From positions 1 through 33,437 of the IMG/VR virus record IMGVR_UViG_3300027983_000058: DNA of 33,437 nucleotides; one strand, 5' to 3'. How positions within the stretch are numbered: position 1 is the stretch's first letter; each line of letters opens with the position of its first letter. Origin of the DNA: a virus. The notes below the pieces were generated by a model. It was given only the letters and a program-made list of their open reading frames with translations. It searched no databases and was not told where the DNA came from. A program made the position numbers and the translations under genes. Positions 1 through 33,437 of this stretch are shown piece after piece.

Positions 1-27
1 CCCCCCCCGGGGGGGGGGGGGGGGGGG
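1..27. other. poly-C/poly-G low-complexity contig end
   Basis: The window opens with 8 C followed directly by 19 G. Nothing coding is visible in it. Similar G runs occur at 1538-1546, 31841-31850 (C on plus) and 33423-33430. It is probably an assembly or sequencing artefact at a contig end, though a genuine G-tract cannot be excluded. Confidence 0.7.
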
Positions 28-62
28 TGGCGGCGCTGCCCCTCCCCTCTGGCACCCATGTT

Positions 63-115
63 GCCTTAGGTAGACTTATTCGGTCAATCTACACAGATGG
101 TCTTCTCATCGCTCG
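63..115. repeat. imperfect repeat, copy 1 (copy 2 at 1648-1698)
   Basis: About 52 bases running from GCCTTAGGTAGACTTATTCG to CATCGCTCG match 1648-1698 with a handful of substitutions and a small gap. On the minus strand the second copy encodes the end of the broken gene at 1661-1845 (SDGKTICKLSE). The first copy reads similarly (SDEKTICVD) in one frame, so these are probably the tails of two paralogous small genes. Confidence 0.6.
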
Positions 116-165
116 TGTGGCCGTCGAAGCGAAGACGAGTTCGGCGTCGCCCGCGACACGGTCAG

Positions 166-297
166 CTAATCGTCAGATGAAATCCCGTAATCGTCAGATT
201 CCGAAACCGTGGTGGTAAGGAAATTTGACCATTCCTTGAACCACACGAATTGATGACAGAGAACGTAGATGACTGATTGGGTGTTGATGTTAACCAT
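166..297 (-). CDS. hypothetical 43-aa protein
   Basis: A 43-residue ORF begins with ATG at 297 and ends with TAG. The start was chosen because it lies just downstream of a promoter-like box at 316-332 (TTGTAATTTATAAAA on the minus strand), in a leader nearly identical to that of the next gene. No motif is recognised. Its C-terminal part lies close to the repeat at 63-115. Confidence 0.4.
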   Translation of the reverse strand: MVNINTQSVIYVLCHQFVWFKEWSNFLTTTVSESDDYGISSDD

Positions 298-340
298 AGT
301 TCAAACAGTAGGTGGTTTTTTATAAATTACAAGGAAAATC
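295..340 (-). repeat. duplicated leader with promoter-like box, copy 1
   Basis: A 46-base stretch including the ATG and the box is repeated at 670-715 with a single mismatch. Both copies carry the diverged box TTGTAATTTATAAAA and face the gene to their left. This is a recent duplication of a regulatory leader in front of two different genes. Confidence 0.8.
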
Positions 341-345
341 GTTCC

Positions 346-672
346 TCAGACCATACTTTTCAAAAGATTTACGGTCTTGATAACGTCGTCCACAGACGTG
401 TAGTGAATTGAATTTCCATTTTTGAGGTTAAGATATAACCCAAAGTGGGTTGACTGTTTAGGGGAAAGATTCCGACGAAGACTAACTTTCAAATATTTGG
501 AACCATCTGAGAACTGTTGACGATTTGGGTTACGACCACAACGACGAATACCATACTTCGTTCCCTTGAGGGTGTCTTTCAACTTGGACAGACGACTCAT
601 TCCCATAGAGTCGTTGTTGACAAATCCGATAAAAGTGGCAGTGGGGGTGGATGGTGAAACGATTGAGTTCAT
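346..672 (-). CDS. small phage protein with GRNPNR motif
   Basis: The 108-aa product starts at the ATG at 672, under the box at 691-706. It contains CGRNPNRQQF and, further on, KQSTHFGLYL. The protein at 26278-26610 has the same two elements (GRNPNRVQF and AQSTRFDVYAY) at comparable spacing, so the two are paralogues. The function is unknown. The basic middle would suit nucleic-acid binding, which is only inference. Confidence 0.7.
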   Translation of the reverse strand: MNSIVSPSTPTATFIGFVNNDSMGMSRLSKLKDTLKGTKYGIRRCGRNPNRQQFSDGSKYLKVSLRRNLSPKQSTHFGLYLNLKNGNSIHYTSVDDVIKTVNLLKSMV

Positions 673-715
673 AGTTCAGACAGTAGGTGGTTTTTTATAA
701 ATTACAAGGAAAATC
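670..715 (-). repeat. duplicated leader with promoter-like box, copy 2
   Basis: Second copy of the 46-base leader at 295-340, differing at one position. It supplies the box and start codon of the 346-672 gene. Confidence 0.8.
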
Positions 716-735
716 TTTGTCTATGCGGTTATTTC

Positions 736-963
736 TCAGTCTTCGTAAAAACGGTCCTCTGCCATTCCCACGCATTCGTCACCCGCGTCGTCACAAAGGA
801 CATCACCGTATTTATTGGTCAGGGACTCAAGTTCGTTGTCCGTCAATTCCGTTCCATCCTCAAACACTGCGGATGAGAAAAATGCGTCCACAAACTCAGG
901 TGCGTCCGATGGGTCTACACCGTCAATGTCATACTCTGCGATTGTTTTTCCGTTCAAGTTCAT
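736..963 (-). CDS. small acidic phage protein
   Basis: The 75-aa acidic protein starts at the ATG at 963 (MNLNGKTIAEYDIDGVD). A longer open frame to 1152 exists but runs through the box at 1015-1032, so the internal start is preferred. The N-terminal DIDGVDPSDAPEFVDAF and a following EDGTELTDNEL segment resemble a small family often seen in phages, of unknown function. The leader from box to ATG is unusually long, about 50 bases. Confidence 0.7.
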   Translation of the reverse strand: MNLNGKTIAEYDIDGVDPSDAPEFVDAFFSSAVFEDGTELTDNELESLTNKYGDVLCDDAGDECVGMAEDRFYED

Positions 964-1014
964 TTTGTATATTTGATTGAGATTACTGATTGAAGAAATT
1001 ACAGTGAATACTGT

Positions 1015-1032
1015 TTTTTTATAAATGTCAAC
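1015..1032 (-). promoter_or_regulatory. promoter-like box TTGACATTTATAAAA
   Basis: On the minus strand this reads TTGACATTTATAAAAAAA followed by CAGTATTCACTGTAAT. It is a consensus copy of the phage-wide box and faces the 736-963 gene. Confidence 0.7.
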
Positions 1033-1158
1033 GTCAAAGAAATCAAAGATTTGATTTGACTTTATAAATTCACCGCGAATAGTTGAGTTATCAATGCGGG
1101 ATGCGGTCGGGTCAGGATGCGACGGGTCGGTGAGAACAATTCGATGAGTCAAGATTCT

Positions 1159-1500
1159 CTATACGGGTCTAACTATTTCTCCACCCGCTTTTACCTTTCC
1201 ACTTAGACCACCCCAGCGACTGTCCTGCCGGTGTTGATTCTCCAATGGTGGGACGTAAGGTAGAAAGTCCGCCGGGTTGTGTTCCCGACCCGAAAGCTCT
1301 GATACCTCTCTATCATACTCACGGAGTTCTGCTAGAGCCTTTACTAGAGGGTGTGTGTCGGGTATAATCCTAGCGTTGAAGTGCGGGTAGTGGCCTTCAC
1401 TCCACAGTATCATTGCCCGGCGTAGAGCGTCTGTTGCAAAACATATTTCGGTTTTGATATACCACGTATCATTTGGTCCGTAGTTGATTTTGCTGCTCAT
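1159..1500 (-). CDS. hypothetical phage protein
   Basis: The open frame extends to 1527. The start at 1500 (MSSKINYGPNDTWYIKTE) is preferred because the upstream residues look non-native and lie next to the poly-G junction. The product is about 113 aa with no recognised domain. No box is visible upstream; the sequence is interrupted there by the G9 run at 1538, so the native promoter may be missing. Confidence 0.55.
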   Translation of the reverse strand: MSSKINYGPNDTWYIKTEICFATDALRRAMILWSEGHYPHFNARIIPDTHPLVKALAELREYDREVSELSGREHNPADFLPYVPPLENQHRQDSRWGGLSGKVKAGGEIVRPV

Positions 1501-1537
1501 CTTAGTGTGGGTGTGGCTCTGTCTCAATTCGCTCGCA

Positions 1538-1553
1538 GGGGGGGGGCACCTAA
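1538..1553. repeat. poly-G run followed by CACCTAA
   Basis: Nine G followed by CACCTAA. The window ends with the same arrangement (eight G then CACCTAA, 33423-33437), and an approximate inverted copy, TTAGGTAGGTGCCCC, lies at 1625-1639. No gene spans it. It may mark an assembly join or a small inverted-repeat structure. Confidence 0.6.
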
Positions 1554-1647
1554 TTTTTGTTTTTCAGTTTATCTTGATACCCGGTGCAAAATTATCAGTG
1601 TTGAATAGGGCCTCTGCTGATTATTTAGGTAGGTGCCCCTGACTGTA

Positions 1648-1698
1648 GCCTTGGGTAGACTTATTCGGACAATTTGCAGATGGTCTTCCCATCGCTCG
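1648..1698. repeat. imperfect repeat, copy 2
   Basis: Second copy of the repeat at 63-115. It covers the 3' part of the broken gene 1661-1845. Confidence 0.6.
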
Positions 1699-1845
1699 CA
1701 AAGAATTCCACCGTAGCGTATATACTCCACAACATGAGTCTTCACACTCGTCGTAGACTCCAGTGCGTTCAGAGAGGGCGTTGAGTTCACGCTTGTATTC
1801 TTCTATCGCGGCGATGGCCGATTTTTTGTTGGGGTGTATTTTCAT
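1661..1845 (-). pseudogene. frameshifted small protein gene
   Basis: Translation from the ATG at 1845 gives a convincing N-terminus (MKIHPNKKSAIAAIEEYKR), then SCCGVY, and afterwards the frame becomes implausible. If the TATATA run near 1720 were two bases shorter, the frame would continue as GVYATVEFFASDGKTICKLS and stop with TAA at 1661. The span is 185 nt, two more than a multiple of three. A 2-base dinucleotide slip, biological or technical, explains it. The product would be about 60 aa, function unknown. Confidence 0.55.
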
Positions 1846-1870
1846 TTTGTGATATTGGGCGGGCCAAGAA

Positions 1871-2119
1871 TCACGGTGTTTTGGGGACTCTTATCCATCG
1901 GCCAAGGTCTATTTCTATCCACTCCCTAACAATTTCACCATTGTCATAAATGGCGGGAATGGTGGCGGTGATGCGAATATCTTCGCCGCATTCTGCATAG
2001 CCCTCAAAATGGTCTTCAGCCTCAATCTCTGCACCATACTTCAACAACAATGAATTGAGGTCTGCCATAAACTCATTTGTTACACTCTCTTTTGTCTGTA
2101 AAATTTTACGGTCACTCAT
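1871..2119 (-). CDS. conserved small phage protein
   Basis: 82 aa starting MSDRKILQTKESVTNEFM. The body YGAEIEAEDHFEGYAEC and the ITATIPAIYDNGEIVREWIE tail resemble a conserved small-protein family seen in many tailed phages, with no known function. No catalytic motif is visible. No consensus box was found directly upstream; the gene lies 30 bases left of the 1661-1845 gene in transcription terms. Confidence 0.7.
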   Translation of the reverse strand: MSDRKILQTKESVTNEFMADLNSLLLKYGAEIEAEDHFEGYAECGEDIRITATIPAIYDNGEIVREWIEIDLGRWIRVPKTP

Positions 2120-2132
2120 TGGTCGGGGCCCC

Positions 2133-2327
2133 TTAACGCTTTACAATCTTCTTATCAGTCATCCAATTGGAGCCGTAGTTTTCACGTAGCCATTCCCTAT
2201 AGCCAAGAAAATTTTCGGGATCACCGAAAGCGTCCGCGGCGAATACATAGTTGTGATAGTCGCGATGGCCAGGAAGTGCAGTATGTTCTCCATACCACTC
2301 ATCGAAGGATTCGTATTCGTTATTCAT
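2133..2327 (-). CDS. hypothetical 64-aa acidic protein
   Basis: Starts at the ATG at 2327 under the box at 2348-2363. Rich in Trp, Tyr and acidic residues (MNNEYESFDEWYGEHTALPG). Its leader CAGTCAACTTATAA is nearly identical to that of the 2897-3220 gene. Function not recognised. Confidence 0.7.
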   Translation of the reverse strand: MNNEYESFDEWYGEHTALPGHRDYHNYVFAADAFGDPENFLGYREWLRENYGSNWMTDKKIVKR

Positions 2328-2347
2328 GTGTTATAAGTTGACTGATG

Positions 2348-2363
2348 CTTTTATAAAAGTCAA
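2348..2363 (-). promoter_or_regulatory. promoter-like box
   Basis: The minus strand reads TTGACTTTTATAAAA, 20 bases before the ATG at 2327. The TGA stop of the upstream broken gene 2360-2467 lies inside this box. Confidence 0.7.
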
Positions 2364-2467
2364 GCCTTCTGTTTGGCTTCGTTCCAAGTGGGAAGAAGCC
2401 GTGTTTTTTCGCGACTTACGTAAGTAAGGGTTTTTCCGTCTCATAGGTAAAAATGAACTCTGATCAC
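2360..2467 (-). pseudogene. small gene with an in-frame TGA
   Basis: One minus frame reads from a GTG at 2467 as VIRVHFYL, a TGA, and then DGKTLTYVSREKTRLLPTWN, ending EAKQKA and stopping in the TTGACT of the next box. The second half looks strongly coding. Either the TGA is a nonsense mutation, or a one-base indel hides a start at the nearby ATGAGACGG. Neighbouring genes use TGA as a stop, so recoding is unlikely. Confidence 0.4.
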
Positions 2468-2498
2468 CGTGCTAGCTTTTGTAAGTCATTTTCGGGCA

Positions 2499-2529
2499 CA
2501 AAAAAGGCCACACCCGGTTAGGAGCGTGG
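2499..2529 (-). terminator. rho-independent terminator
   Basis: On the minus strand CCACGC pairs with GTGTGG around a 10-base loop and is followed by CCTTTTTTG. It lies just after the 2557-2850 gene. Confidence 0.55.
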
Positions 2530-2556
2530 TTCGCAATGCCCTCCCGTTGGGGAAAT

Positions 2557-2850
2557 CTAAGCTATGCACATCATAGTGTTTGGGCGGTTTAATAGAGACG
2601 GGTCTGTCACAAAATATCCGGGGGCCACATCATATCCCAAAGATTCAAACCGCACGTGATTTCCACACTCTACCCCAAAGGCTTGGTGGCCTCCGGCGCG
2701 CCGCTCCTCAACATAGCGGACAGCCTCAGCCGCGGTTTGAAGATCAGGACCGCACGCATGAAACATCAGATAGCCAGCCTGCGCGAGGGACATGTTGGGA
2801 TATACCGCGACCAACACGTTGAGCTCTTTATTTCGTTGTTTAGTTGTCAT
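2557..2850 (-). CDS. hypothetical 97-aa protein
   Basis: Starts at the ATG at 2850 (MTTKQRNKELNVLVAVYPNM). The N-terminal half is a predicted helical segment with small residues, and the C-terminal half is mixed. The upstream region is A-rich (ACAAATAAACAAACAAA) and lacks the usual box. A terminator follows at 2499-2529. Function unknown. Confidence 0.65.
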   Translation of the reverse strand: MTTKQRNKELNVLVAVYPNMSLAQAGYLMFHACGPDLQTAAEAVRYVEERRAGGHQAFGVECGNHVRFESLGYDVAPGYFVTDPSLLNRPNTMMCIA

Positions 2851-2896
2851 TTTGTTTGTTTATTTGTGGTTGCGAGAGGGTGTGTTTTTGTGGGTT

Positions 2897-3220
2897 TCAG
2901 TCCCATATTTGGGCGTTGTTTGCGAATTTCAGATTGGCGGCGTGGCGGACGTCGATTTTCGCCGTGATGGCATTTAGTTCGGCGTTGAGTTTCTGCATGT
3001 CCGCCAGTGATAGTTTAAATCCGCGTGAGGCGGTGCCATCGGGGCGGGTCCACTTTGGGTATACCTCAGCGAGATACTCGCCATCGGTTGAGGCTGGGCG
3101 GATCATTACCATCGAGCGGGGCTGATTTGCCGCAGTGGCATACTCCGACCAGATGCCCGAGCAGTGGGTGGCATCGTGACCCAGCGTGATCTCGCCGAAT
3201 GTCTGGTTGTTGATTTTCAT
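2897..3220 (-). CDS. hypothetical phage protein
   Basis: 107 aa from the ATG at 3220 (MKINNQTFGEITLGHDATHC). The upstream box at 3237-3256 is a variant, TTGACACTCTATAAAA. The C-terminal third (LSLADMQKLNAELNAITAKI) is predicted helical. No known domain is recognised. Confidence 0.7.
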   Translation of the reverse strand: MKINNQTFGEITLGHDATHCSGIWSEYATAANQPRSMVMIRPASTDGEYLAEVYPKWTRPDGTASRGFKLSLADMQKLNAELNAITAKIDVRHAANLKFANNAQIWD

Positions 3221-3241
3221 AGTTATAAGTTGACTGGCTTT

Positions 3242-3484
3242 TTATAGAGTGTCAAGGACTTTGATATCAGCGTCGATTCTTTTCATCTGGTGCGCTTCAA
3301 CCTTGTCGTGGACTTTACTGATTCCCATATTCTTACCTTTGAGACTATTGTAAATAAGCATCGTAGCGTAAAAGTATTCCGATGCGGAAATCAGGATGTC
3401 GAGGTCTCCGTTTCCGGTTCGTGCGTGGTTTTCATGTTTATGAGCCGCAGATGGCGTCAATTTCGGATTGTGCCACCTCGACAC
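3242..3484 (-). CDS. hypothetical protein, start uncertain
   Basis: The open frame begins at a GTG at 3484 and encodes up to 80 aa, overlapping the C-terminal end of the 3438-3677 gene. The C-terminal part (ISASEYFYATMLIYNSLKGK) looks coding. An ATG at 3361 would give only 39 aa. The stop lies in the next box region. Confidence 0.4.
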   Translation of the reverse strand: MSRWHNPKLTPSAAHKHENHARTGNGDLDILISASEYFYATMLIYNSLKGKNMGISKVHDKVEAHQMKRIDADIKVLDTL

Positions 3485-3677
3485 GGTTCCTTGCGCCCCA
3501 GCGTTTTACGGCGCGGCCTACATGTCGCGACGTTGTTGCACTGTATTTTGTGGCTGAGACCAACGCGCCCCTCCCAGGCACAAACGCCGCAACGGGCGTC
3601 TGGTAAGAGTAAAGTATGGTCGTGCCGTCTCTATTTTCAATTTCCGTCTGATTTGCTGCAATGTGATTCAATTTCAT
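3438..3677 (-). CDS. conserved small phage protein (YSATTSRHV family)
   Basis: 79 aa from the ATG at 3677 (MKLNHIAANQTEIENRDGTT). The pattern SYQTPVAAFVPG followed by KYSATTSRHVGRAVKRW belongs to a small-protein family recurrent in phage genomes. It has no established function. The longer open frame to 3755 is not needed. Confidence 0.8.
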   Translation of the reverse strand: MKLNHIAANQTEIENRDGTTILYSYQTPVAAFVPGRGALVSATKYSATTSRHVGRAVKRWGARNRVEVAQSEIDAICGS

Positions 3678-3726
3678 GATTTTATCTTTCTTTATCTGTT
3701 TATTTTGTGATTCTAACGAGAGGGGT

Positions 3727-3804
3727 TCAAAAGCAAGCCGCGAAAAATAGGCCAATGGCTAGGCCGACCGCGCAGCAAGTGAGGGTTTCAAGTAGGGTTT
3801 TCAT
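3727..3804 (-). CDS. 25-aa membrane peptide
   Basis: A short ORF from the ATG at 3804 encodes MKTLLETLTCCAVGLAIGLF and ends FAACF. Most of it would form one membrane-spanning helix. Its distance to the next start (50 bases) and lack of another frame there support it modestly. Confidence 0.4.
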   Translation of the reverse strand: MKTLLETLTCCAVGLAIGLFFAACF

Positions 3805-3889
3805 TTTGTTTTACTTAAAAGGACAACTATGTTTAGGTGAGAACGTCAACTTTGTTTGTGGTTGTTTTTCCAGAGCGTCAAGACTTTTT

Positions 3890-3927
3890 CCGGACATTTA
3901 ACCGGACATTTGTCCGGATTTTGTCCG
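3890..3927. repeat. CCGGACA direct and inverted repeat cluster
   Basis: Two direct copies of CCGGACA (3890, 3902) are followed by inverted copies TGTCCGG (3911) and TGTCCG (3922). The middle pair forms the palindrome CCGGACATTTGTCCGG. It lies immediately 3' of the 3932-4231 gene. It could be an operator or a structured 3' end; there is no T-run for a classical minus-strand terminator. Confidence 0.6.
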
Positions 3928-3931
3928 CCGA

Positions 3932-4231
3932 CTAACTAAGATCAGAACAATATCTGAAATAATTACCGGCGGACCACCGAGACCAACGGGTCTTGCCAAG
4001 ACGCTTCGTTAGCCTTCCCAACCGCTCGCCTTCTGCCTTGGTTAAATGACGGTCTGTTGAGGCGAGACACATTATCTCGTGGTCAAGCTTCTGAGGAAAC
4101 TTATATGGATTCTCCGAATAAGGCGGAACCCAGTGGTTTTCCTTTGACTCGAATCCTTCCCGATAGCATCGGTTGCGCATCGACTTCTTGTGCTCAGACA
4201 GTCTCCAAGTCTTTTCGTCGAAGGGTTTCAT
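3932..4231 (-). CDS. hypothetical basic protein
   Basis: 99 aa from the ATG at 4231, beginning 36 bases after the stop of the 4268-4510 gene without its own box, so the two are probably co-transcribed. Basic, with LTKAEGERLGRLTKRLGKTR near the C-terminus. Function unknown. Confidence 0.65.
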   Translation of the reverse strand: MKPFDEKTWRLSEHKKSMRNRCYREGFESKENHWVPPYSENPYKFPQKLDHEIMCLASTDRHLTKAEGERLGRLTKRLGKTRWSRWSAGNYFRYCSDLS

Positions 4232-4267
4232 GGATGTTGCTGCATCGTGGCAGCGAAGTTGGTGGGA

Positions 4268-4510
4268 TTAATAGGAAGGACGGGGGTCGGCGACGGACCA
4301 ATACTCGGTGTAGTAGGTGATGGCCCAGCAATTGCCCATGTTCGTGGCTCTGACCACTCGCGCGTTGCTGTTGGAGGGATCGGTGATGTCCATCGAAAAG
4401 TTGCCGTTCTTGGTGACGGTGTAGCCAACTCGTTTGGCCTCTTTGACCAAACCGGAAACTGCGGGTTTCTTACCCACACGGATAAAGGACTTTATATTGG
4501 TTGAGTTCAT
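4268..4510 (-). CDS. hypothetical phage protein
   Basis: 80 aa from the ATG at 4510 (MNSTNIKSFIRVGKKPAVSG), placed by the box at 4528-4546 and the leader GTCACTGTCAGT. Frame upstream of this ATG runs through the promoter and is not used. Contains ARVVRATNMGNCWAITYYTE. Function unknown. Confidence 0.7.
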   Translation of the reverse strand: MNSTNIKSFIRVGKKPAVSGLVKEAKRVGYTVTKNGNFSMDITDPSNSNARVVRATNMGNCWAITYYTEYWSVADPRPSY

Positions 4511-4527
4511 ACTGCTGACAGTGACAC

Positions 4528-4546
4528 TTTTTATATAAATGTCAAG
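4528..4546 (-). promoter_or_regulatory. promoter-like box
   Basis: TTGACATTTATATAAAAAG on the minus strand, with CACTGTCAG between box and ATG. This CACTGTCAG element recurs in several other leaders. Confidence 0.7.
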
Positions 4547-4548
4547 TC

Positions 4549-4857
4549 TCAAATCAACCCCAAAGCCAAAAGCCAACTTGGCGAGCCATCGGGGCCATAT
4601 CCATCGGGTTCGGTTCTATGCCCGGAAACAGTCTTCGCTACGCCGTCATTGGTCCATTTTTCCATTGTCGCAATGGATGGGGCTTTCCAAAAGGCAGAAT
4701 AGCTGCGAGTTTTGAAAAGTGAATTTCCTTGTGAATCACTCACTTGCAAGCGATCCGTTCCCACCTCCGACTTAGTAAAGGCGACGGTGCAAACTGTTCC
4801 CTTGGCAAATGTTCTGCCGTCCTTGAGTTTAACGTCTCTGAGTAGTGTTTTCTTCAT
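4549..4857 (-). CDS. hypothetical phage protein
   Basis: 102 aa from the ATG at 4857 (MKKTLLRDVKLKDGRTFAKG), under a variant box TTGACAAATATATAAAA at 4875-4893. The first 60 residues alternate like a small beta-rich domain (GTVCTVAF, RLQVSDSQGN). No known function. Confidence 0.7.
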   Translation of the reverse strand: MKKTLLRDVKLKDGRTFAKGTVCTVAFTKSEVGTDRLQVSDSQGNSLFKTRSYSAFWKAPSIATMEKWTNDGVAKTVSGHRTEPDGYGPDGSPSWLLALGLI

Positions 4858-4900
4858 GGTGGTTATTAAGTAGACTTTTTATATATTTGTCAAGTTTAAT

Positions 4901-5011
4901 TCACACATCAAGAAACTCTCTGAATCTTTTTGCCTTGCCGATATATAGGTGTCTTTTCGGAGTGTCAATCAATTCAATTGCAGCCTGCTCAAACGTGTGG
5001 TAAGTAAGCAT
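4901..5011 (-). CDS. small 36-aa protein
   Basis: Encodes MLTYHTFEQAAIELIDTPKR and ends RFREFLDV. The frame stays open a little further upstream but without a start codon. The composition looks coding. It is divergent from the plus-strand block that follows. Confidence 0.45.
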   Translation of the reverse strand: MLTYHTFEQAAIELIDTPKRHLYIGKAKRFREFLDV

Positions 5012-5053
5012 GGGGCCTCTTTTGAATGGCTGTGGTATTGGTGCAATCCGTTC

Positions 5054-5218
5054 ATGCGTTCGGGCGCACTAACGTGTGACGCTTTGAGTCTCGTGGTGTA
5101 GAAACATATCGGCGCAAAGACTCGCGACTTCTTCTATCATCAAGACTGTGAAGCGCTGTTACTCCCATTTGATGAGTATGTTATGAAACGTATCGACGAC
5201 ATGAAGAATGGTTTTTAA
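5054..5218 (+). pseudogene. plus-strand small gene with an in-frame TAG
   Basis: Reading from the ATG at 5054 gives 15 codons (MRSGALTCDALSLVV), a TAG at 5099, and then KHIGAKTRDFFYHQDCEALL continuing to DDMKNGF and TAA at 5218. The part after the TAG looks coding. A GAG-to-TAG change or read error would restore a 54-residue protein. It could also be a decayed gene. TAG ends other genes here, so recoding is not favoured. Confidence 0.4.
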
Positions 5219-5238
5219 CCGTTATACGATATGAAGGC

Positions 5239-5253
5239 TTGACATTTATAAAA
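5239..5253 (+). promoter_or_regulatory. plus-oriented promoter-like box
   Basis: TTGACATTTATAAAA followed by TAACTGT, 19 bases before the ATG at 5273. It shows that the box tracks gene orientation. Confidence 0.75.
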
Positions 5254-5272
5254 TAACTGTGAGGATTACACC

Positions 5273-5683
5273 ATGAAGTTTAATACCGGAGAAGAAATCC
5301 AACTTGGTGATACCGTCAGAGTCGTGGACGACGTTGGTATGAGCCAATATATTACCAAAGGCGACACACATGCTGTGGGCGACCTCGATGGTCATTTGGT
5401 ATATTTGGAAGGAGTCAATCAAAATGACTACTCTCCAGTTGGGTTTTTCGCATACAGATTCACCAAGGTAATAAGCAAATATCCCAAGATTCCAAACAAA
5501 CCCGACTGCCTCAGCTTTCGCAAAACTGTTGTCTTGAACATCGACGAGGTGAATTTGCTGAAGTTAATTGTGGCCGACATTCACAAACAGCTCACCTTGT
5601 CAACCGCCGTCCTCAACGTGATGGCAATCCCTACGTTGGAAAGTATCATGGAGAAGTTGACCGCAGAGACTCCGGCCAAATAA
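5273..5683 (+). CDS. hypothetical phage protein
   Basis: 136 aa starting MKFNTGEEIQLGDTVRVVDD, a beta-rich start typical of small SH3-like or KOW-like phage proteins. The C-terminal half is helical (LNIDEVNLLKLIVADIHKQL). GAGG lies a few bases before the ATG, one of the few leaders with a Shine-Dalgarno-like run. Function unknown. A fragment resembling its first residues (KFNYGEEI) occurs on the plus strand near 26010. Confidence 0.75.
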   Translation: MKFNTGEEIQLGDTVRVVDDVGMSQYITKGDTHAVGDLDGHLVYLEGVNQNDYSPVGFFAYRFTKVISKYPKIPNKPDCLSFRKTVVLNIDEVNLLKLIVADIHKQLTLSTAVLNVMAIPTLESIMEKLTAETPAK

Positions 5684-5687
5684 CGGC

Positions 5688-5702
5688 TTGACATTTATAA
5701 AA
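5688..5702 (+). promoter_or_regulatory. plus-oriented promoter-like box
   Basis: TTGACATTTATAAAATAACTGT, nearly identical to the copy at 5239 including the TAACTGT that follows. It lies 20 bases before the ATG at 5723, directly after the previous gene's stop. Confidence 0.75.
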
Positions 5703-5722
5703 TAACTGTCACCGTCTTAATT

Positions 5723-6040
5723 ATGAAACTTACATCACTGACCACGCTAAACGGTAAGAAACTCACCCAGCCGCAGAAGAATCTGTTGGCCAAGGTTGAA
5801 GCTATGGGGGTTTGTCCTTCCGACGAGCCCTATGAGGTTTTGAATCCTATTTCGGGTTACTCGAAGGTTCTCGACCCCGTCCTCGGCCATTTGGTTCATT
5901 GGGTGTATAGTGTCACCTTGAACGCTGAGCGCGGGTTCTTTGGTTTCAACGGAACCAAGGTAACAATTCAGACCTTTGACCGTGTTCGTTACTTTATCCT
6001 AGCCATGGACTCTGAGGTTTATTATGACTTCATCGACTAA
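5723..6040 (+). CDS. hypothetical phage protein
   Basis: 105 aa (MKLTSLTTLNGKKLTQPQKN). It contains YEVLNPISGYSKVLDPVLGH and ends with a YDFID acidic tail. Function unknown. Its stop overlaps the ATG of the following frameshifted gene (TAATG). Confidence 0.75.
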   Translation: MKLTSLTTLNGKKLTQPQKNLLAKVEAMGVCPSDEPYEVLNPISGYSKVLDPVLGHLVHWVYSVTLNAERGFFGFNGTKVTIQTFDRVRYFILAMDSEVYYDFID

Positions 6041-6235
6041 TGACTACATCAGATATAATTCAACTAATGGTGGGTTTCTGCGCCAGTTCCACTGGCGCAC
6101 ATCCGCCATATCATCTTCGCAGTGCTGGCTGACCACAGCCGCTTGAATCGCAAAGTTTACACCTATTATCACGCTCTCACGTTGTTAAATCTATTGACAT
6201 TGGTGCCATTCTTCTCTATATTATTTAAACTATGA
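6040..6235 (+). pseudogene. frameshifted small gene
   Basis: It begins MTTSDIIQLMV from the ATG that overlaps the previous stop, then loses sense. With one G removed from the GGG near 6072 the frame becomes APVPLAHIRHIIFAVLADHS and then NRKVYTYYHALTLLN, which looks clearly coding. The end of this frame runs through the sigma70-like promoter at 6194-6222. Probably an indel in a real gene. Function unknown. Confidence 0.45.
6194..6222 (+). promoter_or_regulatory. canonical sigma70 promoter
   Basis: TTGACA (6194-6199), a 17-base spacer and TATATT (6217-6222), 9 bases before the ATG at 6232. Unlike the phage box, this has a normal -10 at normal spacing and lacks TATAAAA directly after TTGACA, so it is likely read by host RNA polymerase. 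Confidence 0.7.
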
Positions 6236-6492
6236 AAATTCAACCTGAAGATATTCCTGACGAAATCATCGAACTTGATGATGATGTGGCGGTTGCTGAA
6301 TTGAACGCCGGCGGTGTTCACGGCGGAGACCTTGAAGCCCTCGAAGCCCTCGAAGGCAAAAACGTGTTCATCAACTTTACCACCGGTGTGCATACCTTGG
6401 GTCTTTTGCATAATATCCGAGGAAATCGGTTTGAGGTGGGTAACCACGGTTCATTCGATTGGGCTCATGTGAAAAACTTCCGCGAAATGTAA
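6232..6492 (+). CDS. hypothetical acidic phage protein
   Basis: 86 aa with a very acidic start (MKIQPEDIPDEIIELDDDVA) and a repeated EALEALEG stretch. The short leader after the sigma70 promoter implies a nearly leaderless message. Function unknown. Confidence 0.7.
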   Translation: MKIQPEDIPDEIIELDDDVAVAELNAGGVHGGDLEALEALEGKNVFINFTTGVHTLGLLHNIRGNRFEVGNHGSFDWAHVKNFREM

Positions 6493-6616
6493 TGGTATGA
6501 TTTGTCTCCTAAAGGTCGTCGCTGTTGTCTTCTCCATACTATCCAACAAAGCGCACATGGGTGACACAGTATGCTGAGCATCCCACCTTTCAATTCCGGT
6601 CAAGCCATTTAAAGAA

Positions 6617-6796
6617 ATGGATGTGTGGTCGTTCAAGTATGAACCACGTTTCACCGCTCGAACTGGCGGAGCCTTTGAATGTCGTAGAATAGCTTATGGT
6701 CTTGACAACCAAGGTCATATCGTGTGGCTGTTTGAACACCCCCGCAGTCGTTGGGTTCCTCAAATCCGAGCCGAACAATCGCATTGGAGCCTATAG
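6617..6796 (+). CDS. hypothetical 59-aa basic protein
   Basis: MDVWSFKYEPRFTARTGGAF to AEQSHWSL. The preceding 120 bases also look coding, but in other frames (SPKGRRC, then PYYPTKRTWVTQYAEHPTFQ), so this may be the 3' part of a longer frameshifted gene starting near 6495. It converges on the minus-strand gene at 6791. Confidence 0.5.
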   Translation: MDVWSFKYEPRFTARTGGAFECRRIAYGLDNQGHIVWLFEHPRSRWVPQIRAEQSHWSL

Positions 6797-7105
6797 GCTC
6801 AATCGCTCCGCTTTAGGCAAAGAAAGACACTCATCCATTTGCTGCATAGCGCCCAGAGATTCGGCCATGATTGCACATTCTTCCGTGAGTCGATGAGCTA
6901 TCGCGGCCTCGTATGCATCCACGTCGCCAGTGTGCTTTATCGGCAGGAGCGCTTTCAGTGCACGCAGCCGGGCGTTCACGCTTTTCATGCGTGCGAGCAC
7001 CTCGCCGAACCCAGCGGTTACAGACAACGGCGATGATGCCACTTGATTTTCAGGAGTATTATTCATTTTTGGTGATTTGTGCGTCTCGTGGCTCACTTTA
7101 GACAT
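6791..7105 (-). CDS. hypothetical helical protein
   Basis: 104 aa from 7105; a start at 7066 (MNNTPENQ) is also possible. Mostly helical with RMKSVNARLRALKALLPIKH. It follows the 7112-7351 gene after 6 bases, suggesting one operon. Function unknown. Confidence 0.65.
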   Translation of the reverse strand: MSKVSHETHKSPKMNNTPENQVASSPLSVTAGFGEVLARMKSVNARLRALKALLPIKHTGDVDAYEAAIAHRLTEECAIMAESLGAMQQMDECLSLPKAERLSL

Positions 7106-7111
7106 TAGAGC

Positions 7112-7351
7112 CTACCCCTCTCGGGAAGGCTCAATAGCTCCGTTAGCTGACTTGATGGCGGCGGCTATTCTGTCAAGAATTTCACTGGCTCGCATTGCGA
7201 CCGCTTCAGCGCCTCGATTGTGTTCAGCGTGGTGTCCGGCGCATTGGCAGAACTGCCTTGATTGGTCTGTGATGTAGCTCAGAACGTCAGCTAACAAAGC
7301 GCTAGAGCCAACAGTAGCCGCGTTTTCGGACTGAGTAGAGTTTTGTTCCAT
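7112..7351 (-). CDS. hypothetical helical protein
   Basis: 79 aa (MEQNSTQSENAATVGSSALL). It carries Cys and His (FCQCAGHHAEHNRG) in a spacing that could bind metal. Predicted mostly helical. It sits between genes of the 8113-6791 minus-strand operon. Function unknown. Confidence 0.65.
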   Translation of the reverse strand: MEQNSTQSENAATVGSSALLADVLSYITDQSRQFCQCAGHHAEHNRGAEAVAMRASEILDRIAAAIKSANGAIEPSREG

Positions 7352-7355
7352 ATTT

Positions 7356-7802
7356 TTATTTATCGGTTTGCTGGATCCTGTGGCTCAGCTTGTCGTTAGG
7401 CGAAATAATCGGACCGCTCCACTTGGCGCCGCCCAACGCTAAATCGACAACCCATTTCCATGAGTTTTTTTGCCGTAAAAAAACCGCTGGAACAGACATG
7501 ATTCTCATTTCCAACACCATTTCTTCCCCCTCAATCAGGAACCAATACCAGCCGGGTTTCGTCATTTCCACGGTAGAATACGCCGAACAATCCGATGGCG
7601 CGTCCTCCTTGATAAGTTTAGAAATCGTGCAGCCCTCACTAACGTAGTGGATGAATCCAGTCTTTTCATCACGGAATACCCATGAATCGCCTGTCGCTTG
7701 TGGTCTTGAGCACACCACGGCTTTACTGATAAGTGTCATCTGAGCGTTATTGAAATTTACTGCTACGGTGTCACCCACCTTGATTTGATATTCGTCGGTC
7801 AC
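7356..7802 (-). CDS. conserved phage protein (HYVSEGCT family)
   Basis: 148 aa. The N-terminal half (VGDTVAVNFNNAQMTLISKA, ATGDSWVFRDEKTG, IHYVSEGCTISK) matches a widespread small phage protein that usually stops near there. The C-terminal half (KPGWYWFLIEGEEMVLE) looks like a second domain. It overlaps the preceding gene by 4 bases. Function unknown. Confidence 0.75.
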   Translation of the reverse strand: MTDEYQIKVGDTVAVNFNNAQMTLISKAVVCSRPQATGDSWVFRDEKTGFIHYVSEGCTISKLIKEDAPSDCSAYSTVEMTKPGWYWFLIEGEEMVLEMRIMSVPAVFLRQKNSWKWVVDLALGGAKWSGPIISPNDKLSHRIQQTDK

Positions 7803-8113
7803 AGCACGTCCTCCTTCGCCTTCGTGGCTGCGAGTTTTGCCCTCACCAGTTCAGGCACTTTGAGCGCAAGAACATTTTCCTGAACGCTCCCATCGTCGGA
7901 GGTCTTGGCCGCGACGCCGAACATCTCGCCAATCTCCGTGATGATGCCGTGATAGAAAATCTCGTTCCGGTGGAACTGCGCGGCAGAATCCATCCACGCG
8001 GCAAGTCGTTGGACGAAGGCGTTCGCTAACCTCGTATCCATTTCGATGTGTTTGGTTTCCTCGTCGCACCAACATTGTGCGACAATTTCTCGTGCTTGGT
8101 TTGTGTATTTCAT
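7799..8113 (-). CDS. conserved phage protein
   Basis: 104 aa with an AAQFHRNEIFYHGIITEIGE helix and SDDGSVQENVLALKVPELV near the C-terminus, a signature of a widespread phage family of unknown function. First gene of the four-gene minus operon down to 6791. No consensus box was found upstream. Confidence 0.75.
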   Translation of the reverse strand: MKYTNQAREIVAQCWCDEETKHIEMDTRLANAFVQRLAAWMDSAAQFHRNEIFYHGIITEIGEMFGVAAKTSDDGSVQENVLALKVPELVRAKLAATKAKEDVL

Positions 8114-8194
8114 AAAATCAATCCTCTAACCAGCGATTCGAGACAAGTCCCCTCCCGCCGCTGGTATGCGTGAGCGCTTGGTGTTGCTGAAATA

Positions 8195-8305
8195 TTATTG
8201 TTTGTTGGTGACGACCGTCTTAGCCACACCATCAACCAACAGTCGAGCGACGTGGTATTCTTGTGGCGTGCCTTTGAGTCGTGATGTTAAGGTGAACGAT
8301 TTCAT
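8195..8305 (-). CDS. 36-aa phage protein
   Basis: MKSFTLTSRLKGTPQEYHVA to TNKQ, starting at the ATG at 8305 under the box at 8325-8342 with the leader TCACTATCAGTAGT. Basic, probably one small beta sheet. Function unknown. Confidence 0.6.
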   Translation of the reverse strand: MKSFTLTSRLKGTPQEYHVARLLVDGVAKTVVTNKQ

Positions 8306-8337
8306 ACTACTGATAGTGACAACATTTTTATAAAATG

Positions 8338-9030
8338 TCAAGCAGAGATTACAAATCCCGTCTCATCTTTCTTACCGTCACCTTTGGCTGTGAGGCCGAC
8401 CACGACACCCTTTGCGTCGTTAAACCGTAGGTCTGATAAGTCGCCATCGACTACGGGAAAACCTTTCCACTTTTCGGGGAGACCACCACTGAACACGGCG
8501 GCGACGTTGCCACCAGCGGCCAAGACCTTAAGGACGTCTACCTCATTCGATTCACTACGGGAGAAAGTCAGATGGTAATTCTTGGGCAGCTTACCGGCAG
8601 CCCAATCAAGCGCCCGTTTGACAGACTTGGTGTAGTCGTAAAATTGAATGTCAGGGAACTTGGTGTAGAGGTCAAGACGCTCCCAAGGAATGTCAGACGT
8701 GCCATTGAGGCGGATGCAAACCTTTTTGTTTTCCTTGCCGGCTTTCTTAATGAGCGCCGTAATGTCTGCAGCAATGTCGTTGACGAATTGAACTTTGTCC
8801 TTGAAAAACTTCAAGGTCTTGTTGATGCGTGCGTTACGAACATTACTCATCTTACCACGTCCGGCGGTAAAGAGACAAGCCGCCTTGCAACCTTCACTCG
8901 CGTTAGGACAAAGATTCCCCATACCAGCTTCATTCGCTGGTGCAAGGTAAAGAATACCAGTGAGATAACCAAACTTTTCACCTTTGACAGTCTTGGCGTC
9001 AGCACCGACAGATAGTAAATTTAACTTCAT
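8338..9030 (-). CDS. phage protein with C-x6-C-x3-C motif (GP88-like)
   Basis: 230 aa (MKLNLLSVGADAKTVKGEKF). Conserved elements are GYLTGILYLAPANEAG, the cysteine motif CPNASEGCKAAC (C41, C48, C52) followed by AGRGKM, IRLNGTSDIPWE, FYDYTK, NYHLTFSRSE and the C-terminal VVGLTAKG. This matches a widespread phage family sometimes labelled gene product 88 or, doubtfully, a replication initiator. The cysteines suggest metal or Fe-S binding. Its activity is unknown. The stop TGA lies in the next box. Confidence 0.75.
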   Translation of the reverse strand: MKLNLLSVGADAKTVKGEKFGYLTGILYLAPANEAGMGNLCPNASEGCKAACLFTAGRGKMSNVRNARINKTLKFFKDKVQFVNDIAADITALIKKAGKENKKVCIRLNGTSDIPWERLDLYTKFPDIQFYDYTKSVKRALDWAAGKLPKNYHLTFSRSESNEVDVLKVLAAGGNVAAVFSGGLPEKWKGFPVVDGDLSDLRFNDAKGVVVGLTAKGDGKKDETGFVISA

Positions 9031-9048
9031 GTAAAAGACTTTGACTTG

Positions 9049-9065
9049 TTTTTATAAAATGTCAA
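9049..9065 (-). promoter_or_regulatory. promoter-like box
   Basis: TTGACATTTTATAAAAAC on the minus strand, 19 bases before the ATG at 9030. The TGA of the 9062-9277 gene is inside it. Confidence 0.7.
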
Positions 9066-9277
9066 GAAGTCCTTACCGTGGTGGTGCTTTTTACCAGCAG
9101 GGATGATAGAAAGCTGAGCTTCCATGCCATCCAAACTCCAATGACCTTGAAGCCAAACAATTCAGGCATGGTGCTATTCCACAGCCACTTGACGGGAAAT
9201 GCAAATAAGAGTGAGAGTAGAAAAAGGCCGAAGATTCCACCCAAGACGGTTGCGATTGTTACGGATATTGATTTCAT
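9062..9277 (-). CDS. small membrane protein
   Basis: 71 aa with a hydrophobic N-terminal helix (VTIATVLGGIFGLFLLSLLF), the motif FPVKWLWNSTMPELFG, and a second hydrophobic stretch (WMAWKLSFLSSLL). This is a very common small inner-membrane protein of phages, function unknown. Box upstream at 9301-9317. Confidence 0.8.
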   Translation of the reverse strand: MKSISVTIATVLGGIFGLFLLSLLFAFPVKWLWNSTMPELFGFKVIGVWMAWKLSFLSSLLVKSTTTVRTS

Positions 9278-9313
9278 AATTTATGGCTATTGTGTTGTTG
9301 TTTTTATAAAATG

Positions 9314-9514
9314 TCAAGCTATTCTCAGCCAGACTTCACCTTTGTTTTCCCGATGGAAGTGATAAATGGTCCCTGCGTTGAAAGTGCTTTCCCCGAAAGA
9401 GGTCCAGACATCTTTCACCACTTTACCGTTCAAACCCTCAGGAGGGCAGAAGAAATCGTCGGGAAGGGTATCCCCGCCGACACTGCAATGCCTAAATGTT
9501 GTCTTAGTGGACAT
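9314..9514 (-). CDS. hypothetical 66-aa phage protein
   Basis: Start at the ATG at 9514 (MSTKTTFRHCSVGGDTLPDD), overlapping the end of the 9504-9854 gene, so probably translationally coupled. Contains FFCPPEGL. Its stop lies in the box at 9301-9317. Function unknown. Confidence 0.65.
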   Translation of the reverse strand: MSTKTTFRHCSVGGDTLPDDFFCPPEGLNGKVVKDVWTSFGESTFNAGTIYHFHRENKGEVWLRIA

Positions 9515-9854
9515 TGTAGCCTTCACGGGGCTCCATATCACCAAGGAACAGGGTCATGATAGAGCTTTCCTTGACGCGGTAGCCATTCTCCGTGGCGCGG
9601 AACCGCTTGGTCTTCACACCACCAACTGTGATGTCCACAGGCGTCTCAGTCCAATACATACCACCGCCGGACGTGTATGCGCGAGTGGTCTCAAGCGCGA
9701 CGATTCCCACGGTAGCAGCCGTCACCTTGACGACCTTGAACCAATGGGGTAGATCTGCGTCATATCCAAAACTGCCGGTGAGAACGTCACCGACCTTAGG
9801 AAGACGAACAGCCGCCTTAGCGGCCGGTGGGAAGATGCTATATGAAGTATTCAT
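9504..9854 (-). CDS. conserved phage protein (HWFKVVKVTA family)
   Basis: 116 aa. SFGYDADLPHWFKVVKVTAA, the middle strand-rich part and KRFRATENGYRVKESS follow the pattern of a common small phage family of unknown function. Under the box at 9873-9889. Confidence 0.7.
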   Translation of the reverse strand: MNTSYSIFPPAAKAAVRLPKVGDVLTGSFGYDADLPHWFKVVKVTAATVGIVALETTRAYTSGGGMYWTETPVDITVGGVKTKRFRATENGYRVKESSIMTLFLGDMEPREGYNVH

Positions 9855-9885
9855 AATTAAGACGATGACAGTCTTTTTATAAAAG

Positions 9886-9978
9886 TCAATCAGAATCTTC
9901 GTCGTAACCTTTCCAAAACCTTTTGGTTATGAATGCCCACCCGAAACTAAGGATCATCGCCGCTATAACGACTTTAAG
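9886..9978 (-). pseudogene. 5'-truncated small membrane protein
   Basis: The frame LKVVIAAMILSFGWAFITKR ends WKGYDEDSD with its TGA in the box at 9873-9889. It loses its start exactly where the foreign segment begins. A plus-strand copy of the same beginning, with its ATG, exists at 33389 (MLKVVI). The gene was probably cut by the join at about 9976-9980. Confidence 0.6.
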
Positions 9979-11270
9979 TATGCCGTGTTGCCACCACCAC
10001 CTGCAATTCTAACAGATGCCAATGAATAGCCGGTGCCACCGTTGGTTATTTCTACTGAATTAACTCTATATGTAATGTCAAATGTTGCACCCACTCCAAT
10101 TGCACCTACTCCAACAGGCGCAGCAGATTCTGAGATTGCAGTTGCAACAGATGACAATCCCGGTAATGTTAAATATGAACCTGATGATACGATTCTGTAA
10201 GTTAAAATAGATCCTGGAGTAGTTAATGTAGATAACACCTGAATAATACATGCGCCACCGCCGGTTGACAATACACCACCTGTAACGCTGAGTAAATCTC
10301 CAGGGTAGTAGTTTGCACCTACACCGTTAAGAACAACAGTGTCGACACTTATCTTTAAAAATCCAGCAAACCCGTCACCGGAAGTAGGAGACGATTCAAT
10401 AGCTGCTAGTGTACAGTCAGCTGCACCGTCGTTGTATGTTAGCACTTTCTTGTAAGGCCCTAATGTTATAGGAGCCTCTTTTACCAATTCTTCAGCACGT
10501 TTTAATGCGGCTTCTAGTGTACGATAAGCATACGCCAATGCTCGCCCTTGAAGAGCTTTTGAAACTCCTGTTCGCTCATCGGCACCTGACAACGCCACAT
10601 ATAAGTTAACACTTGATCCGAACGCAGCATTATCAACATATCGTTTTGTTGCAGCAGTCAATCCGTCAAAATTTATATCATCATCCGGCTCAGGATCTCT
10701 TGAAAGAATCAACGGACCGCTCATTCGGCCCAATGCAGCATTGACTTGTCCTGTTTCCGGATCAATTGCATTTGCACCAGCTCGAGCTATTTTACTATCG
10801 GCATAGGACTTGTTAACTAGCTCGTGCTTGTAAATTGGTAACAACGGTGATATTGTAGTACCTGCATCATAAATCCTATACTGCAGACCACCGGAACGCA
10901 TAGACAAGTCACCACCAAGCTGTGGTGATGTATCTGCTGATATTTCAGCAAAGTCTGCATTAATAGTAATTTCATTAGGATTAGTAATAAAATCAATACT
11001 AATACCGTTACCGGGAGCTAGTGTTTTAAATGCTACCCCTGATTCCGTATTGTTAACAGTTACTAAGGGAGTTGATCCAGTAGTTGGATCGTTTTGTCCA
11101 ACATAGGTCGGTGGTGTATAATCGAGGCCTATAAACTGTAATCTCTCACCTAATCCTAAGGAACTGTATAGTTCTTGGAAGTTATCGTTTACTTTTCTAA
11201 ACGAGTCGCGAATACTATCGCCAGTGCCGTCGTTACCTACGACGCCGATATCAATTGATTTTCTTGCCAT
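9963..11270 (-). CDS. T4-like tail-fibre/virion protein, C-terminally truncated
   Basis: 435 aa starting MARKSIDIGVVGNDGTGDSI. The N-terminal SIRDSFRKVNDNFQELY segment, the QLGGDLSM repeat and GLTAATKRYVDNA are typical of large structural or fibre proteins of T4-like marine phages. Those proteins are normally longer. Here the last ten codons run into the neighbouring sequence, so the gene is cut at about 9976. AT-rich codon use unlike the flanks. Its product would be a virion adhesin component. Confidence 0.75.
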   Translation of the reverse strand: MARKSIDIGVVGNDGTGDSIRDSFRKVNDNFQELYSSLGLGERLQFIGLDYTPPTYVGQNDPTTGSTPLVTVNNTESGVAFKTLAPGNGISIDFITNPNEITINADFAEISADTSPQLGGDLSMRSGGLQYRIYDAGTTISPLLPIYKHELVNKSYADSKIARAGANAIDPETGQVNAALGRMSGPLILSRDPEPDDDINFDGLTAATKRYVDNAAFGSSVNLYVALSGADERTGVSKALQGRALAYAYRTLEAALKRAEELVKEAPITLGPYKKVLTYNDGAADCTLAAIESSPTSGDGFAGFLKISVDTVVLNGVGANYYPGDLLSVTGGVLSTGGGACIIQVLSTLTTPGSILTYRIVSSGSYLTLPGLSSVATAISESAAPVGVGAIGVGATFDITYRVNSVEITNGGTGYSLASVRIAGGGGNTAYLKSL

Positions 11271-11328
11271 TTTTCATCCTAAGAATAAAGCGTATTCTAA
11301 TATTTAGCCCAAAGTTTTATAAGCCTAA

Positions 11329-11337
11329 TGTAAATAC
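11329..11337 (+). promoter_or_regulatory. T4-late-like promoter
   Basis: TGTAAATAC just before the ATG at 11341; a similar TGTAAATAA lies at 11634-11642 before the 11665 gene. Both resemble the T4 late consensus TATAAATA. They are absent from the flanking genes. Confidence 0.45.
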
Positions 11338-11340
11338 ACT

Positions 11341-11628
11341 ATGTTCATCAAAATAGAAACAGAAGAAAATCAATATGTTAGACTCAGTAAAGCAGGAGTC
11401 GAACACACATACACAAGAAAAAAGACCTTAGCGGTCTTTAGATGTGATAATTGTGATACAGAATTTATGAGAGATCTAAAACATGTTAATCGTAAGAGAT
11501 TAAGTAACAACTATTTTCATTGTTGTAGTAACTGCGATGCTAAACGTTTTGCTCAACGTAAGGGGGTGGAACAGAAACAAATATGGAATTTTCCTGCTAG
11601 TACCACTTTACCGGTGGGTAAATTTTAA
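11341..11628 (+). CDS. zinc-ribbon-like phage protein
   Basis: 95 aa. Two Cys pairs, FRCDNCDTEF and CCSNCDAKRF, form a likely zinc ribbon with a basic linker (RDLKHVNRKRL). Such proteins in T4-like phages are often related to HNH nucleases, but no catalytic HNH residues are evident here. Probably nucleic-acid binding (inference). Confidence 0.65.
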   Translation: MFIKIETEENQYVRLSKAGVEHTYTRKKTLAVFRCDNCDTEFMRDLKHVNRKRLSNNYFHCCSNCDAKRFAQRKGVEQKQIWNFPASTTLPVGKF

Positions 11629-11664
11629 TCTAGTGTAAATAAACGTCTAAAGGAGACATATAAT

Positions 11665-11973
11665 ATGTTTGGATTTATTAAGAAATTATTTGGCGGCACT
11701 ACTGTAACTAACAAAGAAGCGGGAGTTCAACTTGAACAATCAGCACCTTACAAAGTACCAGAACCTGCTGCTACAACACCTATTCCGCTAGTTGTTGATA
11801 AAGCAACAGAAGCAGTAGTTAAGTCTTTGGTAAAACCAGCGGCAAAGAAGAAATATCATGCAAAGAAGAAAGCTGGCACTGCTAAAACAGCACCAGCTAA
11901 AAAGCCAGCTGCTAAAACAGCACCAGCTAAAACAGCACCAGCTAAAAAGCCTAAAGCAAAACCAGCAGCTTAA
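11665..11973 (+). CDS. Lys/Ala/Pro-rich basic protein
   Basis: 102 aa. The N-terminus MFGFIKKLFGG is amphipathic. The C-terminal 40 residues repeat AKTAPAKKPA-like units, resembling histone-H1-like tails. AAAGGAG precedes the start by 8 bases, a clear Shine-Dalgarno unlike the flanking phage genes. It might bind DNA or RNA. The last bases overlap the UV endonuclease gene tail to tail. Confidence 0.65.
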   Translation: MFGFIKKLFGGTTVTNKEAGVQLEQSAPYKVPEPAATTPIPLVVDKATEAVVKSLVKPAAKKKYHAKKKAGTAKTAPAKKPAAKTAPAKTAPAKKPKAKPAA

Positions 11974-12992
11974 TATTGATGTTGTAGTGCGAACGATGCT
12001 AAATTTTTAGCCTTTGATTCACACATAATATCAAAACTATCTCTAAAACTCATAGCCCATTCATTCACTGCTGTATTCCAGTAGAAGTCTGAATGTGCTC
12101 TGAGTTTTTGCTTTTTATAACCCTGAGACAACAATAGTGCATGATCCGGCTTTACACTAGTATCATGTCCTACAAGATAATCTTCACGACTAACAGAGTA
12201 ATGCATTGTAGGTCGTACGCCTCGCCATGAATCAATAACACGGTTAACTCGATCGTCAGTAGGAAGAATGTACTCCCCTTCTCGAATCCAGTGGTGATGA
12301 ACGTCTAGCACAATAGGCAGTATATCAGCAAGCTCAATACAGTCGGTTAAGCCCCATGAGTTTTCTTCGTTTTCGATGGTAATACAGTTACGAGCTTCTA
12401 CACTAAGACGCTTATATGCCGCCCTAATGCCGTCTGGCCCAAGTTTTCCGGAGATGTGTACATTAATCTTAAAGTCTTGGAACGACTTTCCATATCCCAT
12501 CCAGCGAGCCATATCTGCATGATATTCAAATTCTTCGATGCTACGCTCTACTATACCAGGGTTAATAGATGCCAGCACAGTAAACTGACCAGGATGGAAA
12601 GACAACCGAACACCATTCTTACGAGCCAGATCTCCGATTTGTCCAAATGCTCTTTCACAATAGGCTCGTACATCGGGATCCCGCCAACACCCGCCCCAAA
12701 CTGACTGAGTATAGACAGGTAGTATATCGCTACTGAGTCGTACCATTCTAAGATTTTCATCGAGTGTTCCTACCCTCTCAACGAGCTTGCGAGTAGATTC
12801 TATGTTACCTACCATTAGGTCATATAATTTTTGTTCCGCAACTTGTTTACTCTGTCTATTTAACCAAGCAACTGTAGTGCTGCCGGTGTTAAGAGCTTTA
12901 CACTCGTCTGTAGGTTTGATACCGTTAACTTGATCAGGCTGATCGATCCATTTACAGGCAAAGCCGAGGCGTTTAATCATAGATTCTTTCAT
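11970..12992 (-). CDS. uvsE: UV DNA damage endonuclease (UvsE/UVDE family)
   Basis: 340 aa with the UVDE TIM-barrel pattern: RLGFACKW near residue 8, FHPGQF at 132-137, KINVHISGK at 175-183, ITIENEE at 204-210, LDVHHH at 229-234 and MHYSVS at 263-268. The His, Glu and Asp residues would bind the metal cluster. The enzyme nicks DNA 5' of UV photoproducts, starting alternative excision repair. Length is close to the family norm. Its ATG overlaps the stop of the upstream partial gene (TAATG). It lies in the foreign segment. Confidence 0.85.
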   Translation of the reverse strand: MKESMIKRLGFACKWIDQPDQVNGIKPTDECKALNTGSTTVAWLNRQSKQVAEQKLYDLMVGNIESTRKLVERVGTLDENLRMVRLSSDILPVYTQSVWGGCWRDPDVRAYCERAFGQIGDLARKNGVRLSFHPGQFTVLASINPGIVERSIEEFEYHADMARWMGYGKSFQDFKINVHISGKLGPDGIRAAYKRLSVEARNCITIENEENSWGLTDCIELADILPIVLDVHHHWIREGEYILPTDDRVNRVIDSWRGVRPTMHYSVSREDYLVGHDTSVKPDHALLLSQGYKKQKLRAHSDFYWNTAVNEWAMSFRDSFDIMCESKAKNLASFALQHQY

Positions 12993-13213
12993 TAATACAA
13001 CTGTGGTTCATTTGTGGGCTTACCTTGCAAAGCCATCCAAATCTCTTCTGCTTCGGTAAGGATAATTTCGTAATCTGCTAATATCGATCTACGAGTCTGC
13101 TCGGGCAAATTGCACCAAACTTCAACATTGTTGTAGCTACCTTTTGTTTCGGGAGGCATACATTCTTCGATCCAATCGGCTAATGCTTTAAATGTATCGT
13201 CCGACTGAGCCTA
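12992..13213 (-). CDS. 5'-truncated hypothetical protein
   Basis: The 3' part of an ORF ending NEPQLY, containing ADWIEECMPPETKGSYNNVE and EQTRRSILADYEIILTEAEE. It has no start: the frame meets a stop at 13214, where the flanking phage sequence begins. It marks the right edge of the foreign segment. Function unknown. Confidence 0.6.
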
Positions 13214-13675
13214 TTCCTGCGTTGAATAAGCGTTACGGGCCAAGCGTCCTTATTGACGCTTGACCGCCGACTTACGGCCATCAAGGTGAGCTTGTCGGTG
13301 GCTCGGTTATAGTAATCTTAGGTCGCGTTTGCTCTCTCAGGGAATCTCACCCTTCGATTGCATCTCTTTCCCTCGTCTCTCCAAATCCTATTACCCTCCA
13401 TTGAGTTTTTTAGCTGTTCAATCCCTCAACTTCTACGGGCAACGATGCATAGATTCACTTCGACTCGGTTCTGAGACCGCCCCACCTATCTTCTCATATG
13501 GCCCCACTATTGCAGGACCATGACGGGTTATCCCGTCAGGTTTAGTGTGTCCTACCACACCGACGATACATTTAGACTATCAAAAGAACTGAAATTGGTG
13601 GACACTATCGTGGCCCTGACGCCTGACTTTATAACAGGAGGTTACGGTTTGATGCCGCTTACCTATCTAAACACC
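13214..13675 (-). ncRNA. gene-poor structured RNA region
   Basis: No ORF above about 27 codons is convincing. Several perfect hairpins are visible on the minus strand: CAAGCGTC/GACGCTTG, TGACGGG/CCCGTCA with an ATAA loop, and GTGTG/CACAC. A promoter at 13676-13704 and a boxA-like site at 13577-13592 suggest a transcribed untranslated RNA. Micro-ORFs with purine-rich leaders occur, such as MEGNRIWRDEGKRCNRRVRF. The region is cut by the segment join at 13213. Confidence 0.4.
13577..13592 (-). promoter_or_regulatory. boxA-like antitermination site
   Basis: CAGTTCTTTTGATAG on the minus strand, preceded by TTT. Closely similar sites occur at 22539, 27495 and 27809, all in RNA regions. They resemble rrn boxA (TGCTCTTTAACA), bound by NusB-S10. 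Confidence 0.5.
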
Positions 13676-13704
13676 AGTGTGAACCACTGTTTATAAAATG
13701 TCAA
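13676..13704 (-). promoter_or_regulatory. promoter of RNA region (TTGACA-17-CACACT)
   Basis: TTGACA at 13699-13704 followed by TTTATAAA and, 17 bases on, a weak -10 CACACT. No ORF begins within the usual distance, so it probably drives the structured region on its left. Confidence 0.5.
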
Positions 13705-13726
13705 GAGTTATTTGAAGTTTAAAATC

Positions 13727-14131
13727 TTAAGCGTTCTTCAAGTACCAGTCAACCGTTCCAACGTCTCCGCCTCGGAGATAGCCGACCCCGTAGGTCGTGA
13801 CCTTCTTGAGAATATCCGCGTCATTCAAGTTACCGCGAACACCGTTAGCAACCGGAGCCTTCCAGCTTCCCTTGAGGATGTTACCGTTCTCCAAATCAAC
13901 AAAGCAATAGACCGAACTGGCCTCCCAATTGCCGGCCCGCTTACGGTCTTCGAAGGTAGCCAACTTGATGTAGCGACCACCGATGGAAGCGATACGAATC
14001 TGACCGGGCTCAGCGAAAGTGAAATTATTTTTCTTGTAGTAGACCGCGAGGGCCTTGGTGGCAGACTCAGCCAGATTGACCAATTTATCAAAATGGGGCC
14101 ACGTGGCGATGTTGGATAAGTTGTATTTCAT
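13727..14131 (-). CDS. hypothetical phage protein
   Basis: 134 aa from the ATG at 14131 (MKYNLSNIATWPHFDKLVNL), chosen by the box at 14150-14165. A helical N-terminus is followed by a strand-rich domain (GQIRIASIGGRYIKLATFED, YCFVDLENGNILKGSWKAP) and a C-terminal YGVGYLRGGDVG. Function unknown. Confidence 0.75.
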   Translation of the reverse strand: MKYNLSNIATWPHFDKLVNLAESATKALAVYYKKNNFTFAEPGQIRIASIGGRYIKLATFEDRKRAGNWEASSVYCFVDLENGNILKGSWKAPVANGVRGNLNDADILKKVTTYGVGYLRGGDVGTVDWYLKNA

Positions 14132-14149
14132 ACTGCTGAGAGTGACTAC

Positions 14150-14165
14150 TTTTTTATAAATGTCA
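14150..14165 (-). promoter_or_regulatory. promoter-like box
   Basis: TTGACATTTATAAAAAAG then TAGTCACTCTCAGCAGT before the ATG at 14131. The stop TGA of the 14163-14537 gene falls within TTGACA. Confidence 0.75.
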
Positions 14166-14537
14166 AGCCGCTTTGTAGTATTTGAATGCCTTTTTCTGAC
14201 GGATGTCCTTGAGTTGCACCTTGGCGTTTTGACCAAACAAGGCTTTACTTTTGGCTAACAGGAGCTTCTGATATCCTTTGCGACGGAAATATGGTTTCGT
14301 AAAGGCCCACAGCATTTCACTGTGGGCAGTTTTGAGGTGAAGGTTCCAGCCGACAGTAGTTTTGTCCTTATAGAGCAGCAGAAGGGTCGCATTGGTGTAG
14401 CCCAGCCGTTCTTTTCGGTTAAACCATCCAAAGGTAGACTCCGCACACCAACCGGGAACCACCATCTTTCGGATGGCAGTCCACATCGCGGCGTCTTTGA
14501 GTGTAAACAAGTTTATTTTCTTGATAAGAAGTCTCAT
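14163..14537 (-). CDS. GNAT-like acetyltransferase fold protein
   Basis: 124 aa. ATLLLLYKDKTTVGWNLHLK resembles the strands before GNAT motif A, and WAFTKPYFRRKGYQKLLLAK fits motif A, where R-x-x-G-x would hold acetyl-CoA. It is shorter than classic GNATs and lacks a clear motif B, so substrate and activity are open. It starts 4 bases after the kinase-like gene, so both are in one transcript. Confidence 0.5.
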   Translation of the reverse strand: MRLLIKKINLFTLKDAAMWTAIRKMVVPGWCAESTFGWFNRKERLGYTNATLLLLYKDKTTVGWNLHLKTAHSEMLWAFTKPYFRRKGYQKLLLAKSKALFGQNAKVQLKDIRQKKAFKYYKAA

Positions 14538-14540
14538 AAA

Positions 14541-15026
14541 TTACCAATCAATCAGAACGGAAACACCTTCATAATGTGCGCAGTTATCGTGATGAAAATC
14601 TGGAATATGCCAACCATGTCTACTGATGTCAGCGAAGGCATTCTCAGATTCTTCCGTGTTGGCCAGAGGTTGGATTACAACGAACCAACCGATTTTATAC
14701 GGATTTTTCTTATACCTTGGGTTCTTCACCACGACTGAGGGTATCTTCATTTTATTCTCAAATGATTCCTTATGTAGATATGGGTATTTGACCACCACAC
14801 CCAACTTCTCGTTCTTGTAGAAGTAATTCGACGAACACCAGTTGGTCGGAACTTTTTTGAATCCGAGCTTTGTGAGAAAGGTCCGATTGTAATCCAGCGG
14901 AGCCAGTATCTCCGCCACCGAATTAATCAAGCGCTCCGCCTTCTCACGTTGTTCTTTGGTAAGATATACCTCAGCAATTACTTGCCCGGCGTCGTTGCGG
15001 CAAATGGTTTCAATCTTCATGCTCAT
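14541..15026 (-). CDS. minimal protein-kinase-like protein
   Basis: 161 aa. GVVVKYPYL carries a possible ATP-site lysine (K80), DFHHDNCA (residues 143-150) resembles a catalytic loop D-x4-N, and the protein ends with VLIDW, placed like the DFG strand. The chain stops there, so no C-lobe is present. It looks like a degenerate kinase-fold domain seen in phage genomes. Activity is doubtful. Box at 15045-15060, ATG at 15026 or 15020. Confidence 0.5.
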   Translation of the reverse strand: MSMKIETICRNDAGQVIAEVYLTKEQREKAERLINSVAEILAPLDYNRTFLTKLGFKKVPTNWCSSNYFYKNEKLGVVVKYPYLHKESFENKMKIPSVVVKNPRYKKNPYKIGWFVVIQPLANTEESENAFADISRHGWHIPDFHHDNCAHYEGVSVLIDW

Positions 15027-15056
15027 GAGATTACAGTGAATACTATTTTATAAATG

Positions 15057-15425
15057 TCAATCCATGATTTCTTCGACTTGGTTGCTCACGGTCAACAGCA
15101 GGGACTTGTTCCGTTGACTGACCGGCCACTGGGCCAGACGGGCGTTGAACAACTCTTTCCACCGTTCAACGTAAGGCTCAGAAACCTTATCCCAGCCACA
15201 CGAAGCACATTGATACCACTGGTCTTCAACCATCACAAAATCTCCCACTGAAAGTGAGCGACAGTGTAGCTGAAGGAACAGTTCATCCTCTTGTCCCGAG
15301 CCGTGGTTGAAGGCGTCGTAGACCTTCTCAAGCAGAACTTCGGGGCGGGTTTCCTCACCTTGCAGATTCCACGTTGAAAAAACAGTCAGGTCTTTGTAAA
15401 GGATTTTAAGTTTTGAAATGCTCAT
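15057..15425 (-). CDS. conserved phage protein (SLSVGDFV...CASCGW)
   Basis: 122 aa. The C-terminal half HCRSLSVGDFVMVEDQWYQC followed by ASCGWDKV is a common signature of phage proteins with variable N-termini, and CASC may bind metal. Under the box at 15444-15460. Its stop lies in the box of the kinase-like gene. Function unknown. Confidence 0.75.
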   Translation of the reverse strand: MSISKLKILYKDLTVFSTWNLQGEETRPEVLLEKVYDAFNHGSGQEDELFLQLHCRSLSVGDFVMVEDQWYQCASCGWDKVSEPYVERWKELFNARLAQWPVSQRNKSLLLTVSNQVEEIMD

Positions 15426-15474
15426 GAACCTACGATGGGCAACATTTTTATAAATGTCAAATAGAAAGAATGTC

Positions 15475-15792
15475 TTATGCCGCGACCGGCACTTTCTTCT
15501 TATGTGAGCGCTTCACCGGCACCGCGGGATTCACCGGCACCGCGGGATTCACCGGCACCGCGGGATTCACCACATTATAGACACCAAGGCTGCGGCCACG
15601 AGTTTCGGTGGTCTTCTGGAGACCGACTGTGAACAGTGTTCCGAGGCTCAACATCTTCTTGACACGCATATATAGCGTAATGTATTGCACACCACTGTTC
15701 AATGCCCGAAGGTCGTTGAACGTGAAGTTCCCAGCGGGAACATTCAGTGCAAAGTTATACTTAACTCGCGATTTCTTATTTTTCTTTTTCAT
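15475..15792 (-). CDS. hypothetical protein with NPAVPV repeats
   Basis: 105 aa. A basic N-terminus (MKKKNKKSRVKYNFALNVPA), a middle domain (FNDLRALNSGVQYITLYMRV), and a C-terminal tail of three NPAVPV units followed by KRSHKKKVPVAA. The repeats make a proline-rich linker to a basic tail. The middle resembles small winged-helix-like folds only weakly. It overlaps the next gene's end by about 17 bases. Confidence 0.65.
   Translation of the reverse strand: MKKKNKKSRVKYNFALNVPAGNFTFNDLRALNSGVQYITLYMRVKKMLSLGTLFTVGLQKTTETRGRSLGVYNVVNPAVPVNPAVPVNPAVPVKRSHKKKVPVAA
15512..15570. repeat. 18-bp tandem repeat, three units
   Basis: Unit TTCACCGGCACCGCGGGA repeated exactly three times, in frame, encoding NPAVPV on the minus strand. 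The same unit length (18 bp, three copies) occurs at 28459-28518 with unrelated sequence. Confidence 0.9.
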
Positions 15793-15958
15793 ATAGTTTT
15801 AGTTGGTCCTTGTAATACCATACAGCGCTCGGAACATCTTTGATCCGAACGCTGACGGCGTTAAATTCTGTGGTTGTGGCTGTGCAGACGACTTCACCCA
15901 ACTCACCGAAGTGTGGAGCACCTGCGTCTACAATCTTTACTGTTTGTTTAGCTTTCAA
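15776..15958 (-). CDS. KOW-like small phage protein
   Basis: 60 aa: VKIVDAGAPHFGELGEVV followed by AVWYYKDQLKLYEKEK is the pattern of KOW-like beta-barrel proteins, with the glycine-centred loop and the late YxxxxLxL strand. It might bind RNA or ribosome components (inference). It overlaps the preceding gene by 4 bases. Confidence 0.65.
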   Translation of the reverse strand: MKAKQTVKIVDAGAPHFGELGEVVCTATTTEFNAVSVRIKDVPSAVWYYKDQLKLYEKEK

Positions 15959-16194
15959 AATTCCTTAAATAGATTTCCAATGACCCGAGCATCATGCTCA
16001 GGGTCAGACTTGATGTTGAGACTGATTGATTCGCCCCAGCAGTGAACTTCAAATTTTCCTGTATCCACGTTCTGATCGACGGAGCAGAATCCGGCACTCG
16101 TCACTTTCTTGTATCGGCCAAAGTCTGAATGTTGGCTAGCGATGGACATCAGGACGGGCGCAATGAAGTCGATGACGATGTATTTGATTTTCAT
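15955..16194 (-). CDS. conserved phage protein (VTSAGF family)
   Basis: 79 aa with HSDFGRYKKVTSAGFCSVDQ and VHCWGESISLNIKSDPEHDA, a strand-rich pattern frequent in small phage proteins of unknown function. Part of a four-gene overlapping run from 16819 to 15776. Confidence 0.7.
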   Translation of the reverse strand: MKIKYIVIDFIAPVLMSIASQHSDFGRYKKVTSAGFCSVDQNVDTGKFEVHCWGESISLNIKSDPEHDARVIGNLFKEF

Positions 16195-16493
16195 GGTGTG
16201 ATTCCCCCCAACAGTCCCAACTCTTTCATAGTATCATAAATCTGTCCAACACAAAATGGTTGCGTTCTGTCTTCCACGGTGCAGACGTGGCGATTTTTGA
16301 AAGGAACATTTAGCTCCCCGACAACTCCACGAACCTTGATGTGAACCACATAAGAAAGTTCACCTTTCTCCATGTCACGGATTCTGTATTTCCCATGGAC
16401 GGGATTAATCATTTCCTTTGAACTCACTCGAATATAAAATCGCTTTGGATTGTTTTTACAATCGAACATCCACGAGTAATCTGTTGTCTTCAT
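16191..16493 (-). CDS. hypothetical phage protein
   Basis: 100 aa (MKTTDYSWMFDCKNNPKRFY). Strand-rich, with LSYVVHIKVRGVVGELNVPF. Overlaps both neighbours by 4 bases, indicating translational coupling. Function unknown. Confidence 0.7.
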   Translation of the reverse strand: MKTTDYSWMFDCKNNPKRFYIRVSSKEMINPVHGKYRIRDMEKGELSYVVHIKVRGVVGELNVPFKNRHVCTVEDRTQPFCVGQIYDTMKELGLLGGITP

Positions 16494-16819
16494 GCGACCT
16501 CCACCATGGCGGTTAATTTACTGGCATCACTCATGGCGACAACCTGTTTGTGATACTTGGGCATCCGCTTGAACACAAACACCATCTGTTTGTCACTCAG
16601 GTAACCCTTTTGAATGTATTGTTTGGCGAGGGAAGACATGAACGTGCCATCCGTGCCGGTGAAACCGATGCCGTTATCTTCAACGGTATCCTCAACAGAC
16701 TTTTCAGCATCCGTCTGATTCTCAGTGTAGATGCGGACTAACGCCTTCAACGCCCACTCTTTCTTGGTGGCGAGCTGTTGGCGAACAAACGAAGTGATGT
16801 TTTGTTTGGTTGTCTTCAT
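16490..16819 (-). CDS. conserved phage protein (NGxGFTGxD family)
   Basis: 109 aa from the ATG at 16819 (MKTTKQNITSFVRQQLATKK). LKALVRIYTENQTDAEKSVE, NGIGFTGTDGTFMSSLAKQY and LSDKQMVFVFKRMPKYHKQV form a helical family found across tailed phages and some mobile elements. Function unknown. First gene of its operon, with a box at 16840-16854. Confidence 0.75.
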   Translation of the reverse strand: MKTTKQNITSFVRQQLATKKEWALKALVRIYTENQTDAEKSVEDTVEDNGIGFTGTDGTFMSSLAKQYIQKGYLSDKQMVFVFKRMPKYHKQVVAMSDASKLTAMVEVA

Positions 16820-16860
16820 GGATACAACGATGGGTAACATTTTTATAAATGTCAAGTATC

Positions 16861-17121
16861 TTATTTTAGAAATTCGCGGATTGCGTCCCGGTCGGTGGCG
16901 GGGATTGCTTCGTATGATTCAAACACACCCTTGTCATGTTTCAATTCGTCCCAGTTTCCCATTGAGTCTCGATATAAGACTCGACGGCTGTCACCAAATC
17001 GTTTGGCAACGGTCTCAACGACCCAATCAGCATCATTGGTGACGCTCTTGCCTATATCATTGTCAACCAAGAAAATAAAGTCCTTGGTGACGTCGGTAAC
17101 TGTAAAGGATGCGTGGTTCAT
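16861..17121 (-). CDS. conserved phage protein
   Basis: 86 aa from the ATG at 17121 (MNHASFTVTDVTKDFIFLVD). IGKSVTNDADWVVETVAKRF and RRVLYRDSMGNWDELKHDKG are characteristic of a common small phage family with no known function. Overlaps the upstream gene by 4 bases. Confidence 0.75.
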   Translation of the reverse strand: MNHASFTVTDVTKDFIFLVDNDIGKSVTNDADWVVETVAKRFGDSRRVLYRDSMGNWDELKHDKGVFESYEAIPATDRDAIREFLK

Positions 17122-17363
17122 TTTCTTACGAATTTTGCGGTTTGCGGGTCGATACCCAAATGCCGATTGAAATGGCAGTGGAGGTGATCGGAATTCCAAG
17201 AGCAGAAGGTAAAGCGTTTGCCATCATACATCAACACCTTCTTGTGAATCTTCTTAACGTCGTCCCAACCGTTCGGGATGTCAATGCGAAGGAATTCCAG
17301 ATTTAATTCAGGACGAGTGGAATATACCACGGCGATTTCATCGGGAACGATTGTAGCTTTCAT
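17118..17363 (-). CDS. conserved phage protein
   Basis: 81 aa containing KVLMYDGKRFTFCSWNSDHL and ending PQTAKFVRK, a pattern shared with many small phage proteins. Probably one beta sheet. Under the box at 17382-17398. Function unknown. Confidence 0.75.
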   Translation of the reverse strand: MKATIVPDEIAVVYSTRPELNLEFLRIDIPNGWDDVKKIHKKVLMYDGKRFTFCSWNSDHLHCHFNRHLGIDPQTAKFVRK

Positions 17364-17402
17364 GGTTCTGATTAGATACTATTTTTTATAAATGTCAAGT
17401 AA

Positions 17403-17600
17403 TTATTTACCGTCCATCTGATAGAACAGCTTTTTTGCTTGTTCGAGCGGAATACCTCTGGCCAAAAGTTGATTCAAACGGTCCTCTCCACGATTGCTCA
17501 TCTTGAAACAATAGTGCAATTCGCCGTTGGAATATTCATACACACCACATATTTTCCACCGGGTGGAAGGTCTTAGGAGTGTGATATGGCACCGCCTCAT
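17403..17600 (-). CDS. hypothetical 65-aa protein
   Basis: Starts at the ATG at 17600. Its leader AGCCAGTCAACTTAT matches that of the 2897-3220 gene, but the TTGACA-TATAAA part is missing and replaced by the end of the upstream gene. The C-terminus EDRLNQLLARGIPLEQAKKL is helical. Probably co-transcribed with 17619-17909. Confidence 0.6.
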   Translation of the reverse strand: MRRCHITLLRPSTRWKICGVYEYSNGELHYCFKMSNRGEDRLNQLLARGIPLEQAKKLFYQMDGK

Positions 17601-17618
17601 AAGTTGACTGGCTATTTT

Positions 17619-17753
17619 TCATGAGACTTTGCGGTAGAATGAAATTAGAAACAGTCCGGTGGAGTAAGTCTTCCAACCGGCGTTGTGCAGACGTTCTGCT
17701 TCTTTGAGCCCCGTCAAGGTGCTGGTGTCAATTCGTTTGTATTCGTATTTCAT
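17619..17753 (-). CDS. conserved 44-aa phage protein
   Basis: MKYEYKRIDTSTLTGLKEAE, AGWKTYS and ISFYRKV define a widespread tiny phage protein (the KYEYKxxDTSTLxGLK type). One helix between two strands. Function unknown. Confidence 0.7.
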   Translation of the reverse strand: MKYEYKRIDTSTLTGLKEAERLHNAGWKTYSTGLFLISFYRKVS

Positions 17754-17762
17754 GTTAGTAGG

Positions 17763-17909
17763 TTAGACCTCGGTATAAGCGACTGTGATGTAGAAGATGC
17801 AGACGTCAGAATACTTCTTCCACGCCTTCATCTCAGCTGAGTTATGGTTCCGAGCCTTAATCATTTCCTTCTGCTCGTTACCGTTGATATAAACGATGAA
17901 AGTTTTCAC
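17763..17909 (-). CDS. conserved 48-aa phage protein, GTG start
   Basis: MKTFIVYINGNEQKEMIKAR, NHNSAEMKAWKKY and VAYTEV match a very common small phage family. The start is GTG at 17909, overlapping the TGA of the upstream gene as GTGA, so translation is probably coupled. Function unknown. Confidence 0.75.
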   Translation of the reverse strand: MKTFIVYINGNEQKEMIKARNHNSAEMKAWKKYSDVCIFYITVAYTEV

Positions 17910-18121
17910 TCATCACCTCCAAAGGGCTCGGCCCACTCACGGGGAAAGATGCCGGTCTTGATGAACTCACGTTCATCAGCGTTGAGTTGGCTGAAAGCGT
18001 TTTGTAAGAGAACACCCTCGTTCATCTTCTGCATCCCAAGGACATAGGCCTCTTGGGTCAGATGATGAATGTTCATCGTGTTGGTCTTACCGGAGAATGG
18101 ACTTTGACGTGTTATTACCAT
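17906..18121 (-). CDS. hypothetical phage protein
   Basis: 71 aa from the ATG at 18121 (MVITRQSPFSGKTNTMNIHH). Helical middle (EAYVLGMQKMNEGVLLQNAF) with an acidic tail (EWAEPFGGDE). Box at 18140-18155. First gene of the 18121-17403 group. Function unknown. Confidence 0.65.
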   Translation of the reverse strand: MVITRQSPFSGKTNTMNIHHLTQEAYVLGMQKMNEGVLLQNAFSQLNADEREFIKTGIFPREWAEPFGGDE

Positions 18122-18152
18122 GTTTTAAGAGTGGATGAATTTTTTATAAATG

Positions 18153-18662
18153 TCAAGAAACAATTAAACCTTCTTTGTAAATTCTGAAATGGGTTTGATT
18201 GGGAAGGATGCGGACGTGGGATTCCTTCAAGAAACTTCCACACGTTTGTAACATGCCGCTCTTCTTGAGCTTAGCGAGGGTGTAGAGTCCGAAATTGTCG
18301 TCCAAAATCCCAATGTCCAAGAGGTAAAGTTTTTTCAGTTCCAACTTGGTCAAGTCACTGATAATACGGTTCTTTACGTCAGCAATTCGGCTTACCACAT
18401 CCCCTTTGTCAGACCGACAAAAAATAAAACTTCCAGCCTTTTTGCGGTGAGTCTTGACTTGATAACCAGCTTTCCAAGGTTGAACGGAAAGGTCGACCAG
18501 ACCACGAGTTCCTACCTTTCCCAAACCATCCTCCTGCATCGCGTAGCGAAGAGCTTCCTCAACCAACTTTCCATTGATTGCTGGAACATCACCAAGCGGC
18601 CCAGTGCGATAATACTCAACGATATTGCGTGCCTTCTTCAAATATAAATTCAGTTGCTTCAT
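18153..18662 (-). CDS. hypothetical 169-aa protein
   Basis: Helical N-terminus (MKQLNLYLKKARNIVEYYRT), then GKLVEEALRYAMQED, GTRGLVDLSVQPWKAGYQVK and SFIFCRSDKGDVVSRI. An E-x20+-D-x10-Q-x-K spacing would be compatible with a PD-(D/E)XK nuclease core, but this is a weak pattern match. It lies left of the HNH gene with its own box at 18683-18699. Confidence 0.5.
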   Translation of the reverse strand: MKQLNLYLKKARNIVEYYRTGPLGDVPAINGKLVEEALRYAMQEDGLGKVGTRGLVDLSVQPWKAGYQVKTHRKKAGSFIFCRSDKGDVVSRIADVKNRIISDLTKLELKKLYLLDIGILDDNFGLYTLAKLKKSGMLQTCGSFLKESHVRILPNQTHFRIYKEGLIVS

Positions 18663-18694
18663 TACGATTGACAGTGACTACTCTTTTATAAATG

Positions 18695-19207
18695 TCAAGC
18701 GCAGAATCGACTTACAAGGAAAGAAAGTTTGTAACACATCCCGCGTGATAAATTTGTATTTCGGGACAGGACGCAATACATGGACTTCATGTGCATCTGA
18801 ATCTTTGCGAGCTTCTCATCCTCAGGCTTGACAACATTGCCACGCTTCGTGTTACACGGTTGGCAGGTGGGTCGCATGTTCCACACCGTATTGGTTCCAC
18901 CCTTGGATGCAGGAATGATATGGTCCCGATTCATCAGAATGTAACTTCCTTTGCGTTCAGCAAACAAATCGAGGTGCAGGGCCTTCGCTTCTCCGGCGTC
19001 TTGGGTCAGAATGACTTTGGTTCCTTTGAGACCACAGTAATAGCATTTGCATCCATGGACTCCGAACACCTTCATGCGACCGAGCGCATATAACTTCCCA
19101 TCGTGTTCCAGTTTGTTGCACTTATGTCGGGCCATGGCCTTGTCTAGTACGTAGTCTAAAGGCAGCTCACCAAGAATAGTGGAGGTCGGATTGTGTTTCA
19201 GCTTCAT
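18695..19207 (-). CDS. HNH endonuclease
   Basis: 170 aa. CKCYYCGLKG (C55, C58) and RPTCQPCNTKRGN (C115, C118) form the zinc-binding pairs, and RDHIIPASKGGTN (D95, H96) with the downstream N110 form the HNH catalytic core. It probably nicks or cuts DNA, either as a homing enzyme or in phage DNA metabolism. It has the phage box (19231-19247), unlike a recent invader, so it seems integrated into phage regulation. Confidence 0.8.
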   Translation of the reverse strand: MKLKHNPTSTILGELPLDYVLDKAMARHKCNKLEHDGKLYALGRMKVFGVHGCKCYYCGLKGTKVILTQDAGEAKALHLDLFAERKGSYILMNRDHIIPASKGGTNTVWNMRPTCQPCNTKRGNVVKPEDEKLAKIQMHMKSMYCVLSRNTNLSRGMCYKLSFLVSRFCA

Positions 19208-19230
19208 CGTTGGGTCACACTGTGTTTTAC

Positions 19231-19247
19231 TTTTTTATAAATGTCAA
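19231..19247 (-). promoter_or_regulatory. promoter-like box fused to a terminator
   Basis: TTGACATTTATAAAAAAGT starts right after the T-run of the terminator at 19249-19280. The junction TTTTTTGTTGACATTTATAA is also found at 25651-25674. Confidence 0.7.
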
Positions 19248-19248
19248 C

Positions 19249-19280
19249 AAAAAAGAGCGACCCTTTCGAGCCGCCCTTTA
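19249..19280 (-). terminator. rho-independent terminator
   Basis: On the minus strand AAAGGGCGGC pairs with GGTCGCTCTTT (with G-U pairs) around a TCGAAAG loop and is followed by TTTTTTG. It ends the 19301-19978 transcript immediately before the HNH gene's box. Confidence 0.7.
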
Positions 19281-19300
19281 GTGATGAACAGTCAAACAAA

Positions 19301-19978
19301 TTACAACCCAAGTGCCTTGAGTTCTTCCTGACTCCAAGCTTCAAGTTTTCGAATTACGACCTGCTTCTTGGTAAACTTTGGATTTTTATAGTCCTCAGGA
19401 CCATACTTGTTCTTGAAACCACAACGGTCATACAGTGGGCAACCGTGACACAAGTCGTCAAGGAAATGTTGGGGCTGGTGGCAGGTGTCGGTGTCCTCAG
19501 CCAAGTTCAACTGAACTAGCGGCGACAGAAAGAAATTCTGCGGATCTTTCGACCAAGGATAGACGACTTCTTCAACGACGACCTTCTTACCATCCTCAAC
19601 GACAACCAATTTAACCACCTCACACTTGAGCAGACTTTTGTCCTTCCTAACCTTCTTGGGCTTCAAATCCTTCACCCGAGTGTCCTTCTTGGGGTTATAC
19701 ATCTTGGGCAGGTTCCCCTTGTTGTCCTCAACCATTTTGCGGATTGAGGCGGGTGCGAAACCAGCGTCCAGATACTTCTGTGCAGGACGACTGACAAAGG
19801 TCTTCACGAGCTTATTTTCGTTGTTCCCGTATCGGGCCAGCATCTTATCAAACCGGTCAGCACTTGCGAACGTCGCGATACCTGAAACAACACACGACCA
19901 ATAGAAGTATTGCCCATCTTTACTCTGAACCACTCCACTTGGTCGTTGTATTTGGTTTTTACCGATTTTGAGTGTCAT
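19301..19978 (-). CDS. hypothetical protein with C-x10-C-x2-C-x5-C cluster
   Basis: 225 aa. N-terminal strand-rich domain (QYFYWSCVVSGIATFASADR), a Lys-rich linker, then a C-terminal cluster CHQPQHFLDDLCHGCPLYDR ending in C. The CHGCPLYDRC part resembles the C-x2-C-x5-C of WhiB-type Fe-S proteins or a zinc site, but the first spacing differs. The upstream element at 20000-20015 is weak (TTTACTTTTTATAAA). Function unknown. Confidence 0.65.
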   Translation of the reverse strand: MTLKIGKNQIQRPSGVVQSKDGQYFYWSCVVSGIATFASADRFDKMLARYGNNENKLVKTFVSRPAQKYLDAGFAPASIRKMVEDNKGNLPKMYNPKKDTRVKDLKPKKVRKDKSLLKCEVVKLVVVEDGKKVVVEEVVYPWSKDPQNFFLSPLVQLNLAEDTDTCHQPQHFLDDLCHGCPLYDRCGFKNKYGPEDYKNPKFTKKQVVIRKLEAWSQEELKALGL

Positions 19979-20064
19979 GGTATCATTGTGAATGTTAATT
20001 TATAAAAAGTAAAGAAAAATCGTAAATTTTTATCATTTTACTCTCTCACGTTATATTTATTTAC

Positions 20065-20214
20065 ATGGGGAGAAAACGATTATATCGGACAAAAGAAGAA
20101 CTCAATGAAAAATCAAGAAATCGTTCTAAGCGATACTACAACCGACACAGAGAACAGATACTCAAACGACAAATGCAGCGATATTGGAATTTACGGTTTA
20201 AAAAACAAATTTAA
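20065..20214 (+). CDS. basic 49-aa ORF overlapping the homing endonuclease
   Basis: MGRKRLYRTKEELNEKSRNR and then RYYNRHREQILKRQMQRYWN, in the frame one base behind the GIY-YIG gene. This very basic YY-x-x-H pattern is often found at the N-terminus of phage homing endonucleases. It may be a separate peptide or the N-terminus of the nuclease detached by a frameshift. Confidence 0.45.
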   Translation: MGRKRLYRTKEELNEKSRNRSKRYYNRHREQILKRQMQRYWNLRFKKQI

Positions 20215-20932
20215 TGGTAAATGGTATATTGGTCAGACCAAAAACAGTATTCAGAGGCGCTGGGGCCAATATAAAAGATTAGACTGTAAGAATCAACCTA
20301 AGCTTCTAAGAGCTCTTAAAAAATACGGATACGACGGATTTGAAAAAATTAATCTAGAAATCTGTCCTCCTAATAGAGAAGTTCTCAATAGTAGGGAAGA
20401 TTATTGGATAACTGAAAAAAATTCTATCAAAGGTGGTTATAACATAAGAACGGGTGGCTTTTCAGGAAAATTCAACAGTGAAACTAGAGCCAAAATGTCA
20501 GCTTCTCACAGAGGAAAAAAATTTACAAAAGAACATAGAAAGAAATTATCCGATTCTGCTCGTCGAAGACCCCGATGGTCTCACACGTCTGAGGCTAGGA
20601 TAAAAATGAGTAATTTTCAAAGGGGTAGGAATGTTGGGAAAAATAATGGTAACTATGGAAAGTTTTGGATAACAAACGGGGTGGACGCCAAGTTGGTTAG
20701 CCCAACCAGTATCATTCCAACCGCTTGGTCAGTTGGGGGAAAGCCATGTTCAGATATCGTCAAAAAGAAACTTAGCACCGCCATGTCAGGTAGAGTGTTG
20801 TCACAAGAAAGAGTTAAGAAAATTAGAGCTCGAATGTTAACCAACAACCATTTTAAAGGAAAAACGCACAGTGAGGATACGAAACGTATAATTGGAGAAA
20901 AAGCAAGATTAAGATATTTAAATAAATCTTAA
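20105..20932 (+). CDS. GIY-YIG homing endonuclease with NUMOD3 repeats
   Basis: 275 aa. GIY at residues 28-30 and YIGQT at 41-45, R51/R52 and E98 supply the catalytic GIY-YIG core. Residues about 117-175 and 225-260 hold repeated NUMOD3 units (NSETRAKMSASHRGKKF, TSEARIKMSNFQRG, HSEDTKRIIGEKAR) that contact DNA. FWITNGVDAKLVSP is a domain common in phage homing enzymes. It cuts DNA to spread its own gene. AT-rich codons, opposite strand to its neighbours and no phage box point to transfer. Confidence 0.9.
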   Translation: MKNQEIVLSDTTTDTENRYSNDKCSDIGIYGLKNKFNGKWYIGQTKNSIQRRWGQYKRLDCKNQPKLLRALKKYGYDGFEKINLEICPPNREVLNSREDYWITEKNSIKGGYNIRTGGFSGKFNSETRAKMSASHRGKKFTKEHRKKLSDSARRRPRWSHTSEARIKMSNFQRGRNVGKNNGNYGKFWITNGVDAKLVSPTSIIPTAWSVGGKPCSDIVKKKLSTAMSGRVLSQERVKKIRARMLTNNHFKGKTHSEDTKRIIGEKARLRYLNKS

Positions 20933-20934
20933 TG

Positions 20935-21099
20935 TCAAACATTATCTGTCATTATTGCAGCCCAGACTATAATACCAGCACCGGTGGCACAACTGGCAGC
21001 AACTTCCATTTTGCCAAATGCCGCGAAGACTATAGCCGAGGCGACCAGAGTTAGGAGTAGCACCCACCCTCCAATTAGATTGATTTCTGTTTTGTTCAT
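20935..21099 (-). CDS. small two-helix membrane protein
   Basis: 54 aa: GGWVLLLTLVASAIVFAAF and GAGIIVWAAIM would span the membrane twice. Its TGA lies in TTTGACATT directly beside the end of the homing endonuclease gene, suggesting the latter was inserted at the box of the next gene. Function unknown. Confidence 0.65.
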   Translation of the reverse strand: MNKTEINLIGGWVLLLTLVASAIVFAAFGKMEVAASCATGAGIIVWAAIMTDNV

Positions 21100-21101
21100 A
21101 A

Positions 21102-21314
21102 TTATTTTATGATTTCCATTTCAACACCGTCGATGTTTACTATTGAGGACGAGTCCCAATCGAACAGTCCGAGCATAGCTTTCCCCGCGGCGTCATATTC
21201 GTCGTAGGCCAGCATGGCCTCATAACCTTCATTCTCCGCTGCCACCTTAGCAGCCACATAGACCAATTCAGTGTCAATGTCGATGTCGCGACATAGGATG
21301 GTCACGAAATACAA
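21102..21314 (-). CDS. conserved small acidic phage protein, TTG start
   Basis: 70 aa (YFVTILCRDIDIDTELVYVA) with DSSSIVNIDGVEMEIIK at the end, a pattern recurrent in phages. The only plausible start is TTG at 21314. It follows two tiny ORFs (21321-21368, 21373-21486). Function unknown. Confidence 0.6.
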   Translation of the reverse strand: MYFVTILCRDIDIDTELVYVAAKVAAENEGYEAMLAYDEYDAAGKAMLGLFDWDSSSIVNIDGVEMEIIK

Positions 21315-21320
21315 ATCAGG

Positions 21321-21368
21321 TTAACCCTTAGAGTTAATGGCGGAGACAATGCAACGAATGAGTTTCAT
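21321..21368 (-). CDS. 15-aa peptide ORF
   Basis: MKLIRCIVSAINSKG, sitting between two genes with no extra space. Too short to be sure; it could act as a leader peptide keeping ribosomes loaded for the TTG-initiated gene that follows. Confidence 0.3.
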   Translation of the reverse strand: MKLIRCIVSAINSKG

Positions 21369-21372
21369 AAGA

Positions 21373-21486
21373 TTAGTTTTGGTTATAGCGGTTTTTGCGG
21401 ATGTAGGAGCCCTTACCCTTGCGTTGCTTCTCAACGCGAGTGGAGAGATTCAGTCCCTTCCCAACAATTGAACGAATGTTTTTCAT
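21373..21486 (-). CDS. 37-aa basic protein
   Basis: MKNIRSIVGKGLNLSTRVEK and a tail KGKGSYIRKNRYNQN. Under the box at 21505-21522 with CACTGT in the leader. Basic, perhaps nucleic-acid binding. Function unknown. Confidence 0.55.
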   Translation of the reverse strand: MKNIRSIVGKGLNLSTRVEKQRKGKGSYIRKNRYNQN

Positions 21487-21504
21487 ACTTTCAACAGTGG
21501 ACGA

Positions 21505-21597
21505 CTTTTTTATAAATGTCAAGAAGTTTTTTCAATCTGAGTCGATTACCGTCGCTGCCAAGGCAAAGCTGATGAATGTCAAGAGACTTTTTCAACC
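21505..21597 (-). repeat. duplicated gene end plus box
   Basis: The stretch TTGAAAAA..TCTTGACATT occurs twice, around 21519 and 21575, separated by about 56 bases. The right copy keeps the end of the papain-like gene and TTGACATT but lacks TATAAAA. The left copy is a full box. It looks like a tandem duplication of a gene tail and promoter. Confidence 0.5.
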
Positions 21598-21989
21598 TTC
21601 CAAGCCCCGTAGAGTTTATCGTGGTGGTTGGTGGCACACAAATCGTAATAAATACCATCCTTGAGGACAAAGACGTGCCTCCGAATTTGCAGTAGGTAAG
21701 TACCTGTGGGGTAGCGTGTTTTGAAAGAATACACCGTATCACCCCGTTGAGCACCTACCGACGTAAACAGGTGACCAAACAGTTTGCGGCACTGACCTAA
21801 AAGCTTTTCGGTGAAGACCCCACCATTTGTCTTTAAGTCGGGTCGGTAATTCTTCGGTTGTTCGCGTGTTAGGATATACTCGACGTCCTGATAGTCGGCT
21901 CCGGTGAGGAAACACAGTGAGGTAGGAACACAGCATGCCTTCACCCCTCGTGGGGCTACGTTGTGCATTTGTAATTGTGTGAGTAACAT
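21579..21989 (-). CDS. papain-like cysteine peptidase fold protein
   Basis: 136 aa. RGVKACCVPTSLCFLTG gives the Cys at the start of a helix (C19 or C20), and GTYLLQIRRHVFVLKDGIYY gives the His on a strand (H105) followed by D111 or D116, the order seen in C39/papain-like domains. Could be a phage protease or an inactive fold. Under the box at 22006-22022. Confidence 0.55.
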   Translation of the reverse strand: MLLTQLQMHNVAPRGVKACCVPTSLCFLTGADYQDVEYILTREQPKNYRPDLKTNGGVFTEKLLGQCRKLFGHLFTSVGAQRGDTVYSFKTRYPTGTYLLQIRRHVFVLKDGIYYDLCATNHHDKLYGAWKVEKVS

Positions 21990-22015
21990 GACTTACGGTG
22001 TATGTATTTTTATAA

Positions 22016-22263
22016 ATGTCAATCCTTATTAGTGAGGATATTGCTGAGAAAGTTGTTCGGGCGATGAGTTCGTCACCGCCGTCTAATTGGATATTTTGCG
22101 CCGCCCCATGTTCTGGACGTAAGGTTTTGTTTATTGGTCAGGAACATCCGCCAACTTCTTTGACCTCAAGCAAAAGAGTATAAAGATTTGCCGTGATTGG
22201 TATTCGGCGCCACCACGTGCTTACACGCATCAGAATGAAATTGAATCGACGGTAGGGGATTGA
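22016..22263 (+). pseudogene. frameshifted plus-strand Cys-containing gene
   Basis: Its ATG lies inside the minus-strand box at 22006-22022. It reads MSILISEDIAEKVVRAMSSS, then NWIFCAAPCSGRKVLFIGQE and HPPTS. One extra T in the TTT near 22163 would continue FDLKQKSIKICRDWYSAPPR to TVGD and TGA at 22263; the span is one base short of a multiple of three. The Cys residues suggest a metal site. It overlaps the 3' end of the tRNA-like element. Confidence 0.5.
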
Positions 22264-22357
22264 AACCCACTGTGGTGATCTACCACCGGCAACATAAGAG
22301 CCCGTTCGCTCCCTTTAGCAATCAGCCAGCTGGACAGGATTACTAACGTGACCGTCA
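22247..22357 (-). tRNA. tRNA-like element with long variable arm, degenerate
   Basis: A 7-bp acceptor pairs TGACGGT with ACCGTCG. There is a T-loop-like GGGTTTCAATCCCC, a variable-arm-like stem GTGGT/ACCAC, and AAAGGGAGCG resembling the D-arm of type II tRNAs. The anticodon arm does not close cleanly and no CCA follows. It could be a decayed or indel-damaged Tyr/Leu/Ser-type tRNA. Confidence 0.3.
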
Positions 22358-22538
22358 AATTGTTATGGTTCAGTGACCCTCTCAGGGACCTCAGTGTGAA
22401 TCGAATCACTTAGCTAAGTTTATGAGTGTAAGCGAATTTGAACCAAATAGGATGGATGGTGTGGTCAACGACGTTTCAAGTCTTTTCGTCTCCGCCACTT
22501 TTATACACAGGGTTCAACTTAACCCCTTGCATCCAAAA

Positions 22539-22555
22539 CTGTTAAAGAACTGAAA
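22539..22555 (-). promoter_or_regulatory. boxA-like site
   Basis: TTTCAGTTCTTTAACAG on the minus strand, the copy closest to rrn boxA (TGCTCTTTAACA). It is directly downstream of a strong hairpin. Confidence 0.55.
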
Positions 22556-22560
22556 GTAAA

Positions 22561-22589
22561 AGCGGTGGGGACATTAAAACCCCACCGCT
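22561..22589 (-). terminator. strong hairpin, possible terminator before boxA
   Basis: Perfect 10-bp stem AGCGGTGGGG/CCCCACCGCT with a 9-base loop, followed on the minus strand by TTTTACTTTC. It may terminate transcription from the right or act as a structured element ahead of boxA. Confidence 0.55.
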
Positions 22590-22697
22590 GAGTTATGAAA
22601 ATGGGGGAAAGATAGAACCCCACATCTTGCGAAAACAGAGAATTGCTTGAGAACCAAGAACATCTCTTTCTATCTAACATCTATGACATTGAAGTTG

Positions 22698-22714
22698 TTT
22701 TTATAAAAAGTCAA
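22698..22714 (-). promoter_or_regulatory. promoter-like box of RNA region
   Basis: TTGACTTTTTATAAAAAC preceded by GAAAATAGTTC. The same upstream segment precedes the promoter at 27851-27878, and a near-copy precedes that at 32733-32761. No ORF starts in the usual window. Confidence 0.5.
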
Positions 22715-22723
22715 GAACTATTT

Positions 22724-23074
22724 TCAATCTTCACTGTCAAAAGTAATGATGTCACAGATCTCTTTAATTACGAGGATGGCCGCTTCTTTGGCCTTGACCT
22801 TCGTCATACCATACGACACCATGATGGCTGCAACTGATGCCTCTGCGTCCTTCTGTTCCTCAGGAGTCATCTTGGGTGGCATCCCTACTACACCGAGAAT
22901 CGTATTTACTTTACCGGTGTAATTTGCGTCTAAGGCTCCAAGGCCTGTTACTTCGCCAATCCATACGGCGTCGGCGTGCCGCGCCACGGGACACTTCACC
23001 TTGTCACCGATATCTACTCGGTGATGGCCGGTGTAGTAGGTCCACTTGTTATCGACTATAATCTCGTCGTCCAT
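22724..23074 (-). CDS. hypothetical phage protein, beta N-terminus and UBA-like C-terminus
   Basis: 116 aa. The first half (VDIGDKVKCPVARHADAVWI, EVTGLGALD) is a small beta domain. The second (TPEEQKDAEASVAAIMVSYG, MTKVKAKEAAILVIKEI) is helical and vaguely UBA-like. Starts at the ATG at 23074 under a variant box, TTGACTTTGTGTAAAAA. Function unknown. Confidence 0.65.
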   Translation of the reverse strand: MDDEIIVDNKWTYYTGHHRVDIGDKVKCPVARHADAVWIGEVTGLGALDANYTGKVNTILGVVGMPPKMTPEEQKDAEASVAAIMVSYGMTKVKAKEAAILVIKEICDIITFDSED

Positions 23075-23105
23075 ATAGAAATAGTGTTTGAATTTTTACA
23101 CAAAG

Positions 23106-23276
23106 TCAAGAATCAACTTTCATCAAATCATCTCGAATTGCTTCAAGTTCAGTGATATTTAGCTTTATAACCGGGCATATATCCTTTGCAAGATGTGTGG
23201 CCGACAATGTGTCCAGTAGCATTTCTTTACCGGATATGGTTCGGTTCAGATTATCAATAACGGTTTGAATAGTCAT
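23106..23276 (-). CDS. 56-aa helical protein
   Basis: MTIQTVIDNLNRTISGKEML to LMKVDS. The start lies one base after the ligase gene stop (TGACATG), so it is co-transcribed with the RNA ligase. Its TGA is inside the next box. Function unknown. Confidence 0.6.
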   Translation of the reverse strand: MTIQTVIDNLNRTISGKEMLLDTLSATHLAKDICPVIKLNITELEAIRDDLMKVDS

Positions 23277-23277
23277 G

Positions 23278-24801
23278 TCACTTTAAAACTTGGTAAAGAA
23301 TCTTCTTCCAGTCGTCCACGCCAACCTTCTTGTCGTCAAGAATCTTGAAAATAATTGACGAGCGACCAGTCGATCCATAGGCTTGAAGAATCTTTTGAGC
23401 GGCGAACTTACGAACCTGCTTCGGCTCCAAGGTCACAGTCGAAGGACCAACCTTCATGGTGCGGCAACCTTCGGCGAACTTATACAACTGAGCCATGATG
23501 TCATTGACTTGCTTCATAGCGTCACAGATGCGCGAAGCGTGACCTTGGGCCATGGTGGCAATTTCAAAATCAAACTTCTCGGTCAAGTAAGCGAAGAAGC
23601 CAGTGTAGTTCTTCTCGCCAACACCATCGAAGTGCCAATCCATATAAACATCAATCACCTTGTCGATGCTTGAGATTTCGGACTTGGCACGGTGCAGGAA
23701 CAAGTAGTGAGCAGACTTCACCTTGCGGATGTTCTGACCATCATTGTAATAAACGCACAAGCCCTCTTGGTCCCGAAGAACCTCGACAGCATCGCGCATT
23801 TCAGCCACAGAGTCATACTTGAAGGTGCGAGGGCGACGAAGTTCCATCGCGTCGGCAATCTTATCCAGATTAGACTGGGACTGCATATAGTAATTCTCGT
23901 GGTTGATAATGGCAATCAAAGCCATGTCCGGCTCGTCACCATAGTCAATGACGATACGATTGGTCGGAGACATCCACTCGAACACATAGGATGCATCGGA
24001 GTTCTCATCATGTTCCAGAGCACGGATAAACACCCCATACTTCTCCATCAAGAAATCAATCTCGTAACCATTCGGTTGTAAGCGAGCGTTCACGGTGCCA
24101 CGAGTGCGAACCACGGTGTGACCCTTGTAACGGGAGAAAATCAAAGTGGAGTTGTGGACTAGAATTCCATTCGCAAAGAAATTCTTGGTATCAGTCTGAA
24201 CATCATATAACTTTGAATTAGACTGTATTTTGTTGATACTTTTTAATTCATCCTTCTGCCGCAGCTCGTCCACGCGGCGGTAACAATTCAAATTCTTGAC
24301 CCAAACGCGATGGTTGCCAGTCAGTTTTATTTTTTTCCCATCTTCAAGTTCGAGTTCATACCATTCGACATTTGGGGATTCCTTTACTGAGTGTGCTTTT
24401 ATTTGCGTAAATTTTTGTTTGTTGGTTGTGTGACAGAACCCAAGAACTTTTCCTGAGAACTTAGAATCGCATATCTCTCGAATAGTCACTTCGCCATCAG
24501 TGGTGACGAGTGTGGTGTCGCCGTCACAACAGCCGTCCAGCTTCTCAACCATGGTAGCACCAGTCAAGTCCTTTGGGGCTGGATAAAGCTCCGGCTTCTC
24601 GTCCCAATTAAAGAACTTGCGGAAGGATAGCGACACAGGATTGCCGTCCATATCCCAAACAGAGGACCGGAAAATATCAGTTTCCTTGGACCAAGCGGTT
24701 CCAATAAATTGTGGTTGAACCAACACAACTTCATGCTCACCAACGAAATGCTGGTGAGTCATGAAGTTCTCAGACGAAATGGATAGGAGGTTGACCTTCA
24801 T
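23278..24801 (-). CDS. rnlA: T4 RnlA-type RNA ligase 1 interrupted by a mini-intein
   Basis: 507 codons from the ATG at 24801 (MKVNLLSISSENFM); the longer TTG frame runs through the box. Removing the 127-aa intein leaves 380 aa, close to T4 Rnl1 (374). Ligase motifs: I EKLDG-STLI with lysine K87, RTRGT, III FEWMSPTNRIVIDY, IV EGLCVYY, V RKVKSAHYLFLHR. It seals 5'-phosphate and 3'-OH RNA ends using ATP; in T4 it repairs tRNA cut by host defence. The intein splits motif I just after the catalytic KLDG, so unspliced protein should be inactive. Confidence 0.9.
   Translation of the reverse strand: MKVNLLSISSENFMTHQHFVGEHEVVLVQPQFIGTAWSKETDIFRSSVWDMDGNPVSLSFRKFFNWDEKPELYPAPKDLTGATMVEKLDGCCDGDTTLVTTDGEVTIREICDSKFSGKVLGFCHTTNKQKFTQIKAHSVKESPNVEWYELELEDGKKIKLTGNHRVWVKNLNCYRRVDELRQKDELKSINKIQSNSKLYDVQTDTKNFFANGILVHNSTLIFSRYKGHTVVRTRGTVNARLQPNGYEIDFLMEKYGVFIRALEHDENSDASYVFEWMSPTNRIVIDYGDEPDMALIAIINHENYYMQSQSNLDKIADAMELRRPRTFKYDSVAEMRDAVEVLRDQEGLCVYYNDGQNIRKVKSAHYLFLHRAKSEISSIDKVIDVYMDWHFDGVGEKNYTGFFAYLTEKFDFEIATMAQGHASRICDAMKQVNDIMAQLYKFAEGCRTMKVGPSTVTLEPKQVRKFAAQKILQAYGSTGRSSIIFKILDDKKVGVDDWKKILYQVLK
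24151..24531 (-). other. mini-intein within the RNA ligase gene
   Basis: 127 residues. It begins CCDGDTTLV (Cys1, block A with GDT at 4-6), holds TGNHRVWV (block B, T71 and H74), LYDVQTDTKNFFANG (block F), and ends ILVHN before the +1 Ser of the host protein (block G). There is no DOD or HNH endonuclease insert, so it is a splicing-only Hint domain. It sits between Gly90 and Ser218 in motif I. Confidence 0.92.
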
Positions 24802-24820
24802 GTTTTCAATAATGGATAGC

Positions 24821-24837
24821 TTTTTTATAAAAGTCAA
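24821..24837 (-). promoter_or_regulatory. promoter-like box of the ligase gene
   Basis: TTGACTTTTATAAAAAAGC on the minus strand, 20 bases before the ATG at 24801. It directly adjoins the end of the 24841-25632 gene. Confidence 0.7.
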
Positions 24838-24840
24838 GGA

Positions 24841-25632
24841 CTAAACACCCAGATAATTCCTATTGGCGGTGAACAAGTTACGAACGGACGATGAAGCGTG
24901 TTTAGCCAATCCTTTCGTATTGGAGTATACCCGATAGTCGAGCATGGTTGTGTATTTAAAATCATCATGGAACCAGCTCCACGTCTTACGACTTGTAGCA
25001 CCCCCACTCCATTCGGCGCAGATAACCTTAAATCCAGTCTTGTTCAGAATGAACCCATTATTGTGCTGTAAGTCAAAAATCCGGTCCAACAGAAAAATAT
25101 CGTCCTTGATGGTCTTTGATTCCTTGAGCTTAATCAGAAAGGCAGTTCCTTCCGCCCAACACTCACCACCATAACTGTCTTCCCAATCTATTGCGGGGTC
25201 TTTGAACATATTTTCAATGGTTCCCAAATCCACTTCATCGTGACCACCACGACGACGGAATTCTGCTTTGTATTTAGCATATTTCTTACTGTTGGCCTCA
25301 TATTCGAGTTCTTCATCCTCTGTGGCTTCGGCCGCACCCCAATCACGGCAGTTATCAACCACTCCAGCGTGCCTATCGGTGAAGTGACGAATCTCGCGAC
25401 GAACCGAATATTCCAGAGCGTCAATGACCTCAGCTTTCACTTCAGCCAAGACACGGTTAAACGTCTTATCAATCGCGGTCTCCTTAGCATGTGGTAGAAA
25501 GTTGGTTACAGCATATCCGTAGGTGGCTAGCCCAATGGTGCGGAACCAAACTTCATTCATGACGTAGAAATCAAAAAACAGGCTTGCCAGCCGTTTTGGA
25601 TATTTAAGACTTTTGTGTTTTTTGTAACTCAT
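24841..25632 (-). CDS. hypothetical 263-aa phage protein
   Basis: Basic N-terminus (MSYKKHKSLKYPKRLASLFF), a long helical and charged middle (ATEDEELEYEANSKKYAKYK), then GGECWAEGTAFLIKLKESKT, FLLDRIFDLQHNNGFILNKT and GFKVICAEWSGG. The DLQHNNGFI segment with a preceding Asp is the most distinctive motif. I do not recognise the family. Under a box at 25651-25667, just upstream of the ligase gene; a shared role is only a guess. Confidence 0.65.
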   Translation of the reverse strand: MSYKKHKSLKYPKRLASLFFDFYVMNEVWFRTIGLATYGYAVTNFLPHAKETAIDKTFNRVLAEVKAEVIDALEYSVRREIRHFTDRHAGVVDNCRDWGAAEATEDEELEYEANSKKYAKYKAEFRRRGGHDEVDLGTIENMFKDPAIDWEDSYGGECWAEGTAFLIKLKESKTIKDDIFLLDRIFDLQHNNGFILNKTGFKVICAEWSGGATSRKTWSWFHDDFKYTTMLDYRVYSNTKGLAKHASSSVRNLFTANRNYLGV

Positions 25633-25650
25633 ATCTCTGACAGTGATAAC

Positions 25651-25667
25651 TTTTTTATAAATGTCAA
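25651..25667 (-). promoter_or_regulatory. promoter-like box
   Basis: TTGACATTTATAAAAAAG then TTATCACTGTCAGAGAT before the ATG at 25632. It directly follows the terminator at 25669-25698. Confidence 0.75.
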
Positions 25668-25668
25668 C

Positions 25669-25698
25669 AAAAAACCCCTATTTTGCTAGAACAGGGGT
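25669..25698 (-). terminator. rho-independent terminator
   Basis: ACCCCTGTT pairs with AATAGGGGT on the minus strand around a short loop and is followed by TTTTTTG, which runs into the next box. Confidence 0.7.
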
Positions 25699-25867
25699 CG
25701 ATAAGGCCAAGGTTCATACCAAACCAAGCCACTGCGGAGCCGCTATGACCGACGGCTTAAATAAGACAGGGCCCGCCGTAGCGGGCCCCGAGCTCCTGTC
25801 ACACCTGGTGACCGAGTTGAGAGGAAAGAAAACCCGCGGCGGCCAGCCACGAATCGTTCGTGTTTAT
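25699..25867 (-). other. intergenic stretch with a GC-rich hairpin
   Basis: No gene is supported. A perfect 8-bp hairpin, GGGCCCGC/GCGGGCCC with a TACG loop on the minus strand (UNCG-type), occupies 25769-25788. It may stabilise the 3' end of the 25868-25999 message, upstream of the terminator. Confidence 0.5.
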
Positions 25868-25999
25868 TCATTTCTTTTTAGCGGAGGGCTTTCCCTCAAA
25901 TAGCTTCGTCTTGCGAATCTGCTCTTTTGATGGATTGACCTTCGGAATAGTAGGATGTGAATTGATGTATTTGTGTCCGTTGGAATCTGAAATCTTCAT
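25868..25999 (-). CDS. 43-aa basic protein
   Basis: MKISDSNGHKYINSHPTIPK to KPSAKKK. The segment GGTTACATTTATGAAG places a box-like TTACATTTAT directly on the start codon, an odd arrangement. Function unknown. Confidence 0.5.
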   Translation of the reverse strand: MKISDSNGHKYINSHPTIPKVNPSKEQIRKTKLFEGKPSAKKK

Positions 26000-26057
26000 A
26001 AATGTAACCAAATTTAACTATGGAGAAGAAATCAGAATCGCCGAACTAAATTGAAAA

Positions 26058-26246
26058 TTAACGATTTAGTAACAAACCGGGCTGATTTCCGCGGGCGATT
26101 ACCCGACCATTGACATCCATCGTCACCCCAGCCGATACACGGCCGACACGCTTCTGGTTGTGGTCAAGTATGAGATAATTCTCCCCGGACTCTTTGATAA
26201 TGTATCCGATAACTTTACCGGTTGGACCTTGAATTGTTGTAGTCAT
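26058..26246 (-). CDS. small beta-repeat phage protein
   Basis: 62 aa of short strand-turn units with glycine and asparagine turns (GKVIGYIIKESG, YLILDHNQKRVGRV, MDVNGRVIARGNQPGLLL), a layout common in small phage proteins. Box at 26268-26282. Function unknown. Confidence 0.65.
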   Translation of the reverse strand: MTTTIQGPTGKVIGYIIKESGENYLILDHNQKRVGRVSAGVTMDVNGRVIARGNQPGLLLNR

Positions 26247-26277
26247 GATTCTATGGTGGTTGAATGATTTATAAAAG

Positions 26278-26610
26278 TCAAGCCAAAAGTGCAGCGGTCC
26301 TCAACTTTCCCATCGCGTAAGGGCTGGGAACATCCTTGAACCCCCACCCAGCGCTTTGGTCGTAAGCGTAAACGTCGAACCTCGTCGACTGTGCCACCGA
26401 AAGGTGTGTTCCAACGGTCTCACGACGAGCTTGTGCTCGACGCTTGGCAGGAATGTCCTTAGAGAGAAACTGAACCCGATTAGGATTTCGCCCCTCACTG
26501 CGGACCCTCAATTTGAGCCGTCGCGCTTCCTTACGGATAGCTTGAAGGGTATTCAATCCGTCCTTATCGTTATTGACGGTCAGAAGATAACTTTTAGATT
26601 TACGTTCCAT
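26278..26610 (-). CDS. small phage protein with GRNPNR motif
   Basis: 110 aa, strongly basic (KEARRLKLRVRSEGRNPNR). GRNPNRVQF and AQSTRFDVYAY are shared with the 346-672 gene at similar spacing, so these are paralogues. The stop TGA lies in the box at 26268-26282. Box upstream at 26631-26647. Function unknown. Confidence 0.7.
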   Translation of the reverse strand: MERKSKSYLLTVNNDKDGLNTLQAIRKEARRLKLRVRSEGRNPNRVQFLSKDIPAKRRAQARRETVGTHLSVAQSTRFDVYAYDQSAGWGFKDVPSPYAMGKLRTAALLA

Positions 26611-26664
26611 ATAGAATCAGACTGAACTTGTTTTTATAAAATGTCAAGCTTTATGTTGGGGCAT

Positions 26665-26694
26665 AAAAAAATTCCTTTTAAGGAATTTTTTTTA
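26665..26694. terminator. bidirectional terminator hairpin
   Basis: AAAAATTCCTT/AAGGAATTTTT forms an 11-bp stem with flanking A and T runs, so it can stop transcription from either side. It separates the RNA cluster from the 26278-26610 gene. Confidence 0.7.
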
Positions 26695-26699
26695 CTGAA

Positions 26700-27583
26700 G
26701 GTTGAGACTACACCTTCAACGATTCATCTTTTGAGGTTACATTGTTTGACCTCTTATCCACGTAGTTTTACCTACGTTGTGAACCAATGGCGCCGTTTAA
26801 ACTCAGGCGGTCGAGAACTACTCCAAGATACTCGATACAACTTTCAACTTGATAGAGGAGCTACCCCCACCGAAATCTACTTCTCATATCAAACATTTTC
26901 GGCTTTCGGCCTACGATGCTCATCCTTCCCTTTCGGGGGACGACTTTGCCAACTTACTCTTGAAGCGGATGGTGGCTTTTGATTTTATAGGTTTCATTAA
27001 TAGTGAAATTGGCCTTTACGGCCGATACCGAAGCGACGTGCACCATCTATTGTGGCGTGACCTTTTGGGCCACTCTATGCAATCCATCGCCGTACTTTCT
27101 CTTTGCTGAGTTTAAGCCATGACCGACGGTGCGGAGTGGGTATTTTAAACCCACTTCACCGACAGACATTGAACAGAACCACTAAGCTGCAAAGGCTTCG
27201 TAGGACTATCCTTACGTTTCATTCTACTATCTCGACGGATGTTGGACTTCCCCAAAGGTTACACCTTTTTATCTTCCCTCGCCATGTGGTATTGGGATTT
27301 CGTTTAGAGGACGATCGTCTACGATTCTAGGACCGCCGGCTATAACACCGTGCGATACATTACGAACTACGCTTGTTTAACTGACCGCGGTGCGGCGACA
27401 AGGATCGGAACCTTGCCTTTTCCCACCTTGCGGTGGGCGTATCTTAATCACCCTTGCGGGCGAAAGGACATCAAACTGCCCTTAAATTGTTATACTGTGA
27501 AAGAACTGAAATTCATACTCAACTCAAAGTTGAGCCATATCGTTTCCGTTGCCCGGAGATATGATGTCCGCGTTTGTTAGACG
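26700..27583 (-). ncRNA. structured RNA-like region with micro-ORFs
   Basis: No gene longer than 30 codons is convincing. Hairpins abound: CCCACC/GGTGGG with a GCAA tetraloop, CCC/GGG with GCAA, CAAGG/CCTTG with TTCCGAT, ACGTAG/CTACGT, TGAAGGT/ACCTTCA. Micro-ORFs overlap stop to start, for example 26920-26997 (MKPIKSKATIRFKSKLAKSS) and 26861-26923 (MSIVGRKPKMFDMRSRF) sharing ATGA, and 27377-27451. A boxA-like site at 27495-27511 and a 7-bp hairpin CTCAACT/AGTTGAG lie at its upstream end. Confidence 0.4.
27495..27511 (-). promoter_or_regulatory. boxA-like site
   Basis: TTTCAGTTCTTTCACAG on the minus strand, directly after the hairpin CTCAACT-TTG-AGTTGAG. Confidence 0.5.
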
Positions 27584-27615
27584 AAAAATGCGGCCAACGA
27601 CTGTTAATCGTTGGC
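27584..27615 (-). terminator. rho-independent terminator after tRNA-Met
   Basis: Perfect 8-bp stem GCCAACGA/TCGTTGGC with a 7-base loop, followed by CGCATTTTTCG. A smaller hairpin CCCAC/GTGGG lies between it and the tRNA. Confidence 0.75.
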
Positions 27616-27651
27616 TAATGCCTTACCCACATGAGGTGGGAGGGCGTAAAT

Positions 27652-27726
27652 TGGGTGCAGGAGAAGGAATCGAACCTCCGACCTTTTGGTTATGAGCCAA
27701 ACGCGCTGCCGCTGCGCCATCCTGCG
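27652..27726 (-). tRNA. tRNA-Met (anticodon CAT)
   Basis: 75 nt including an encoded CCA. Acceptor CGCAGGA/TCCTGCA leaves a C1-A72 mismatch, as in bacterial initiator tRNAs. D-stem GCGC/GCGC, anticodon arm TTTGG-CTCATAA-CCAAA, T-arm GGAGG-TTCGATT-CCTTC. The anticodon stem lacks the three G-C pairs typical of initiators, so initiator or elongator role is open. Confidence 0.92.
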
Positions 27727-27736
27727 ACAAAATCTG

Positions 27737-27805
27737 TGGAGCGAATGTCCGTTTGAAGGGAACTGAACTCAGGATTGAGCCCGTGCTGACTTACACCACA
27801 TTCGC
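27737..27805 (-). tRNA. tRNA-like element with CCA, degenerate
   Basis: Acceptor GCGAATG/CATTCGC pairs perfectly over 7 bp and is followed by T and CCA. D-arm GTGT/GCAC fits. The T-loop TTCAAAC is present but its stem is one base off (GTTCCC/GGAC), and the anticodon arm GGGCTCA/TGAGTTC leaves only a short loop. At 69 nt it is short. Either a decayed tRNA or one damaged by an indel. It lies 10 bases from tRNA-Met. Confidence 0.5.
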
Positions 27806-27808
27806 ATA

Positions 27809-27825
27809 ATATCTAAAGAACTGTG
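27809..27825 (-). promoter_or_regulatory. boxA-like site before the tRNA pair
   Basis: TCACAGTTCTTTAGATA, placed between the promoter at 27851-27878 and the tRNA-like element, about 25 bases after the -10. Confidence 0.55.
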
Positions 27826-27850
27826 AGTGCCATCACTCAATTGAAACTCT

Positions 27851-27878
27851 ACTATACATTAACTTTTATAATCGTCAA
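27851..27878 (-). promoter_or_regulatory. sigma70 promoter of the tRNA unit
   Basis: TTGACG (27873-27878), 16-base spacer, TATAGT (27851-27856). It also carries ATTATAAAA like the phage box, and GAAAATAGTTC upstream as at 22698. Confidence 0.7.
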
Positions 27879-27879
27879 G

Positions 27880-28077
27880 AACTATTTTCAGAAATTCAAG
27901 GATTTTGCTATCTTCCATAGCCTGATACTGTTACAAGTCTAATAATCTGCTTTTCCTACTACATTCTATTTTTCTCATCATCATCGTCTATCTTTACTTA
28001 AACTTGTTTCTGCGAGCCGCGATTATTACCGCGTCAGGTTCAATCCATTCAAGAGAAGCTGCCCTACCATGTTAAAG
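27880..28077 (-). other. transcribed leader region without genes
   Basis: AT-rich stretch between two promoters. No ORF or clear RNA gene is seen. It would be transcribed from 28096-28123 into the tRNA unit. Confidence 0.4.
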
Positions 28078-28123
28078 TATTAAAGAACATCTACCAATCT
28101 ACACATATATATGTAGATGTCAA
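28078..28123 (-). promoter_or_regulatory. sigma70 promoter followed by boxA
   Basis: TTGACA (28118-28123), 16-base spacer containing ACATATATATGT, TAGATT (28096-28101), then GTTCTTTAATA at 28078-28088. This is the layout of an antiterminated stable-RNA transcription unit. Confidence 0.6.
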
Positions 28124-28147
28124 CAAAAACTTTCAAATTGACCAAAA

Positions 28148-28522
28148 TTATTTACGATTTTCCTTGATGCACACGTCGAAACTCCAACCACCATCTGGCT
28201 GCATTCCCTGTTCAGACCAAGAAATACTGGTGATGGTGTATTTGGGATAACGCTTTTGCACTAGTGGTTTAAACTTCTTTTGCACTTCGCGGGCGATACC
28301 ATCGTCGGTATAGTGGTGCCACTCAGTGCCGCGCCCAAACAGTTGCAGCTCATATGGTTCGTCGGTGTCGCAGAAGTCCCTCAGCTTCATTCGACTGACG
28401 GCAAAGGTCTTCTTCGAGATTTCCTTCTTACACCACAACGAAGTTCCGTTGCCTGTAATTTTAATTGCTGGTTTGATTTTAATTGCTGGTTTGATTTTAA
28501 TTGCTGGTTTGATTTTAATCAT
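28148..28522 (-). CDS. hypothetical protein with KPAIKI repeats
   Basis: 124 aa. The N-terminus is three copies of a KPAIKI hexamer from 18-bp repeats, then ITGNGTSLWCKKEISKK and the domain DEPYELQLFGRGTEWHHYTD with a WSEQGMQPDGGWSFDVCIKE C-terminus. Without the repeats an internal start is not obvious. It follows the 28543-28806 gene by 20 bases in one transcript. Function unknown. Confidence 0.65.
   Translation of the reverse strand: MIKIKPAIKIKPAIKIKPAIKITGNGTSLWCKKEISKKTFAVSRMKLRDFCDTDEPYELQLFGRGTEWHHYTDDGIAREVQKKFKPLVQKRYPKYTITSISWSEQGMQPDGGWSFDVCIKENRK
28459..28518. repeat. 18-bp tandem repeat, three units
   Basis: TTTTAATTGCTGGTTTGA repeated exactly three times at the start of the 28148-28522 gene, in frame. 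Compare 15512-15570. Confidence 0.9.
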
Positions 28523-28542
28523 AAATTTCGATGGGTGTATAT

Positions 28543-28806
28543 TTAAGCGAGCTCCGTAGCCATAGGGTGATAGCGAACCTCAGCGCGGTAATAGTCTCTA
28601 CTCTTACCACGTTGAGAAGTGTGATTTGCCGTATACAGCTTGCCGCTGTAACTGATTAGGACGTGGGAACTCTTACCCATGCGGTTGAGACTCTCAAGAA
28701 TCGTTTCTTTGATTTTCTCTGATTCGCTGGAAGGGAACTCATGCTTTTCAGTTACGATTTCTTCGGAGCCGGTATTGACTGCGAGAAGTTTTACAATTTT
28801 GTCCAT
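28543..28806 (-). CDS. hypothetical phage protein
   Basis: 87 aa from the ATG at 28806 (MDKIVKLLAVNTGSEEIVTE) under the box at 28827-28842. Contains KSSHVLISYSGKLYTANHTS and ends VRYHPMATELA. Function unknown. Confidence 0.65.
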   Translation of the reverse strand: MDKIVKLLAVNTGSEEIVTEKHEFPSSESEKIKETILESLNRMGKSSHVLISYSGKLYTANHTSQRGKSRDYYRAEVRYHPMATELA

Positions 28807-28826
28807 ATAGATGACATTAACTGGTA

Positions 28827-28842
28827 TTTTATAAGTGTCAAG
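28827..28842 (-). promoter_or_regulatory. promoter-like box
   Basis: TTGACACTTATAAAATAC on the minus strand, 20 bases before the ATG at 28806. Confidence 0.65.
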
Positions 28843-28890
28843 GAAAATGATTGCCGGCCGATTCCACTCGACCGGCAATGCTACTGACGA

Positions 28891-30288
28891 CTAAAGTAAG
28901 TCAAGGTGCTCCGCAAGGTCCCCGTCGTTCAGTGTGTCCAAGTTATTCAACTTAGCCTGAACACGACGGCAGATACTTTCCTCAATACACTTAGCACCAT
29001 ACACAATCGCTTGATAGGACTTCGTGAGACCACCTTGACGCCACACCCGACCCAACGCCTGTCGCAGGTTCTGTGCAGACCAATTGGGGCTGATGATGGA
29101 AGCCCGTGGGAACTTACCGTTCAAGTCATGGAGACTGATACCGGTTCCACCAGCAGCCATGTTGACAATCAAGATTCTCTTTCTGTCACCGTTGAATGCC
29201 TTGATATCAGCATCCCGCGCCTTGGCACTTTGTCCACCGATAATGAAACCGATTTCGGACTCGTCGATTTTCTTAGACTTCACCAGGCGTCCGAAAATAC
29301 TATCCACCGAATCCTCAAAGTTCACGAAAATCACAACTGACTTCCCTTCGTCATAAAGGTCTTCAGCCATCTGAACAAACAACGGAACTTTGTAAAGTTC
29401 AGCGAGACGACGTGCCTTCATCATGATAGCAAAGACGTGTTCACGATATCTCGCACAACGGTCTTCAAGCTTCGCTAGTTCCGCCTCCATTTCGTCATAG
29501 ACGCTTATTAGCTTGTTTTCGTTCGCTCCAAGGTCAAACGCCTTGGCCACGATATGAGACTCAGGAAACAACTTACCGAACTGCTCAACGGTCATCCGAG
29601 ACGTGCTCTTAGTCGTCTTGAAAAGGTAGTTGTGCAACTCCTGCATCGCCTTGGTTGCCTCGGGACAATTCATAGTCCACGTCATGGCACCCCAACGACC
29701 AGTCCACATTGCTCCGTGCATCCGACAGAAGTCGTTGAAGTTATAGAGCTTGTGCATGTTGGACAGATATCCAAACGCCTTCATTTCCAAAGGACTACAC
29801 GCAATGGTGGCGGAAGAAACGACTACACGGTAGCCTTGTGCCTTCAATGCGACCATCATCCACGAATTCGTGGTGTTGACTCCCTTACACCGATGCCCTT
29901 CATCAACAACGATTAAGGCGTTCTGTGGGAAGGTGAACCAAGGCATTTCAACCAGCTCATCCTTCTTGAAAGGATTGGAAGGGTCGGGCATCTTCTTCCA
30001 CTTCATCCACTTAGTCTTGCCTCGACCAAGACGTTCGAAGTTAATCAAAGCCTTCGGAACAATGTTGAAGATTTTCAGAACTTCTTCCCATTGAACGATT
30101 ACCGCCTTGGGACAAAGGACCACGAAGGGAACATTCATCTCGCGTGCAACTGCCGCACCGCAATACATCTTGCCGGTGCCAGTTTCAGAAGTGTCTACAG
30201 CAAAACCGTTTAGGTAAAGTGAGTCTACCAAGGTCTTGACATGTGGAATTTGGGGTTCAAGCAACCCTGTGGAATTTATAGTCGTCAT
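28891..30288 (-). CDS. SF2 (Snf2-type) DNA helicase/ATPase
   Basis: 465 aa with all core motifs: I SETGTGKM (34-41), Ia VLCPKAVIVQWEEVLK, II VDEGH (128-132), III SSATI (158-162), IV SVVIFVNFEDSVD (317-329), V VNMAAGGTGISLHDLNG (375-391) and VI QNLRQALGRVWRQGG (406-420). The DEGH box, GTGISLHDLNG and GRVWRQGG fit Snf2/DEXH phage helicases. It would translocate on DNA using ATP in replication, recombination or repair. Under a box at 30313-30329, with a hairpin AAGACC/GGTCTT in the leader. Confidence 0.88.
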   Translation of the reverse strand: MTTINSTGLLEPQIPHVKTLVDSLYLNGFAVDTSETGTGKMYCGAAVAREMNVPFVVLCPKAVIVQWEEVLKIFNIVPKALINFERLGRGKTKWMKWKKMPDPSNPFKKDELVEMPWFTFPQNALIVVDEGHRCKGVNTTNSWMMVALKAQGYRVVVSSATIACSPLEMKAFGYLSNMHKLYNFNDFCRMHGAMWTGRWGAMTWTMNCPEATKAMQELHNYLFKTTKSTSRMTVEQFGKLFPESHIVAKAFDLGANENKLISVYDEMEAELAKLEDRCARYREHVFAIMMKARRLAELYKVPLFVQMAEDLYDEGKSVVIFVNFEDSVDSIFGRLVKSKKIDESEIGFIIGGQSAKARDADIKAFNGDRKRILIVNMAAGGTGISLHDLNGKFPRASIISPNWSAQNLRQALGRVWRQGGLTKSYQAIVYGAKCIEESICRRVQAKLNNLDTLNDGDLAEHLDLL

Positions 30289-30312
30289 ATTTGAAAGACC
30301 ATCTTGGGTCTT

Positions 30313-30329
30313 CTTTTATAAAATGTCAA
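30313..30329 (-). promoter_or_regulatory. promoter-like box plus leader hairpin
   Basis: TTGACATTTTATAAAAGA followed by the hairpin AAGACC-CAAGAT-GGTCTT just before the helicase ATG at 30288. The hairpin could hide the start region. Confidence 0.65.
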
Positions 30330-30335
30330 GAAGTA

Positions 30336-30461
30336 TTATCGTAGTGGTTCCTCAGATTGTTCGATGTTAAAGTATTCCTGCATCTCGGCAACCTCATCCA
30401 AGGGAAACACTATCTCTAGCGGTTCCTCGGATTGTTCGATGTTGTCAGCGGTCTTATCCAT
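30336..30461 (-). CDS. 41-aa acidic protein with internal repeat
   Basis: NIEQSEEPL occurs twice, near the start and at the end, from a DNA repeat of about 26 bases, with LEIVFPLDEVAEMQEYF between. Very acidic. It might mimic DNA or bind a basic partner (inference). Its ATG is a few bases from the stop of the next gene to the right. Confidence 0.6.
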   Translation of the reverse strand: MDKTADNIEQSEEPLEIVFPLDEVAEMQEYFNIEQSEEPLR

Positions 30462-30464
30462 GAT

Positions 30465-30659
30465 TTACCGGTCATCCTTTCCAAAGCTGTTCATCCAATA
30501 TACCACGATGGTCGTGGCGGTCCGCTTGGAAACAGTAAAGATCCTTTCCACGCCGGGGCCGGCTCCGAACATATTGGTCTCGCCGGATTCGCGGAGTTGG
30601 TCGAGGTAAGTGAGATGAGCGTCGGTGACGCCCGCGGGGCGATTAGTGGTAGTATTCAT
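30465..30659 (-). CDS. conserved phage protein (LRESGETNMFGA family)
   Basis: 64 aa with LTYLDQLRESGETNMFGAGP and VVYWMNSFGKDDR, a signature of a very widespread small phage protein. Function unknown. Overlaps the preceding gene by 4 bases. Confidence 0.85.
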   Translation of the reverse strand: MNTTTNRPAGVTDAHLTYLDQLRESGETNMFGAGPGVERIFTVSKRTATTIVVYWMNSFGKDDR

Positions 30660-30838
30660 TTGATTATAGAGATTTTTACTTGACCAATTTTTACTCGGTG
30701 AGAATCCCAGAGAGGATATTCAAGTTCTTCATTGGCGAGAGACTTAGCAAAGCGTTTAACACACTGAACAACTGTTGACACAACCGTGCCATCATTCTTG
30801 TAGAATGTGACTTTCCAATTATGTGGTTTCGGTATCAT
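30656..30838 (-). CDS. hypothetical 60-aa protein
   Basis: From the ATG at 30838 (MIPKPHNWKVTFYKNDGTVV), overlapping the end of the 30819-31010 gene. A beta start, then a helix (VKRFAKSLANEELEYPL). Function unknown. Confidence 0.6.
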   Translation of the reverse strand: MIPKPHNWKVTFYKNDGTVVSTVVQCVKRFAKSLANEELEYPLWDSHRVKIGQVKISIIK

Positions 30839-31010
30839 GTGGAGTGAGGGCGACGACGCCAGTAATTTCAATGAAAGCGTCGTCGGTATCAGTGATTTGC
30901 TCGTCGGTGAACTCACCGTCTTCAACTATTCTGCGAGCATCTTCGGCGTTGTCAGCCTCGACTTCGATGGTCTGGCGACGTTCAAACATTAGAGTTACTT
31001 CGAATTTCAT
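30819..31010 (-). CDS. small acidic phage protein
   Basis: 63 aa (MKFEVTLMFERRQTIEVEAD) with NAEDARRIVEDGEFTDEQI. The strand-helix-strand plan VEADNxEDA matches the 32153-32344 product (VEAENVDEANEIA), so they share a fold. Box at 31029-31045. Confidence 0.7.
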   Translation of the reverse strand: MKFEVTLMFERRQTIEVEADNAEDARRIVEDGEFTDEQITDTDDAFIEITGVVALTPHDTETT

Positions 31011-31046
31011 ACCCAGAGTGTGGGCTTGTTTTTATAAAAAGTCAAG
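31001..31046 (-). repeat. duplicated leader and box, copy 1
   Basis: About 45 bases covering the first codons and the box TTGACTTTTTATAAAAACAA with CCCACACTCTG are repeated at 31348-31393 with one or two changes. Both precede genes starting MKF. Confidence 0.8.
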
Positions 31047-31081
31047 CCCTATTACTGTTGTTTTTTGCGTAGGCATATTGA

Positions 31082-31357
31082 TTAGTTCGACCTACCTCGC
31101 CCGACGAAAACGCAGTCCATCGGGCCGATTGAGCACACGGCGTGTGCGTAGTCTTCACCGAGGAAGAAGAGTTTGCGGTGCGTGTCCTTGTCCCTCGCCG
31201 ATCGTGTGTCCGGGTGCAGGATCGTGAACCACTCCATGCCCGGTTTCGTCCACGGGATGGTTTTCTCTGCTCGCTGCACGCTTTCCTCAAGCTTTTTGAT
31301 ATGACTTTGCGCCCACTTTGGGAGAGTCTTTATGTCGTGAGTTACTTTGAATTTCAT
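31082..31357 (-). CDS. hypothetical phage protein
   Basis: 91 aa. LPKWAQSHIKKLEESVQRAE is a helical start common to many phage proteins, followed by EWFTILHPDTRSARD and CSIGPMDCVFVG. Box at 31375-31392. Function unknown. Confidence 0.7.
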   Translation of the reverse strand: MKFKVTHDIKTLPKWAQSHIKKLEESVQRAEKTIPWTKPGMEWFTILHPDTRSARDKDTHRKLFFLGEDYAHAVCSIGPMDCVFVGRGRSN

Positions 31358-31393
31358 ACTCAGAGTGTGGGCTTGTTTTTATAAAAAGTCAAG
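31348..31393 (-). repeat. duplicated leader and box, copy 2
   Basis: Second copy of the leader at 31001-31046. Confidence 0.8.
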
Positions 31394-31574
31394 CCTTCGC
31401 CTGTTGTTTTTTGCCGGTGTGGGGTAGGTATTTCGAGCGCGGCGACGGGCGTGGAGGCCGCACGTCGGCTGCGTGAGTAGCGAGCCACGGCGGGCAAACA
31501 TATCCCACGTAATTTCGCGCCGTTGATTGTGCGTCCGCAGTTTCGATGATCTCTGGAGGTGGAGGTGTGTTCAT
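31389..31574 (-). CDS. hypothetical proline-rich protein
   Basis: 61 aa (MNTPPPPEIIETADAQSTAR) with VRPPRPSPRSKYLPH near the C-terminus. Its ATG overlaps the TGA of the frameshifted gene to the right (ATGA), and its own TGA lies in the next box. Function unknown. Confidence 0.5.
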   Translation of the reverse strand: MNTPPPPEIIETADAQSTARNYVGYVCPPWLATHAADVRPPRPSPRSKYLPHTGKKQQAKA

Positions 31575-31671
31575 GGTTTTGGGTAGTTTAATCTGACAAT
31601 TTCAGCGCATTTTTTTAGTGTGTTCTCTCCCACTCGACAGGCGTCGGCGGCGTTGGAGGTGTTTTGGACAT
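31571..31671 (-). pseudogene. frameshifted small gene at an AC repeat
   Basis: MSKTPPTPPTPVEWERT, then a stop after THin this frame. Removing one AC from the ACACAC near 31624 gives ERTLKKCAEIVRLNYPKP and the TGA overlapping the next ATG. The span of 101 nt is two over a multiple of three. The box at 31705-31720 lies upstream. Confidence 0.5.
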
Positions 31672-31704
31672 GAGTAAACTTTCATGGTGTTATTGTGGTG
31701 TGTG

Positions 31705-31720
31705 TTTTTATAAAAGTCAA
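31705..31720 (-). promoter_or_regulatory. promoter-like box
   Basis: TTGACTTTTATAAAAACA on the minus strand. The first ATG after it (31684) opens a different frame of 27 codons; the more convincing start is at 31671. Confidence 0.6.
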
Positions 31721-31723
31721 GGA

Positions 31724-31916
31724 TTATGTTTCTGAGACAATCTTGTCCCACTCGTCACAGGCGCGGTCGATTAACTCACGCAGGTCTTTAATGCTAACGT
31801 CCATACTGTCGGCGACATCGTGATAGAGTTCAGTCGAGAACCCCCCCCCCAGACCGCTCGATTTCAGAAATCAGTCGTGGAAATTGAATTGAATTATTTT
31901 CCCAATTGTTTTTCAT
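31724..31916 (-). pseudogene. frameshifted small gene at a G10 tract
   Basis: From the ATG at 31916: MKNNWENNSIQFPRLISEIE, RSGGG, then ten G (C10 on plus, 31841-31850) break the frame. With nine G it continues FSTELYHDVADSMDVSIKDL and DEWDKIVSET with TAA at 31724. The span of 193 nt is one over a multiple of three. Phase variation or a homopolymer miscall. Helical acidic product, function unknown. Confidence 0.6.
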
Positions 31917-31920
31917 AAGT

Positions 31921-32148
31921 TTAGTATAAGCGAGCACGCTCTTCGGAATTTTCTTTCCAAATAGCCAATTCACGTCCTGTGTTGATGGGGCACGACCATA
32001 AGTGGTCGTTCCAATTTGATATCAACTCAGCACCAGCAACATCTATGACCACTGCCGTGAGACACTTACTTCCCAAGAAGACGTCGCTGATTGCTTCACA
32101 GAGTTCAGTGATAACGTCCTCCAATTCTTCGTTGTCGTGTTTTTTCAT
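31921..32148 (-). CDS. hypothetical acidic protein
   Basis: 75 aa from the ATG at 32148 (MKKHDNEELEDVITELCEAI). Strand CLTAVVIDVAGAE, then NWNDHLWSCPINTGRELAIW. It follows the 32153-32344 gene after 4 bases. Function unknown. Confidence 0.65.
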   Translation of the reverse strand: MKKHDNEELEDVITELCEAISDVFLGSKCLTAVVIDVAGAELISNWNDHLWSCPINTGRELAIWKENSEERARLY

Positions 32149-32152
32149 AAGT

Positions 32153-32344
32153 TCAAAAGTGAGTGGGCGTGCCCTCGATGACATCCATCTCAGGGTCGTT
32201 GTTGATGGAATTATCGACATAACTGGGGTCGATACCAAGGTCCATATCAAATGCAATTTCATTGGCTTCATCGACATTCTCCGCCTCGACCTCTACGGTG
32301 TCACTGACAGTCCAATATCTCCGAACAGAATATGTTTTAATCAT
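32153..32344 (-). CDS. conserved phage protein (YWTVSDTVEVEAEN family)
   Basis: 63 aa: YSVRRYWTVSDTVEVEAENV, then DEANEIAFDMDL and SINNDPEMDVIE, a small strand-helix-strand family common in phages. Under the box at 32363-32379. Function unknown. Confidence 0.75.
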   Translation of the reverse strand: MIKTYSVRRYWTVSDTVEVEAENVDEANEIAFDMDLGIDPSYVDNSINNDPEMDVIEGTPTHF

Positions 32345-32425
32345 GGTTCCAGTGAATAGAACTTTTTATAAGATGTCAAGAATTATAACGGGATTATACT
32401 TGGTCTACAGACGTAGTGTGGAGCA

Positions 32426-32479
32426 CTACAAGATGTTTATAGCCAAGATCATCGAAGCACGCTTTCTGTACTTACTCAT
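32426..32479 (-). pseudogene. tail of a small gene
   Basis: The minus frame QELFYKNGDLFELMSKYRKR ends ASMILAINIL. It is open back to about 32552 but has no start, and passes through two TATAAAA boxes. Only the 16 codons from the ATG at 32479 could be translated as such. Probably a remnant. Confidence 0.3.
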
Positions 32480-32515
32480 TAGTTCGAAGAGGTCGCCATT
32501 TTTATAAAACAGTTC

Positions 32516-32533
32516 TTGACTTTTTATAAAAAA
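32516..32533 (+). promoter_or_regulatory. orphan plus-oriented box
   Basis: TTGACTTTTTATAAAAAA points to the right, against all nearby genes. No plus ORF follows it. The TTTTTATAAAAA core is palindromic, so it could also be read leftward. Confidence 0.4.
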
Positions 32534-32537
32534 GGTT

Positions 32538-32702
32538 TCACACTGGTGTTCTCAAGAGTAGGGAAGCCAAACCCGAAAATGATGTGACCGATAAAACGGA
32601 ACGATTGGGGGACCGGAGCCTGCGCAAATGGCAAGGCCCGGAAAAATCCTCGCGTTTTATTCTCTCACGCCAATCAAAAAAGTTGTAAAAATACCGCGCC
32701 AC
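32538..32702 (-). CDS. possible 54-aa protein, GTG start
   Basis: ARYFYNFFDWRERIKREDFS then a Leu/Ser-rich tail ending LLLRTPV. GTG is the only start in the open frame. It lies 30 bases after the promoter at 32733-32761. Weakly supported. Confidence 0.3.
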   Translation of the reverse strand: MARYFYNFFDWRERIKREDFSGPCHLRRLRSPNRSVLSVTSFSGLASLLLRTPV

Positions 32703-32732
32703 CCGAAATTTTTGACTACCCCTGACTCAAGT

Positions 32733-32761
32733 AGTGTATCAGAATTTTTATAAAAAGTCAA
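32733..32761 (-). promoter_or_regulatory. promoter TTGACT-17-TACACT
   Basis: TTGACT (32756-32761) with TTTATAAAAA directly after it and TACACT (32733-32738) at 17-base spacing, preceded by GAAAATAGCTA. It resembles the RNA-region promoter at 13676-13704. Confidence 0.5.
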
Positions 32762-33388
32762 TAGCTATTTTCGCTCTCAGGATTTTTCATTGAATGTTCA
32801 AGGCGTAATCATTTGGTCGCCCAAGTCGTTGGTGGTACGTTCGCCGTAAGTGTTTGATGGCAAGGGATTTAAAACAATTCACCCACCTATGAAACCATTC
32901 ACAAGTCGTTGATCATCAATGACTTTCATTCATTTAAATCTTATTGAGATTGAGTCCCAATATCAAACTGCGCTTATTGAGATTGAGTCCCAATATCGAA
33001 ACCTGTCCCATTTATTATAAATCGCTAATATTCAATGACTTACATAACACCTTTTCCACTGAAGGAAATACTGAAGAATATTCACAAACCGGGCCGGGCC
33101 CCTGTCCCCCTTTCGATCCCCCAGTTGCGCCCTGCGTGCTTTGTCCTGCCTACTTTTGAGTTGTATAGACTCCTAAAGAATTAAGAGAGTTTTGTTTCGC
33201 TCCGTCTAAACGACTTCGCCGAAATCAATCTCTGGATAATTAGTAAGGGTGAATCTTTTTCGCCGGATCGAATCGCATATAAAAAGTGCCTATATCTTAA
33301 CTGACTGTAGGTAGGTAGTTTGTATGCTTTTTTTATAGGCCCATCAGAGGTCGTGGCATAACGATCTTTTTAGATGTCACTAGGCCCC
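32762..33388. other. gene-free stretch with direct repeats
   Basis: No convincing ORF on either strand. It contains two 25-base direct repeats (32940-32964, 32973-32997), a CCCC-rich patch at 33094-33150, and short repeats such as TCAATGACTT. It could hold a regulatory or replication-related site, or a degraded RNA region. Confidence 0.4.
32940..32997. repeat. two 25-base direct repeats, 33-base period
   Basis: Units at 32940-32964 and 32973-32997 start CTTATTGAGATTGAGTCCC and are identical over 25 bases, separated by 8 bases. Could be a binding site for a phage regulator or partition-type protein. Confidence 0.75.
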
Positions 33389-33437
33389 ATGCTTAAAGTC
33401 GTTATAGGTCTCAGCCTCTGGAGGGGGGGGCACCTAA
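33389..33437 (+). CDS. 5' end of a small membrane protein, cut by the window end
   Basis: MLKVVIGLSLW follows the ATG at 33389, then the frame enters the terminal G8-CACCTAA. Its first 17 bases match the start of the truncated gene at 9886-9978 in inverted orientation. Whether the G run belongs to it is doubtful. Confidence 0.35.
   Translation, partial: MLKVVIGLSLWRGGHL

What the first reader, a model, noticed from the sequence alone, without database searches (positions are those of the whole stretch)
24151..24531. Mini-intein splitting the active site of an RNA ligase
A 127-residue Hint domain with complete splice junctions (Cys1, TxxH, HN, +1 Ser) sits between the catalytic KLDG and the following Ser of nucleotidyltransferase motif I. 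It has no homing endonuclease. Inteins in phage DNA metabolism enzymes are known; one in an RnlA-type ligase at motif I is unusual as far as I can tell. Splicing would gate a repair enzyme that counters tRNA-cleaving defence, perhaps in response to redox through the Cys1-Cys2 pair.
Basis: partly seen in the sequence, partly recalled or inferred. Interest (0 to 1): 0.8.

Follow-up and report, generated by a model that had tools for sequence, protein, structure and literature searches.

The report
Contiguous mini-intein in phage RNA ligase
A phage RNA-repair enzyme is interrupted inside its active site by a small self-removing protein segment (an intein), and every other close relative of this segment that I found is broken into two separate genes, usually around a DNA-cutting enzyme gene, so this one looks like a split intein that nature joined back together.

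Summary
The spliced product is an Rnl1-type RNA ligase (T4 Rnl1, Z 23.5).

The site is not unique. Motif I (KxDG or KxHG, then C...N, then S/T/C) is hit repeatedly in phage RNA and DNA ligases: a LAGLIDADG intein in Omegavirus mycobacteriophages, and about 30 viral contigs with split inteins, most with a VSR-like homing endonuclease gene between the halves ('fractured genes').

The window intein groups with the Rnl1-type split inteins (97/93 support; 51-61% identity), although its ligase is nested among intein-free ligases. It was therefore acquired horizontally. It is the only contiguous member found, and is short only at the split point. Best reading: a re-fused, endonuclease-free split intein; that direction is inferred by parsimony, because the AU test does not exclude an ancestral cis lineage.

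Splicing competence is predicted (intact catalytic residues, pLDDT 93.6), not shown. Redox gating and an anti-defence role remain speculation.

The parts
23281..24801 (-). Precursor gene: Rnl1-type RNA ligase with in-frame intein, 507 aa (ATG at 24801; a TTG at 24837 would give 519 aa; stop 23278-23280)
24532..24801 (-). N-extein, 90 aa, ending in motif I KLDG (KLDG = 24532-24543; Lys87 is the predicted adenylated lysine, equivalent to T4 Rnl1 K99)
   Evidence: alignment with intein-free homologues; alignment to T4 Rnl1
24151..24531 (-). Mini-intein, 127 aa: Cys1 24529-24531 (Cys2 next to it), block B TGNH 24310-24321, C-terminal His-Asn 24151-24156
   Evidence: exact empty sites (13, 40); AF2 model pLDDT 93.6 and Foldseek to NrdJ-1 fused intein (95, 100)
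24230..24250 (-). Point where the split relatives are broken into IntN and IntC; the window lacks about 8-10 residues here (end of IntN, start Met and first residues of IntC)
   Evidence: alignments
23281..24150 (-). C-extein, 290 aa, beginning with the +1 Ser (24148-24150): nucleotidyltransferase motifs III/IV/V and C-terminal domain
23950..23982 (-). Ligase motif III region FEWMSPTNRIV (T4 Rnl1: FEFVAPTNRIV)
23746..23766 (-). Ligase motif IV EGLCVYY
23716..23724 (-). Ligase motif V KVK

Best explanation
The segment is a class-1 cis-splicing mini-intein. By the standard pathway (N-S acyl shift at Cys1, transesterification to Ser+1, Asn cyclisation helped by the penultimate His, final O-N acyl shift) it should excise itself and join KLDG to STLIF, creating motif I of a phage Rnl1-type ATP-dependent RNA ligase that is not expected to work before splicing. 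It belongs to a phage intein family specialised for ligase motif I. All other members found are split: ligase N-half plus IntN, usually a VSR-like homing endonuclease gene, then IntC plus ligase C-half. It reached this ligase by horizontal transfer, and it is most likely a re-fused split intein that lost the endonuclease and spacer, so it is now probably immobile and kept because it splices. Shown here: position, empty sites, family, predicted fold, horizontal origin, and uniqueness among the members found. Inferred: splicing activity and the split-to-cis direction (about 0.6 on its own).
For: Intein and ligase models above cut-offs. Exact empty sites in 93/93 loci. AF2 of the intein alone pLDDT 93.6, pTM 0.83, best PDB match the fused NrdJ-1 split intein, E 6.7e-10, TMq 0.83. 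Extein model best matches T4 Rnl1, Z 23.5, rmsd 2.4 over 239 residues. Split inteins at the same site in Rnl1-type ligases, 51-61% identical to the window intein; one, L231, lies in the window's own ligase superclade with a complete VSR-like endonuclease between the halves. The endonucleases of the split loci tested are all homologous, E 1e-8 to 1e-63, which argues for one fractured ancestor. Intein tree groups the window with Rnl1-type split inteins, 97/93 (75), 92/95 with more rows. Extein tree nests the window ligase among intein-free ligases (100/99) and rejects a clade with the split ligases, p-AU 2.7e-34. Degradation stages exist: full endonuclease (L199, L204, L231), truncated (L196/L111), 125-nt spacer with none (L203), fused (window).
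Against: No splicing was measured. The intein alignment is short (about 137 columns): AU tests do not reject placing the window outside all split ligase inteins (p 0.21 and 0.24), so an old contiguous lineage remains possible. In the AF2 model of the whole precursor the intein itself is low-confidence (pLDDT under 50), probably for lack of aligned rows. The window is a 33-kb metagenomic viral record and no second copy was found.
Confidence: 0.8

Rival explanations
1. The window intein is an ancestral contiguous (cis) intein of ligase motif I; the related split inteins arose from such forms by endonuclease invasion and fracturing, possibly more than once.
For: AU tests do not reject the window intein outside all split ligase inteins. 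Contiguous inteins at the same kind of site exist in other lineages: Omegavirus ligases (34) and a KxDG-bearing protein in a bacterial MAG (L134, 44).
Against: Every relative found with IntN queries, which cannot favour split forms, is split. The endonucleases of the split loci are homologous to each other, so fracturing looks like one old event. The best trees put the window among Rnl1-type split inteins. The nearest outgroup used, NrdJ-1, is split too.
Confidence: 0.25
2. The intein is a functional post-translational switch: splicing is delayed or blocked by oxidation (Cys1 with Cys2 or another Cys), so the ligase appears only under certain conditions.
For: Insertion in the catalytic motif makes activity depend on splicing. 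Cys1, Cys2, Cys21 and Cys83 are invariant in the Rnl1-type group of six. A mycobacterial DnaB mini-intein is a documented redox sensor through its catalytic Cys (PMC6195587).
Against: Conservation of these Cys is also expected from common descent. Inteins often sit in conserved motifs because homing targets conserved DNA. The documented sensor uses two cysteines far apart in sequence (Cys48 and Cys118), not a vicinal pair. Nothing here tests regulation.
Confidence: 0.12
3. The intein has lost activity and the gene is a dead or hypomorphic ligase.
For: No splicing data; GC of the insert (0.41) differs from the exteins (0.48), which shows only that it is foreign.
Against: All catalytic residues, the open frame, the ligase motifs and a confident Hint fold are intact.
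Confidence: 0.05

Closest known systems
Fractured-gene split inteins with a free-standing homing endonuclease gene (Dassa et al. 2009, NAR 37:2560; paper not held, known from its title in citations and from memory)
   Same: Relatives of the window intein at the same ligase site have exactly this arrangement
   Different: The window form is one contiguous gene with no endonuclease and no spacer
NrdJ-1 split intein (PDB 8ubs)
   Same: Best sequence match to a solved structure (E 7.8e-13) and best fold match; similar C-terminal block NFFANxILVHxS
   Different: From a ribonucleotide reductase (by its name); naturally split, fused only artificially for the structure; 31% identity
Omegavirus mycobacteriophage RNA ligase inteins (Bobby gp147, KashFlow gp155, Hannaconda gp150 and others)
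   Same: Contiguous intein at the same motif I position, KLHG|C...HN|S
   Different: Different RNA ligase family (PF09414), full-size intein with LAGLIDADG endonuclease, distant intein sequence; annotated only as RNA ligase or HNH endonuclease
T4 RNA ligase 1 (Rnl1)
   Same: Fold (Z 23.5), motif I KxDG at K99, motifs III-V
   Different: No intein; window protein is well below the T4-RnlA equivalog cut-off
PolB mini-intein of Salicola phage SCTP-2 versus split PolB intein of phage MIJ3 (PMC6892783)
   Same: A published pair of a contiguous mini-intein and a related split intein with an endonuclease gene in one phage gene family
   Different: DNA polymerase B, not a ligase; direction of change not discussed in the passages read

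Membership tests
Class-1 mini-intein | Cys/Ser at position 1 and block A | tested here: met
   CCDGDT; TIGR01445 above cut-off
Class-1 mini-intein | Block B TxxH | tested here: met
   TGNH at intein residues 71-74
Class-1 mini-intein | C-terminal HN and +1 Ser/Thr/Cys | tested here: met
   VHN|S; TIGR01443 above cut-off
Class-1 mini-intein | Intein-free alleles joined exactly at the junction | tested here: met
   93/93 loci with a recognisable motif I
Class-1 mini-intein | No endonuclease domain; Hint fold | tested here: met
   127 aa; predicted model pLDDT 93.6; top Foldseek hits are inteins
Class-1 mini-intein | Self-excision and extein ligation | not testable with these tools
   needs expression
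Fractured-gene split intein | Two separate genes carrying IntN and IntC | tested here: not met
   one open frame of 507 codons
Fractured-gene split intein | Free-standing endonuclease gene between the halves | tested here: not met
   no spacer in the window; present in L195, L199, L204-L207, L210, L212-L214, L231
Fractured-gene split intein | Intein sequence in the same clade | tested here: met
   97/93 with Rnl1-type split inteins; AU does not exclude an outside position
Rnl1 RNA ligase family | PF09511 profile above cut-off | tested here: met
   39.7 bits vs 28.3
Rnl1 RNA ligase family | Motifs I, III, IV, V and T4 Rnl1 fold | tested here: met
   (predicted model)
T4 RnlA equivalog (TIGR02308) | Score above equivalog cut-off 242 bits | tested here: not met
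   45.2 bits
T4 RnlA equivalog (TIGR02308) | tRNA repair together with a polynucleotide kinase | tested here: inconclusive
   no kinase hit among the larger window ORFs scanned; AAA_33 hits in 6 of 8 related contigs, one about 2 kb from the ligase in G005
Class-3 intein | No nucleophile at position 1 | tested here: not met
   Cys1 present

The most novel reading that the evidence does not exclude
A natural reversal: a split, endonuclease-fractured intein has fused back into a contiguous cis-splicing mini-intein after moving into a new ligase lineage, as one end point of a ligase-motif-I intein family that invades phage nucleotidyltransferases of several families (Rnl1-type and other RNA ligases, ATP- and NAD-dependent DNA ligases).
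Probability: 0.6. Interest if true: 0.65.

Novelty: new variant of a known kind. Interest (0 to 1): 0.55.

Why it matters
A contiguous form, a spacer-only split form and full endonuclease-bearing split forms exist at one codon position in one enzyme family, so split-to-cis evolution of inteins can be tested directly with matched natural proteins. The family also shows that motif I of covalent nucleotidyltransferases is a general target for inteins across RNA and DNA ligases. Practically, it offers a small (127 aa) natural cis intein and many close naturally split partners with known junctions.

Tried and rejected
Chance ORF or constitutive ligase insert: rejected by exact empty sites in the homologues. 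Searches with the intein alone or the C-extein alone found no confirmed relatives in viral contigs, because the single-protein mode uses exact peptide stretches; alignment queries worked. Protein search of named phages gave only weak Rnl1 relatives; of the intein hits there, the Lak phage one lies in a UvsW-like helicase and the Salmonella S16-type ones are annotated as helicase, and the Streptococcus GXN1 hit lies in a terminase-like frame, none in ligases. A pattern scan for KxDG|CxxGDT in bacterial genomes gave 65 stretches, of which only one (L134) looks like an intein; the rest look like chance. Literature searches found no report of an intein in an Rnl1-type ligase, but the library is open-access only and the key fractured-genes paper is not held. 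The Kelley 2016 mycobacteriophage survey lists a nucleotidyltransferase intein in cluster C1 and has no match for 'ligase'. The AU test could not settle whether the window intein nests within or outside the split inteins.

Full report
WHAT IS THERE. On the minus strand of the window one frame of 507 codons (24801 to 23281) encodes an RNA ligase with a 127-residue insert at residues 91-217, window 24531-24151. Pfam Intein_splicing (47.8 bits, cut-off 35.8) and NCBIfam intein N- and C-terminal models are all above cut-off. The host protein matches PF09511 RNA_lig_T4_1 (39.7, cut-off 28.3) and PHROG 562, RNA ligase.

EMPTY SITES. Two scans of IMG/VR brought in homologues of the ligase, the closest about 60-65% identical at protein level. 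Those inspected lack the insert and join exactly: 93 of 93 loci with a recognisable motif I (some contigs fetched twice) read K(L/I)DG immediately followed by Ser. The patterns of the second scan lie outside the insert, so insert-bearing alleles would have been found as easily. This fixes the borders and rejects the idea that the segment is part of the ligase.

THE LIGASE. The profile of homologues aligns to T4 Rnl1 (PDB 2c5u, E 3e-11) with KLDG over T4's KEDG (K99) and with motifs III, IV and V. An AF2 model of the precursor is confident in most of the exteins (mean block values mostly 80-98) and its best structural match is T4 Rnl1 (Z 23.5, rmsd 2.4 over 239 residues), ahead of fungal tRNA ligase (Z 19.6). 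It is an Rnl1-type ligase but not a T4-RnlA equivalog (TIGR02308 45 bits, cut-off 242). The catalytic motif is interrupted between G90 and S218, so the unspliced chain should not be a normal ligase (inference).

THE INTEIN. All class-1 residues are present: Cys1, TGNH, His-Asn, Ser+1. Folded alone with its relatives as alignment it gives a Hint model with mean pLDDT 93.6 and pTM 0.83. The best solved match is the artificially fused NrdJ-1 split intein (E 6.7e-10, TMq 0.83), which is also the best sequence match (E 7.8e-13).

THE SITE IS A RECURRENT TARGET. Six Omegavirus mycobacteriophages were hit by the intein query, five under genes annotated RNA ligase and one under HNH endonuclease; the two that I translated (Bobby, KashFlow) carry an intein with LAGLIDADG endonuclease in a different ligase family at the same point, KLHG|C...VHN|S, while related phages such as Thibault and Courthouse match without it. 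A pattern for KxDG|CxxGDT and two alignment scans then uncovered about 30 viral contigs with related inteins. Their host proteins include Rnl1-type ligases (PHROG 562), PF09414 RNA ligases, ATP-dependent DNA ligases (PF01068) and a NAD-dependent DNA ligase (PF01653). The N-junction is K-x-D/H-G (two read KxDGEN).

THE RELATIVES ARE SPLIT. In these loci the first gene ends roughly 96-105 residues into the intein (later in L204), and in most a second gene starts with IntC (YDxQT...NFFANGILVHN) and continues with the rest of the ligase. Between them, in most, lies a gene with a VSR-like nuclease motif (IEVNGDFWHANP); those compared are homologous to one another (E 1e-8 to 1e-63). This is the fractured-gene arrangement. 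In five N-half loci (L209, L211, L215, L233, L241) no IntC was found by my simple pattern. L231 is the most telling: a split intein with complete endonuclease gene in a ligase of the window's own superclade, C-extein SLLIVSKYKGELICRTRGTVDARQMANGHEI against STLIFSRYKGHTVVRTRGTVNARLQPNGYEI. Decay stages exist as well: L196/L111 has a truncated endonuclease frame, L203 only a 125-nt spacer.

TREES. The intein tree puts the window with the Rnl1-type split inteins (97/93; 92/95 after adding L228-L231 and L234), nearest to L231 with weak support (82/51). The ligase tree puts the window inside a group of intein-free ligases (100/99); forcing the window and the split ligases together is rejected (p-AU 2.7e-34). 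So intein and host have different histories: the intein was acquired horizontally. Insert GC is 0.41 against 0.48 in both exteins, consistent with this.

DIRECTION. The window intein is the only contiguous member in this clade, and relative to the split ones it is short only at the split point. One shared type of endonuclease across the split members argues that fracturing is old. Parsimony therefore favours re-fusion with loss of the endonuclease. The AU test, on about 137 columns, does not exclude a contiguous lineage outside all split ligase inteins (p 0.21-0.24). I put re-fusion at about 0.6.

FUNCTION. Most likely mechanism: spontaneous cis-splicing after folding, giving an active RNA ligase. 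Whether the ligase repairs tRNA in this phage is not shown; no kinase partner was seen among the window ORFs scanned, although AAA_33 kinase-type hits occur in 6 of 8 related contigs. A redox switch is possible in principle (precedent: DnaB intein, PMC6195587), and Cys2, Cys21 and Cys83 are conserved in the Rnl1-type group, but conservation by descent explains this equally and no test was possible.

NOVELTY. Mini-inteins, split inteins, and inteins in catalytic motifs are known; a published pair of mini and split PolB inteins exists (PMC6892783). I found no report of an intein in an Rnl1-type ligase or of natural re-fusion, within an open-access library. I file it as a new variant of a known kind.

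Noticed in passing
L105:905-3307 (MK524516 gp147), L106:956-3358: Omegavirus mycobacteriophage RNA ligases carry an unannotated LAGLIDADG intein at motif I (KLHG|C...HN|S).
   Followed up: partly
L214:2617-5985: A split intein with VSR-like endonuclease gene interrupts motif I (KIDG|C) of a NAD-dependent DNA ligase (LigA).
   Followed up: partly
L109, L110, L115, L117, L121, L124, L129, L134: Inteins at a KxDG|C...N|S junction in proteins of the DUF6267 kind (PF19782 tested on L124 only), split in L124 and contiguous in a bacterial MAG (L134); the KxDG site suggests DUF6267 may be a covalent nucleotidyltransferase.
   Followed up: no
G007 (contig of L200) 14734-14991 and 15661-15957; G001 46545-46631: Further intein halves elsewhere in related contigs, hosts not examined.
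   Followed up: no
window 18698-19207 (-) and 20105-20929 (+): Free-standing HNH and GIY-YIG/NUMOD3 homing endonuclease genes a few kb from the ligase.
   Followed up: no
window 11973-12992 (-): UvdE-type UV endonuclease gene (E 8e-36), next to a T4 gp9/10-like baseplate protein at 9966-11270.
   Followed up: no
L006: The ligase homologue in this contig has a frameshift relative to its near-identical relatives, possibly a sequencing error.
   Followed up: no
window 24844-25632 (-): 263-aa gene directly upstream of the ligase, only a weak match to an unknown PHROG and not found near the ligase in related loci.
   Followed up: partly
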